From the NCBI GenBank assembly GCA_002803225.1, contig NXFV01000753.1, forward strand, positions 40,911 through 104,910: a stretch of DNA of 64,000 nt. The letters are read 5' to 3'. The notes under the pieces were generated by a model. It saw only the letters and a program-made list of their open reading frames with translations. It had not been told where the DNA came from and searched no databases. The stretch comes from Gamarada debralockiae. Its lineage: Eukaryota; Ascomycota; Leotiomycetes; Helotiales; Hyphodiscaceae. Made by a program: the position numbers and the translations under genes. Below are positions 1 to 64,000 of the stretch, piece by piece (the first letter of the stretch is position 1; the number at the start of each line of letters is the position of its first letter).

Positions 1-94
1 CTCAATAGTAAATAAGTGTCGAGTCTGACCTGATAATAAGCTAAGTATCCTTTTCTTCCCTACTGATTCCCTACCGTATTAGTACCGATTCACC

Positions 95-1240
95 TTGGAT
101 TCGCTCTTAGGCAAGCCTCGTTTCGCTATTGTCTCTTTATGTTACCACTCTCTCCTTCTCCCAAAGATGCTACCAAACCTTGATTTCCTCGACATTGTCA
201 CGGTCGCGAACGGCCCCTTCGTCTTCTGCCGCCCGTGTGGGACTATCGTCGTCGCTAACGCGCACCCGGCAAAGCATCACTCGCCTCTCCATTGCGCGCA
301 GCACCTCTTAAACTGCCACCTCAATGACTTCCACGACCCTCCTCCCCCGCGCCAGCTCCCTGAGCTCGTCCAGGCCCGACCCGGGCTCGCCGAGGCACTG
401 CTAAATAGCCGGTCTCAACTGTCGTGTCCCCTGCCTACGAATAGCCCGATCTTCGAGGGGTTAAAAGTCTTGGACGCGCTCGAGTGCACGCTCTGCCCTG
501 GGCCGGGCTACTATCAAGTGTTTAGCGAAGATACAATGAGAAAGCACCTATCGACAGCACATGAGAAGGGCAAGTTTCGAGAGGTGCGGTACCGGCTCGT
601 CCAAGTTCAGACCTGATTTACTCGTCGCTTAGGCGTCTATAGGATCTTTTGGGCTATCCAAGTAGGAGTCAGAAGATGCCCTGTACTCCCCTGCCCTCCT
701 TCGAAGCCGGCGCGAGCCATTCCCAACCCGCACGCGGAACGGCACCTAATCGGGACCCAGTCGAAGGACGATACGAGCCCGTATCTCGAGCAAACGGCTT
801 GGCTACATACGTTCCGACAGCGCCCGTACTAGCACGCGCTCCGCCAGATAACCTATCTCCCGCGACAAGGCAGCCCCCTACAGCTCCGCGACGAACAGGA
901 CACGAATAGCGAGCTACTCGAGACCTCCTTTTCCGCCGAGTCGGAAGACATTCTCGGGATTATCCTTGCCTCTCAGCAGCAGCTCTTTGAGAGGTGCGAG
1001 GCTACTTTTCACTCGACGCCATATGTGTTTCGGCATTGGCTTAAGTCCCAGCACGAGCATAAGCTATACCACGACGCATTTAGCTGGCTACAGAATCCTC
1101 GGTTTATTAGTCGGTATCTTAGCCACTGGAAACGTCTTTTGTGTAGCCTCTTCCGGGCACGCCAGCTTAGTGAGGAGCTTGAAGACCAGATATTCAGGCC
1201 GAGGGCGATGTTGATCCGAAGAAAGATTCCATTCATTACC
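95..1240 (+). pseudogene. OrsD-like (DUF3505) protein remnant
   Basis: Two separated pieces in the same frame read as an OrsD/DUF3505-type protein. The first piece (to 616) has a CxxC cluster near residue 45, the segment LSCPLPTNSPIFEGLKVLD, and then CTLC followed by H..H, as in the zinc-binding N-terminus of this family. After a stop at 616 the reading resumes near 913 with an alpha-helical stretch containing FRHWLKSQHEHK and FISRYLSHWKRLLCSLFRA, the usual helical region that follows. Both ends are incomplete: there is no ATG in a plausible place and the C-terminal half is missing. The match stops abruptly at about 1200-1240, where an unrelated transporter fragment on the other strand begins. 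GC content looks higher than in neighbouring DNA. Family knowledge: such proteins are numerous in ascomycetes and often behave as dispersed, decaying copies. The assignment rests on remembered family motifs. Confidence 0.55.
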
Positions 1241-1640
1241 ATCACCCAAGTAACATTTGGGAAGAAGAAAACTTGGATCATGTGTTTAACACAGCGGTGG
1301 GATTCTGCACAGTCTGGCTTATTGACAAATGCCTGGGGTCCGCTGGCGAATGTACGCGGCGCGAAGTTGACTGTATCCATGGTGCGGGGCGAGTGGATTG
1401 TCATTTGTCTTTCAAAAGTTGCTTGTTCGGCGTCAGCTATATCCAAGGGAGCAAGCTTGTCGCTTGGATGATTCGTCAGTGATTGGTAGGCGACGAGTGG
1501 ACGCTCAAACTTGGACTCCGGCATGAAGAAGGTCATAATGAGAATGAGAGCCGAGAACCCAGCGAACATGTAGTACCAGGCCCGCCATCCAACCGAGGCT
1601 GCAATATAGGACGAGAGAATGATTAGAGCTGCGGAGATGC
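1200..1640 (-). pseudogene. MFS transporter fragment
   Basis: The minus strand encodes a piece of a major facilitator transporter. The segment GWRAWYYMFAGFSALILI is followed by FFMPESKFERPL, the end of the first six-helix half, then a hydrophilic central loop and the start of the next helix (WVMVMNGIFLRINIALG). The copy starts inside a helix and ends inside another, so at most about 150 of the roughly 500 residues expected are present. Both borders are sharp: upstream it abuts the C-terminus of a dehydrogenase remnant, downstream the OrsD-like remnant. A stretch this short cannot be a working transporter. Substrate is unknown. Confidence 0.6.
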
Positions 1641-2604
1641 ATATCAGTGGGGAAGATATTGCCAAAAGTCGTGGCCAAGACCTTCACGGCGAAGATGTGA
1701 GTCGCCATAGGTCTGGTTAATGCGATATCCAGCCTTCTTCTCTCCAATCTTCGCATCGTCAACCGTGCCCAGAAGAAGGGTGACTACTTTGCCAATTTTT
1801 TGTTGACGATAGGAGAGAGACCGCCAAGGTATGGACCGTCGGGTTTATGGCATCGAGCACATATACAAGGTCTTCAGCAGTGATGGCTTGAATTCGTGAC
1901 TTGATGTCTTCGTTGCTGGCATGCCGATCAATGACGTGGGTAGCGCCGTAGGACTTGAGCTTTTCGGCGTTCCCTATCCCTGCAACTGCAATGACATTCC
2001 CAATACCAGCCAATGAGGCAAACTGAATATCCATTTTGCCGCAGTTGGAGCCACCACCGATAATGTCTATACTTTGGGAGGCGCAGTCGAATGCTTTAGC
2101 CTCATCGGTATCAAAGGGGGGCGGCATGCCGTGCCCAGAGGGGTGGAACAATGCCACGAATGATGCAATACCACATACAGGCAAGGTGACTACTTCGTCA
2201 TCGGAGATACCAATTGGGACACGCCCTGTCACCCTGGAGTCCAGAAGAGCATACTCTTGCAGGCCAGCAGTATCAGGCGAGAACCTCGTTTGGCCGAAGA
2301 CTTGTCCCCCAACTTGAAGTCTTTGACCTCCGATCCAAGAGAAGTGGCTGTGCAAACCACCTCAAGGCTGAGGATCTCGGGAAGCTTAGAGACGAAGATT
2401 CCGCGATCGCGAATCTTCTGGTCATGGGGGTTTACTGACAGGGATATCAGCCTCGTTCAAGCAGAGATAGGATGCGACTATACTTACGTCCGACGGTGAT
2501 TATCTTAACGAGAACCTGGTTCTCATCGGGTTAGGAACGGGGCGGGTAGTTTTAATGACCGGCCTGCCGATTTCAGCAACGATAAGAGCGTTTTGGGTAG
2601 CCAT
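1641..2604 (-). pseudogene. Medium-chain (zinc-type) dehydrogenase/enoyl reductase remnant
   Basis: The start MATQNALIVAEIGRPV at 2604, a GT-AG-like intron near 2440-2490, the stretch DQKIRDRGIF, and SGISDDE / GGGSNCGKMDIQFASLAG with a later GATHVIDRHAS are hallmarks of the NAD(P)-binding MDR superfamily. The C-terminal part (KVVTLLLGTVDDAKIGEKKA, then DFWQYLP) is recognisable near 1650-1790. The reading frame breaks at least three times: after PVPNP near 2540, before the substrate-binding core near 2330, and before the C-terminal part near 1790. Family members run about 340-360 residues, and most of that length is recognisable here, but broken. The gene is therefore dead. Related enzymes often serve secondary-metabolite or detoxification pathways, but which one cannot be told. 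Confidence 0.7.
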
Positions 2605-3342
2605 GGTGTCTATTTGGAAAATCCTTGCAGTCGATTAAGTGTTTGAACTTTCAATTCCAAGATGGGACGTCGGTGGTAAATGTATACCTTTCCAAACTGA
2701 TTTCCAATCACCCTTCCTGTCTAGCCTCCAATTGGCTGAAGCACGCAATGGTATAAAGATTGTCCATCTTTTGTGTGACCAATTCTGATTGCTCGATCCG
2801 TGTACTAATGCTGGTTGCAGACAGTGAATGAAGGATGCCCAAGGCTGTTATTACCATATAATATTCTGAAGCAATGCTCAGGAGCTTCTTGAAGCATACA
2901 CACGTCATGCAAAAATGATCGCGCTCGACGTCAATGATTGATTCCTCGTTCAAATGACAACGTCGCAACTAGCGACCTCCGATGCTCCCACAGTATCAAA
3001 CTCTCCGGGCCAGCTACAAGCTTATATACCAACAAAATCAGGAGTCCGTTGCTAATAGCTTTATACTTAGTGGGGATGAAGACGGTGAGGTACAATGTGA
3101 AGAGCGCCGGTATCAGAACACGCCAATTTTTCGCGTGCATGCAAGGCTGGGCAAGAAATCCCCGACAGAGGCTAGTTTGTATAAATCTCAGCCTTCCTAA
3201 AAGAAAAGCAGTCACGAATACTTGCATATTACCTAAGGTACTTGTCTGAAATTCTAATAAATCTACAGAGTGGATCAACTTTCAGTCACCCTTATCTTCA
3301 GACTTTTGCCTCAAAGTTACCCAGAAATCCCAAATCGTCCGA
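2605..3342. other. Intergenic, no supported gene
   Basis: Only overlapping short frames occur on both strands (for example 2931-3278 minus and 2938-3249 plus). None shows a recognised motif or a consistent splice structure. Treated as spacer between two pseudogenes. Confidence 0.5.
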
Positions 3343-4558
3343 ATGGCCTCCTGCCGCGACCTTTCTACTCTTCTGGCGACACCAATCAGCGATCCCATTC
3401 CTGAAGACGCCCTCAAAGAGATCATCGCCACATACCCCTTCATCCCAATTCCCCACGTCCTCAACCTCAGGCCATTTCCCACTCAAACTCATCCTCGTTC
3501 GGGAGCGCTCTCTCATCTCCCTGCCACATCTTTGGCCCCATTGCAAGATACCTACAACATAAGAACAATTTTCGACCTCCGCAACCAATCAGAACGGGTA
3601 TCGTCTCCCTCACTGAGAACCCCTGTATCAAAACGATTTCGACCCCAAGCGGAGTGGATGCCGCGATCCGTGCCAAGCCATCGGGATAAAGTCATTGGAG
3701 GATCAATATTCCTACTGCGGATTTCGTCGAAAACCAAGGGAACGACTGATATGTAAAGATGTACAGTGCTGTGCTAGAGACGCATAGGGGGCCTTACAAA
3801 GCCGTTTTTGAGACTCGCAGGGATGGAGACGGAGGTATGTTTTTTCACTGTACTGGTTCGTCAGATTATTTCACCCCTTTTTGCTGCCCCACATTACCCC
3901 TGTCAGGAATATTGCCTGAAATATCAGTATGTTGCCTGAAGAGCTGAGGCATACGGAACCCGAACTCGGGGGTCGAGGAGCCATCGGAAACCGATAGCTA
4001 GAGTCAAGCTATAGTTATATTGGATGCATTGAGCTCTGTAGGAGTGCAAGAATGAAGTTAAGTTCATCTGGAGCATCACTTCCCCGAAGCTCATATACTA
4101 GCGTCCACGTGACCCTTTGCACCCGCCAACCCTATATTTCTGACAACCCCGCCCCCTTTTCTGTCTTCACGTGACTTGATATACTTTGCTGATTCTCGTC
4201 CGAATGCAGCCGGCAAAGACCGCACCGGCATACTCTCTGCTCTATCCCTTCTTGAAGCGCCAGACCATGTAATAGCTCAAGGCTACGCACTCACGTATTG
4301 GCACGGAGCCCTTCCGAGACATCTTGTTGGGGAAACTATTGGAGCAGATGGAAGAGGATGGAAAGGGGCTAGGGCTGGATACCCCTGGAATGGGAGAAAT
4401 GTGTTCGGTGAGGGGTCCAACTATTTTGCCGTTCTTAAAGTCTATGGATGATAGATGGGGTGGCGATGGGAATGGAGTGAAGGGATACTTGACTTAGGAG
4501 CTGGGTCTAAGAGAGGAGGATCTGGCAAAGATCAGAGAGAAGCTCACAGCTGGGAAGA
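3343..4558 (+). pseudogene. Tyrosine/dual-specificity phosphatase (Y_phosphatase3-like), broken
   Basis: The N-terminus (residues 1-85) ends in YNIRTIFDLRNQSER, typical of fungal tyrosine phosphatases of the Y_phosphatase3/Siw14-like type. The frame then shifts and passes two in-frame stops before VKMYSAVLETHRGPYKAVFE. The catalytic loop is split. HCT is encoded just before 3856 and AGKDRTG just after 4209. Splicing from the GT at 3856 to the AG at 4209 would restore HCTAGKDRTG exactly, so a 354-nt intron interrupts the P-loop. This is long compared with the other introns here. Downstream, a second frameshift near 4300 is needed to continue into EPFRDILLGKLLEQMEEDG, and a further TAG interrupts the tail. 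Several independent lesions argue for a pseudogene. The ancestral enzyme would have dephosphorylated a phosphotyrosine or phosphoinositide-like substrate. Confidence 0.72.
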
Positions 4559-5817
4559 CATAGATATTTGGAACAGCGATAGAGCTTCAGGCGGTCTTAT
4601 GAGTTAGAGTAAATGATAGATAATGTTTTTTGGCTATTTACTTGACTCTTCTACTTTTCCTGGAGGCTCTATACTCTGAACTCTGAGCGTTGTTTTCGTG
4701 GTCAGGAAGGGTGCTACTCAAGAACAGACGAATACCATACCGTTTGATTTGATCTGAGATTTTCTATATGTTCTACCCAAGAAAGTTAGGGGCTGAGGCT
4801 TTGAACGCATTGGATAGATGGAAAGTGATTGCAAAGAAACAGGTTTGACATCGCTAACCAGAAACCGTAATAGTAGCTGATATGTTTGATAGATTCATGA
4901 TGCCTATAGTTTGCTGACTTGCGGAGGAGGGCTTAAGTCATCTATACTAACTCCTCTCGTCCGTTCCAATTTTCCATTTGTTCCTGCTCAACGCAAGCGA
5001 TTGCGTGGAAAGACTTTGGGGTAAAACTGGTTGGTAATTGTAGCTTGAGCAATTGAAGTGCAATCTTCGGAGAAAATGAAACCTAGACTTTATGAATATA
5101 ATAGTCGTCACAATTCCGCCAATTCTTTAAGGCTCTCGTAGCAGACTTTTTATCGTAACATATTACTCTTACTTTGAAGTCTTTTTGAACAGACTTGGTG
5201 TTTGCGCTTTTCTTCTGTTTTATATTAAATTAAATACCAATACACCACAGAGTTCTAGTCTTTAGTTTCATCGTGTTACTATGTTCACGACAAATTTCAA
5301 AAACCTATACTCTACGACACATTCACTTCGCAACTGTCAGGTGTCAACTGTTGTTCAGGTATCAACCCTTTGCTGACAAAGTACTTAAGCATCCCTTCTC
5401 TCCCTCACAACAACCTTCACTCCCCCTATATAGACTTATAACAAAGCGGCCAAACAACCTTCACATCAAAGAAATTCAAAGAGTAAGTCTCGCCCTCCAC
5501 CCTCCCCTCGCGTAATTGGCGAGCCCTAACGGCCCGACCTAGACTCCGAGTTGCAGCGGCCGCACCAGAGCCGCAATGAATCTGCTATTGAATTGTTTAT
5601 GGAATTGATGCCGTCGGAGTCATCGTTCGACAATTACGCACAAAGCTTTTGCAAAAATCAAGCTTGCAAAGCTTGCAAACTTCCTCCTCCAAACTTTCAT
5701 CCAACTCGACGAAACATCAAGTCAATCCACTCCTCAGAAAGTCTTCTTCTCACAAGACGGATTGATATCTTCGAGTCATTGAAAGGAATCTCTCAAATCG
5801 TCATATCTTGAAGACCA
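4559..5817. other. Intergenic / 5' flank of the 5.8-7.9 kb gene pair
   Basis: No coding region with a recognised motif. The part from about 5200 on is AT-rich and includes pyrimidine- and CAA-rich stretches (about 5330-5480) like fungal promoters. A GTAAGT at 5484 could be a donor for a 5'UTR intron. Open frames at 5273-5515 and 5551-5811 lack a convincing ATG and family motifs. Confidence 0.4.
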
Positions 5818-6206
5818 ATGGGAGCCACCCAAGAATCTCCCATAAGAGTGGCCTTCAACGAAGTCATCGCAAGAGATCTCTCAAGTAAGCCTCCTCTCCA
5901 TAACCTGCTCTATACAAACTCTTGTATCAGATTGTCCTTTACACTCGTTCCTGTTCATATGGGTGTCTCAAGCAAAACAGGCTGCTAACATGAACTGTGC
6001 GAAGACAGATATTGACGCCTTCTTTGCCATCTTCGACAGTATTCCAGCCTCCCACGAGATTCGCAACATACCTTCCGGTAAGTTCTCAATATACAGCTAT
6101 TTCTTCATGCCTCTGATCCAAGAATTGCAGTTGTCTAGCAATTCCTGACCATACCTTCATAGGCAACCTGATCCGGCCAAATCGCCAAAATGAGCGACAA
6201 TCCTAG
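5818..6206 (+). CDS. Spliced upstream ORF, 85 aa, overlapping the next start codon
   Basis: An ATG at 5818 opens a frame of three exons (5818-5884, 5931-6077, 6163-6206). Both introns are canonical: GTAAGC..CAG, 46 nt, and GTAAGT..TAG, 85 nt with a CTGAC branch-like site 15-20 nt before the AG. Joined, they give 258 nt ending in TAG at 6204-6206. This overlaps the ATG of the 555-residue gene (6190) by 17 nt in another frame. The middle exon encodes TDIDAFFAIFDSIPASHEI. No family is recognised. It may be a translated upstream ORF that restrains the downstream protein. It may instead be the true N-terminus of that protein if a one-base assembly error lies near 6165-6190, or simply a spliced leader. 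The quality of the splice sites makes the introns credible; the coding role is uncertain. Confidence 0.4.
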
Positions 6207-7857
6207 CGGAATCAAAGAGCCTCTGTTCTCTATGACGGTGCTCGACGACAAAATCCAAATCAAGCTCAACAATCCAAAATTGAGCAAGCTCGAACGCATG
6301 GAGATTGCACAGAAGACACAAAAGGCACAAAAAATCCTATACAGATCTGGCGAAATCATGCCGGAGGAGCTTGAGGCTGCTGGTCTCAGGGCTATGGGCT
6401 CCAAGCCGTACATGATGCTGTCACAGGCTGGTGCAGAGTACAAGGAGGCCCCATTCGCCAGATACGTCTCTCCAGCAGAGATGAAACTGTGGGGACTTTG
6501 GGAGAAGCTTGTTCAACTATTTAAACAAGTGAACCACAAGGAGTTTGGCGAGTTCTTGGATAAAGTTCAGACCAAGGAACAAAAGGGCCGCATGGGTGGG
6601 GCTAATGATACGACTGTGACCACCCAACCAGGATGCCAAGTGGGTGGCGTTGGGCCCTGCAAGGTAGCACGCACCAACGAAGAGCAGGTCCGGTTGTTCA
6701 ATGAGCGAGTGGCAATTATAGTCCACAAGATCATTGAACGAGCGTTTCCTGAAATGGTGGATCCAGAAGACGTTTACATGCACCAGTGGGCGGTCGAAGG
6801 ATCAGTAACAGCCGGTCACAACTCAAACACGCACTTCTCTTCCATACAAGTCAACCGTTCGCGTCCAGACCAGTGCCAGGAATCAGCTTTGAAGCGCAAG
6901 GGAGGCTTCCACCCAGACGCAAACGACGATCCCAGGCTCGTCACTGTTGTCCTATTTATGGAGAATCTCCCGGAGGGTTTCTATCCTGGAAGATTCACCA
7001 TCGCCAGCACCGAGATGACCTGCTCAGCTGCACGTTTTGGAGCACTCGTCTTCAAAGCAAAGCATCCGCATTGTGGAACTGGCGCTGGAGCCTACGCCGA
7101 TGACCTACCACCGGATTCTCCCTTCCGATACCAGGCGCCATCGCACCTCGAATTCCCGGATCTGCCCGAGGATCTCTACCCCAAGATGAGAACCAACATC
7201 ATCGCCTACCCACGAAACAATGCCATGCGGGCGAGACCACGGGAGTTGAATCCAGACCTCCTCGACGAAGTCAAGTCAAAGGCAGTTTCAGGATCCTACC
7301 GCAATTACCGAACCCTACAAATGCGAATTTGGTGCAAGATGAACAGAGACACAATACCCAAGGATCCAAACACATTGCGGGAGTGGTATTCTTGGAAGAA
7401 CGAAGCTGGAGAAACGGAGTACACTGAGGATTGGATAGTTGATGCCTGCATAAACCCTTCCGCGGAGCATGCCAAAAAATGGAAGGATCTACTACAGGCG
7501 GCGCTTGATTCTGGATGCGGAAGCAAGGTACCCGGCCAAGAGCTCACAGCAGGTGCCATGAGAAGGCATGATGCCGATAGGCGACGCGAAGAGGGCTTGG
7601 AGCGAGTCCAGTGTGACTACCTTGAAGGCACCGACAACCAGTGCAAGAAACGCTTCTACCAGGACAACGGTAGGGAAGGAGTCACACGATGCACTGCTCA
7701 TCCCTCCTCGGACAGATATCCTCGCAAGGTTGAGGAAGCTGGCGAGGATGTTGAAGCTGCTGAAAATCATGAGAAAGGGGATGCTTCTGAGGATTGGGGA
7801 GATAATATGGAAGTGGATGACTATGAAAATGGAGAAGAATTTGTGGAAGTGGAGTAA
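6190..7857 (+). CDS. Candidate 2-oxoglutarate/Fe(II) oxygenase-like protein, 555 aa
   Basis: Single-exon gene. I do not recognise a named family, but the centre looks like a double-stranded beta-helix oxygenase. FHPDAND places His241-x-Asp243, followed by a hydrophobic strand (LVTVVLFMENLPEGF) and then FGALVFKAKHPHCGTGAG, with His292/His294 as the possible distal iron ligand. Arg residues downstream could bind 2-oxoglutarate. The order resembles JBP/TET-like and prolyl-hydroxylase-like enzymes. This is inference from motif spacing. The N-terminal 180 residues are charged and helical. The C-terminus has a Cys-containing segment (VQCDYLEGTDNQCKKRF..C) and a very acidic tail (about residues 510-555). 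No signal peptide or membrane segment is seen, so a cytosolic or nuclear role is likely. A spliced upstream ORF overlaps its start. Confidence 0.75.
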   Translation: MSDNPSGIKEPLFSMTVLDDKIQIKLNNPKLSKLERMEIAQKTQKAQKILYRSGEIMPEELEAAGLRAMGSKPYMMLSQAGAEYKEAPFARYVSPAEMKLWGLWEKLVQLFKQVNHKEFGEFLDKVQTKEQKGRMGGANDTTVTTQPGCQVGGVGPCKVARTNEEQVRLFNERVAIIVHKIIERAFPEMVDPEDVYMHQWAVEGSVTAGHNSNTHFSSIQVNRSRPDQCQESALKRKGGFHPDANDDPRLVTVVLFMENLPEGFYPGRFTIASTEMTCSAARFGALVFKAKHPHCGTGAGAYADDLPPDSPFRYQAPSHLEFPDLPEDLYPKMRTNIIAYPRNNAMRARPRELNPDLLDEVKSKAVSGSYRNYRTLQMRIWCKMNRDTIPKDPNTLREWYSWKNEAGETEYTEDWIVDACINPSAEHAKKWKDLLQAALDSGCGSKVPGQELTAGAMRRHDADRRREEGLERVQCDYLEGTDNQCKKRFYQDNGREGVTRCTAHPSSDRYPRKVEEAGEDVEAAENHEKGDASEDWGDNMEVDDYENGEEFVEVE

Positions 7858-9664
7858 AGCAGCAATGGGCATGTGGAGGGTGGTTGGACATCTGTACAGT
7901 CCTTGAAAGAATTGAACCACCGGATTATTGCAGCAACGCCAGACTTGAATCGTTCTAACAGTTTGAACAATCATCTGCGGTGTTGCTAACACCACTTGGC
8001 ATATTTGTCTTTCGTTGTTCTCGCTTTCGTTGTCTCCATGTTTTCAAGAATAAAGAAAGCTAGGAACTTTGTTTCCCGGCTGAAGCATATTTTGACTCCG
8101 TCTCTCGCCACTGATGGGGTCAATGAAGCCATAACTCTGTTTGTTCAGTTGTGAAAGGGGAATGGTAACTGGTGTGAGAGACTGTTCGTACTAGGAAGGA
8201 CAGTTCAGTAATGTTGAAAGGTTCGAAAGAGGAAGGAACTGGCTCCGACCCCTGAATCGAGCTAAACTTGGAGTTCTAGAAATCTGTTTCGAACTTTCAC
8301 TGCATAAAAAATTGAACTTTGTTTGCTAAACATATCAACTAAACGCCGGTCCTCGCATGTTCCCGGGTGGTGAAGATGACCTTTCAAGAAGCTGTCCGAT
8401 CAGTGTCTCACTTTCCCAAAGATATCAAAGACAAGCTTGATAAGTCGTCGATCTGTCGATCACAGGCACCCACAAGGTCGGCCAATTAAGTTCCGAACCA
8501 TTGGAAACCAAAATGAAAGCCGCCGAGACAGGTTGAATCTTCGCCCTATTTTGAAGAACTTCAAGATATACCCAAATATATAAATTTTCCCCCTTTTAAA
8601 ATAAATTTTTTTTTTTTTTTTTTTTTTTGACAAGGTACGAGGAGAGGGGCTCTAGGTGGCCGATATTGGCACCTGCGCAAAACCAAAGGCCTTGTTTCAG
8701 CAATAGCAAAACTTCCACAAATTTGGATTAAATTTGCTAAATCTTGATTTGAGGGCTCTAAAGAAGCCATACTGTCTTCTAACCAATTTGAGCCTGAAAG
8801 TAGGGCTAGGCGTATGCCAATACTGGCCGCTTATTTCCCTGAGGATTCGGGCTTTCTTCCACGTGGGAACTCACGGCCCAAAGTCATGGAGCTGAAACAC
8901 AGTTGGTGCTATTCAGCGCCGGGCAAAAGCGCCACCTAGCGGCGCACTTACTTGGAAGAGAAGGAGGCCTGTATTGAGCCTCTCGTCAGAGGCATTGACC
9001 TGGCCCTTGCCCCTTTTGACTGCATTCTCTCCGTTCTGCGATGCAAAGTTGTAATTGGTTGCGCTCCTTAAAGTCGTTGTAGTGGTGTACCTTTTTTCCC
9101 CTAGCAAGACGCCACAAGTCTTGTTGGTCTTCCAAAGTTCCTGAGTGGTGGAAGTTTCTCCTGAGCGCGCCTGGGAACAAGCGATATTTGGAATTCATCT
9201 TTCTCTTTGCAAGGATATTTATTTCGGAACCCACGAAGAGAGATCTCCCCAGACCATCGAATGATGTTCATCTCAAGCATCCTGTCCGCATATCAATCAA
9301 TTTATAACTCCCTTGCGGGCGTTCGCTTTTCATTTCCGCTCTTAGCCAACGGGCTGAACCAGCATGCCCTCTCACAGGAACCCACACGACAAACCCTCGT
9401 CCATTTTAACTTTATTGCAATATGCCTGCAAACGGACCAGGGTCAACTCCTCGGCATCGCGCGAATTGCAATTCGGTTAAGCTTCCAGTGGGCCGATTTT
9501 TGCTTTCGGGGACCAGTTGACAACCCCTCCCTCATCCCTGCTGCCATGCCTTTTTCGTTTGCATTTGTTGTACGAGTCAAGCTTGTGTGCATTGACGACG
9601 AGTATATGTACCTGAGCTTTCTAGAATTTCTTCTTTTCCTCTGATGTCTCTGTTTTCAGCCACC
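7858..9664. other. Intergenic 1.8 kb
   Basis: No gene recognised. Short frames on the minus strand near 8913-9234 and on the plus strand at 9207-9644 lack motifs. The plus frame reaches the start region of the receptor gene and is probably its leader. A 23-nt poly-T tract lies at 8606-8628. Confidence 0.5.
8606..8628. repeat. Poly-T tract, 23 nt
   Basis: An uninterrupted run of 23 T residues, preceded by an AT-rich stretch. It is a simple mononucleotide repeat. On the minus strand it would be a poly-A run, which could mark the 3' end of an old retrotransposed copy, but no target duplication was identified. Confidence 0.9.
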
Positions 9665-10960
9665 ATGACGCTCGATGCCGATAGCAGAACGCTGTCACCT
9701 CTCCCTGGTGTGCTCTCGCATGGATTGGTAGCGGTATCGACGTTTGGTCTTCTGTCCTTCTTTTGCTCGACTTCGCTGTTTTTCTTCTTGACGTACCGAT
9801 TGATCAGATGGCGACGAACAACGGAAGTAAAGACACCGATAAATCAATTTCTGTTCCTCATCTACAATCTTCTCCTAGCGGGTAAGCAATCACAAACAGT
9901 TTGAACATGAAATTGCTAAGCACAACTTGCAGACATCCAACAAGCAATTGCTTTCCTTCTCAACATCAGCCACTTGAAAACCAATTCAATAGAGGTAGGA
10001 ACGACAACATGCTTCGCTCAAGGGTGGTTCGTCTCAACAGGAGATCTCGCAAGTAGTGTCTTCATCTGCGCAATTGGGTGCCACACCTTCCTCGGCGTCG
10101 TGAGAGACTACAGGCTGCCGACGAGAATATTCTACTGTATTATCGCCGCACTCTGGGGCTTCGTTTACTTGATGGCCGCCCTCGGACCACTCATGCACCG
10201 CGAGGATTTCTACGTGCGAGCCAGCGCCTGGGTAAGTCTCCCTTTTTCCAAACCCTTCATTCCTCAAACTCAACCAACTAACATAACATAGTGCTGGATC
10301 AGCCACAAATACCAAAAAGAGCGTCTCTGGCTCCACTACTTCTGGATCTTCGTCTGCATGTTCTCTACAGTCCTGATCTACACCTTCATCTTCATCTTCC
10401 TGCGCGGCCGCATTAATTCCCAGGCCATCTCCTCCCCCGCCTCCAAATCCCACGGCGCTACACCCCTCATGCTCCTTTACCCCTTCATCTATGTCGTGTG
10501 TACTGCACCTCTCGCAGCTGGCCGTATTTCCTCCTTAGCAGGAAACAATGTCTCCTTGGGATATTTCTGCGCGGCTGGTACCATGATCGCTTGTAACGGC
10601 TGGCTAGACGTCCTTCTCTATGCATCTACACGTGCGGAAATTGTTTTCGCTGAATTCCCCCCAGGGGAAGCGGTCGGATTGGATACATTCGCATTCATAG
10701 GGAAGAGCCAGAAGTTCGGTACAGTGACGACAGTTGAGGCTGGCGAGAGGGGAGGGAGTAGGATGGCTGGAAGGAGAAGTCATGGTGGGGATAGCGTGGA
10801 GAATCTGTACGGTCTGGATCAGATTGGGATTAAGGGCGAGGTGACGATTAGTGTGGATGTAATGCATCATGATGTTGTAGGACCGAAGAGGGTAGAGACG
10901 GAACATAGTGGGAGTTGGGACGCCACGAGTAGTCGGAAGAGCTCGCAGATCGAGGGATGA
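9665..10960 (+). CDS. Seven-transmembrane receptor (Git3/cAMP-receptor-like GPCR), 394 aa
   Basis: Three exons: 9665-9881, 9933-10231 and 10292-10960, with introns of 51 and 60 nt (GTAAGC..CAG and GTAAGT..TAG), 1185 nt in total. The start chosen is the ATG in a strong context (GCCACCATGACG); an in-frame ATG lies 21 nt upstream at 9644. The N-terminal helix is followed by an intracellular YRLIRWRR, and the second helix ends in NQFLFLIYNLLLADIQQAIAF in two parts. CFAQGWFVSTGDLASSVFI holds the conserved extracellular Cys of the third helix, and WISHKYQKERLWLHYFWIFV starts the fifth. Helices six and seven follow. The roughly 100-residue cytoplasmic tail is hydrophilic. This arrangement is that of the fungal nutrient/cAMP-like receptors that signal through G-alpha to cAMP-PKA. 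The ligand is not predictable. Confidence 0.8.
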
Positions 10961-11756
10961 ATAAAGGGTGAGCAATATAATGGAGTTGGTTTGCAAAGAG
11001 ATGGGTGAGTGGCGGATTGGAGTTTGGATACCCTAGATGAAAAGAGTTATTATACTCTTCTGGAACCTTGCTTGTCATTGGCTCAGATTTCCGATATGGG
11101 AATGAGTAAGGTCCGTGAAAGTAAGTTCAACGTTCCCTGCCAGCGTCTACGCAACTATCCTCGTGATGAGGCTACACCGCAGTGCAAGCAGAATTCGCAA
11201 TACCAAGGAACGCCGAAGATCATTTTCCTCCAAAGTCTATCTCACATCGATGTGCCAGCTGCACATCGACCTCCTTCCCACGCTCTGCCGATTCTGAGAC
11301 AAAACCCTGCATAAACTCATGGATGCAACTACACTTGAGAATAGCCGCAGGATGCACTGCATATCGTCTGTGCTTTGCAACGTGCCTCGGCTGGACTCGG
11401 TCATCAGTGTGACCTTGTCCCGGCAGGGACCAAGTCGTCCCTGCTTCCCGTGCGTGACACCTTCAAGTTACGTAGCGAACATCCTAGGCAAATGGTACGA
11501 AATCAAAGCAAAGACGGACAAGTTTGACCACACGTTCATTCTGAGAAATAGCATCAACAATTTCACTCCAGTGGGTGATTCGACGATGATACAGTGTGGG
11601 GACAATTTTTATCGCTCCGAATTGCTCAATATAAGCTACTAATTGGAAAGTCCTATCCTTATTCACTACTACAGCAGCCTAGGGAGCAATTACAACCTCT
11701 GATTCCAATTCCCAAAGCCCAAGGAGCCGTCCAGTCACAGCATCATTAGCGTCCCC
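10961..11756. other. Convergent intergenic region
   Basis: This lies between the 3' ends of the receptor gene (plus) and the SDR gene (minus), so it should hold two 3'UTRs. Small frames such as 11319-11642 show no known domain. Confidence 0.5.
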
Positions 11757-12950
11757 TCACCAAGGCAACACATCACCTCCACCGCCAACACCCATCTCCT
11801 GGACTATCTTCCCAGCATCAGCATCTCTCTCTCCTTTTACCACACTCGCGACACGTTCGCCTCCAACCTCAGGACTCGCACCAACTGGCCTTCCTCCATG
11901 AAATCCTTGGGTTCCAATTACTAGACGATCATAACTCAGCTGTCATCCTCCAGAATTTACTGGATCGTAGCCTCTCTCCATTTCATATACTCAGTCTGCT
12001 GTTTCCATTCCTTCAAAAAGAATGAAAGAATAGAATGAATACTTCACCCCGAATGAATGATTCAAGAAAAATAATTCGAGGGGCGAGAAGGGGGGAAAGG
12101 AGAGTTCAACATACAGCCAGGATTCACCCCAAACACCCTCACCCCCCGTCCCCTCAACAGCGCATCGTACTGAATAATCACCATACTCAACGCCGCCTTG
12201 CTCGTCCTATAATCAATCGCTCCTCCTGAACCGTGAAGCACATGATTTGGATCACTCGCATATGCTAAGCTTCCGGTCGTTGAGGAGATGAAGATCAGGC
12301 GCTTAACAATCTCCGTATTTGGCTGTACGAGAAGTAACGGCATAAAGGCCTCCGTAACGGAGACTGCACCAATAACGTTCGTGTTCAGCACCCTTCTCAT
12401 CGCCTCTCTCACGCCTCCTTCTCGTGAACCTCGTGGAATTTGGCTCCCAATACCAGCATTGTTGATCAGCATATCAACTCTTCCGTACGTCTCCTTCACG
12501 AATCTCGCTGCTTCATCAACAGATTCGTCATCTGTGACGTCCAGCTGCACCGCCTCAACTGTCCCCTTGACCCCATCCAACTCCCTCAGCGTAGCAGCGG
12601 CTTCCAGACCCTTCGCGTGATTGCGGGAGCCGATTATGACATGGTAGCTTGTCGCTTCATTGCCGGAGGAGAGAAGGATGTTCTTTGCTGTTTCATATCC
12701 AATTCCCTGATTCGCGCCTAATCCCAATAATGAGCTTCGCCTCGACATCTGATAACGCAAGCTGAAGAGTGGACCCTTCAATATCCTTCTGTTCTTTCAT
12801 TTCTCTATTGGTGATAGGGAAATAATGTGCTGTTCAATCGCTGGAATGAACCAAACGAATGAAAATGGCGGAGAACAAACGAAGTGGAGACGCAGCACAA
12901 AGGAATGAATACTAACCTGTGATTAGAACAATTGCTTGGGAAGAAGTCAT
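11757..12950 (-). CDS. Short-chain dehydrogenase/reductase, carbonyl-reductase-like, 266 aa
   Basis: Three exons on the minus strand: 12950-12917, 12717-12115 and 11920-11757, 801 nt in all. The first intron (12916-12718, GTTAGT..TAG) lies inside the cofactor motif; joining rebuilds ITGANQGIGYE, the TGxxxGIG nucleotide-binding loop. Further SDR signatures follow: LDVTDDESV (adenine pocket), INNAGIG (NNAG), an ISSTTGS serine region, and YRTSK (the YxxxK catalytic pair). After NPG a second intron (12114-11921, GTATGT..CTAG) leads to a C-terminus with GASPEVGGERVASV, typical of carbonyl-reductase-like SDRs. The length is normal for the family. Expected activity is NAD(P)H-dependent reduction of a carbonyl; the substrate is unknown. 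The second acceptor was chosen by frame and family fit, so the last exon is a little less certain. Confidence 0.85.
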
Positions 12951-13544
12951 TTTACCTTGGACGATCAAGGTCGTGGATTACAATCGTTCAAGTATTGTGG
13001 AGATTTGAGGATGAGGATGAGGCTGATGTCGAAGTTGTAAAACAGGTAGCAAGACGTTGTGTTTCGGAAGCCGAATTGTTTATTCGCGAGGCACAGCCAT
13101 CTTCGCCTTCTACACGTAAAACCTCACGACACCTCATCAACAGCACACAACATAAAATTACAAATGTAGCGAGTGATCAAAAGATGTATTGCCGCGAGCA
13201 ATTGGTGATGTGATGCAAAGGACCAAAATGCCCCATCATCCATTCACACTCTCTAATAACACATTCCCATACCAGTTTATTTATCGTAGGATACCGATCC
13301 CGCCTTTCCATGCAAGAACACGCCATAATCAACGCTCCCCCATTCCGTCCATCTCCATATTTATAATACAATGCCTTTCTCTCCCGGCAAAATCTCTAAA
13401 TTTGCTTTTCTTCCCGAAAACACGCTGCTTGCTGTACACACAATCCCTCCCAAACACAGCATCACACCCCAAGTTGCCGCTCGAGAAACCAAAATCAGCG
13501 CATCGTGATACAGGGCAAGTGAAGATAGAGAGTTAATACACAAA
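12951..13544. other. Intergenic between SDR and INO80 genes
   Basis: The SDR promoter (minus strand) faces the INO80 3'UTR. No coding region supported; the 12932-13213 frame has no motif and overlaps the SDR start. Confidence 0.5.
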
Positions 13545-16500
13545 TCAACCCATATCCACATCCCCATCCGCCATCGCAAATCTCTGCTTCGCAGTCTTGG
13601 CTTTCTTCCCACCCGCCTTGCGCGCCTTCTTTGCCTTCGGGCCTCCCTCGCCTGGAATGGGCGTCGCAGCACCAGAAGGACGGTTTGAGCCATCGTCAAA
13701 GTGACCCTCACCTAAATTCCACTCGTTAGCCTTCGTCTCCATAATCCCCATACCCTATCAATTAAAAAAAAAAAAATTTTTTGGGAACAACATACCTTCA
13801 TGATACAAATCCTCCAAACTCCCACCACCCAAAGCACCCTCAGCCTTCCGCTTCTTTCCCCCCTTCTTCTTCCCCTTCTCCGGCATCGTCGCCTCAATCT
13901 CCGCCAACTCCTTCTCCTTCCGCTCAATCTCCGCGGCCTCGTCATCATCAACAAGCCACATCGCAATATCCTTCGTTCTATTCTCCTTAGATCTCGTATT
14001 GAAATCGACACCACCGCCAGAACCACCAGTCATGACGACCTTCTGAACTTCTTCCTTCTGCAGTGCTCGCTTTCGGATACGCTCTTCGATCGTGCCGCGC
14101 GTAATCATGCGGTAGACGGTGACTTGCTTGGTTTGACCGAGACGATGCGCGCGATCCATGGCTTGTGAATCGATGGTTGGATTCCAGTCTGAATCGTAGA
14201 AGATGACGGTGTCGGCGGACGTCAAGTTGATACCTAGACCTCCGGCGCGGGTACTGAGCAAGAAGATGAAGATCTCGGGTCGAGTCTGGAAATCATGTAC
14301 AGTATCTCTTCTGTCTTCGAGTTTGGTGGATCCGTCGAGACGAAGATATTTGTAGTTGCGGTAAGTAAGATACTCTTCCATAAGATCGATCATTCGAGTC
14401 ATTTGGAAGTAAAGCAGGACACGATGGCCGCCTTCCTTAAGCTTGAAGAGGAGGTCATCTAACTTGGCAAGCTTGCCAGAGTCAGTGACGAAGCGGCGCA
14501 TGGATGGTACGCGGATATTGGTGAAGCGTTGTTTCTCGGATGTTGGTGCTGGGAGCATCTTGGTAGGTGGATAGAAAGCTGGCGGAATCTTGGACGTGAT
14601 CAAAGCCTTTTCTTCAACTGGTGAAGGGCCATAGAGAGCTCGTCGCATGGGGACGTTGAACATGACGTTCTCCTTTTCGATAACGGCGCCTCGGCTGGAG
14701 CAGAAGACTTCGATCGGTGGAGCAGAGGCTCTTGGTCGTCCGCATTGCTCAAGTCGGCTGATTCCGGAGTCCGCCAAGACATCCTTTGACACGTTAAAGA
14801 GCTTGTTCAGGTACCCTTCACTGGTGACTTCAGCAAGAGGTTTGCGATCCTTGCGGTGCACGATCTGGAGCATGGCTGGAGTCGGTGTGAAATCTTTCTC
14901 GCGCCCTTCATCGTAGATGACGCTCAATGCACCCAGACGACGAGGCTTCTGGGCAAGATCCACAGCACGAGTGAAGACATCCTTATGAGAAGCAGTAGTA
15001 ACTTCATCAATAGAAGTATCTGCAAAACGAAGCCATGAGAAAGGACCATTCTCTGTGGCACCCTCGCGGATGTTCTCGGGCGTAAAAACGTTCATCAACT
15101 GATCCAAGTATCTTCCTCTGAAGCCAGCCTTGTCATTGTTTTGTCCAGGCAAGTTGAGTCTGCCATCTTCACGCCAGACTAATCGTGGGAGTTGGTACTC
15201 GATCATATTCCGGGTAGAATAGCCAACATTGATGTTCGCACCCTCACGCATGAATGAAGCTGTTTCAGCAAAGTATCCGAAAGAGAATGGCGAGGTAGTC
15301 TCGGCTCGCTCGAAGAGATCAGGGTGATTGCAAACCTTTCGGAACTGCATCACCAAGTTCATCAAGGTACCGGTATCATTGTCATCGCCGATAGTTGCCT
15401 TCTCGATGAGATCCATGATGCTGATCTGGTTCCGAAGATTACCATAGTAAGCTCGTTGACGGTAGGTGAGATCGCAGAAAACATCGAGTTCGATCTTGTC
15501 GCCAAGTTCCTTCTGCACATGCTTCTTGACACGACGTAGCATGAATGGCTTGAGAATCATGTGTAATCGCTTGAGCTGATCCTCGTTGAGCTTGGTGTTC
15601 GATTGAGCGTGACTTTCGATATCCTTGGAGAACCACTCGCTGAACTCGTCGTGGGAGTCGAATAAACTTGGCATGATGAAATGTAGTAGAGCCCATAATT
15701 CCTGCATGTTGTTTTGAATGGGCGTGCCAGTGAGCAACAGACGATTACGGCAGTGGAAACCCAGAAGACTCTTCCATCTAGAACTTTGAGAGCTCTTGAT
15801 GGCTTGAGCCTCATCCAAGATCATGTATTGCCACTTCATCTTCTGGAAGTAGGCTACATCTGAAACGACCAGTTGATAAGACGTGACGAGAACATGGAAA
15901 GGAGCATCTTGAGTGTAGGTGATGTGCTTGCGGTCCCAAAATTTTCGGAGCACCTTGCGATCCGCAGCGGTACCCCAGTATGGCAGAACCTTAAGTGTTG
16001 GAACGAACTTGGTGATTTCCTGTTGCCAGTTGTGCAGTGTGGAAGCTGGTGCAACAACCAAGAATGGACCCCAGATGCCGTGCTTCTCTGCAAGATACGC
16101 CATGACAGAGATGGACTGAACCGTCTTTCCAAGACCCATTTCGTCGGCCAAGATACCGTTGATACCCTGCTCGTAAAGATTGACCAGCCAATTGAGACCC
16201 TTGAGTTGGTACTCCTTGAGCTGAGCTTGAAGCATCTTCGGTTGCTCAATATCGACGTCACCCATACCAGCAGGGTTCTGGAAATTCATCTCACCTTCCT
16301 CATCCATGGCTGGCCCATCATCTTGTTTGTTGAATGCTCTGGCCTTGTTCTGAGCTTCCTGGATTGCATTTTGGGCATTGGCCATGGCAGCGGCATGGAG
16401 GGCAGACTCATCGTCATCATCGAAGTCCAGTTGATCGAAGCTCGTAACCTTCGCAGGCGCAACACTATCCGTGGGCAGATTGATCACATGCAAGCTCGAA

Positions 16501-18867
16501 GCCTCCTTGTCTGGGACAGCAACATCTGGATGATCTGTCGAACGCTCAACCTCATCGGTTTTAATCTTCTTGCCAATGAAATGGGAGTACAATTCAGTCT
16601 GGGAGATCAAGAAGTTGAGTTTTCGCTTCTGTCTGTTTGCTTCTCGATCTGCTTCGGCCTTCTTTGCGTTCTCAATCTCCTGTTTCTCGGCTGCTCGTCG
16701 AAGATCACGCTCTTCTCGCTCATTGCGCTTCCAGAAGGACATCATCTCTCGCATGACACGCTTTGCTCTGGCCTGGAGATCCTTCGTACCCTTATTCGTG
16801 CGAAGCTGCCATCGCTTGGCTTCTTTCGATGCTAAAATAGCTGTCTTCTTCAAATTCGATGATCTGATCGCATATGAATCTCCTGCAATCTTGTACACCT
16901 TGTTGACATCCTTTCTTGCCATATCACGCCATATTTGATCGTAAATCTGATTATATCCTTTAGAAACGAATGGTTCGAAGGTCGCTGGAGACTCTTCGCG
17001 GGATTCTTTGGGTTCCTTGGTATTGAGCTTGATTCTGATCTTTGCTGGTTCTTCCTTCAGCGAGGGAAGTTGAGGGGGTTCCTCTCCAGCATCGATCGCG
17101 GCCTGGGCAGCTTCTGCAGAGTCCTTCTCGGCTTGCTTCTGCTCCTTGGACTTTCGTAACCGTCCCCCACCACCTCCACGCTTGGTCTTTGGCTTGGGCT
17201 CTGGGTCATTAGCCGTAAATGTGGACATCATTCCTCCAGCGAAGTTCGGTTCCAGTGGCGAGACTGCTCGGATCTCAGGACCCTTGTCACCTCGTGCGAG
17301 AATGATCTTTGTCTGCTGGGCCTTTTTCTCAGCTCGTTGTGCCTCCTTGATGAACTTCTGTCTTTCGACCTCGTCCTCAGCCGCTTGTGCCTTGGCCAAT
17401 GCAACTTCCTTTTGTTCGATCTGCGAAGCGACCGTCTTCTCTCTGCGACGCTTTCTCTGCATATCCTTCTTCCGCTCTTTCTCGGCTTGGACTTCCTTTT
17501 CTTGCACAGCTGTGATCGCATCGTCTGCATAGATGTCTCTGTAGCGCTGCTCGCCCATAGTTGCATGTTGCCCAAGCTTCGCAGCCATCTTGTCGGAAAA
17601 CAGTGTCCGCCGTTGCTTGGTCTTGGCTATCTCGACAGTGTCGACATCCAACTTCCGCTTCAGACTCCGTGCTTGGAACACCTTCTTGTCCTGGTCGAAA
17701 TCAGACAAGTCGATGTCACTCGCCTCCGCGTCGATTTTGGCCATCGCGTTTTGTATCTCCTTCTCCTCATCCTTGGACAGAATTTTAAGTTTCGGGGAGC
17801 TCTTTGGGGAGTTCTTAGGCTTGGGCTCACCATTTGCCCTCCGCTTCGCTGGAACTCGAGGTGCTGTGGATTTGGGAGCGGGAGTTGGTGCTGGCGCAAG
17901 CGAAGAGTGTCGGGAGCTATCTGACATAGGCTCAGCCTTGGCTACTGAAGGTATTGATTGTCGTGAGGGTTTTCGAGGTTTCGCAGTAACGGGTGTAGGG
18001 GTAGGGGCTCGTGGAGGAGCAGGGTCGGCGTTGGAAAGGATACTCGAGAAGGCCATTGGGTCTGCGGGTCTGCTTGGGGTCTGATGATTTCGCAAGTTAG
18101 TTTTGACCTGGGAAGGTTGGTGAGGAAGATATTTACCACTGCCGGAGCCGCAGGTTCTTGCTTGATAACTGGTCCTCCCATACCGACCCCATTATGTCGC
18201 ATGACTGGGGAAGTCATCGAAGCCATCCGTGGCGATGGGGATATCCGTTGCGGATGAGAATGTGAGATGGGCGACCGCGGTGGAAAAGTTGCTGTAACGG
18301 GCGAGGTGTAATTCCCGTTGTAATAATTCTGTGGTTCGGGAGGAGCTTGAGGATAGACGTAAGGCTCTCGACTCTGCAAAATTATCTCAGTAAATTGAAT
18401 GCGGAAGGAGTTTGTACGTGCTATCTCCGATCTCTTACCTGAGGTGTATGAGATTGAGGCTCATGCCATGGAATATTTTCTGCCGGTTGTCTATCGCCAG
18501 AGTCGGATGTAGGGTCGTAGTAATTGCTCGTGGGTTTGTCGCGCGGCGTAGGCTGATATTCATTCGCATACGCAGACGAAGGAGCCAATGTTCGCGGTGA
18601 TGCAGGAGGCCCAGGAATGTGAGAAGTTGTTAGCATGGGCAGCGGAGCAGGTGTTGGCGGATGGTATGGATCATTGAACTGTGGTCGTGGATGGGAGTTG
18701 GTTGGAGAATAAGGTGAGCGAAAGTCTGATTGTGTCGGTGATCTGGTATCGTAGGGTCGAGCGTTTGAGTTGCTCGCTCCGTTCATCCTCTCTCGTCTTA
18801 CTCCTTCCTCGTCTTCCTCCACCGGCCGCTGCATCACAGTTGAGTGATACAACGAGTCCATGTCCAT
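13545..18867 (-). CDS. INO80: INO80 chromatin-remodelling ATPase, 1705 aa
   Basis: Four exons on the minus strand: 18867-18439, 18373-18137, 18080-13796 and 13711-13545, 5118 nt. Introns are 65, 56 and 84 nt. The N-terminus (residues 1-300) is Pro/Ser/Tyr-rich and disordered. The DBINO domain spans about residues 586-730 ([19 protein letters not shown] and on). The SNF2 ATPase follows with [11 protein letters not shown] (about 870), DEAQAIK (about 978) and [12 protein letters not shown] long insertion separates it from the helicase C lobe, with [20 protein letters not shown] and [11 protein letters not shown] (about 1533). The split ATPase and DBINO domain identify INO80 rather than SWR1. It is the catalytic subunit of a nuclear complex that slides nucleosomes and exchanges H2A.Z. 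The last intron contains poly-A/poly-T; its acceptor at 13712 is chosen because it joins LYHE to GEGHFDD as expected in relatives. Confidence 0.95.
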
Positions 18868-20488
18868 CAACTTGCGCCTACAACTCTCGAGGCGACAATG
18901 TTTCTGTATTACCGATCCATAGGAGGTTCAACGTCGCAGAGTCGTTGGAATTGGTTGGATGGGGGACGTCGATCTTATTATTGGTGAATTATCACGGTCG
19001 TCAAAAGTATTCGCGGTTGTAAAGGAACGGCAGGTTTTATGTTGGACACTCGAATGGTGATGAAAAAGAGGGCCGGATGATGGGAAGAAGGAATGACACT
19101 CGATGGCGTGCAATCTCTGGGCGTTGGGTTTCTCAGCCGCGGAGTCGGGGGACTGGGCAATGTGTTCAATATGTAGCTTCTCTTTAAAAGTACAGTATCA
19201 CGGCTGACTGCTGGGTTGTGGGAAGTTTGGAAGTCGCGACGGCGATGCACATGTGGTATTATTACGAGTGATGATGGGAATAGGGAAGGATGTGAATTAA
19301 TGGCCGATGGGGAATTATGTTCTTCTGCACAAAGCCGCGCCCCAATAACAGATGTGCTGCTCGGTTCACGCCCCCATCTGGAGGAACGCGATTATTGAAG
19401 AACTGAGATGACGACTGACTGATGAAGACAACCCGACTGTTATTGGCTATATACGGAAATACCCCTATTAATGCTCGTTTTGGGGGGGATATACTGTATT
19501 TATCTCAGTGTTAATCATTTCATCTTCTTTCCTTACAACTTTTCATGTGGTTTTGATGGTGATGCGGCTTTTCCGTTCTTGTCTTCTGGTGTCTCTTTTT
19601 TTATCATTTCCTCCTCAACCCTTCTACTCGTCCATGATCGTTCCCAAAGTTTACCGAGCGAGCGAGCGAACGAGCGGGTGTGGATTTGGAAGGTGCGCTA
19701 ACCCGTAAGGCTTTGGTTGCGGATAATCCTGGCCATTTGATGAGTTTTCTCTTTCTTCAGCTGGGATGTAACCGGAACTCTAAATTTTTTGGTGCTTATC
19801 GTTTTGCATCCTGTAGGCGCTGTTTAATCCGTATTATCCATAGAACGAGAAAAGTTATTTCACGCCGTGACCGGGTCTGCTATGGTTTGCCAAGGTAAGA
19901 CCTTTTTTGGGTGGTGATGATGGATGTGAGAAATCGCCAGCGCGCTGAACAGATCTCTCCGCCAAACTTCGGCCCCACGGGCTCATCGAAACCACTCGTG
20001 TATGTAGGCCGTCATCTTTGGATTTCGAGGGGAACACACCCGTAGATAGAGTAATGAAATTACATTATTACAAGGAATTGCCTGAAATATAAAACTTGCT
20101 TCCAAATGAACGATTGCGATGTGCTGGCAGAGATCCAAGGCGGTGCGAACAAAAATTCATCGATCAGGAGAATATCTGTGATCAGCAGCATCATTTGATT
20201 GCAGCCCGGTCACATGGATCTCACAAACACGATAATCTTTAAGTCTCAATTTTGCCTATATTTAATATCGACAAAACTCAGCTAAAAACAAGGACGCCTC
20301 TAAAGCACAAGCATTCTATCCCACCAAAGGCCATTTCCATCACGCAGCAGCAGATGCTCGCTGGACCCCCTGAGAAGATCCTAGGTCTCAGCATCCAAAC
20401 CACCAACATGTAGGATATATAGCCTGTCATCGCCCAATAATGCATGCATCAACTTTTCTCTTCTCAATCTCAACCCCATTCAGTCAAT
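18868..20488. other. Intergenic 1.6 kb between INO80 and ARB1
   Basis: Holds the INO80 promoter and 5'UTR and the ARB1 3' region. No protein-coding frame with a recognisable motif. A GAGCGAGCGAACGAGCG-like short repeat lies near 19656-19676. Confidence 0.5.
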
Positions 20489-22496
20489 TTAGACGGCACC
20501 GGTAGACATCATCTTCTTCCTCAAGTGGTTCTTGTATTCTCCGATTGAGCCGTCCCATCGGCGGATCGTTTGGTTCTCGCATACCATGATGTCCTTTGCG
20601 ATCTTGTCGAGCAATCTGGGGCACATTAGTAGGAGGTTGGAAGGAGACTGTGGGAAACGGCGTACCTGAAATCGTGAGACACAACCACTACACCACCAGT
20701 GAACGCGTTGATAGCATCTGCCAGACTGTCAATCGTAGGAATATCCAAACCGTTGGTAGGTTCGTCCAACAACAGCATATTAGGTGCATCGATAGCCAAG
20801 AGAGCGAAAACAATTCTGGATTTCTGACCCTCGGACAGAGTACCCATCAAAGCAGTTTGGGAGTCTCCGCTAAGACCGTATTTGCCGAGCTGTTGTCTCC
20901 AGTATTGGTAATCTTGGGACTTGTCGGAGTACTTGTCTCTAACGAAGTCGAGAGCAGACTTGGTGAGATCCAATTGTTCGGCAGAGTGTTGAGAGTAGAC
21001 ACCCATCTTCAAGTGAGTGTGTCGGGAGACTTGACCGCCGGTAGGTGAGAGCTTGCCGGTCATGAGACGGAGGAGAGTTGACTTTCCAACACCATTGGGT
21101 CCGACCAATGCTGTTCGAGAGTCCATGTCCACACCGAGATCGAGGTGCCTGTAGAGGTCGTCCTTAGGGTTCCCGGTGTATGAGAAAGTAACATCATCGA
21201 ATGACAAGACAGGGGGTGGGAGTTTCTCGACATCTGCGAATCTGAATGTGAAGACACGATCTTGCTCAACGGGCTTGATAAACCCATCTGCCTCCATCTT
21301 GTCCAAGATCTTTTGTCGGGACTTGGCTTGTCTGACTAAGTTGGCATATGTACCAGCTGAAGCGATGAACTTCTTGATGTGAACGATTTCGTCCTGTTGC
21401 TTTTGGTAGGCCTTCATCTGGTTGACCTCTTGTTCGGATCGAGTCTTCGAGTAAGAGTCGTAGTTACCACCATAGTAGATGAGTTGCTTCATGCGCATAT
21501 CGATCATGTTTGTGCAGACACCGTTGAGGAAATCCATGCTATGGGAAACAAGAACAAGAGTGCGGTCCCACTTCTTGAGGTATTCTTCGAGCCACACACA
21601 AGCCTCCAAGTCTAAATGGGCAGTTGGGTCATCGAGAAGGAGGAGCGAAGGTTTGACGAACAGAGCTTTGGCCAAAGCCACACGCATACGCCACCCACCA
21701 GACATGTCCTTTGTCTTCTTGTGAATTGTTGTCTTGTTGAATCCGAGACCAGTGAGAATGAGGGAAGCACGGGTGGAAAAGGTAGAGGGGTCCATTGTCT
21801 CCATACGCTGCGCATATTGTTAGCAGTGTTCTAGAATTATTTCATGCCAAGACTAACCTCGTAGAGATCCATGAGAAGCGGTGACTCTGGTCCTTCGTCT
21901 TCGAGAATTTGTTCTGCTAGCTTGTCAAGTCTCTCCATCTCATTCTCTGCCTCCTTGACGACCCACTCCAAAGCCCCCAAGTCGCTAGGAGGAGCACCCT
22001 CGTTGAGTAAGTAGATGTCAACATGGTCCGGGATGGGGTATTCTCGCTTGTCGATGGCCTTCAAGAGGGTCGACTTTCCACAACCGTTCTCACCAAGGAG
22101 ACCATATCGACGACCGTATGTAAGTTCCATCGTGGTATCTGAGATGAGGACTCGGCCGTGGAAAACCAAAGAAACGGAGGTAATCTTGACATCCCGACTC
22201 TGCTTCAGCGAGCTGAGTACACCAGTAGTGACTCGATCGGAGAGACCATGCTTGTCCATTTGATCTGCCAGTCTCTTAACCTCATCCAACTTCTTTCCAG
22301 ATGTCGCAGGCTGGTCATCATCGGGGACGGGGTTTCCATCGCCATCGAGAAGAGGAGGGGTCTCGTCACCAGCGACGGATGAGGCGCCAGAAGCGTTCTT
22401 GGATCCAGCCTTTGATCGGGAGGCAACAGTCTTCTTGGGAGCTTTTCCTTCGGCGGCTCTCTTGGCCTCACGGGCGGCTTTTGATGCGGAAACCAT
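20489..22496 (-). CDS. ARB1: ABC-F ATPase ARB1-like, ribosome biogenesis, 635 aa
   Basis: Three exons on the minus strand: 22496-21858, 21807-20666 and 20615-20489, with two 50-nt introns; 1908 nt. A Lys/Ala-rich N-terminus leads into two nucleotide-binding domains and no membrane segments, the ABC-F layout. NBD1 has GENGCGKST (about residue 140), the signature [16 protein letters not shown] and [20 protein letters not shown], the last being characteristic of Arb1. NBD2 has GPNGVGKST (about residue 450), [14 protein letters not shown] and [12 protein letters not shown]. In yeast Arb1 is an essential, shuttling ATPase needed for 40S and 60S maturation. The ATG at 22496 was chosen because the frame upstream has only a GTG. 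No defects seen. Confidence 0.93.
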
Positions 22497-23378
22497 TTTG
22501 ACCACTTTGAGTTGTTGTTGTGTCGAGATGGAAGTTCGTAGGTTCGTTCGAATTCCTAATCGTCGATGGTGGGGATTGAGAAATCTTTGGTGGGGCTGCA
22601 GGCTGTGATTTCGCGCTAGGCGGTGGCGAAGGTTTTTGAAATGTTGCGGCGAAGAGAAGAACGACAGTCCAAATTTGATTTGAGAAGAAAGGATATCGGA
22701 GAAGAGGTAGGGAAGAAATAGCTTCCCGGATCAATTGTAAATTCTTCACCAGCTTTGAAGATTCGGGATTCACCGCAATCTCTCCACACTTCCCCAAAGT
22801 TTGGTGAGAAATTTCTCGCTGAATGACGCTGATCACGTGAAGACAAGATGACTCAGCCCGGTTACCACCTCGGGTGCTTTCCCCAAAAAATCTCGATCAG
22901 GTCGATCTTTCAACACCAAACGTTGCATTTTGTGACTTGGAGTGTAAAGAGGCGTGGACTTTCAATATTCAATAAAACGATAGAAAATTATTGCCTTCCT
23001 GACGAGCCGAGGTAATGCTCACTCTACCTCAAGCAGTCCTTCAGAGCTCGTTCTTTAACTGGCTGCTGCTCAACCTGGTCTGGAGAAACTTCGTCTTGTG
23101 CCCAAGTCATCCGCCTGTCATTGCAGCCCACGAACAACTCCTGCCCCTTCCTTCGTCTCCATGAAGGCTTATTTGTTTTCTTCATGCTCTCGTTGATATT
23201 TTACGAGTTTAAGATCCTTTAGGAATTTGGGGGTTTCTCTGCGCGTAGCTCGTTTAACTAGCCTTTTTCAGAGCAGATCAGGCTGCCATCATCGGCATCC
23301 AAATAAAACTTCTCCTCTGCTCAACTGGGGTGATACTTCACTTTACAATCATCGTTGCGATATATCATACCAGGAATC
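22497..23378. other. Divergent promoter region of ARB1 and the four-TM gene
   Basis: The two genes point away from each other across about 880 nt. No coding signal was recognised. The ARB1-proximal part is rich in GAAGA/AAG on the minus strand. Confidence 0.5.
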
Positions 23379-23990
23379 ATGGCTCTATCACTTGGCCAGA
23401 GGATGGTACGAACCGCAGGCTTGTTCCAAGGCCTAATCGCAGTTCCAGTGATGCTTGTGATGGGCGAAGCTGTTTTTGAGCGCCTGTTCTACTCCTATAA
23501 CTACACCCGCGTTTACGATTTCATGTCAGTAAATTTCTGTTCTTGCTGTTTCTTTGACTAACTTTATAGACTTGAGTTTTTCAACGCGCTCATGTCTGCC
23601 GCAATCGTCTTCATCATAATCATCCAACGTCAACCCATACAATCATGTGCAATACGCCTCTACTTGGAAATCATTAAGTCGTCATGTGCGTCCGCAGTCT
23701 GGCTTTGGCTGCTGTTGGACAGTATCTTTGGACCTCCTCGAGGATATTACAGCCCTCCACATTCCAGAGAACCGAGAATCATTTCTGCTGCGCTGAGTAG
23801 CATTGTGCTCTTGTAAGTTTCCTTTCGCGGTATGAGAGTGAGGGTTCTGATCATAGTTAAATTTAGGTTTCTCTTTTACCCGACCCTCCTTTTTGCGATC
23901 CTGGACAAGATCCATGAAGACAATCTAGAGAATCCGGAGGCAGGTGAAGTTGGAGCTGCTGATGAACAAACTCCTTTGCTGAGGGAATGA
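23379..23990 (+). CDS. Small four-transmembrane protein, 170 aa, unknown family
   Basis: Three exons: 23379-23524, 23570-23812 and 23867-23990. The introns are 45 nt (GTCAGT..TAG, with CTAAC 8-12 nt before the AG) and 54 nt (GTAAGT..TAG); 513 nt in total. The product has four hydrophobic helices (about residues 14-35, 50-68, 80-100 and 122-145) with a short cytosolic N-terminus and a hydrophilic acidic tail ending in EQTPLLRE. A dileucine-type TPLL near the C-terminus could direct endosomal or vacuolar sorting, but this is speculative. The four-helix plan recalls MARVEL-like proteins; no diagnostic motif confirms it. The first donor was chosen because GTCAGT keeps the frame where GTAAAT three bases later gives a stop. 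Confidence 0.7.
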
Positions 23991-24109
23991 TGGGAGTAGT
24001 TTGCACATTTTGAATTCCAATTAGCGGCAGACTGGTATAGAGCTATTCTTTTTGATTTAGATTTGCCCACGAAGTCTGGTCAGATTCGTGACTTGGTAGT
24101 TGACGGAGA

Positions 24110-24960
24110 CGCTAGCTTTATTTGCATAATCACACAATGCCCTCTTCCGCATTTCCTCCTCAACGCCAAATGTTTCCCATCGCACGAATGCACTCCATAT
24201 CCATAGGGAATGAACGCCTTCCTCTCCAACGCAATTCCGGTCTTTCGTCAGTCCATCGCTCAGGAATAAATTCCTCGCCCTTGGGGAAATGCCGCTCATC
24301 AGTCATGAGCACGATGTGAGGAATCTGGACTGGAATATTTCCTGGCAGGAAAATACCGTTGATATCCACGCCGCTGGGAGGGGTCGTTGCTTGGACTACA
24401 GAAGGAAGCGGATTCAGTAGTCTCAGTGCTTCATTGACCACCGCATTTCAGATACGTCAGATTCTTTGTCGAGTCCACAGTCAATCCCCCTCCACTCTCA
24501 CAAAATTTATCAATTTCATTCTGCAGCCTCTTCCAAATGCGCAGCTCCTTGGCCATTAGCTCTGCTTGAGTGAACCTTGCGCCCGTCACCGAATCTTCCG
24601 CCAAAAAATGCCGGAAGGTGTCTTTGCGTGAGGTGCTGAGTTTTGGCGTTCTGCGACCATATTTTCGTAGCGGAGACGGAATCCTTTTACTTCTGTTGTC
24701 TCGGGGAGGTGGGCGTCGCTCATGGCGACGCTCAATTTTCGTAAGTTGCGGAAGATAAGCAGACTGTTCATTCCGCCACTGTGGGAATAATAAGATAAAT
24801 CAGCATCCATGACCAACTTCTCCAAACTACCAGTGACAAGTCCATCCATTCCCTGGAGTGTGCTATTAAGGTATCCTTGGGGCTGTGACCAAGGAAGTAC
24901 TCCTCGTTCAGAGCTATACAGCGTATCAAGGCTGACGTTTGAAGTAGATTCGCCGCGTGT
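24110..24960 (-). pseudogene. Cytochrome P450 pseudogene lacking the I-helix
   Basis: Minus-strand pieces read as the C-terminal half of a P450: TGARFTQAELMAKE (before the I-helix), LTYLK, the K-helix EALRLLNPLPSV (the ExxR motif), FIPERW (the PERF/PERW region) and the haem loop YGYGVHSCDGKHLA, with the axial Cys in an FxxGxHxCxG-type motif. These lie in three different frames with shifts after the K-R-K-I-R stretch near 24590, before the K-helix near 24450, and before the haem loop near 24240. The oxygen-binding I-helix (AGxDT) is missing altogether: the sequence jumps from the E-L-M-A-K-E stretch to a short charged segment and LTYLK. The gene cannot give a working monooxygenase. The flank at 25060-25160 is strongly AT-rich. 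Confidence 0.78.
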
Positions 24961-25689
24961 ACGATGGATATAGAGGCTTGAGATACTTTAGTGCTTCAAA
25001 CCGAGGTTCACTGTAGACAGGTAGTGCACTCGGTGGCGGTGCTGAAGAAAGAGCAAATTATTTTATTAATATATATTTCTTTAAAAAAAAGTTTTAAAGT
25101 TTAATTGTCTTTAATTACTACTTGTAATATAAATATTATTATAATGTAAGAGGGCTATACTTTCCTACTATGCTTACTATGTAAAGCCTTGAAAACCCCT
25201 CAAATATTCACTTACAAAGTTCCTATTCTTTCTTCAAGAAGTCTTGGTAAAGTTTGTAATAGCATAGCCTCAGATGACAAATGTGGCCTAGAACTTTTGA
25301 CCTTAAAGAAACTGTGGTCTATAGCGCTACGAAGACGCCGAAGTGGTATCGAATATATAAGTGATCGGGATAGCTGCAGAATATATTATAAAGTTTCTTA
25401 TGAGCGAGTTAAAGACGAGTGACGCGTATTTTGTTCGCCTTTCCCAAGGTTCGAAAGTACTGCAGGAACTTATGAGCCGTCGAATCATGATGCAACACGT
25501 CGCATTGCTTTGGTGTGTCTCGACGCCTCGTACAAACATTTTCAAAAAAAGAGGGTGCCACTTCCACAGGTACTTTTGGAAGCTGATCTTCAATTACGAA
25601 AAGCGAACAAAGCTTCTAGCTTACCCTTCCAAGGCTACCAAGTTCTCTTCAAACCAATTAAGACATCCCTGCAGCAACACCATGCAAGC
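24961..25689. other. AT-rich spacer with open leader of the next gene
   Basis: 25060-25160 is almost pure A/T, like RIP-degraded DNA. A frame at 25510-25689 joins in phase to the next gene but has no family support before its ATG at 25690, so it is taken as leader. Confidence 0.5.
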
Positions 25690-27854
25690 ATGGGGAGCAT
25701 AGATCCAATAGCATTAACAGCCCTCATAATCTCGCTCGTTGCTCTCGTCGCGACTTTTAGTCAACTTTTACAGCAATATTTTGCGACAGCAGATGGCTAC
25801 CGACAGTGTCTCCCTTCGGTGATGGGGGATGATTGGGGAGGCAAGACGAGAAAGCGGATGCGATGGAGGGAGCTTCGATACGAGACGCTCTATTATGTTC
25901 CCAGTATTTCGGTTGAGTTGAGCGATTCGCCGGATGTCGATCATGGGACAACAGTGGTTGATGTTTTTAAGGAAGAGTGGAAGACCTTCAACCTCTCCAG
26001 GAAGTTTGTTTTGAGTCCGGAAGAAAAGACTGCTGAGAAAATTCAGGAAGAGGGTAAGTGCTTCAGGTCCATTGTCAAGGCTTCGAACTTTTCATTTACT
26101 TTCTTCAATAATGGCCGCGTGTTTAAGGATTTCCCGAGGACTTGCTTTCCTTGGCCATCTGTCCGAAATTGGCTCTTAGCCTTGTGAAGTCGGGGGTACT
26201 TCTTGACAATCCATGAATGAACATCATTTATTGTCGAAAATGGCTAATTCTCAGTAAATACTGATATGAAACTTACTGTTCGTTAGACAGGAACGAGATC
26301 GCTATAGGCTTTGGAGAGAAGGTATGTTGGCTCACTCTTCTCGATCGACTCCGGATAGAACAAGGCGATGTGAAATCGGTGTATTCTGCTTCTCTTGTTC
26401 AGCGAGCACAACATAAGAAAGGCGATCAAGCAGTTCAGATGTGCTCAACTCCGGCGGTTGTATGCATGCGGATTCTCAAGCGGTCCTGGGACTTTATGGT
26501 GAGATGCCCGGACGCACAAAACTGTGAAATAGATGTTAACACATTCTAGCCCTCTGAAGTTGTACGTCCTTTGTGTATGTCTACAATCTCTGATATAGGA
26601 GTCTTAGCGTAGGTCTTTTCGCTGCGTTACTATGTACCTCAGTGCTAAAGACAGGACATGTACAGCATACGCCTTGATATGAATTGGAAAGAATTCAACC
26701 CTGTAGGTGGAACTCTGATGGCTGAGGGCGCCGGGCAGCTTATTACCTCCCGAATTGTCCGTTCCCTGGGCCTTTGTCTCGAATATACGCGCAGCGACCG
26801 CGTGGTACGGTCTGAGAGAAGCCAGATTAGGCGCACTGAGCGCAGTGAAGGCGACCTTTTACTGAACGCATATCTACCTGTTGGGGGGCTGGCTAGTTTA
26901 GTCTTTGGAATCGTTCCTGGGAACAGAAACCTCAAGTGCTTTGATCGAACTATGGGGACCTTGGATGAAATTACCGACTTTCTGGATTTCCTGGATGCCA
27001 CAGGGGCAGTGAATCTTCACTTGAAGGAGCATCTAAAGGAAGCCATTGGAGAGAAACCCGGATGGATACCAGGTTTTAATGATGCGATACCGTTGACGGC
27101 TGCGAAAATGAGCTGTGCGACGTCTAACTTGCGGAATCTTCCTATGCCGAACACTTATTCAGCGGGAATCTTAAGGACTCGCGAGGGGCTTAAAGTCTTC
27201 TGTAAGCGGCTACAAGACTTTATTGAAAGACTTGGTGGTGAACCCGGTCTCTCTCAACAGCTTCGTCAGGTGCAATATTGGGTTTCTAAATTCGAGAGCG
27301 ATAAGTATGCGCACTTTTGGTACGCAAACGATTCCACTTGGGCATATGTGCCGCCGTACCACATGGTTGAACCAATTCCGGCATACCAGGCTAGTGAAGA
27401 GTATCAGAAGGAAATTCATAATGCTCTGGACCATGCGGAAGCGCTTCTAGTTGAGATTAACAAGGATCCGCTGGGATCTATTCGTAGTGACCGGAAGGAC
27501 GAAAGGTTCGGGTTCTGCTATGACACCCTTCTTGTTGAACATCTTCGAATGGCAGTTGTAGCATATGGGAAAACAAAGGGCAAACAGGAAAAAGATTTTC
27601 CTCCCGCCCATTGGGTCTTCCCGCCTGGCCGCGACTGGCTGTCGGCATCTATGAATGTGTACTGGGACGACATGCAGGAAGTTTCAGCAAAAGTTGCAGC
27701 GTATACTGGATGCGATGTTGGATTGGCAATTGAAGCTTGGATCACAATGATCTTTAGGGCCTTTTGCTGGCATCACTGTCATCATTTGATCACCCCCAAG
27801 ATGGTGCTTCCATCTCAATGGAATGGAAGCCAGATGCCGGTATATATTGGGTGA
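25690..27854 (+). CDS. 'Modin-like' fungal protein with N-terminal membrane anchor, 607 aa
   Basis: Four exons: 25690-26053, 26287-26498, 26550-26608 and 26666-27854, 1824 nt. Introns are 233 nt (GTAAGT..TAG), 51 nt (GTGAGA..TAG, GTTAAC branch) and 57 nt (GTAGGT..CAG). The N-terminus MGSIDPIALTALIISLVALV is a membrane segment, followed by FSQLLQQYFATADGYRQC and RKRMRWRELRYETLYYVP. Later blocks are RSWDFMPSEVVRPL, RLDMNWKEFNP across the third splice and, near the C-terminus, WVFPPGRDWLSASMNVYWDD. This block order matches a large ascomycete family sometimes annotated 'modin'; its biochemical role is unknown to me. The first donor is less certain because the frame stays open to 26187, but the acceptor at 26286 restores the frame exactly. 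No damage is seen. Confidence 0.72.
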
Positions 27855-28650
27855 TCAATTATGAGCCATAGGAGAGTGATCATTGGGGAAAGGTTTCTTC
27901 TGTAAAAGCTAATTAGTAAAGTCGGTCTCTCACCTTCAAGAGCGTCTGAGATGTTTGCTGTAATGATAGGACCATAGTGTTTGTGCAATAGGCTGAAACG
28001 TGGTGGGAGTCCTGTCTTACCAAATCTACAAGTAACCCAAACCACTGAGTTTCCTGGATGCTCAAGCCAACGAATGTAGCCAGAGTTCATCAATCAATCT
28101 AAGGCCTTTGATTTTGAGTCTAGTTATCCTGAGCTTAACTCTGTATTGTCATTCCAAGTGTCTATTGATAAGCTCGTGAAGAATACTTCTCTGGAAATGT
28201 AGGAGTTCATTCGGAACACCATCCATATCTGATCTTCATACTGATATATTAGGCAATAAGAATGAAAGGCCCTCCCAACTCAGAGAACCAGATATCGCCC
28301 TCGACTATCCTTCTGCTACATTTGGCACACACCCAGAGGGTAGGAAGTAGAATGGTGGGAAACCCCTTCCGCACGCAGAGCGCTACAGCAGCCAGACGAG
28401 ACGGCCAGCTATTGTACAAACGCACAACACCAACTTTTATCCTTAGAAGGTTCTCACTCAATAAAGTAGGTCGTCCCAGTTCTCGATTGACTTCAAACGT
28501 TCCCCAACTACAGTGACCAAGAGTCGGCCCAAGGTATCGGCATCGGTCGAGTCATCTCAGGAAATAGTACAACCACGGGAGATAGTCAGCTTGTTATTTG
28601 CAAGGCTTCCAAGTAAGTCACGCGTCGGAAGTGAAGGTGCAATTTTTGTA
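27855..28650. other. Intergenic, no supported gene
   Basis: Short frames near 27815-28093 (minus), 28249-28461 (minus) and 28262-28516 (plus) share bases and carry no motif. Possibly relic DNA. Confidence 0.45.
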
Positions 28651-29342
28651 TGGGAAAATAGCACTTTTGACTTAAAATAACTAACCTTAAATAGAAATAA
28701 TTTATACTCAAAACTTCAACTTTTTTCAAAATTTATTACAACCTCCTAAAACCTATTCTGACTCCCTATCAACCTTATCTAGTATATTAGAAGTGATAGG
28801 GGGTAGAATTAACAGTCGATATATCTTAGGTGGTTAGCTAGTACAAACCCTAAGCCTAACAGAGCCACAGACTAGCTAAGAAACCTATAGGCTGTCACGG
28901 AGCACTTCTGCAAGGGGCATAACCAAACAATACTCTTATTGACGCGAAGAATAGACAAGGAGAAAAGAAGAAGAGGCTGCAGCTATCTGCGTACAAGATA
29001 TCTAGGTGCGCACAGACCATGTAAACAAACAACCACGTGATTCGCCAGCGGCTCGCCAGCCCAGCGCCGTAACATAGGCCTTGTATTATACACAGACGCC
29101 CTCAAGGGCAAGGGAAGCCTTCTAAGCATAAGGCTAGCTAGTGCTTAACCATGTGTCTGTGTAACAGGAGCCTAGATCCTGAAGGACGCGCAGCCAGTAT
29201 ATGGGCGATTTGGTGACATTCGCCAGAATTGCCAAGCTCAACATTGTGCACAGTCAGCTATTAGTCAGCTATTAATCAGTTGCAGAGTCAGCAGCTAGTA
29301 CAGCTAGCATATGAAATCAGGAGCTCGGAGTGAAGGATAAGT
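28651..29342. other. AT-rich relic DNA
   Basis: 28660-28770 is strongly A/T-biased and stop-rich in all frames, followed by mixed DNA with no open frame of interest. It borders the dispersed repeat at 29343 and looks like decayed transposon flank. Confidence 0.4.
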
Positions 29343-29522
29343 AAGGCCTATTGACCCTACTTGGAGAAGGCAAGCTTGAGTTTTTTACTACACAAGCGCA
29401 CTAGTACTGCGGAACCTCTTTTCAACCACTACGAATACAATCACTATTATCTCTCTCCCCTTACTGCTGCTTCTCTGATATACTGTAATCCCTCCTGCTG
29501 CCCTCCAGCTACCTGTAGCTGT
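29343..29522 (-). repeat. Dispersed repeat, copy A (inverted relative to 53195-53366)
   Basis: Read on the minus strand, this segment begins ACAGCTACAGGTAGCTGG and ends in AACTCAAGCTTGCC and TTCTCCAA, then a TAGGG..CAATAG block. The plus strand at 53195-53366 has the same order and nearly the same length. The outer blocks match almost perfectly and the middle is diverged. The two copies are therefore inverted and about 24 kb apart. They look like pieces of one retroelement or its LTR. Confidence 0.7.
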
Positions 29523-30589
29523 ACACTAGTCAAGTTCCAGGAGCCTAGGGCCTAACAGCCTAGGGCTCAGGAGAGCCAATCCGCAAGGCCTGCTGCTCCA
29601 CCCCAGCCCACCAGGGATTCGACCCCATTGGCAGGCGTAGCGCCGGCAGTTGCCCAGGGCACACCCAGCTATAGGTCTCTATCCCAGGGGCAGTCGTTGC
29701 ATGAGACGATCGATGCCAACAGCAGGCGAGGCGCCAGATGGCTCCCGGAGAGGGCCCGGTCGTCCGCGGAAAAACGAAAAGAAGAAGAACAAGTCGATTC
29801 GTGAAATGCTCAAGTCTTTCTAGCCAATGGAAGAAGACTAAGGTGCACTAGCTAGTCAGGGGATTATTCCTACTATATGCCTTCCTTAGGAACACAGGCA
29901 GCGTGTAACCCCTATTGATGATGGTTAACTGGCAGCTCTCAGGGTTTTCACCAGCGAGGTTTCTCGAGGATGTAGAATAGCAGAAGTTCTGCATAACCCT
30001 TAAGGGTTCGATCAGCGTAAGACAATCAATCAATCAATATCTATTTCCTCTTGGCTGAACCATGAAGCCGAAATGCCCAGGCTTTTTATGTATGTAAGAC
30101 TAACAGTCGAATGGATCTTTAAAATATCTTACTGTTCAACGGCTTCGCCACGAATTAAGGCTCTTTCTTCACTAACGTTTCAAAACCACGAAAATGTTAC
30201 CATCGATGCCTTTTGGCCGCATAAGGATCGGCCCTTGCCATTTCCGGACAGATAATAATAGTCGGGTGCTAAATCACTCCTTTGGGGCCCACCTTACAGG
30301 CTTAAAAAGGAGTGGTTTAGCGCCGTGCGGGGATAAGAAGGACAACGCAGATGAGTGTTGGCTAATATCCTGTATTTACAAACTTGGAACCTACATTTCT
30401 TATACTTCTTGTAGCTCCTTCATAATTATAGTGGGATGGTACAAGCCTTAATAAATGTAATGTTGTACAGGACACTAAATATGCTCTCAGACCGTTGTTA
30501 GAGCGTTCAGGCGCTTGCTGCGGCAAGGGTATGTTTCTTCAATCTGCAGCCCGGAAGGTGTTTCGGGATGTTGGCTGTCGTTCTGTTAG
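29523..30589. other. Retroelement relic and spacer
   Basis: 29580-29820 is GC-richer, with a basic Lys-rich reading near its end (AAACGAAAAGAAGAAGAAC), as in nucleic-acid-binding ends of old element proteins, but no complete domain. 30011-30038 holds AGCGTAAGA followed by three AATC units, also present at 53580-53606. Confidence 0.35.
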
Positions 30590-30674
30590 TTTTCCAACAC
30601 TGTTGCTTTTCCAACACTGTTGCTTTTCCAACACTGTTGCTTTTCCAACACTGTTGCTTTTCCAACGCTGTCGC
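30590..30674. repeat. Tandem repeat, 17-bp unit x 5
   Basis: Five head-to-tail copies of TTTTCCAACACTGTTGC. The first four are identical; the fifth has two substitutions (ACGCTGTCGC at its end). The near-identity suggests recent expansion. It lies about 340 nt upstream of the small secreted-protein gene. Confidence 0.95.
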
Positions 30675-30899
30675 AGTACTTTGTAGCGAAAATCCAGGAT
30701 TCAATAGATCCTGGGAGAAAAGACTTGCCGAGCGCTTAGTCTAGCACAACACCGCCACGAAATGTGACATTTTTAGTTCTCCAACAAGACTTTCATTTAA
30801 AAATTAAGGACGCTGACCACACACAATGGAAGGTCTTGCGCCTCACGGAGTGCGTTTCAGTCCCTGGATACTTTAGAGGCAGAAGAGGGTCACTAATTG

Positions 30900-31012
30900 T
30901 ATATAGATGCTCTTTTGTCTTCTTCAATTATCTCTCTATTCTCTTTTCCATTATTTTCTTCTCCAAAAATTACTGAGCTCCCCATACTACACTCAATTAA
31001 CTAACTGCAAAT
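30900..31012 (+). promoter_or_regulatory. Promoter/leader of the microexon gene: TATA-like site and CT-rich tract
   Basis: TATATAG at 30900-30906 lies 107 nt before the ATG at 31013. It is followed by a pyrimidine-rich tract at about 30908-30963 (CTTTTGTCTTCTTC and similar) and an A-rich leader (CTAACTGCAAAT) directly before the start. TATA plus CT-rich leader is common at strongly or inducibly expressed fungal genes. No specific factor site is claimed. Confidence 0.5.
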
Positions 31013-31839
31013 ATGCGCATTCAAATTATCGCTGCCGCCCTCTTGCTCTCTATTAGCAGTGTGCAGGCAGCTATCCCATCGCTTATTTCAAGGTAAAAAA
31101 ATCACTACTACACGGAAGTCTTCTCTTCACACTTACTTCTTTCCTTAAGAATACTTTTGCTTACCGCCTCTCTTCTTTCTATATAGCATCTACAAACGAG
31201 GCGAGACTAGCGTACCCCCAGCCCGTATTCACGCCCGTGATATCGCGCCCGATTTCCACAAGCACGTTCTCGTCCGCGACCCAGGTGATATAGATGATAT
31301 ACTTGATGAGATTGATGACGTCCTAGAGGAAGTAAGTGTTGACATCTACTATAATTAATATAATGAGTCGATAGAAGACTAATGATACATAATAACTATA
31401 TAGAGTGTAAGTAGTGATCCTGAGCTATAAGTGGTGTGATAACGACGATAGATGATTAATGATAGAATAGGCTGTAAGTATTTATATCTACTATAAGCAA
31501 TAAGACACTATTATAGGCTTACGATGTCTAATGGTTAAATAGGAAGTAAGCAAATAAATTCCTTGTGGCTGATTGGATGTTAAGCATGGATAACTAACGG
31601 CTCTAACGGCGGCATAGGACGTACGTAATAACATCTCCCATAAGTAACGAGATAACAGTATAACCTAATAATAAATTAGTTTGTCAGGGGATACGTCCAA
31701 AAGGTAAGTAACAATGCATTCACAATTAATAAAATAACTTCTAACAAGGCATATGTATCCAGGGAGGAGAGCGTCGTTAAGCTACTGTAAGGGTTACAAT
31801 CTCCCTAGCTATATAAGAAGTCTAAATACAATCGGCTGA
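31013..31839 (+). CDS. Small secreted protein gene with four consecutive 3-nt exons
   Basis: Exon 1 (31013-31092) encodes a clear signal peptide, MRIQIIAAALLLSISSVQA. Exon 2 (31187-31331) follows a 94-nt intron and carries a Kex2-like KR (IYKRGETS) and an acidic end, DDILDEIDDVLEE. Then come candidate microexons AGT 31404-31406 (Ser), GCT 31471-31473 (Ala), GAA 31543-31545 (Glu) and GAC 31618-31620 (Asp). They are bounded by introns of 72, 64, 69, 72 and 67 nt with donors GTAAGT, GTAAGT, GTAAGT, GTAAGC, GTACGT, CTAAC/CTAAT/TTAAT-like branch sites and TAG or CAG acceptors. A 16-nt exon (31688-31703) reads GIRPK. Its intron may end at 31762 (CTAAC 17 nt upstream), giving a stop at 31839 and 109 aa, or at 31748, giving a stop at 31780 and 94 aa. 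All microexons are phase 0, so skipping any keeps the frame. Function is unknown; it could be an effector-like or processed peptide. Confidence 0.55.
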
Positions 31840-31842
31840 CAA

Positions 31843-31922
31843 GAGAGGAGATGGAGCAGAGAGGAGATGGAGCAGAGAGGAGATGGAGCAGAGAGGAGAT
31901 GGAGCAGAGAGGAGATGGAGCA
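31843..31922. repeat. Tandem repeat, 16-bp unit x 5
   Basis: Five perfect copies of GAGAGGAGATGGAGCA followed by a degenerate partial copy. It begins four nt after the later possible stop codon of the microexon gene. The unit is not a multiple of three, so it is unlikely to be selected as coding sequence. Confidence 0.95.
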
Positions 31923-33370
31923 GAGAGGGGGTAGGGCGGAGGCAACAACTGATGCATGGAGTTTCTTCTGCTCGAAGAAGGTTTAAGATCAGCCGGATTA
32001 ATAGAAGTTTCATTGTTCTAAGTTATGTACTTTATCCACTTAGCTTCTTCTTCCGCTACACCTATCACTGACCAATACATTGTCGTGCTAAATACCTAAC
32101 AAAATGTAGCGTCTACTGGATCAATGCCTGTAACTACCTTATTCTGGAACAGTTTGACAATTTCAAGTCTTGAAAATATTCTGAAGATTTAGAACGGCTG
32201 CTTAAATGACTTAGCTAATCAGGACACGATCTGACCTCAATCTCAACGGGCAGTTAAGGTCTCTAAATGGATCACGCCTTAAAAGGGCAACTCAGTCTCT
32301 GAATTAATGATCAACACCTTCACGTTAACTTTATCGCCTAGTGAGCTAGTAGACGTGGGAAGAGCTGCATTAGACGCGACATTATAGCTTTTCTGCCGTC
32401 ACCTAGCAATTTTACTTTGGCCAAAGATCTACAAGATATTCGAGGAGGCCTTTGACGAGAAGGGCTCGACACTTGCAATCATAATTCTGAGATCCTTTTA
32501 AAAACTTCTTGATGGGTGAAGAACGCTCTGAACGGAAAAATTAGGGTGCGCAAGGGGGGCGGGTGACTCACAAATACTTACAAGTAGTATACCCAGAGGG
32601 GTAGGTAGGGGGCTTTAGCCTACCTGCACTAGAGTTGGGTACTTCCCGCAGTACCTAGTTCCTATTTAATAGGTAACGGATAGACGTGCTTTTTTTTAAG
32701 GTCAATACAAAATTATATAAGATATATAAGGTGTATTAGTTTAAAATCATAAATATTTAGTATAATTAAGATTTTATAAGCTGACAGGGGGATGATGCTT
32801 GCTGCGGCTGTCCCAGGAGAGAAAATTTCGACCACTGCAAAAAATATAGCATTGTACTGGAAGCCAAGTGTTTCATGATGTGGGGCGCGGAGCTGAAAAG
32901 AAGGAAACCGGAAACAGGCATTTCCGAGGATACTAATTTGCGTCTACCTCGTGTGTTGCTTACGTTGATGCTAGCTGCACCAGGGGCGAAGGACGGATTG
33001 GTTGAAGAGATTCGGATATCTTCCGCATGTTGATGAAGATGATGCATGGTCAGTGGAGGGACGAAGAGGCCAATCGAGTGAAAAACATTTTAACTTGACT
33101 CCATACTCAGCGGCAAGGCTTCCTGAAATGATTTGAGTGATTGTTGTATTTCTTTGTGGGATGAGGATTTGTTGGACTCCCGGATTGATTTGGATGCCGT
33201 TGCGTCCAACGTAGAAAGAAACGAGCCATCGCGAGATGAGCGGACACACTTACCCAGCCATGCAACGAACACCTAATAATTTGGAGGATTCTTGTTTCTA
33301 ATTCCTCGCATCTACGAATTATGGTACATCATTATATCTGATTTCTTGTCCTTCCATCTCACGGCTTGGC
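31923..33370. other. Gene-poor, partly AT-rich region
   Basis: 32690-32770 is strongly AT-rich. Minus-strand frames at 32766-33047, 32971-33249 and 33090-33272 overlap in different phases, and no recognised domain emerges on joining them. No supported gene. Confidence 0.45.
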
Positions 33371-36300
33371 TTAACCACCGTCTCTTCCACTCCTCAAAAA
33401 CACCTCCAAAATCTCTCTCCTCCTCTCATCCATAACCTTCCTCTCCTTATCCTTGCCCGGCACCGGTCCCCTAAACATAACATGCGAAAACACATCCGCA
33501 TAAGCCCTCTCCACAGCCTTCCTCCTCACAATCGCCGGATCATTCGGTAACGGCGGCGGCTTTCCCTTCCAACTCAAAGACCTCCGCACAGAGTCCATGC
33601 TATGCCTTGCACTATCTACCATATTCTCCTTCCATCCAGATTTTAGGATGGGTGCAAGTTCGCTGGCGACGCGATTCAGCATTGAGGTCAGGAATACGAA
33701 CGAGATGTTGTGGTTTGGCGAGGCGGAAAGGACGTCAAGGACCCAAGCTTTGGTTTCCTCAGCGTCCAGTGTTTGTCTCGTTGCTATTCGAGCGCTGATG
33801 TCGGCGTCGAGTTTCGTCCATAGTGAATCGGGGATGACGCCGTCCGTCATGCTGCCCAGAAACATCACTAGGACCTCAGCCATGATTTCGAGTCTCTCGA
33901 TTGCAGGAGTTTCGGGCGGGAACGATTCATTGAGATTCTTGTCCGAGTCCAAGGCCTCTAGCACAAATCCCCTTTGGCTCTCCCTCCTGTTGCCGTCTCG
34001 CAGTAACCAAGTATTGTGATCAAATGGCCATCCAACGATCTCTTTGGGGAGTTGTGCGTTTTCGAGCATGGCTGCATCAGCGATCACGCGGTCCGTCAAC
34101 GATTCGACTGCTTCGGTGAGCTTGAAGAGTTCTCTAGGTGCTGACCAGCACACTGTCTGGCCGCGATTGATTGGCCCGCCTTCTGAGCCTTTGGGACGAG
34201 GCCGTAGTGCTCGAACTCCGCCTTCGGGAATGCGGATTAGTTCGTCGATGGAACGTCCAAAGCAGGATTGAAGCCAGGAACCGCGGATGGGAATGAAATG
34301 ATCCCTGCCGTCCGTGACTCGCAATACAAGAATGTCGTCGAGTTTCGTCGTCCCTTCATTCAACGATCTGACCATGGAGATATCATCGATGAAGATTTCG
34401 AATGCTACGTTGATGGCATCACCTGGCTCCAACGTAAATTCTCTTTTCAGATCAATGTGTGCTAGTTGGTCTTCATCGGGCTCGGATCCAACAAACGAGA
34501 CGGTCAGCCACGGCGGAGCGATCCGATCTCCTTCCCCCGATTCACTTGGTCGCTCGACGAAGGCGACAGTAGAGGTTACTTGGCTCGTATTGGCGATTGT
34601 CAGACCGCGGCGCTTGCGTTTCTGGAAGGAGACACGACCAAAGTCTACGCCTTCTACTCCTCCAGTCGATGGCTTTCGATTCGGTGAGGTATTATCTTCT
34701 GTGACGTCTTCTACTTCTTGAGAATGGTCAACCACGACGGTGATCCCCGGGCGGCCCTCATTTTCTGCGCGATCAAGTTCTCTTGCGACTTCTTGCTGGA
34801 CTTTTGATTTCAGTTCCGGCACTACCGCATCGTACTCGAGTGTGAAAACCGCATCAAGAGGTTTGTGATCTGATGAAAGGACTCTCTGATGTGACGTGTA
34901 AACGTCCAAATGAATCCGATCCACGAAGCCCTCTTTTGTCAACACTTCCACTCCTCGTTCTTCATCCCCCCCTTCATTATATTCATCATATTCATCATGG
35001 TCATTAGTCGCAGTTGGTACTGCAGGTTCCTCTTCTGCGCCGTCTTCATCTGGATCGTAGTCGTACAAAACATCCTCATCATCACCAGCGTGATCGATAC
35101 CCCTGGCTTTCATTTCTTCGTCCTTGATTCGCGCCAGTTCTTCCTCTTGCGTCTTCCCGTCCCATTCAAGTTTGTCTCGGCGCGTTCGGTATAATATTCG
35201 GTCGCACCAGCTCGGAGCTCGTTTCTTTTCACTCGAATCGAATATGCCCATGCTGCCAACGTCGTACTTATATGTAGGCAGAAACGTGATAGGGCCTTCC
35301 CTCCACCCATCATGGAAGGCTTTCCTTTTCTTTTGGACATGCCGCAGTTGGTCGTGAGGTAATAGCGAGTCAAGGGTAGCTTGTAAAGATGTCGGGTCCT
35401 GACTGGGATCTTGAATGAAATCATCCGGATCTGGCAGAGTGGTCGAAGAAGCATCATCACCACCATAATCAAAAGTGCTGCTGGTTCTCCTCGTAGACGC
35501 ATCCTCCGAATCATCATCGTCGTCGTCGCTGTCCACACTTCGTATAACAATAGGTTCATCTTGGTCTCCAAGTTCCCCATCAATCTTCTTCCGTGATTTC
35601 TGGTCAATGTCGTACTCTCCTTTTGTATGCAGCATAAGAAGTCGTCGTATGTCATCTCCCGGAAGTCCGTCTAACCTGAAATTTAAATCCCCAAACCAGA
35701 ATGCAAAATCCTCCTCTCCGATCACTTCCTGATTATCATCCAAAACTCCAGCCCAGCTGATCGGTTCGAATCGAGTCCGTTGTAAAATCTGCGACACATC
35801 CCAACACCGTCGCTCAAGGTGCGCGGGATCGTTCCCGGAAGCAAGGTGTGAATTAACAAATACCATTCGAGTGGTCTCTCCGAGTACAATCCTGGTCGTC
35901 ACGGCGCCTTTATTTCCTAGATAACCCATTATTCCAGTGCCCACACTTACCGTACTGACAGAACTGATCGTTGGTGCAACATTAGGCGACGCGTAGACGA
36001 AGAGTAACAATCCGGAGAGTTGTTGCTCAGCAATGAGCTCGTAACCAGCCGGCAAAGCTGCTGACAATGCATTCTTCCATTTCGTAATCGGCCCAGTATC
36101 ATTATAGACTCTCCCAATATACTCTTTGGCAGACGTGAGCTCCACAACTTCCTGAAGCCCCAGAACGTATAGACCGATATCCTCTCCTCCAGCAATTGTG
36201 CCCTCATCATCCCGCGGAATTGTAGGCTCCTTCTTCGTCCGTCTTGCTTCTTGCGCACCAACGCTCTCAACATGCTCCTGGCTCCCATTATTCTCGATCT

Positions 36301-36553
36301 CGTCTGCAATCTTGAGACCGGCCAGCTTCTTGTCTACTCCTTTCCCCTGCACAAACCACCCCGCCAGATCCCTCTCCGTCCCTGGACAGGCAGCTACGTT
36401 CCATGATCCAATCTTGATTTTGATCTTCTGCGGTCGAGTATATTCGGCTCTTCGTGCATTTACGGCTTTCGAGAGGGAATGTGGACTTGAGGTTGGCGGT
36501 TGTTCGATCTCGACGTATTCTCTGTCCGTCGAAGTTCGCGCACTCGATGCCAT
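33371..36553 (-). CDS. OCRL-like inositol polyphosphate 5-phosphatase, 1060 aa
   Basis: Single exon. The ATG at 36553 is used because the frame upstream has only a TTG. The N-terminal 5-phosphatase domain begins with KIKIGSWNVAACPG (about residue 45). It has FWFGDLNFRLDGLPG (the WxGDxNxRL motif, about 290), RAPSWCDRILYRTRR (about 450) and VLSSDHKPLDAVF (about 556). An acidic low-complexity insertion lies near residues 340-390. An ASH-type immunoglobulin-like domain follows (about 650-760), then a RhoGAP-like domain (about 790-970). The order 5-phosphatase, ASH, RhoGAP is that of animal OCRL/INPP5B; the N-terminal Sac1 domain of yeast Inp51-53 is absent. It should remove the 5-phosphate of PI(4,5)P2 at Golgi, endosomal or plasma membranes. 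The RhoGAP-like part is probably non-catalytic, as in OCRL. Confidence 0.9.
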   Translation of the reverse strand: MASSARTSTDREYVEIEQPPTSSPHSLSKAVNARRAEYTRPQKIKIKIGSWNVAACPGTERDLAGWFVQGKGVDKKLAGLKIADEIENNGSQEHVESVGAQEARRTKKEPTIPRDDEGTIAGGEDIGLYVLGLQEVVELTSAKEYIGRVYNDTGPITKWKNALSAALPAGYELIAEQQLSGLLLFVYASPNVAPTISSVSTVSVGTGIMGYLGNKGAVTTRIVLGETTRMVFVNSHLASGNDPAHLERRCWDVSQILQRTRFEPISWAGVLDDNQEVIGEEDFAFWFGDLNFRLDGLPGDDIRRLLMLHTKGEYDIDQKSRKKIDGELGDQDEPIVIRSVDSDDDDDDSEDASTRRTSSTFDYGGDDASSTTLPDPDDFIQDPSQDPTSLQATLDSLLPHDQLRHVQKKRKAFHDGWREGPITFLPTYKYDVGSMGIFDSSEKKRAPSWCDRILYRTRRDKLEWDGKTQEEELARIKDEEMKARGIDHAGDDEDVLYDYDPDEDGAEEEPAVPTATNDHDEYDEYNEGGDEERGVEVLTKEGFVDRIHLDVYTSHQRVLSSDHKPLDAVFTLEYDAVVPELKSKVQQEVARELDRAENEGRPGITVVVDHSQEVEDVTEDNTSPNRKPSTGGVEGVDFGRVSFQKRKRRGLTIANTSQVTSTVAFVERPSESGEGDRIAPPWLTVSFVGSEPDEDQLAHIDLKREFTLEPGDAINVAFEIFIDDISMVRSLNEGTTKLDDILVLRVTDGRDHFIPIRGSWLQSCFGRSIDELIRIPEGGVRALRPRPKGSEGGPINRGQTVCWSAPRELFKLTEAVESLTDRVIADAAMLENAQLPKEIVGWPFDHNTWLLRDGNRRESQRGFVLEALDSDKNLNESFPPETPAIERLEIMAEVLVMFLGSMTDGVIPDSLWTKLDADISARIATRQTLDAEETKAWVLDVLSASPNHNISFVFLTSMLNRVASELAPILKSGWKENMVDSARHSMDSVRRSLSWKGKPPPLPNDPAIVRRKAVERAYADVFSHVMFRGPVPGKDKERKVMDERRREILEVFLRSGRDGG

Positions 36554-37132
36554 TCTGAATACTTGCAAATGCCAACTGAAACTGGAGATTCAGTGGATCT
36601 TTTCAACCCGGCATGCTTGTCTCGTGCTGCGAACCTGTTCTCGAGCTGAGGATGATGACGTAGAGGGAATAGAAATAAACTTGAAAGGAGTACTTCTTGA
36701 GTACTGTTGGTGCTGTCAATCGACCATGATATCGTATATTCGCAGAAACAATGCCAAGGGAATCTTCTCTGAGAGATGCTGGTCGGTAGTTATTTTGTTG
36801 GTGATGTTTGGTGGGGAGTGAAGCTTTGATCTGATGACCCTGCAGGTGACCGCCCAGCCGAGTCCAAAATGTCGCGAGGCTGAAGGAACCCTCTCTGACA
36901 TCGCGTCTCATAAAGTTTGAACTCGACAACACAGCGAAAGGCCAGAGTCAAGACTACCTTCAATATCAACACAAGTCTAACGCAAAAACGAAGAACAAAT
37001 GTCCGGATAAGATATCTATCTGCCTCAAAGATCTACATGAACTAGCTTCTCAAAACACAATAAGGAGCGCCCTTCAAACTCCTTCCTTCAATCCTATCAC
37101 CGCATTCCACCGCACCTCCCATACCCGCCAAG
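36554..37132. other. Divergent promoter region (phosphatase / Dcp1-like)
   Basis: The two genes diverge from this about 580-nt segment. Frames inside it are short and motif-free. Confidence 0.5.
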
Positions 37133-37783
37133 ATGACACCACGAAAGACTCAATCTCGTCACAAAAATCAACCCTCTCAATCCCAAGCACACCCTCTTCA
37201 ACAAGTCCAAGCCTCAGACTACGATTCCGAAACCCCTTACAACCCCGGACCTCTTCCCACGCGGACAAATACAGAACTGAATCTCTCAGTCCTCCGCCGC
37301 TACGTCCCTTCCATAACAGACATTCCCTCCCTCGCCAGCTCCACCGATGTATATACCTATTCGCCCGCAGCACAAGCCTGGGAGCGTCCCGAAATAAACG
37401 GCACTATGTTCGTCTGCGAACTGAACCATAGCGAAGGATACTGTATCATAATAATGAACAAGAAAGGCTTGGAGAATTTAATTATTAATGTTGCGGATAT
37501 GTTGGAGGTGGAGATCACACCCGAATTCTTGATTGTGAGGTTCACGGATAAGGGCGAAGAAAAGGCGTTGGGATTCTTCATACAGGATGTGCCGGAGGGT
37601 ACGAGGGAGATGAACAGTATGCTCATCAAAAGTTGTTGGGAGAAGGTCATGGAAGAGAATGGTGGGGTGCAAAACCAGTTTGAGGTACTGGAGGATTTGG
37701 TGGATGAGGAAAGGGTAGGGCCTGTGCCGGGACAAAGATTGAGCTTGTCGGATCTGTTTGGGAGACAGGATGGCATGAGATGA
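37133..37783 (+). CDS. Dcp1-like mRNA decapping activator, 216 aa
   Basis: Single exon. A Gln/Ser-rich N-terminus (residues 1-45) leads into LNLSVLRRYVPSITDI and then the EVH1/PH-like core: VYTYSPAAQAWERPEINGTM, FVCELN and YCIIIMNKKGLENLIINV. The trihelical C-terminal part carries NQFEVLEDL. This matches the Dcp1 family (PF06058), which activates the Dcp2 decapping enzyme in cytoplasmic P-bodies and 5'-3' mRNA decay. The length is near that of fungal Dcp1 proteins. No lesions seen. Confidence 0.85.
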   Translation: MTPRKTQSRHKNQPSQSQAHPLQQVQASDYDSETPYNPGPLPTRTNTELNLSVLRRYVPSITDIPSLASSTDVYTYSPAAQAWERPEINGTMFVCELNHSEGYCIIIMNKKGLENLIINVADMLEVEITPEFLIVRFTDKGEEKALGFFIQDVPEGTREMNSMLIKSCWEKVMEENGGVQNQFEVLEDLVDEERVGPVPGQRLSLSDLFGRQDGMR

Positions 37784-38271
37784 GGATGTTAAGATGGTGG
37801 TCCTGGGCACTTCGGCTCCTGGAATAGAATCAGCGACTGGGAATTAATTGCTCACATAAGAAGGTGATTTGTGTCCTCATTCTCGTTTCAGCGGCGCAGT
37901 AGGGTCTTATGGTCGTCTGATTCATAAGATCGGATTCTCGAATATCTAGAAAATGCAAGGCAAGGGAAGTTCCACCCAACTAATGCTTGGGTACACGCAT
38001 TTCGTCTTGGGTGTTTCCGAAATTTCTAGGCGTCAATCCATCAAGTGTTTTTAACGTTTGATCTATCTCCTGTTCTATCCGCTAGAGAATGTTTTCCAAG
38101 TGGGAGAGGAAGTCGCGACCCAACTACACGCCTTCATTTGAGATCTATGCATCCCGGACCCTCACAACGGAAGTCACCACCCAACTGCGAACTTTACTTT
38201 GAATTGTTGATTTTCACTCACAGATTTACGAAGTACTGTCACCTTCCAATCTGAACATCCTTACGTCACAA
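37784..38271. other. Intergenic
   Basis: No supported coding region. The frame at 38045-38254 has no motif. Confidence 0.5.
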
Positions 38272-39718
38272 TGGCAGGCCCCAACGCCTCCCTATCGAAC
38301 CGCCCCCTATCAACAGTTACCCAAAGGCGCTCCGGATATCCTACCTCCCATGACTGATTATCGAGGCGTTCTAATTATCTACAATTATCACCCGCTCAAT
38401 AATATACCACCGCCGCGTTTGCAAGCGCCATACAATCCATCGCTGCACGCCCCAGCCCGGCAGATTCAGGCGCCTTTCAACTCAGCGGCATACCACCCGA
38501 TCTATCTACAGCCGTACGGTCGGTTTCCCCACCTTACCCTGTCAGACAATTCCTTCTCAGCCCGCCATTCGTTCTGACGCCGTCAACGATTCAGATCTGG
38601 ACAATGCTCAGATATAGACAATGATTCAGACAATTCAGGACAAAAAGATTGTCCGGGTCTAGGCAACCATCTATACCAACCGGGGCTCGGGATGGATTTA
38701 GGTGAGGTCAAGGAATTGTCCAAACAAGGTGAATGATTGCTAAGTCTCCGGTTTATACAGCTTCAAGGGGCCTTGGCTACCTCCTACGTCGATATCGTTA
38801 TCCAGTTACAGACTCTTCGCTACCGGCCAACGGTAGTTGAAATCTCTAACCAAGATAAACGATTCGCGTGCAAGCTGGTACAGCAACTCCCAAACGCCGA
38901 TATTGCTGCGTCCGCTTCCCAGCAACCCTCTGTTTGCAGCCCCAGCTCGAGGCGCCCAACCTTGAGTATTCACCAAATGCTACACCATTAGCCCGGTTTC
39001 CACCTGAGTGCTATGGCACCTACGATGTCGTTATTGGGATGATATTTGCTACGGAACGAGAGTGGTATCATGCACTCAAGTACTATCTTGCGCTCCTGAG
39101 GCCCGGCGGTTGGATTCAATGGATCGATAAAGACCGTATGTTCTTCTGAACCCTAGTGCAAGGAGAGAGTGGACTGACGAGAACGGTCAGCGTGTATATC
39201 GGACTATGGAAACCCAAAAGGTATTTTCCAATCGCCTAGAAGAAATCAACAATAGCTAACTGCGAGTTCCAGGTCAGCACGGCGTGGTATGATCTTAAAA
39301 ACACCGGCAAGCTGCGATCTCCTCCGGTCAGTATATGGGATTGGGCTATAAATACCGGTGTACTGCTATATAACGAGATACAGCAAATCGAGCTGTCGAA
39401 CCAGACGCTAAAGAGGCACAACTTTCGGGATTTTGAGGACTCTGCGATATCCCTTGTCACTACTCGCAGACGAGATGGACGAGGCAGCGTGCGGATCAAA
39501 GTTTGGCGACTGCGCGGAAGGAGCTCACGGATGGCGAGCTGTATTTGACAGGCAAGGTCCGTTGTTTTGTTGCCCGTCGTACTGCGGAGGATATTGGACT
39601 CTTAAACCTTATGTTTTTCTGGAGGAGAGGGATAAGAAGAAGTAGGATTATGAATAATTCAGGAGTTGACAGTGATTGGGAATCAATCGTTCATTCTGCT
39701 TCAGCAATTCTGGCTTGA
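38272..39718 (+). pseudogene. Class I SAM-dependent methyltransferase pseudogene
   Basis: An ATG at 38272 starts a Pro/Ser-rich segment that soon meets a stop. Methyltransferase-like blocks follow in shifting frames: PTVVEISNQDKRFACKLVQQ (motif I region), TYDVVIGMIFATEREWYHAL and YLALLRPGGWIQWID (motif III, the LRPGG loop), REWTDENGQRVYRTM, a GTATTT..CAG intron with GCTAAC branch at about 39221-39272, then SIWDWAINTGVLLYNE and a C-terminal ARKELTDGELYLTGKV. Stops occur near 38370, 38640-38740, 38990 and 39150, and frameshifts near 39150 and 39500. LaeA/UMTA-type enzymes have this layout. The gene is inactive. Confidence 0.7.
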
Positions 39719-40198
39719 TCGCTGATTCTGTTTGAACGATTGGTGTTGAATCCTTCATCCTTCTTCGAGGGTTGAAGGTCAGTCTTCAGGTGAGTCTATT
39801 CCACCAAACAGTTCAAAACGATGACTGGCCCATCTATTTCCAGCGATCAAGGCTACGCAAGCCAAAAAAGTATCCAATTACGGACTTCCAGTGAACGACT
39901 CTGGCTCTCTTACATTGCCGTTTCAATCAACTGGCAGGAGAATATCTGCTGCATGCTCAGCGAGAGCATAAAACACAAGCTTGTATTGGAGAGGAGATAG
40001 GTGCCGGTATTACGCCGGCGTCGACAACTCGAAGACCCTCGACTTCCTTTCCAATTCATTGTCAACAACATATACTCGTACACGGATTCCCAGAAATACC
40101 ATCATCTATTGATATGTTATAACTCATACGTTTTGTGCAAGTGTTCAAATGTGCGATGGTACTGGAGCTATAACTTGAAAACAAAAGCTCTCCCATAA
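39719..40198. other. Intergenic
   Basis: Short frame at 40001-40198 without motif. Otherwise nothing recognised; probably the 3' flank of the next (minus-strand) gene. Confidence 0.5.
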
Positions 40199-41636
40199 TC
40201 ATACCCTATCCTCAACCTTCCGTTCAGGTGCCACATCATTTCCTCTCGACACGGAGCGTCTATCGGAACTCGCGGAAAAGCTATTGACCGTGACGACAGT
40301 AGTTTTCATAATAGCACTACCGCTTTGAAGCGGTAGGAAGTTCTCGCTCGAATTGTCCTCCAAGTCCAAATCTCCTTCACTTCGACTTTCCAAAGCTTTA
40401 GTTGTAACGACAGAATTATTGGCTTTGGATCGTGATAGCTCGCCTTGTCGCAACGTGTGGAGAGAATGCCCATTGCCTTTGCTGGGCCCGTAGACGCCTT
40501 TGGACCCATAACCTCGTGATGTTTCAAGTATATGTCGGAATAGTGGCTTCAGGCAAGGAAGGCATGCTGCGATGATACCTGCGTTGCACTCCGTTCTATC
40601 ATTGTTTGTCAGCTTGCATTCTGTTTTGTAGAGATAGTTCTGTTTACTAACACGATCCAGATAGTGAGATTAGCTGAGTCCCAGAGGAAATCTCCGGTCT
40701 TGCCGTAGTTGGGGAGGTATGACAACTTGACTATTGATGCGGCGCAAGCACTGTAGAACAAATTCTATTAAAAAAGCTTTCGCAAAGGCTCAGGTTGGAT
40801 AAACTCACAAGACCCCCAAACCTAAGATACAAATCAAGGACGCTTTTGTTCGACCATTGATTTGGACATTCCACAACATGGGGATTGGCAGGAATGCAAA
40901 GAGGATGTCTGTACTGATATTGAGTCCTGAGATCCGATCAGAGGATGTTAAATATGAATTCAATAGAGTGATGTGGGATTGGAGTGGGAACTGACCGGTG
41001 TTGAGGTAGCTCAAACCTCTGACAGTGGATACGGTCCAACAAGTGGTCTTGACAGTACTATCCCAAAGAATGGCAAGGTTCTTACACTGAAGCATGATAG
41101 TCAGGAAGCATATGAAGGTGTAGATGATTAGAAACGCAATGATTCCATTCAGCATCCTCCTGTAGAACTGGGTGGGCGAGATTCGGAGAAGGAATAGCGC
41201 GATTGAGACTTTCACTACAGTTATTGCCCACAGATAGATAGGTTGTGTTGCGAAGTTTAGCTTTAGACCCGTCGACGCTGTGGCTGGTTCCAACTGGGCG
41301 ATATGCCTACCCGCACCGTTTTGTACTTCGGGGATGATAATACACATTCCTGAAAGTGAAAGGGCCTAGGGTTTGTTAGATGAGATATTGAATGATTTTT
41401 GAGGATCGTTAATACCATGGCTACTAGAATAGCGTAGTCCTGATACTGTTAGAAAAATGCTTCCTTCATAGATAGCACTGGACACTCACATCTGATCCCA
41501 CCTTATGAACCATCTTGGTTCGCACTAAGATTCTCATGCAGACAACCGCCAGCGCCAATAGAGTCATGGTGCCGCAGACGGCGAGGATAACTGGCCCTCT
41601 ATTGACATCTGGCAGATTTGCATCTGCGGAAGACAT
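40199..41636 (-). CDS. Rhodopsin-domain (PTH11-type) integral membrane protein, 386 aa
   Basis: Six exons on the minus strand: 41636-41490, 41445-41416 (30 nt), 41365-40996, 40926-40809, 40750-40652 and 40595-40199, 1161 nt. All introns are GT-AG. TM1 lies in PVILAVCGTMTLLALAVV. The short exon encodes YQDYAILVAM and joins to ALSLSGM, then IYLWAITVVKVSIALFLLRI, the W..K.S...L.RI signature of the fungal rhodopsin-domain family. LNISTDILFAFLPIPMLWN follows (the conserved D..L...P..M.W), then an LTIWIVTECNAGIIAACLPC block in which the E-N/C-G-I...LP pattern marks TM7. The roughly 95-residue tail is Ser-rich and charged. Relatives include PTH11-like receptors that sense surfaces or nutrients, although many are of unknown role. 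Splice choices were set by frame and motif continuity. Confidence 0.85.
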
Positions 41637-42795
41637 ATCAATCAACGATTTGGAGACTTATGGAACAAAGAGGAATAGCATGTAGCAGGAGCTGTGAAGG
41701 AGCGTAGTGCCTTTTGGAGAATCGAAGATGAAAGAGTTTGTAATGTGGAGCTGACGGCCACTTAAAGCTTATCCGTCAAACTCCGGGGAAGGGCCTCTAG
41801 CAATGTGGGATTAATATAGAAATTAACTGGTATGAAGATTGGAGATATGTCTCAACTTGGCTAGAGAAGAAACCAGACAGATGCAGGACAGACGGTCCCC
41901 CTGGAATAGAACTAACAAAGGTCCGAGCGATAAAGAAAATTGACGAAGGAGATCTCGCAAATGCAGTTGGTGCATTTGACGACAACACAATTGGTCAATT
42001 GAGTCAGCATTGAGAGGTCGATAAATATGACCCGCGGACGCTGGCGGTACCTGGATGAAGGGAATTTAAGGCTAAACTCCATTAGGATTCACTCCGAGGT
42101 TGCAATGGATTTTTCACGCCACAACCTTACGTCCAAAGTCTCAGGGCACGAAGGAGAGAACCTGTGGAACTGTGGTGGACGGCTAAAACTACCTTTTGCT
42201 AGGGATGCGAGTCGTCATCGATCCCTGCTTACTGTACCGTACTACAAGGGGTGAGGTTCCGGTGGTTCATCCGCACCAATCGGTCTGACTCGATGCGTCC
42301 AATCACAAATCATGGGAGCCGAGCGGGTCGCGGAAGTCCAAATATGGTAAACTCCCGAGCCTCACCCCCATGGGGTGGTCCCGAGATTAGTGCTATGCAA
42401 GCTAACCAAGACTTGTTACAATATTTTGGAAGTTCTACTGCTTCTGAATCAATGTCAATGGACTCCGCCGTCGCGTTACGATGTTAAACCCTTGCAGGGA
42501 AAGTGGGTCCATGGTCAAGGGCAAATCAACTTCTCGGAAGGGTGGGCTAGATAGGGAAGGACAAAGTATTGGAGGCATTCCCTCCTAATTTCAATATCCG
42601 ATTGCATGGGTCCCTCGTGGCAGCTTGCCATCTCTTGCTCAATATGAATACAAATAGCCCGGAGTTCCTATACGTTGAGTGCTTCAAGTGGCTTGCTCCT
42701 CATCCCAACTTTTTGTTCCCAAGTCTGGTTTCGAAACCAGTTCCCTGGACCCCGCATCCATTTCACCGGTTCCTGCCTTCCACCCACATACTGCA
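41637..42795. other. Divergent promoter region
   Basis: About 1.16 kb between the rhodopsin-like gene (minus) and the tyrosinase gene (plus). Short frames at 42027-42254, 42251-42487 and 42569-42795 have no motif; the last is probably the tyrosinase leader. Confidence 0.5.
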
Positions 42796-44173
42796 ATGCG
42801 TTTCTCGACTGCTGTCACATCAGCTTTGCTGACATGGACTGCTTTGGCTGCACCAGTCCCTGATGATGATGCAGATGCTCTTGCTACGCTCGATGAACTA
42901 GCCCAATTGGCCAACCAAACTATGTTGGAAAGCTTGTCAAATTCAACCACGAGCAAACGCAGTACCACATGCACGGCGCGAAACATATCAGTTCGCAAGG
43001 AATGGTATAAATGGCTTTTTTTTTTTGGTTCGTTTTATGTCAATGAACGCTGATCATATTATCACTTCAGGGGCACTCTCACTGCCGCGGAGAGGATCGC
43101 TTACACAAATGCTGTTCTTTGCTTCCAGAACAAGACTGCCAATACCCCTACAAGTCTTGTTCCTGGCGCAAGGTCTCGTTACGATGACTTTGTTGCAACA
43201 CATATCAACCAGACTCTTAACATTCACTATACTGTGAGTTATTCCTGAAAGGTGGAATTTGTCCGGGGACAGCACAAGGACTTCATTTAGCTTATCACTT
43301 GCTCCTTACAGGGGACATTCCTCGCATGGCATCGATACTTCACATGGAATTATGAACAAGCCCTTAGGAACGAATGTGGCTATACTGGGACACAGCCGTA
43401 AGAATCCTGGGCGATCCTCCAGTATGGGTTTGGCTAACCTTCTCAGATACTGGAATTGGGGACTGTACTCTTCCGACCCAACTTCAGGCCCGATATTTGA
43501 TGGAAGCGCCACTAGCATGTCAGGCAATGGGGAGTACATACCAGGTCGCGGCCCTCTAACCCTGTCTCTCGGGTCATACCCAAACATATATTTACCGGCA
43601 GGAACTGGCGGAGGATGTGTCACTTCAGGACCCTTCAAAAACATGACGGTCAACCTTGGACCTGTTGCACTCCCATTGAACAATGGATCTGAGCTCTACG
43701 GAACCGGGCTCGACTACAACCCCCGCTGTCTCAAACGCGACATTGGTGCTGCCATCAACCAAGCTTACGCCAATTGCACCTCGATTGTCAACCTCATCAC
43801 TCAGAACCACGATATCTGGGACTTTGAGATGGTCATGCAAGGCGTTCCTGGCTCGGGATCAATCGGTGTGCATGGTGGTGGCCACTATACCATTGCAGGT
43901 GACCCAGGTGCCGACGTGTTTGTATCTCCCGGTGACCCTGCATTCTACTTGCACCACAGTATGATCGACAGGGTGTGGTGGATCTGGCAGAACTTGAATC
44001 CTCAAAATCGTTTGAACGCCATATCCGGCACCGGTACCTTCCTGAACGAGCCTGCTTCTGCTAATACTACGTTGGATACGGTGATTAACATTGGCTATGC
44101 GGGGGGTACCGATATCGCTATGAGGGACTTGATGAGCACAACCAGCGGCCCGTTCTGTTATACATACGAGTAG
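42796..44173 (+). CDS. Secreted tyrosinase, 394 aa
   Basis: Four exons: 42796-43004, 43071-43233, 43312-43397 and 43447-44173, 1185 nt, introns 66, 78 and 49 nt, all GT-AG. MRFSTAVTSALLTWTALAAP is a signal peptide. The CuA site is His114, His122 and His131 (ATHINQTLNIHYT, GTFLAWHRYF), split by the second intron. CuB is His295 and His299 (VHGGGHY) plus His322/323 (FYLHHSMIDRVWW). Both copper sites are complete, so the enzyme should oxidise phenols. Several N-x-S/T sites suggest glycosylation. At 394 residues it is of the short secreted type without a long C-terminal cap extension. It diverges from the rhodopsin-like gene across a shared intergenic region. Confidence 0.9.
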
Positions 44174-44865
44174 ATGACCGAATACTGGACTTCCAGCCAC
44201 GGTCAATTTTCGCTTGAAAAGAGTGCTGAATTGGGAATATTTTGTAATGAGTTTGTATCTAGCTGCGAATAAGCATCGGGTGTGAGTAGACAAAAGTGTC
44301 CTTTTATAAACATAAGAGAAGAACAGGAGGCAATTTTGAAAGACATAATTTCTTAGAATGCAAAAGTTCAGAACACCGAAAAAGGAGAAGAAACGATGGA
44401 AGGTGCTTGGGGAGTCAGGTTTTGATCGCCACCGCCGACCTGACGTCCCAGAGAGTGTCATGAAGATATAGCAGATCTCGATGAATCATATCCGAGAGAA
44501 CCCATGTGCTTGCAGAATACTGAACGCTATGGCTTTCTTCAATAATCAGGGCATCCCATTCGAACTTATCAAAGCTACTGCCAAATCAACGGATAGCAAA
44601 GGAAGGGCAGGGGAGCACACAGGCAATGGGGACAGTAGGGACAGTATGATGGGAGATGACTTCCTCTTCTGCTTCACCAACCTTGTGCGCCTTGCAGCGC
44701 TAGACAAGTACAATAGTGTGGAGGCTCGTCTGCAATGGTTTGACCTGTTAAGAAGGTATTATTACTGTCACCTGAATGGATATCAATTTCATGTGGAGGG
44801 TTGAAGCCTATTCACACGACCGTAAACTTGCAGATAAAATGTCCTATCCTCTAATACCACCTACC
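44174..44865. other. Convergent intergenic region with a possible relic ORF
   Basis: Between tyrosinase and the MFS gene. A 107-codon plus frame at 44481-44804 ends in FTNLVRLAALDKYNSVEARL. It faintly recalls NB-ARC/TPR-type winged-helix regions but is too short to assign. Confidence 0.35.
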
Positions 44866-46649
44866 TTAATCCCTCTTCACCCCTATCCTCCCCATCTGTC
44901 TCAGCCCAAACGCACCAATCAAGCATGCGAGTCCCATCCACGCAAACGCCGTCCAAAAGCCTGCTCTATATCCCACCAACAGCTTCTCCTCCCTCCCTTT
45001 CCCGGACTCTTCATCTCCCTCACTCTTGGAAACCGCATCCGCAACAACAGCCATCACCGTCAGTCCAAGGCTCGTCCCAAACTGCCCCATCGTATTAAAG
45101 ACCGCACCCGCTACGGCCTGCGTGTCCGCCGGAAACACCTCCGATACGACCAGCAGGCCGATCGTGAACATGATGTCGCATGACAGCGGTGCGAGGAGTT
45201 GCGCGGGGAAGGCGGCATACCAGTAAGGCCAGTGTTCGGAAGTGAACGCCATGAGGAGCGGGGCGCCTGCGCTGAGAAGAAGCGATAGCAGGACCAGGAT
45301 GTAGGGGGTGGTGCGGTGGATGATGAGGCCGGTGGTGAGTTGAATGAGGAAGCCGATGAGAAGGGAGGGCAGAATGCGCAAGGAGGCGCCGAGCGCGGTT
45401 GTGTGTTGGACTTCTTGGAAGCTGTGGGGATTGTTATTATGTTGGGGATTAGCGGTAAGTGGTGGGGGGGAGGGGTACAAGAGCGAACAGAAGATCTCCA
45501 TCGCGTTCGTGACGGCATTGGAGAAAATGACGGTCAGGCAGACGCTCGTGAAAACGGTATTTTTCCAGAGGGAGTTCGGGATGAGGGCCGGGAGACACAA
45601 GCGTTCGCGGCGGCGTTGCCACAGGACGAAGATCGGGACAAGAGCGATACTGAGGGTTAACAGGACGATATTCGCAGGTTGGGAGATGTTCGCGACACCG
45701 CTTGTCAGTGTTCTGTGTGGTGGTGAGTAAGGCGGCCTCCAGGCAAGATAGAGAAAGAGAAACCCACGCAAGGATATAGGAGAAGAGCGCCAGAGAGGTC
45801 GATGCCATCATTGCACCAGCCCAGTCTATGCCCTTCTTGAGACTAGTGAAGACAGATCGCTCTGTCGCAGCATCTCGTGGCAGAGCCCACACACTGACGG
45901 CGAAGAGCACCAGCGAGAGACCTCCACACAGGTAGTACGAGAATCGCCAGCCCACCGTGTCGAGTATGATACCTTCGAGCACGAGACCCATGGAGAAGCC
46001 GATCGGTTGCACGGATCCCAGACATGAGAAGGCAATGTTCCGATTCCGGCCACTGGGAACGGAATTGGCAACGATGGCAACAGAAGTGGGTAGGCAGAGC
46101 GAGACGGCAATTCCATGCATCGCACGGAACATGATGAGCTCAATACCTGTGCGAGCGAGAGCACATGCGATGATGAACCAGCCGGTAAGAAAGCAGCCTG
46201 TCAGATTGACCCGCCGCGTGCCTATCACGTCTGCGATGGAGCCAGCAAGGAGAAGACAGGAGCCGGATGTCAAGCTGCTTGAAGTAAGTCGTTGTGTGGT
46301 CGCTGTAGGGTTGCGTTAACGAAAAGACTTACTAGTATACTGCGGATGGCCACAGAAGTAAATGTTCTGGAAGGGCAAGATCCAATGCCATGCGTGGAAG
46401 GCCGACGGTGATGAAGCCATTGCTCAGACTGCTTAGGAAGTTGACACCGGTGAGTGTTGCAGTGACGATAATAATACGTCCTTGTTTCAGGCTCCCGTCT
46501 TCTGGCTCAACAGCAACAGGTGCGAGTAGAGGTGAGGCTGTGGGCACCGGGTGAGAAGCAGACGCAAGGGGCGTGATCGAAGGCGGTGCAGCTGAAGAGT
46601 CTTTCGTCTTGATAGGTAGAAGCTCGATGGTAGACAACAGCTGCGACAT
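44866..46649 (-). CDS. MFS transporter, drug:H+ antiporter type, 537 aa
   Basis: Four exons on the minus strand: 46649-46333, 46274-45768, 45712-45479 and 45421-44866, 1614 nt, introns 55-58 nt. A hydrophilic N-terminus (about 60 residues) precedes TM1, TLTGVNFLSSLSNGFITVGL, and WPSAVY before the first splice. GSIADVIGTRRVNLTG is the loop 2-3 MFS motif (GxLaDrxGrr-like), and GSVQPIGFSMGLVLEGIIL matches antiporter motif C (GxxxGPxxGG-like). The rest of the helices follow, ending in GLACLIGAFGLRQMGRI. About 14 hydrophobic segments are likely, as in the DHA2 group that exports drugs or metabolites. The exon-2 acceptor is a tandem AAGCAG that could add one residue. Confidence 0.85.
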
Positions 46650-47310
46650 AATGACTTTTGATTGTTAGCACTATCATTAATTACGAGAATGGATAATGCG
46701 GTGGGGGGTTGGGCTTCCACGAGGTATAAGATGGGGCTTTTGTATCAAAGGGACATGAGGCGGCTTACTTCCAGCTCCACGGAGTAAACGCGTCTAAGGC
46801 CTGGCCGAACCCCGTTCCACCAGTGTGTGACAGGATTCGTGACGGATCCGAAATTGCGAAAGAACGCACAACCTTTATCTTTGGAAACAGATAAAAACAG
46901 CTATGCAATTTGTACTCTCAAGGGCAGAATTGCATAGTCATAAAAGTTCCTCTCTAAAAAGTTGTTGTGGGAAGTTGCGACTCACTCGAAGAAATTTGTC
47001 CGCGCGAATTCCGAACAACGGAGTTCTTTTCTGATTGGATGACTAATATGACTTTTCACCAGCAAGGGAAGTGCTCCCGGCGAAAAGCGTAGGTTTTTCA
47101 CTTTGCCTTTTTGTATATAGCTTCTGTACATAAGAAGTGTCCAGCTACTCAAACTCCTATTAGTAATACGTAGCTTCGAGTTACATTGGTAGAATAATAT
47201 CAAAAAATAGAAACACACGTTTTATAGGCTAGTTTCAGTGCATAAGAACTGGTGCAACCCCTTTGCCTCCTCCGTCAGTCCAATTCTTTCCACTATTTAA
47301 AGTAATGCCC
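46650..47310. other. Intergenic
   Basis: Holds the MFS promoter and the 3' end of the next minus-strand gene. No coding region supported. Confidence 0.5.
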
Positions 47311-48271
47311 TTAAGTTCTAATATTACTTTCTTTGACGACACCAGCATGCTCCGCTTTCTGACCCTCCATATTATTTGGGAAAACCCTCTGGCTTAGATC
47401 GAAGATTGGTAGGGGGCAAGGAACTCCAGTTGAGGCGCAAATAGTGATGAAGGCAAGATACCTAGGAAAGAAACATTAGTCTGCGGATATAATTATGACA
47501 AGCGCGTGATACATACCATCCCAGGATCATAGAAACAAACCCAAATCCGCCTGCAATCTTGAAATAATGAACAGCATGCTCTAAGCCTGCGGGAGTAGGG
47601 CTGTAGCCCAGCTGGTAATCAGCAGCAGCAACAAAGCTGAAGAGAAGTACCAGTCCCAAAAATAATACCACGAATGGGACATTGGTTCGTATAGAGCCAC
47701 ACAAAAAGAGGAATGAAACTATTGCCATAACAAGGTTGTAATTCCCTTGTCCCGCATTGTACGGCTGTGCAAGAGCGCCAGCACCCTCGGCGCCATAGTA
47801 GTCCACGATTCCATGGCTAGGATCCGAGATGTATGCAAGATTGATCCAATGAGTTCCATAGATAATGAACGCTACGAAAGGAAATGTGTTCCCGAGGATA
47901 AATTCCGCAATGCCTGCAATGTTCATCGCGATTCCGCCGAAGAAATAGAAACTTCCGGAGATGGCGGTCAGCGAGGTAACACTGCTGCCTTCGAATTGCA
48001 GGAGTGATAAAACTGTGCTGGTGAATGGAATCATGAAACCGAGGACACCGAGGAGGGTCGGGTTTCCTGGTGGATAGGTTAGCGATTAACCGAGGAACAT
48101 GGCAGGTGCTTTACCGAGTCGCCTGGAAAGATCACCCTTTGCCTGAGAAGGCTGGAAGAACAGTCTTTCATACTGGTCTGCGCTCAATTGCAACGTCACT
48201 TGGCGCGTTATATCGTTGAAGTGACTATTGGCGGTTTTGTCGCCAACTGAGTGGATTGATGGTGGGCTCAT
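47311..48271 (-). CDS. GPR1/FUN34/YaaH family acetate/ammonium transporter-like protein, 285 aa
   Basis: Three exons on the minus strand: 48271-48115, 48066-47517 and 47461-47311, 858 nt, introns 48 and 55 nt. The hydrophilic N-terminus is followed across the first splice by GNPTLLGVLGFMIPFTSTVL, a variant of the NPAPLG motif that identifies this family. FFGGIAMNIAGIAEFILGNTF is the second signature block. Six transmembrane helices are visible. Family members (Ady2/Ato in yeast, AcpA in Aspergillus) import acetate or move ammonium at the plasma membrane. The motif reads NPTLLG rather than NPAPLG, and the insertion with YYGAEGAGALAQPYNAGQG is longer than in core Ato proteins, so this may be a divergent paralogue. 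Confidence 0.87.
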
Positions 48272-51200
48272 GATTTCTCGAGAGTAGACAGCGAGCTTGC
48301 AGTTCAAGTTGAGAATGAAAAGACAGCAGCGAGGGTATGCAACAATGGCTGAAAAGGGAGTTGAGGAGCTTTAAATCCTTATACATTATCTGAAGCTGCC
48401 CAGGATAATGTCCGCTGAGTTACTTCAAAGGGCCGAGGTAGGAAATTTTCCGTGCTCCTGTCGGAAAAGCGCCTCCTTTCTCTCAATATCCAATTGTGCC
48501 CAATCTGATTAAGCCATTAAGAATGAGTATGTAGTCAAACCCCCAGTCCACTGCACTTGAACTTGAAACGGAAGCTTACCATGTGCAGGAAACCATTCTA
48601 CATCCGTGCAATTGAAGTGCCTAGGCTAGGCCTCACGAAGGTCCTCATTGGCTCTACGGAGAAAATCAGGGAACAACGTTCAACAAGGACGGCACAAACT
48701 CTGTTCAATCGCCGAGGCATTGTGTCTTTTTGGAATGGTGTAGTGATGTGTACAGCATAGGCTTGATGAGGAAGCGCTAGTAAGGAAGAAGGGGCCTTTT
48801 CCAAGAGAAATTAGTATATCTAGATCATGCCGTTGCTTGCTACCGTTTTATCGGTCGAATGGATGGAGGATGCATGGCGCGGGATGCTCTGAGTGCGGGC
48901 ACGAAGTGATAGCCGGCCACTCCAACCTCAAGGAAAGGGATTTAGAACAACGCACGGAGAATGAAAATATATTTCATATACCCAGTCAACCAATCATTCA
49001 ATTACCGCCATATCTGAATCATTCTAGGATTAGTTATACATGTCTAGAGCCCGCAATGAGAATGGTAAACAGTAACTGGTCCTCAATCACAACTCAGCAT
49101 GGTGAATATTGTTGGTTGGTTGGAGCGTATGTAGGCGATAAAATAGCATATAAATAATCAAATAGAAGAAATCTAAGAAGCCAAGATAATTACAAGTAAC
49201 AGCGTCGAAATAAGGTATGAAACGCACCCCTGCACTAAACTCGATACGATTGTAAGTGCTGATCTCCATCCAACAGATATCTAGTTGTATATGACTTGGA
49301 ATAGCAAGAAGAATTGTACCCTCGGTTATTCTCATTTTGAATCTTCTTGAGTGGAGCAATTCATATCGTCATCCAACCCTCAACACTGAAGAGCGCCAGC
49401 CTTATGCATTTTTACACCATCGCTTAACCTAGATATAGTATTAATTGCTAGATAAGAACAGTTCCTATAATTGGAATTCGTGCTTTTCAGCCAATCAGAA
49501 TCGTTTCTTATAAGAGGAATAGGTTCCTATACGTTGATTATCAGTTTTTTTGCTAAAATTCAATTATATCCCTATCTGTACGAGTTTCTCTCGTTTGTAG
49601 TTCAATCAGGTTATTCTCAAGATGTAGAGTCGGCACACTGCTTTCGAAAGGAGGATTCTACCCTGAAAAGGGCATAAAATAAGAGGATTTTGAACTGACT
49701 CAAGTCTTAGTGAGAGAAAAATTTAGGACCCCACTATGCCCATATAACACCCCTGTGGTGCATTTCGCTCAATCAGAACCGTTTTTTATAGGAGAGATTT
49801 CTTATAGAATGAACTAGTCTTAAAAATCAATTAATACGGTACTTGAAACTACTATATTCTGCAAGTATCACAGCTATTGCGCCGATTAGTACATTATCAT
49901 ATCCCAACCAGCGTCCTCGATATCGTGATAGGAACGACGTCGTCGTGCGATACTATTCAGCGACGTATGACCTTTTAGGTGAGGCGCGACTCTTCGTAGC
50001 GAAGGCCCACGACGTTTGAATGCTTCGCAACGAGGTTATGGAGGCGTTTGACCCGACGAAGGGTGACGCATCGGGCAAGCTAGATAGACTTCGTCCTTAT
50101 TAATGACATAAATCATTTATCTTAGATTTGAAAACTTAATAGAGATATCTAATATATGCGCAATCAAGCTTACAATGCATAGTTTTAACTTCGGGCTTGA
50201 TGTCCATGCTCGCACGGCCTCTAGACGCTCCATGACAACAGATTTAGGCAAATTTCACGACACCGAATATCCTCGGCTCCACCCTGGCTAATGTAGAGGT
50301 CGGTATCATCAGCCTCGGCGTAAGTGGAATAAATGAGACTCAATATTTCGTCGCCGACTTGAGAGTTCCTTGACTCCTGTTTATGTCCGGCTCATCTTCA
50401 ATTGAGTTTTCTGCACACCGTTGGACGAGTTGGAGTGGAAGTCTAACCCAATCAGAGCGCAAAAGGATTTTGAACCACGCTGATTCAGGGACGCCGAAAA
50501 AGGTTCCACATTAAACCAGAGGTTAGGAAAGTCAGTAATGGCCTTAGTAGGCTCTTGAACGGTATTACTAGTAGAATTGCCATAAATAGTAATACTCTTA
50601 GGTAGTATAGTCTTGGTAGCTAGCGCAGCGTCTATACTAGAGCCGGTAGGGCTGGAAAGAGTTATGGAATTGTTATTAAGAGTGTAACTGCGATGGCGCT
50701 ATGAGAGTGGCGGCACGGGCTGCTAATGCTCTGTAGTAAGAAGTAACTCAATATTCAAAGAGGGAAAACTTTTGAGAAGGAAGGTCTAAAGTAGAGGAGA
50801 AGAGCTACACTCCTACCCTCCTCTCCTTTCCTCCTTGGCTTAGTATCTTCAATAAAGGCAGCCCACGATTCCATAACTCATACCTTGGGCTTCTCATGAC
50901 TTATGTCTCGGGACATCAGTTCGTACGTGCCGTCACCACATCGACGCCCACTCGAAGTATTTCTGGTACTCATCAATGCGAGCTCTTCGGCTAATGATTC
51001 CCCCGAGCCCCTTCGGGTCAGGGGAGCCCCTACCCCCCCCCTTTTCGTCGGGCTTAAGGACGGTCTTTCCAAAGTAGAAGTAGGAAGTTGGCGTTAATAC
51101 CTGAAAATATTTATCCTTAAGTCCTCAGGACTTAAGATTTTGTACGGGAGAAGGGGGTCCCCCCCCGACCCCGAAAAAGAGTGGGGGGAGAGAAATCATT

Positions 51201-51308
51201 AGCCAGCTTTTCATCAATTGGATGTCGTCCTTCTACCCTTGCAGCGATCAGTAAGGCTTATCGCGAACCCTGCCTATGCATAGGGCGAGTCATGGTGCGC
51301 CGTGGTTT
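48272..51308. other. Gene-poor, repeat-rich tract
   Basis: No supported gene. CAATCAGAATCGTTTCTTAT at about 49490 and CAATCAGAACCGTTTTTTAT at about 49770 are diverged direct repeats with further TTCCTATA-like similarity around them. 49880-50100 is a CpG-rich island with many CGA/CGT words inside AT-rich DNA. 51030-51190 is rich in C/G runs. All frames are short or stop-broken. Confidence 0.45.
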
Positions 51309-51404
51309 GCGGTGCACCGCGGTGTTGGTCTGAACCGTGGGCCGGGTCGAGGAGCAGTTGGACCCAAGAAACCGTGAGTCTAAACCGCATTCCACTGCGG
51401 TTTA
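51309..51404. repeat. Palindrome and 9-bp stem-loop in a GC-rich patch
   Basis: GCGGTGCACCGC (51309-51320) is a perfect 12-bp palindrome. TAAACCGCA (51381-51389) and TGCGGTTTA (51396-51404) form a perfect 9-bp inverted repeat around a 6-nt loop. Both lie in a GC-rich patch (about 51260-51440) between AT-rich blocks. They look like the end of a small element or a structured RNA; neither is proven. Confidence 0.6.
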
Positions 51405-53194
51405 CCAGACTCCATGGTATACTATATGCGGGTGGTCCAAAGCTGGCTACACGTGACGTCCTATGACTTGCACATGACCTCTTAAATTAAAACTATATAG
51501 TTTTTAATTCTTCTAAAAGGCCTCTTAGAAGACTTTCTTCTCTTCTTTACTTATCTTTTTATATTACTTATAATATTAAAAATAAAGAAAGAAATCACAA
51601 ACATGTGATTAAATCTAACTTAACTTTAAGATCGATTTTCAAAGCTCTCTTTCTTTCTCTTACTCTCTCTTCTTTCCTTTCAAGCTTGAATTTTAAATTA
51701 CATCACTTGCGGCAGGACCGGAGAGCCCCAAGTGGCTTGCTTTTAATAGTGTGTTTTACTCCCTACTTAGCATAAGCCTAGCCTGTGTTAGGGGGTTCTT
51801 AGCTGCTAATCAATACATAAGCGAAATTAAAATAGCAGCACAAGGCGTTAAGAGAGCTCGAGAGCCTAAAGACCCTAGAGTTGAGATCAAGAGCTCTTAA
51901 AAGAATCGATTCAAGCTGTCCTACGTGATAATCTGGTCATATGTACCAAATATAGAGAGTATAAAGTAATGCATAGGACTTTATATGGCTTGCTTTCTTA
52001 TATGTAAAATCACGTATAGTTATATTTGTTTACATTTAACTACATGTGATACTAGCTCACTTGGACTCAAGTGTGACGCTAAGACGGTTTTTAGGAGCCA
52101 ACATGAGCTATCGCGAGTCGGTCGACCCATAGAGCGGTTCCAAGGGTCACTTGGGGCCTCATCGTGCCCCACGACGCGCCCTACCTATGCATATGATCAA
52201 AATATGACATTGAATTTACCATTTCTCATAGCAGCAGCCATGTGCTGTTATAAAGAGCAGGTGAATTAATCTTGTACCAATACCGCATAACATGAGTATG
52301 ACGTGGAGTTTTACATGAATATCCACGGTCCATATAACATGGGGCAGACTTCTTTCTTCAGGGACAGCGTGGATAGAAAGATATTATGGGATTTTCGTGG
52401 CTGTGATGAGCTGCGATGGTTTGGTACGGTAGATACCCAGGAGCTTTTACTGCTCATATGATTATAGACGGATGAATACACGAAGATCTTCATAAATCAT
52501 GCTTCCCCGTACCTGTGAGTCCGCTCCCATTACGTTGCTTACCTATTTGTTTTGAACGTTTAATCACCATCTCTGTAGCTCTTTTCGACTCCTACCATCG
52601 CGATGGGTAAAAGTCTTCTCATAATTTACAATGCGAGTATACCCAGTCCAATGTTCGATATCTGGAACGACTTTCTATATAACTTCCATGATTCCATTCT
52701 TTATTCTGTTAGTTAGAGCTATTTTAGACTGGAATTGATTTTATCTTGTATTTAGTTCCTTGATTCTACAGAATTACTATAGAATATTAGCTAATATTTG
52801 CTAGCAAGTGAGTATCTCAAATAAAAAAAATATATACTCTTTATAAAACATAGAAACTCTCTGGGAATTATAGATATAATTTAAAACAATAAGGATTTAT
52901 TATTAATATCAAAATACACTCAAAAGAGACTTAATTCTTCCTTGTAAGTCTAATCTCTATTATCAATGACATTACAATATTACCGCATTAATTGCTTAAC
53001 AAGACCCTATCTTGCAGTTCAACTGTCGCCACTTTGAAGGCCCTTTTCAGAGATTGTTTTGGTGCGTTCCCAGCGTCTTATAACCTCCCCGGGGGGTGGG
53101 GGGGTGTTCTTGTAAACCAATTACTGCGGTAACCTAATCTAGTTCGTTGTCAGGAACTGTATTATTAATATCTTCTATATATACTACCTATGTA
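51405..53194. other. AT-rich gene-poor DNA
   Basis: 51480-51620 and 52720-52930 are strongly AT-rich, with a pyrimidine-rich run near 51640-51690. No coding region supported. Confidence 0.5.
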
Positions 53195-53366
53195 ACAGCT
53201 ACAGGTAGCTGGAGGGCAACAGGAGGAATCATAGTATGCCAGAGAAGTAGTGGTTCAGTGAATGAAGAAGTAGTAGTCGTATTGAAAATAAAGTTCTTGA
53301 GCACTTGTATGTCGTTCCAGAAAATAACTCAAGCTTGCCCTTCTCCAAATAGGGCCAATAGCCCTT
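53195..53366 (+). repeat. Dispersed repeat, copy B
   Basis: Inverted homologue of 29343-29522. ACAGCTACAGGTAGCTGGAG opens it and AACTCAAGCTTGCC plus TTCTCCAA close it, with the same spacing to within about 10 nt. Downstream, 53580-53606 repeats the AGCGTAAGA..(AATC)n words seen at 30011-30038, so more of the same element family is scattered here. Confidence 0.7.
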
Positions 53367-55148
53367 GCCTTCGGGACCTCCATACTCCCTTCGGGGCTTT
53401 CCTACTGTTCAGGCCTTCCCTGGTCCCTTGTACTCCTATTACACTAGTACAAAGCCGTTTGGTTTAATAAGTAGCAAGTAATCTACTAAAATAGTTGAAC
53501 GGTTTTGCCTGGGTTTTGTTCCTTTTAGGTTTTCCCAGGGTTTGTATTTATAGGAATACTATATAGCTAGCTAGCTGGTCAGCGTAAGAATATCAATCAA
53601 TCAATCCTAAGAACAATAACGCACATCGCCTACTGCCACTTGCAGCAATTCTACCCTCTGCTCCTTATCTAAGCTACCTGTGATAATAGCCAGAAGATAT
53701 ACAATAGTTCTGTGACAGTTCTTGCGAATATCACCTGATCACGTGTACGGCAGATCCACAAGGCCAGGGATTTATCTCCTGCTACAGAGGGGTAAGATCA
53801 GTCTGTCAGCTCTTAAGTAAATCCTTTTTGGAGACTAGATATAGAATTGCGCTGCGGAGTACTCTACGGCGCTGTTGGGAAAAGGTCTGAAAAGCTCTTG
53901 CAATTAGGCGAAAAGTCAGAAAAAGAGAAAAGGACTAGACTTGACGTGTTGATATGCAAAGGCACTAGCACGTTCTTTAGATATATTAGGTCGTGTGCTT
54001 ATAAAACCTTTTCCTTCTCTCCTTAGCTTAGTATTTTGTACAATACAGCACTTCTTCGAACAGTCTTCAATGCGTGAGACTCCATTTTGTTGAGCTGTCA
54101 CAAGTTCTTCCACAGTTTTGTGCCGCGGTTATAATAGCCTTATCAAATATCACCTTCTCCTCAACCACCACTACTCAATTAAAATAGAGAATGTCAGAAT
54201 CCCGACTAGTCTTTTCCTTTAGAGCCCTGATCACAGTGTTAAAATGCAATGTGTCTGTGCTTTTGACAGATCTCTTCGGGAAGCGCCAGTACCTATACTG
54301 ATCCCTGCTGCCAGTGTTTCGTAAGATAAGAAGAACTTATATATTTGAAATTGTCGATTTAGCTTCTAGAGAAGACCTACTTACTAGAGCATTAGTGAAC
54401 TAGATGGGAAATAATTCCGTACAAACGATCGTCACCAGTAACTAGAGTTACCATTATACTAATACTACTCCGTGAATCTAAGGTTCAGATATTGTATCGT
54501 TTGCCTATCGTATAGACTCTCGTTAAACAAGCCAGATGTTTAATAAAGGAGAACTCATAAGTTAATAGCCACTGGTATGTCAACCGTATATCTATACTCA
54601 AGACTTACCACAAGCCGTGAAGGTTCTAGCGGGAGATGTAAAGGTAGAAAACCCAAGGTGCCTCGATATCAATGAACGCTCTTCTCAAACTATCTTGGCA
54701 CAAGGAACCTTGCCTAGAAAGTCGCAAAAGCATCTACTGAAATACAGTTATGTCATGAGATCTACCTGCAATTGGAGCTGGGTGCAGCCAAAGAGCAGAG
54801 ACAAGGCAAACTACAAACTCTACAAAGGGGTAGATGAGTTGGAGACAATGATTCTCCATTTAACGGAGTAGGACAATAGGTAAAGTGCTATGTTATTGTT
54901 TTGGATGTAAGACTTAGATGTAGTACACGTTAAAGGGCAATGCCATTCAAGGAATTAATCGAATCGTTTCTTCCCGGGAGGTCTCTATAATATTATCCTA
55001 TTTAATGTACATGCCTAGTGACCATCTCAACCTGCAATATCAGCCTCTCATACCACTGACAGCACAATGTCGACGAACTCAATAACACTACGGCTTAACC
55101 CCAAATAATCAGGGTAAAAATATGGCGGATACCATATACATGCAGCGT
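53367..55148. other. Gene-poor DNA
   Basis: Only short frames (53916-54113 minus, 54617-54871 plus) without motifs. A TATAGCTAGCTAGCTGG word near 53563-53579 precedes the AATC repeats. Confidence 0.45.
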
Positions 55149-55535
55149 TTAACATGGAAGCCTAAGATTCCGGGAGTTGATGATCCGCTCGGTCTGCTCC
55201 ACCGGCTCCCCATGCCTGCTCGTCATGATAGAGAAATTTTGTATTCCCATATCAACCACGAGGTCCGGCTTGCAAGCTTGGATATCACGCATCATTTGCA
55301 TTTTATATTCAGGCAGCGCTAGCAAATTGTCTATGTCTTCAAGGGCGTACTGCGGTGGCGGTTTCGGCATCTTTAAGACAAGAGACAGTCGAGCTATTCT
55401 ATCTGGGGAAGAAGTTAAGAGGAAGAAGACTTTCAACGCATTAGGAACAGTTACAAAGGGTGATGGGGGCAAATACTTGCCCATTCCTCGCCAGTAAACG
55501 AGATAGGTAACGACAACCTCTAAAGGTTCGGACAT
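55149..55535 (-). CDS. Short hypothetical ORF, 128 aa
   Basis: ATG at 55535, stop at 55149, no family recognised. It contains VLKMPKPPPQYALEDIDNLL and CKPDLVVDMG. A possible GC-AG intron (GCAAGT.. to a CTTAAC..CCCCAG end) would remove about 75-80 nt from the middle and join the GMG and RIARL segments. It stands alone in repeat-rich DNA; overlapping plus-strand frames exist. It may be a fragment of a decayed gene. Confidence 0.25.
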   Translation of the reverse strand: MSEPLEVVVTYLVYWRGMGKYLPPSPFVTVPNALKVFFLLTSSPDRIARLSLVLKMPKPPPQYALEDIDNLLALPEYKMQMMRDIQACKPDLVVDMGIQNFSIMTSRHGEPVEQTERIINSRNLRLPC

Positions 55536-56029
55536 TGTAAAGGTACCGTTTGCCAGACATCATGTTTGAAGCATGGACCTCCTCTACCGAACGTGGTCGC
55601 CTTGTCGATAATCCTACGGCTCCGATAAGCTATAGAGGATATGCTAATGGAGAGGACCTTGAGCTTTGGGAAGCAAGTCAGGAAATCCAGATTCTGTCCG
55701 GTTGTTATTGCGTCGTAGCGGGGAAAATCTAATAAAAAAGCTCCTTAATCACGGTCTAATGGTTATCTGGGTTCATGAGGAGAACCTTGCAAAGCTTCTA
55801 GCTCTATGCCAAGATGAATTTGCACCATAGTGCGTCTCAGCGGATTGCTCTAGAGGCGCCGAATATCGCAGTCCATCTATTCCACATCGCGGCAGAGATG
55901 AGTATCAACGACAGGCTAAATCCAGTATAAGACTACAGCGAGGACCCACACCACGACTTGCAAAACAACGCCTACTTCACCTTATGCCCTAGCTCTATTG
56001 TTTGATACATTTACAAGCCTTTCCATCTC
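55536..56029. other. Spacer with broken frame
   Basis: A 60-codon plus frame (55550-55732) ends in CYCVVAGKI. After its stop, readable text such as NHGLMVIWVHEENLAKLLAL continues in another frame. It is suggestive of a decayed gene but unassigned. Confidence 0.35.
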
Positions 56030-57862
56030 TCATCCACCACCCGCATCTTCCCACACACCCCTCAGATTTGTCTTCTGCCCACTGCCCCTTGCAAATCCCT
56101 CTCCAATATTACGGATCCACAAGCCTCCACCCTGCCTCCAAAATAACCTTACAGTGCCGTTTGCAGTCGCGCCTATTGAAGCGGCTTCATCACGCACCGA
56201 GAGCGCACCTCTTTCCATATTCAAGTCTGCAATTTGAAGCACGCTTCGCGCGCGCATGTCGACCTTGAATACTTTGTTCTTGGCGTCCATCATGTACGCG
56301 ATGTGCGTGTTGGGTGGGGGCGAAAGACATGCGCAGCGAATGCGGAACTCCGTCATCGTAGGTGGGATTGGCAGCGGCGGTGAACTTTCTGGCGCGAGAA
56401 AGAGTGGGTAGGGTGTTGGAGACCCGCCGAGAACGAGGGATGTTGAGAGCGCTGGAGAGTGTTGGATTGAGGTTAGACCTCTGCTGTCCTAAGAAAGATA
56501 TTAGAACTAGTAAGTGAGACATAGGGGTTTTGTTGAAAATGGGAGAGTCGATGAATGAATTACGAACAGTAGGCATTTTGCAGGGGCCCATTCTTTGTGG
56601 CGATTGGGGCTGCCTTGAACATTCCCAGATATAGGTAGAGATCGTGTCATCGTCTGCAGACCGGAAAATATCGTATCGCTGTGTTGCAACGGCAAGGGTG
56701 GTGTTATCTGGTGAGAAGTTGAGAACTTGGAATTTGACTTCTGAAGGGGCTCCGAAGCCTGGGACGGTGAATACAGCGCGCCATTTTTGCTGGCATCCTT
56801 CGTAGTTGAAGAGATAAATTCTCGTTCCGAAGCCAATAGCGATAAAGCTATTATCTGGTGATATGGCGAGTGCTCTAGGATCAAGTGCTTCGTCGATAAA
56901 ATGCAGGTTGGATTCTTCTCGAAGTCCGCTGGAATGCAGGACTAGGAGTACTAGGCGCTGTCATCGGGAGTCAGCTCAATATTTTACAATTTTTCCAAGC
57001 AAGTAGGTTAGGCACCATACTCGGTTTTGGGACAGGAGAACACATATCCAGTCATTTCCTTCTGCGACGTAGCGGATTGTTATTGCTGTAACTTCATCAG
57101 TAGCAAGGAGCATATCCGTCAAGTCCAGCAAGCGACTCCCGCGCGATTCGACTTCGATGCGGACTAATGATTGGCCGTCCTTTTTCCATATAAGAAGATT
57201 CTCTCCTGAAAGTGAGAAGCAGAATGAGAGGTATTTCGGCAACGTGGAGCCTCCCTGGCTGTCTCCTGACACCACTGACTTGGTTGGTCGAGGTGACTTC
57301 GGTGGTTGCGGCGAACTGATGAGTCTTGAAAATACCCCCATACGCTTTGGTTTGTGCCAGGTACCGGTACCTGAAGATAGGTTTCCTCCAAGTGGGAGAT
57401 TCCTCTGGCCTGGTACCGCTTCCGGAAGTGGGGTACTGTATGGTCGAGGCGGCCATGTCACTTCCGCATAACCGTGCTTGTTTACCGGCGAGTCGAGACC
57501 TGGTGATGGAACACTGGACGCGAATGTAATCTGTCTGGCTTTGGTGATGACCTGTTGACAGCGAGGACAAAACGCATGATCGAACGTCGATAAACCCGTC
57601 TAGACCACTTAGCCCACTCATCCGGTGCTGTGAGAGAAACAAATAATATGTTTGGACTTACATCGACATCATTCTGTCGTCGCGAGCCGATATTATCACC
57701 ACTGACTATATGCAGACTTGGGCAATTAACAACAAAGTAGAATTCTGGCTGTGCGGGGATAAGTCCCTCATGATCCTTCATCGGCGTTCGAGGGCGGGGG
57801 GTGCTTGGAGCGAGAGTCGTAATAGCATCGTGCTTTGGCTCGACCTGTGGTCTTCTAAGCAT
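56030..57862 (-). CDS. Beta-propeller (WD40-like) protein, five exons, 536 aa
   Basis: Five exons on the minus strand: 57862-57662, 57627-57560, 57513-57021, 56957-56568 and 56488-56030, 1611 nt. Introns are 34, 46, 63 and 79 nt; the first is unusually short. Propeller-like blades are visible: FCFSLSGENLLIWKKDGQSL, LAISPDNSFIAIGFGTRIYL, LNFSPDNTTLAVATQRYDIF and NGTVRLFWRQGG. The pattern is FSPDN...AV, the usual WD40 strand, but GH and WD dipeptides are weak. The N-terminus is Pro/Arg-rich. The second donor (GTCAAC) was picked by frame. No signal peptide or membrane helix. Its partner or pathway cannot be told. It is intact despite lying next to repeat-rich DNA. Confidence 0.65.
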
Positions 57863-59151
57863 AGTTGCTTTGATAAGTCAAGTCGTTAAAATAAACAATT
57901 AAGGTTATTAGTCGGGATCGGAGGCTGCTGCATCGGATAAAGTGTGCTGAGAAGGGAACGCCTGGTCGAGCCCAGAGGAGAAATGGACGGTCCGGGTAAT
58001 CGAGGCCCCTTGGCATTTGCAGTAGTATTCTACTGAGAAACCGGGCTAAGGACCTGTGATGCTTGGGACGAATCTGGAGACTGGGAGGCTGACTATAGCG
58101 CTGAATATTGCGTGGCCTTCCTAGCATCCGAAAAGTAGTGGCGTCAACCCGACATGCCTTCAGATAGCACTCTCAAATTTAGGAAAATTCAATTGCGCCC
58201 CCTTTAAGGTTAACAGAATTTGAAACCAAGTGACATATCTCCGTTAAAGATAGTTTTCCTCGCAATGAATGAATGAATGAATGAAGAAAGGTTGAATTGC
58301 TATACGCGCCGTGTTCACTTCATCGCAACGGGCTGCATGGGTATGCTTCTTAGCGAAAGGCCGTTGGACGGAATTACGAGACATCGAGTGGTGTGGTAGT
58401 GACACGTCTCTGTGCTGGCGTTGGGCAAAATGGCAGTAGAGGCGCGAAGGCGTTGAGGCAGTGTGTGGGAAACCTTTTGGCTGGGATAAGGCAGCTCTGA
58501 GGCACCTGTGTGGACTACCCCGCAGTGGATTCTCACAATACACAATCATGCTTTCGTTCAACAAGACTCCCTTTATGAGCCCAGTTATCTCCATAATTAA
58601 CTAGAAGGCATGGCACACTACCGGAGAGTTCAGCGGCATCGCTTGGACTGTATCTTCTTGAAGGAGAAATGCCTCATGGCTTCACTATCGCTTCTGTTCT
58701 CCTCTTCCTCTCAACGAGTGCTTCTTTCTAAAATGGATCTGTCTCATTCAGCCTTACAAACGTAGTTTGCATTGATGATTGGCTCAGAAAAGCTGGCAAG
58801 ATAATTATCTGCGGCAAGGCAAGAATGTAACTCGTGAACGGCGAGCTGCTGTGGGCGTAGCTCAGCCGCGGCTGCGCCAGCGGATTAATCCGTTGACTCG
58901 CAGCATATCATGAGTTCTATGAGATTTAACTGGTTATGTGTCTCCTGAAATATGTGAAGGGTTTATTTAGTTCCTTTTAATCGCTCAATCAAATGTCGCT
59001 GTTAGATTTGTGCTCATGCGGGCGAAAGGTGGCTATCTGCTGCGCTCTATCTCTCAAGCGGGCAGAAATCAAAACTTCCAGTTTCACTCAAAAATCTTAT
59101 AGACATTTCGATATTCGAACTTTTACGAAGTCATACTCTATCTTTGTCGCG
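57863..59151. other. Intergenic
   Basis: A 90-codon minus frame at 57855-58127 could be an upstream leader of the propeller gene but has no motif. A short (AATG)n run lies at about 58264-58281. No gene supported before the permease. Confidence 0.45.
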
Positions 59152-61303
59152 ATGGTTGAAAGAAAACCTGTAGCAGTCCCAAATACCGCCATGGGTTCTT
59201 CAACTCAGCTTCGGTGACCAGTCCAGTTGGCAGACACGATGGACCAAGAGCTAACAATTCCCTAGGCCGACACTCAGCGAGCGACATGTGAATATGATGG
59301 CATTTAGTCAATGCATCGGCATCGGCCTCTTTCTACAATCTGGTCGAGTCATATATCTTGCAGGTCCTGGTCTCGGAACGATTGCATACTTCTTGACGGG
59401 GACAGTGATGTGGTCAAGCGCTGCGTGTTTGGGGGAAATGGCGGCTTTATTCCCCGTTAAAGGACCGATTTTTGAGTTTCCCAGGAGATTTCTTGACGAG
59501 TCGCTGGGTTATGCGGCTGGTTGGATGACTTGGTATGCAGATATTTTACCCCATATGAGCTACGGATTCTGACGTCCCCAAGGTTTTCCTGGATCGTATT
59601 GATCGCTGCCGAATTGGTTGCAATAACTCATATATTCCAGTTTAGATATCAGTCTCTTGACGGCGTTGACCTACTTGCGGAAGCCGGCTATCCTGACTCG
59701 ACTCTTGAATTTGCCCCAGATATTTCACCATCCGTCCTTGTCTTCTGTTTCCTCATCGTCCTATTCCTGTTGAACATGCTTCCCGTCCGGCAATTTGGTC
59801 AAATGGAATACATATTTGGGCTCATCAAGATGCTATTCATCATTTTGATGATCATTCTCAATGTCTATCTTCAAATACGACAGCCCGTTCAACATGGCCC
59901 GTTCTGGACATATAATGAACCCTACTCTTTCGCCTCGCAAAATCTCACTCTGCCAAACGGGCACGTTGTAACAGGTGGCGCCGGACATCTAGGCGGAATG
60001 ATCGAAGCAATGACTACCTGTCTATTTGGCATGATTGGATTCGAAACAGTTGCCATCACAGCCGCGGAGAATAAGGACCTCCGAACCGAAGAAACGATGA
60101 AGATCGCCACTCGAAAAATCGTTCTACGAATTGTTACGCTCTACACACTGGCCACATTCACTGTTGGGCTCAATGTTCCCTATACGTATCCGCTCATCAG
60201 AGATAATGCTGTGATATCATTTGGCTATGGCGAGAACTCGGCTTTTCTGATCGCTACGGTATTGAATCGAATGCGCCATTGGCCCTATTTTATTAACGAC
60301 TTCATTATTTTTTCTGCGACAACGGCTGGAGCAAACGGTATTTATAATGCATCACGAACGTTGCATGCGTTGGCAAGCGTTCCGGATGCTTGGCCAGACT
60401 GGAGACCGATTCAGGCTTTGAGGCGAAGGCTGGAGAGGACGAGCTATGGTGTGCCTCATGGGTCTGTGATCATAAGCTGGATGTTTGGCCTTCTCGGATT
60501 TCTCGCTAATAACTCAAACTCTCAAGTGGTAATGTCAATTTTCCTCAGCTCCTAGCAATTACCCGACTTACAATTGGCCAGATTCTTGGCCGGATGGTCC
60601 GCTGCGTTGTAATTTCAATGTTGATTGTATACGCCATTATTGCGGCATCTTTCCTCTCCTTCTATTCATGGTGAGTCTCTAACTGCCCCTAATTTTATTA
60701 CAATTCTCTTCAAAGTCGCTAATTACTCGGCATTAGTGTGAATAACGCCGCTAAAGGCGACGACGAAAATATAGACAACAAAGACGACCCGGATGTTCGA
60801 CAGCTCTATAACCGCGACCACTACCAATACCCCTACAAATCTCACGGCCAATACCTCCGCGCGTGCTACGCACTGATGGGCTGCTCGCTATTCATCATCT
60901 TTAATGGCTGGAGGACGTTCGTTTCACCGATGAACGTAGCGGATTTTCTAGCCTGTTACATTGCTGTGCGCCTAGCCCTCCTTTGTTCCCTTTTCCACTC
61001 ATTCCCATCCCCTCCCGTTTAATCCCCCCACGATATCACATTAATTTAGAAGAGAATGATTGCTGATATTTACTCCAGATATTACTTTTCATCGTAATCT
61101 ACATCCTCTACCAGATTAAATTCGGGGGTTGGAACCCTCTGAAATGGCAGCGGAGGGCGTCAAAAGAATTGCAGGTTCCGAGACCACAGGCTGCGACTTC
61201 GGTTCCGAGACGGGGGCATCTGGGGTTTGAGACCACAGATACATTGTTTACCGTAGGGAATTTAAGGCAGTTTGGGAGATGGTTGTGGATTTGGTTGAAA
61301 TAA
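59152..61303 (+). CDS. Amino-acid permease (AAT/GABA-permease-like), 605 aa
   Basis: Six exons: 59152-59213, 59266-59532, 59583-60528, 60582-60670, 60737-60965 and 61079-61303, 1818 nt. Introns are 50-113 nt, all GT-AG. The N-terminal exon joins to SERHVNMMAFSQCIGIGLFL, the TM1 substrate-binding region of APC amino-acid permeases (GIGLFLQSG). GEMAALFPVKG sits in TM3, FSWIVLIAAELVAITHIFQF in TM4 to TM5, and GFETVAITAAENKDLR in the TM6-7 region with the EN motif. About twelve helices are present. The N-terminal tail is short (about 30 residues) and the C-terminal tail is basic. It should carry amino acids with protons across the plasma membrane; the specific substrate is not predictable. An in-frame frame continues upstream of the ATG without homology. 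Confidence 0.87.
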
Positions 61304-61957
61304 GGAGGAAGGAGGAGGTGTTGTGATACAGCTGAGAGGAGGAGGTGGTGGGAGTAAGGCCCTGGGGAAGGAAGGGAACGGGGTTGTGGATTTATTTTAA
61401 ATGCTAAGTAAGTGTTTAAGACACAGTGTCTATTCTTGTGGAGAGGGAGTTAGGGGGATTTAATACGTTGAGGAGCCCAGGACTAGATAAATCTAAAGCC
61501 ACATGCTGTGTCGCCCATTGTCCGAAACTCCCCGCCAAACAATTACACGCCCTCGAGCTCCCTGGGCCCAGCCCTTGAGAGAGAGACATGCAGCGGGCAT
61601 CGATCTGCTGCTTATCAAATATCTCTGCCTTCTCTTTGTGCTCCCGGAAGTTTTGTGGACTTCTCTAGCTTCCTTCAAGTTTTCGTATGTTCCTTCCGCA
61701 TGCATCTCCCATGAGATATCGCCATATCTCTTCGTCTGTCCTTTCACCTGTAGCCACCAGCAAGGGCCATGTACAAAAAAGGGGCTTTCGATTATCAATT
61801 TTTAGCGCGCCTCCAGAAACTTGCATGAGCGTTTCAATTTGGTCTGCATGCTTCTCTTTCTGCTCCTCTGTTGTCTCGTAGTGATGTGATTAGATGAGTG
61901 AAAATTTTGAGCTGTGTACTAGAAGAAAAGATCGTCTTCTCGTGCGCACCCGGGTTA
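61304..61957. other. Intergenic
   Basis: 3' flank of the permease gene, then spacer up to the MITE-like element. Short frames at 61493-61881 have no motif. Confidence 0.5.
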
Positions 61958-62717
61958 GAGCTCCGATCGAATCCGATTGAATCAAATTGGCTACGATTCG
62001 TGACCGTACAAATCGAATAGTATAGTCTAGAATTCGATTCGTACACGAATTATACTAAATTCGTAAGAATTCAATTCGAACTGTAGACCGTAACCTAGCC
62101 AGATAAGGCACGCTAAGCAAGACAGCCTTTGGAATGAGTAATCAGTGACTCTGGGCACAGTTACTCTAGTCTAGGCACTATGAGACATGTGACACATCAC
62201 ATAACTCAGAGATCACCTTGATCAGTGTGACGTGTTCTATAAGTAATAGGGAGATTTCCTGTCTATAAGTACAGACTGCTGAACTAGGTTTGTTCGTTAG
62301 TATCTCCAGTATCTTTACAGCCTTAATAATCCATCCACGTTCTCCTTACTTCTTGTCTGTCACATAACCATATTGCAAGGACAGCCGAAAGGTTTTCCGA
62401 CTTTAAATCCAAAAGAACCAAAGCCGAAAAAGTCGACTAGGCCTTGATAGCTTACTTAGTCCTCTGATCAACTCATTTGCCTCCTATTATAAGGTCCTAG
62501 ACCCTGATCCACGGTAGGAGATTAAGAAAGGCTCAAAGAAAGACTCGAAAAGTACCGAGGTTATCTATAAGGTATCACGTTCTCGCGAATTTACAAGTTC
62601 CCTTTCAAATCTGATTCGATTCGTAACGAATTTAGGAATCTGAAAAGGCGATTCGATCGGATTCAATTCGTATACGATTCGAATAGTTCGAAAAATTCGT
62701 GATTCGAATCGGAGCCC
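61958..62717. mobile_element. MITE-like non-autonomous DNA element with TA duplication
   Basis: The left end reads GAGCTCCGATCGAATCC. The right end, reversed, reads GGGCTCCGATTCGAATC. Both are flanked by TA (61956-61957 and 62718-62719). The roughly 130-nt terminal regions on each side are full of ATTCGAAT/GATTCG words and are imperfect inverted repeats of each other. The inside (about 62090-62560) has no transposase frame. A TA target duplication points to the Tc1/mariner group as the source of the transposase, by inference. Size is 760 bp. Confidence 0.6.
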
Positions 62718-64000
62718 TACAACCCTCTGACCCCTCCCTCCCTCATGATTTGGCATTGTAACTTTCGCCTTCGCGGTGATGGTCTTAACCTTTCTTCGCA
62801 ACGGTGCATTTCTCGAGGCGCGAGATGAGACCGGTTTTTAACGATGTGATTAGTGGAAGCCTGCTCTTGAGATCTCTAATAAAAGAGAGCGGTATAAGTC
62901 TGTACTTCTAAGAAATATTTAAAAGAGGTAGGACGGGAATTATCACGACGCTAGCCAAATCACTAGGGAAGCGAGCTCAATTCTCTAGCTAACTAGTCGA
63001 GATAACGAGAATACTACCTCTAAATAGGCCCAAACTATAGTCACGCAGCTCCTACCTACGCCCTATTTCCCAGAGAAGCCCGCCGGCTCACTGCTGACAC
63101 GTAATATTTTAGAGCGCAGTTAGGCAGAAGCCAGTTACGTTGTTATGTGGCAGTTTCTCTACTAGATAAAGCGTAAAGGCTAATAGTTTACTTGAGCAAA
63201 TCTTAGAATACTATAAACTCTAAGGAGCTTGGCCGTGAGATTTATAATAGAATGACGACGAGCTGTGAAGGGGGTAAGTTGCTGCTTAGCTCGTATCTCG
63301 GCTAATACGAGGTAGGTAGAAAAGATGGTCCGTGTTATAGGCATTTAGTAGTATTAAAAGCTATTGTAGTGAATCGAAGTTCCTGGCTTCGCTTTAGCTG
63401 TGACAAGGTCGAGCTAGGGTGAATTGTAGATGGAGAAAAGCAGGAGGGCCGACAGAGCAGGCACATGACAGGACTGAGTGTTGCAAGAGAAGGGGTTAAG
63501 TAGTTGAAAAAGACGGAAGAAGGGAATGAGTAAGAGGTGGGCAGTACTACAGTCCTTATGGTGTGATGGGGCAGGTCCCAGCCTCCGCGGGCCAAGCGAG
63601 AAGTGAAATTGTAAAGGACTTGCGTGGAAGTCATTTCAAGAAGGTGGACGCTGGAAGTGATGGATCTACCGTCTGATCGCGAAGGTCTATTGATCAAGTG
63701 TTGTAATGTGATAATGAATATGAGAGGGAATTCGGATGGAAAATTAGGCAGAGTTGGAAAGTGGGAAAGAAATGTGGAACTTTCTGGTTGGCAACATAAG
63801 ACGGGGGATTATAGCATAACGCATAGGTGTATTGAATAAATCACATCATAGTTCGCTTTATTCCATTCCCCCATAGTTTATCATCGATCATATCCGCCAG
63901 GCCCTTGCATGGCCCTCCGACACCTGATCTACCCTCTCTGTTGTTATGAGAACCCTAATACTGAGGTGCATATAGCGCTAGTCCAAAATAGGCTTCGAAA
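62718..64000. other. AT-rich gene-poor DNA at window end
   Basis: Frames at 63335-63697 (minus) and 63624-63839 (plus) overlap and lack motifs. Nothing else recognised. Confidence 0.45.

Follow-up and report, generated by a model that had tools for sequence, protein, structure and literature searches.

Predicted single-codon exons in a Pup-related gene of Gamarada debralockiae and further codon-plus-intron arrays in its genome

Splicing joins exons of very different lengths, and the locus described here raises the question of whether four successive triplets, each lying between two complete introns, can all be exons. Exons of 1-3 nt are known in isolation; a series of 4 to 16 single-codon exons, however, would put the spliceosome to a repeated test with splice sites that are only three bases apart. 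The locus lies in a stretch of 64,000 nt (the window) on contig C347 of the G. debralockiae genome (54.3 Mb in 1112 contigs). Other genes in the window carry DBINO/SNF2, tyrosinase and amino-acid permease domains (Pfam), and HET-domain (heterokaryon incompatibility) genes occur elsewhere in the genome, a combination that suits a filamentous ascomycete.

Gene structure and Pup homology

A preliminary description of this locus had placed five introns in a row in a small secreted-protein gene, leaving AGT, GCT, GAA and GAC between them as phase 0 exons. The donors (at 31332, 31407, 31474, 31546 and 31621), the triplets and their phase are confirmed here, and every ladder intron is complete with a GT donor and an AG acceptor, neighbours lying 3 nt apart. 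The length range then given, 64-72 nt, holds for the first four introns (72, 64, 69 and 72 nt) but not for the fifth, which is now 59 nt long and ends in a TTAG acceptor. The 16-nt exon that had been proposed behind GAC is replaced by one of 24 nt, the acceptor having been misplaced by 8 nt: TTT GTC AGG GGA TAC GTC CAA AAG stands directly 3' of TTAG and 8 nt upstream of the CAG at 31687, and exon 8 opens with GGA GGA GAG. With the CAG acceptor the frame does run to a stop, at 31839, as had been claimed, but the homology behind GAC is then lost. The corrected coding sequence has 279 nt and seven introns, of which introns 2-7 are all phase 0 (Table 1). It follows by arithmetic that the skipping of a microexon removes a single residue and always leaves the frame intact. 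The corrected protein ends in DIDDILDEIDDVLEE-S-A-E-D-FVRGYVQKGGERR, where FVRGYVQKGGERR is FVRGYVQK-GGERR.

Table 1. Features of the gene, with positions in the window
Feature	Length (nt)	Position	Strand	Remarks
TATA-like box		30900..30906	+	TATATAG, upstream of the gene; read by eye; same letters in the paralog alignment
Exon 1	80	31013..31092	+	start codon and signal-peptide-like start MRIQIIAAALLLSISSVQA (judged by eye)
Exon 2	145	31187..31331	+	YKR site and DIDDILDEIDDVLEE; Pup match starts at 31287
Intron 2	72	31332..31403	+	GTAAGT...TAG
Microexon 1	3	31404..31406	+	AGT, Ser76; Asn in 186/186 alignable bacterial-type Pups
Intron 3	64	31407..31470	+	GTAAGT...TAG
Microexon 2	3	31471..31473	+	GCT, Ala77; Ala in 184/186 and Ser in 2/186 alignable bacterial-type Pups
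Intron 4	69	31474..31542	+	GTAAGT...TAG
Microexon 3	3	31543..31545	+	GAA, Glu78; Glu in 186/186 alignable bacterial-type Pups
Intron 5	72	31546..31617	+	GTAAGC...TAG
Microexon 4	3	31618..31620	+	GAC, Asp79; Glu in 98 and Asp in 88 of 186 alignable bacterial-type Pups
Intron 6	59	31621..31679	+	GTACGT...TTAG; acceptor revised, the CAG of the first reading ends at 31687
Exon 7	24	31680..31703	+	FVRGYVQK; Pup homology
Intron 7	59	31704..31762	+	GTAAGT...CAG
Exon 8	18	31763..31780	+	GGERR and stop; Pup homology

Upstream of the gene, positions 30590-30670 of the window hold a tandem repeat with a unit of about 18 nt (TTTTCCAACACTGTTGC), and directly 3' of it, at 31845-31930, there is a minisatellite of GAGATGGAGCAGAGAG-like units.

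The corrected protein matches the Pfam family Pup (PF05639) with 62.1 bits (E 9.8e-17, curated cut-off 27) at profile positions 40-69 of 69, and with 45.8 bits once the four microexon residues are removed; the match covers only about 30 residues of the protein. When the CAG acceptor is used, Pup is the one Pfam family matched (29.2 bits against the cut-off of 27), and the match includes the microexon-encoded SAED. In Pup the next residues are FVRxYVQKGG(Q/E). The same CAG model gave seven matches at E<=1 among the sequences of solved structures, six of which are Pup (best E 1.9e-4), and one match, P0001, in a protein search. The idea that P0001 had been matched by chance was dropped once Pfam named the same family.

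Splice forms were compared by means of an HMM built from 116 bacterial-type Pups, with P0001, P0002, P0003 and P0016 left out. Among 32 splice forms and the read-through, the form with all four microexons and the TTAG acceptor scored best (62.3 bits). The next best form reached 55.0 bits, the form with no microexon 44.8 and the read-through 20.9; the CAG acceptor with all four microexons gave 31.0, and the final exon from the CAG at 31687 was rejected on this comparison. Random codons placed at the four microexon positions reached the full-inclusion score in only 1 of 2000 sets. The residue counts in Table 1 come from the 186 of 219 bacterial-type Pups that were alignable by a text pattern, the other 33 being unmatched. 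A GGQ or GGE C-terminus is present in 214 of the 219 bacterial-type Pup matches; the window protein has GGE followed by RR, for which trimming by Kex1 is assumed.

That the Pup homology runs through SAED is our main reason for taking the microexons as coding. The ladder is real, and, judged by this homology, its microexons very probably encode part of a Pup-related protein, an estimate that leaves the target of the peptide aside. The homology thus supports what the preliminary description had proposed, namely a small secreted-protein gene with four 3-nt exons in succession. Its acidic tail stands in so far as SAED would be coding residues, and the tail is now identified as the Pup C-terminal region.

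The likeness to Pup lies in the C-terminal region LDEIDDVLEExAEDFVRxYVQKGGE, which scores above the curated cut-off. In contrast to Pup, the window protein has a signal-peptide-like start, two additional Arg after GGE and no detected ligase, and it is encoded on a fungal contig by a gene with seven introns. PafA couples the C-terminal glutamate of Pup to lysines, and a review describes the pupylation pathway as exclusively of bacterial origin (PMC8223512). A six-frame search of the genome with PF03136 (PafA/Dop) gave no match at E<=1, while the control, Corynebacterium glutamicum, was matched. The corresponding six-frame search with PF05639 returned nothing at E<=10, the window gene included; since the exons of this gene are too short for such a search, other split Pups are possible. 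The window protein is therefore a relative of Pup that does not belong to a Pup-proteasome system of its own genome. That a eukaryote should have a Pup with a secretion signal is in itself surprising.

Predicted processing and secreted-looking relatives

The gene would encode a precursor with a signal-peptide-like start and a Pup-like C-terminus in which S76, A77, E78 and D79 are each encoded by a separate 3-nt exon. Introns 2-7 (59-72 nt) carry full splice signals and are presumably removed singly by intron definition. Recognition of short introns in fungi works across the intron, so that a 3-nt exon is possible provided that the introns on either side of it are removed one after the other. 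Once the protein is secreted, cleavage by Kex2 at KR and trimming of the final RR by Kex1 would leave GGE, the form used by the ligase PafA. Taken together, the signal-peptide-like start, the KR and RR sites and the GGE end suggest a processed, secreted Pup. Given that no gene of the PafA/Dop family was detected in the genome, a target outside the cell is likeliest. The peptide probably acts extracellularly, perhaps, though this is a guess, on the pupylation or proteasome machinery of actinobacteria.

Pup-like proteins were collected in two protein searches, as the best 120 of 701 and the best 120 of 7989 matches. Among the best 120 of 701, a simple hydropathy cut found a hydrophobic start in 13. 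Four of these, P0001, P0002, P0003 and P0016, look secreted and are all metagenomic; the remaining nine, such as P0068 and P0082, look like fused or mis-predicted bacterial Pups. P0001 has two Pup units, P0003 has three, the first two of which are followed by KKR or KR, and P0016 has KKR just before its Pup part. With signal-peptide-like starts, one to three Pup tails and dibasic sites, the four proteins resemble poly-Pup precursors, and they appear to be of fungal origin. They share with the window protein the order of a signal-peptide-like start and Pup tails, but they are continuous frames in the database, compared here as proteins only. In its peptide units with dibasic sites, P0003 also recalls the Kex2-processed repeat proteins (KEPs), although the window protein has a single Pup unit where P0003 has three.

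The ladder against chance, and a second copy of the gene

Strict splice words (donor GTA[AC]G[TC], acceptor YAG, introns of 50-85 nt) were used to scan the whole window on both strands. Four 3-nt-exon links were found, all within this ladder, and the opposite strand had no link; with other exon sizes from 0 to 24 nt, there was one link each for 8, 16 and 24 nt only. Of 100 dinucleotide shuffles, 97 had a longest 3-nt chain of 0 and the remaining 3 one of 1. A relaxed scan of nine sequences (GTRNGN donors, AAG acceptors allowed, exons of 2, 3, 4, 5, 6 and 9 nt) also produced one chain of four 2-nt 'exons', in L004, and loose criteria alone are thus no proof.

At their 5' ends, introns 2, 4 and 6 of the gene have a 34-nt stretch in common (79% and 71%); a 19-nt stretch (89%) is common to introns 2 and 3, and some copying also among the window introns is apparent from this. 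The derivation of all window introns from one repeat nevertheless found no support: only 3 of the 21 intron pairs beat shuffles at p<0.05, two of them marginally.

A DNA search revealed a copy of the gene on contig C332 that is 83% identical. In this paralog microexons 2 and 3 are unchanged and microexon 1 is changed at all three bases, intron 5 has lost four donor bases and the acceptor AG, and intron 7 is interrupted by roughly 1.6 kb of inserted sequence with long inverted repeats on its flanks (between position 1578 of L003 and position 1508 of L002). Against Pup its exons 1 and 2 stay below the cut-off at 16.8 bits, and adding its first three triplets gives 19.2 bits. Over exons 1 and 2 of the gene pair, pN is 0.114 and pS 0.147, which indicates little constraint. 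Donor letters are identical at 38 of 42 positions, acceptor letters at 15 of 18 and intron interiors at 84.6%; with no clear excess over the interiors, splice-site conservation in the pair was discarded as proof of the ladder. The C332 copy may be decaying, and it gives the ladder no support by itself.

Codon-plus-intron arrays elsewhere in the genome

The layout had been called remarkable and without a described family. Indeed, in the open-access literature on fungal microexons, tiny or 3-nt exons, introners, stwintrons and Pup in fungi, as far as its text was available, neither a single-codon-exon ladder nor a eukaryotic Pup was found among the matches listed. However, the layout is not unique to this gene, and the window ladder is one of several codon-plus-intron arrays that form a class in the same genome.

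The two-rung 3-nt pattern has 28 matches in the genome, in six places (C16, C17, C258, C332, C347 and C835), against 5 for the backwards pattern. One-rung patterns matched 33 times for a 3-nt exon (30 in the six ladder places and 3 single) and 6, 3 and 5 times for exons of 4, 6 and 9 nt. Since the backwards controls for 3, 4, 6 and 9 nt (18, 29, 16 and 13) are not low, it is the chaining and not the raw count that is telling. Ladders with GTATGT donors gave five matches, two of them in one simple repeat, and those with GTGAGT donors two.

The C835 ladder (C835:46501-56400, at about 3870-5270 of that stretch) consists of a signal-peptide-like exon, MRVQALVLGLMVALTVALPTDLPVNLKQSLEAR, and 16 microexons, DCPDDCCFDAGFAGCF, which encode a Cys-rich stretch; a stop lies directly 3' of one possible last acceptor. 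On the minus strand of C258, 13 microexons (AEEPDFPRRRDEM) stand between a first exon and an open frame to a HET domain. On C16, also on the minus strand, at least 5 microexons with alternating Asp and Tyr codons precede another HET domain. The C16/C17 ladder lies at two contig ends, with C17 as its apparent continuation across the gap, and the assembly probably breaks within it. From the frames we infer that the C835, C258 and C16 ladders are each one gene.

With the window region and the C835 and C258 loci as queries, DNA searches (best candidates scored, very common words skipped) found no dispersed copies of the ladder introns, the matches being the C332 paralog and flanks. C961 and C326 were rejected as further ladders: their likeness to the C258 and C835 loci is confined to the flanks, and the stretches scanned there contain no chain of at least three 3-nt exons. 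On the minus strand of C961, a stretch located 5' of an unrelated-looking gene has 77% identity to the upstream region of the C258 gene, as if a promoter were shared. Since the repeat units of C258 mostly measure 69 nt, the opposite (plus) strand of that ladder (L016 4544-5097) is open in repetitive frames of 106 and 115 codons, which are probably meaningless. In the C835 array an Ala-Gly-(Phe) block recurs, as if three cassettes had been duplicated together. A scan of viral contigs gave three loci, L060-L062.

We show here that the introns of the C835, C258 and C16 arrays are tandem repeats with nearly constant splice sites, and that codons have changed faster than introns in two of these three arrays, C835 and C258. 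Mean identity is 79%, 73% and 88% for the introns of C835, C258 and C16, and 38%, 35% and 80% for their triplets. The most variable three-column window of the repeat unit is the triplet itself in C835 (4.41 bits, first of 83) and in C258 (4.46 bits, first of 79). Relative to the best-matching flanking introns, 12 of 33 codon letters differ in C835 (3.6 expected) and 16 of 27 in C258 (4.0 expected), the first two C258 units being left out of both analyses; in the C16 array, 1 of 9 letters differs where 1.0 is expected, so that codons are not in excess. Greater variation in codons than in the introns beside them reverses the usual pattern and suggests peptide growth one residue at a time.

None of the 38 microexons is a stop codon, a weak result, since chance alone would give about two. 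Of the 40 introns of ladder genes, 39 have a branch-like YTRAY 9-45 nt upstream of their 3' end, compared with 1248 of 4000 base-shuffled ones (31%), and the motif stands at exactly 24 nt in 12/16, 10/13 and 5/5 introns of C835, C258 and C16.

Alternative explanations, origin and known systems

The removal of a single large intron, 31332-31679, would make the triplets never exonic and the Pup-like peptide four residues shorter. The frame would stay open, the Pup match would still reach 45.8 bits, and the paralog with its damaged intron 5 could work in this way. However, such splicing would break the helix register common to Pups, turn 16 bits of homology into coincidence and leave five complete introns without a reason to persist, and we regard it as very unlikely. 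Recursive or stwintron-like splicing, in which the triplets are re-splice sites only and leave with the next intron, draws on the stwintron literature, according to which consecutive introns, and introns nested in one another, occur commonly in some ascomycetes. Here, though, every intron has a complete donor and acceptor, so that nothing is interrupted, and the Pup score falls when the triplets are lost; this is the least probable of the readings, and extremely so.

The ladders could also be minisatellites with chance splice-like words, and the window gene a decaying pseudogene. Consistent with this, the units repeat in C835, C258 and C16, stretches of 34 nt (introns 2, 4 and 6) and 19 nt (introns 2 and 3) are shared in the window gene, although only 3 of 21 pairs beat shuffles, the paralog is damaged, and the backwards-pattern controls are not low. 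Yet Pup homology spans the triplets, the three most variable columns fall exactly between AG and GT, and the frames fit on either side of the C258 and C16 ladders, which makes this account highly improbable. If instead the microexons are real and the Pup likeness is convergence on an acidic helix, the shortness of the match (about 30 residues) and the acidity of the region would be explained. This seems very improbable too, since the match reaches the last profile position and includes the non-acidic FVRxYVQKGGE, and since metagenomic proteins with signal-peptide-like starts carry Pup tails.

If the microexons are coding, as we prefer, tandem duplication of an AG-N3-GT unit would add one intron and one in-frame codon at a time, and would explain how the C835, C258 and C16 arrays grew. 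For the window gene this is no simple account, since SAED has the canonical Pup length; here it seems either that introns were inserted between codons already present or that a longer array has been shortened. In a broader reading, which we find doubtful as a whole, codon-plus-intron cassettes would be a device to grow and diversify proteins: single codons are added in frame, codons outpace introns, and subsets can be skipped to give many peptides per gene, one gene being built on an actinobacterial Pup and secreting a ligatable Pup mimic against actinobacterial pupylation. If this were true, 16 cassettes would allow 65,536 forms. Ladder genes would easily escape annotation, as 3-nt exons are hard to map.

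Splicing of exons of 3 nt or less has been described for isolated 3-nt and 1-nt cases in Drosophila hth and troponin T, NCAM and plant APC11 and VPS55 (PMC7392893, PMC8831610). In the parts of these sources consulted, unlike here, they occur singly, and no more than two microexons (5 and 12 nt) are mentioned as neighbours. Among fungi, Trichoderma Xlr2 has one regulated microexon, and the accessible text calls functional microexons undescribed earlier in filamentous fungi (2024, PMC11121469); Phanerochaete P450 genes have predicted microexons down to 6 bp (2005, PMC1184071). Both resemble the window gene in their very short exons, but the available portions of these papers describe no ladder. 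Stwintrons and introner-like elements of ascomycetes, as partly surveyed, share with this locus the multiplication of introns in fungi. Unlike in stwintrons, no splice element is interrupted in the window gene, the introns being complete, side by side and repeated locally, and unlike for introner-like elements, near-identical copies of the ladder introns in many unrelated genes were not found among the best candidates. The micro-exon genes (MEGs) of schistosomes encode secreted proteins from very small, frame-preserving exons, with most of the coding sequence in microexons. The 3-nt exons of the window gene likewise preserve the frame, all being phase 0, but they are one codon each, lie in repeated introns and form a minority of the coding sequence: 12 of 279 nt, or 54 of 279 nt when the 24- and 18-nt exons are counted, which is short of the majority found in MEGs.
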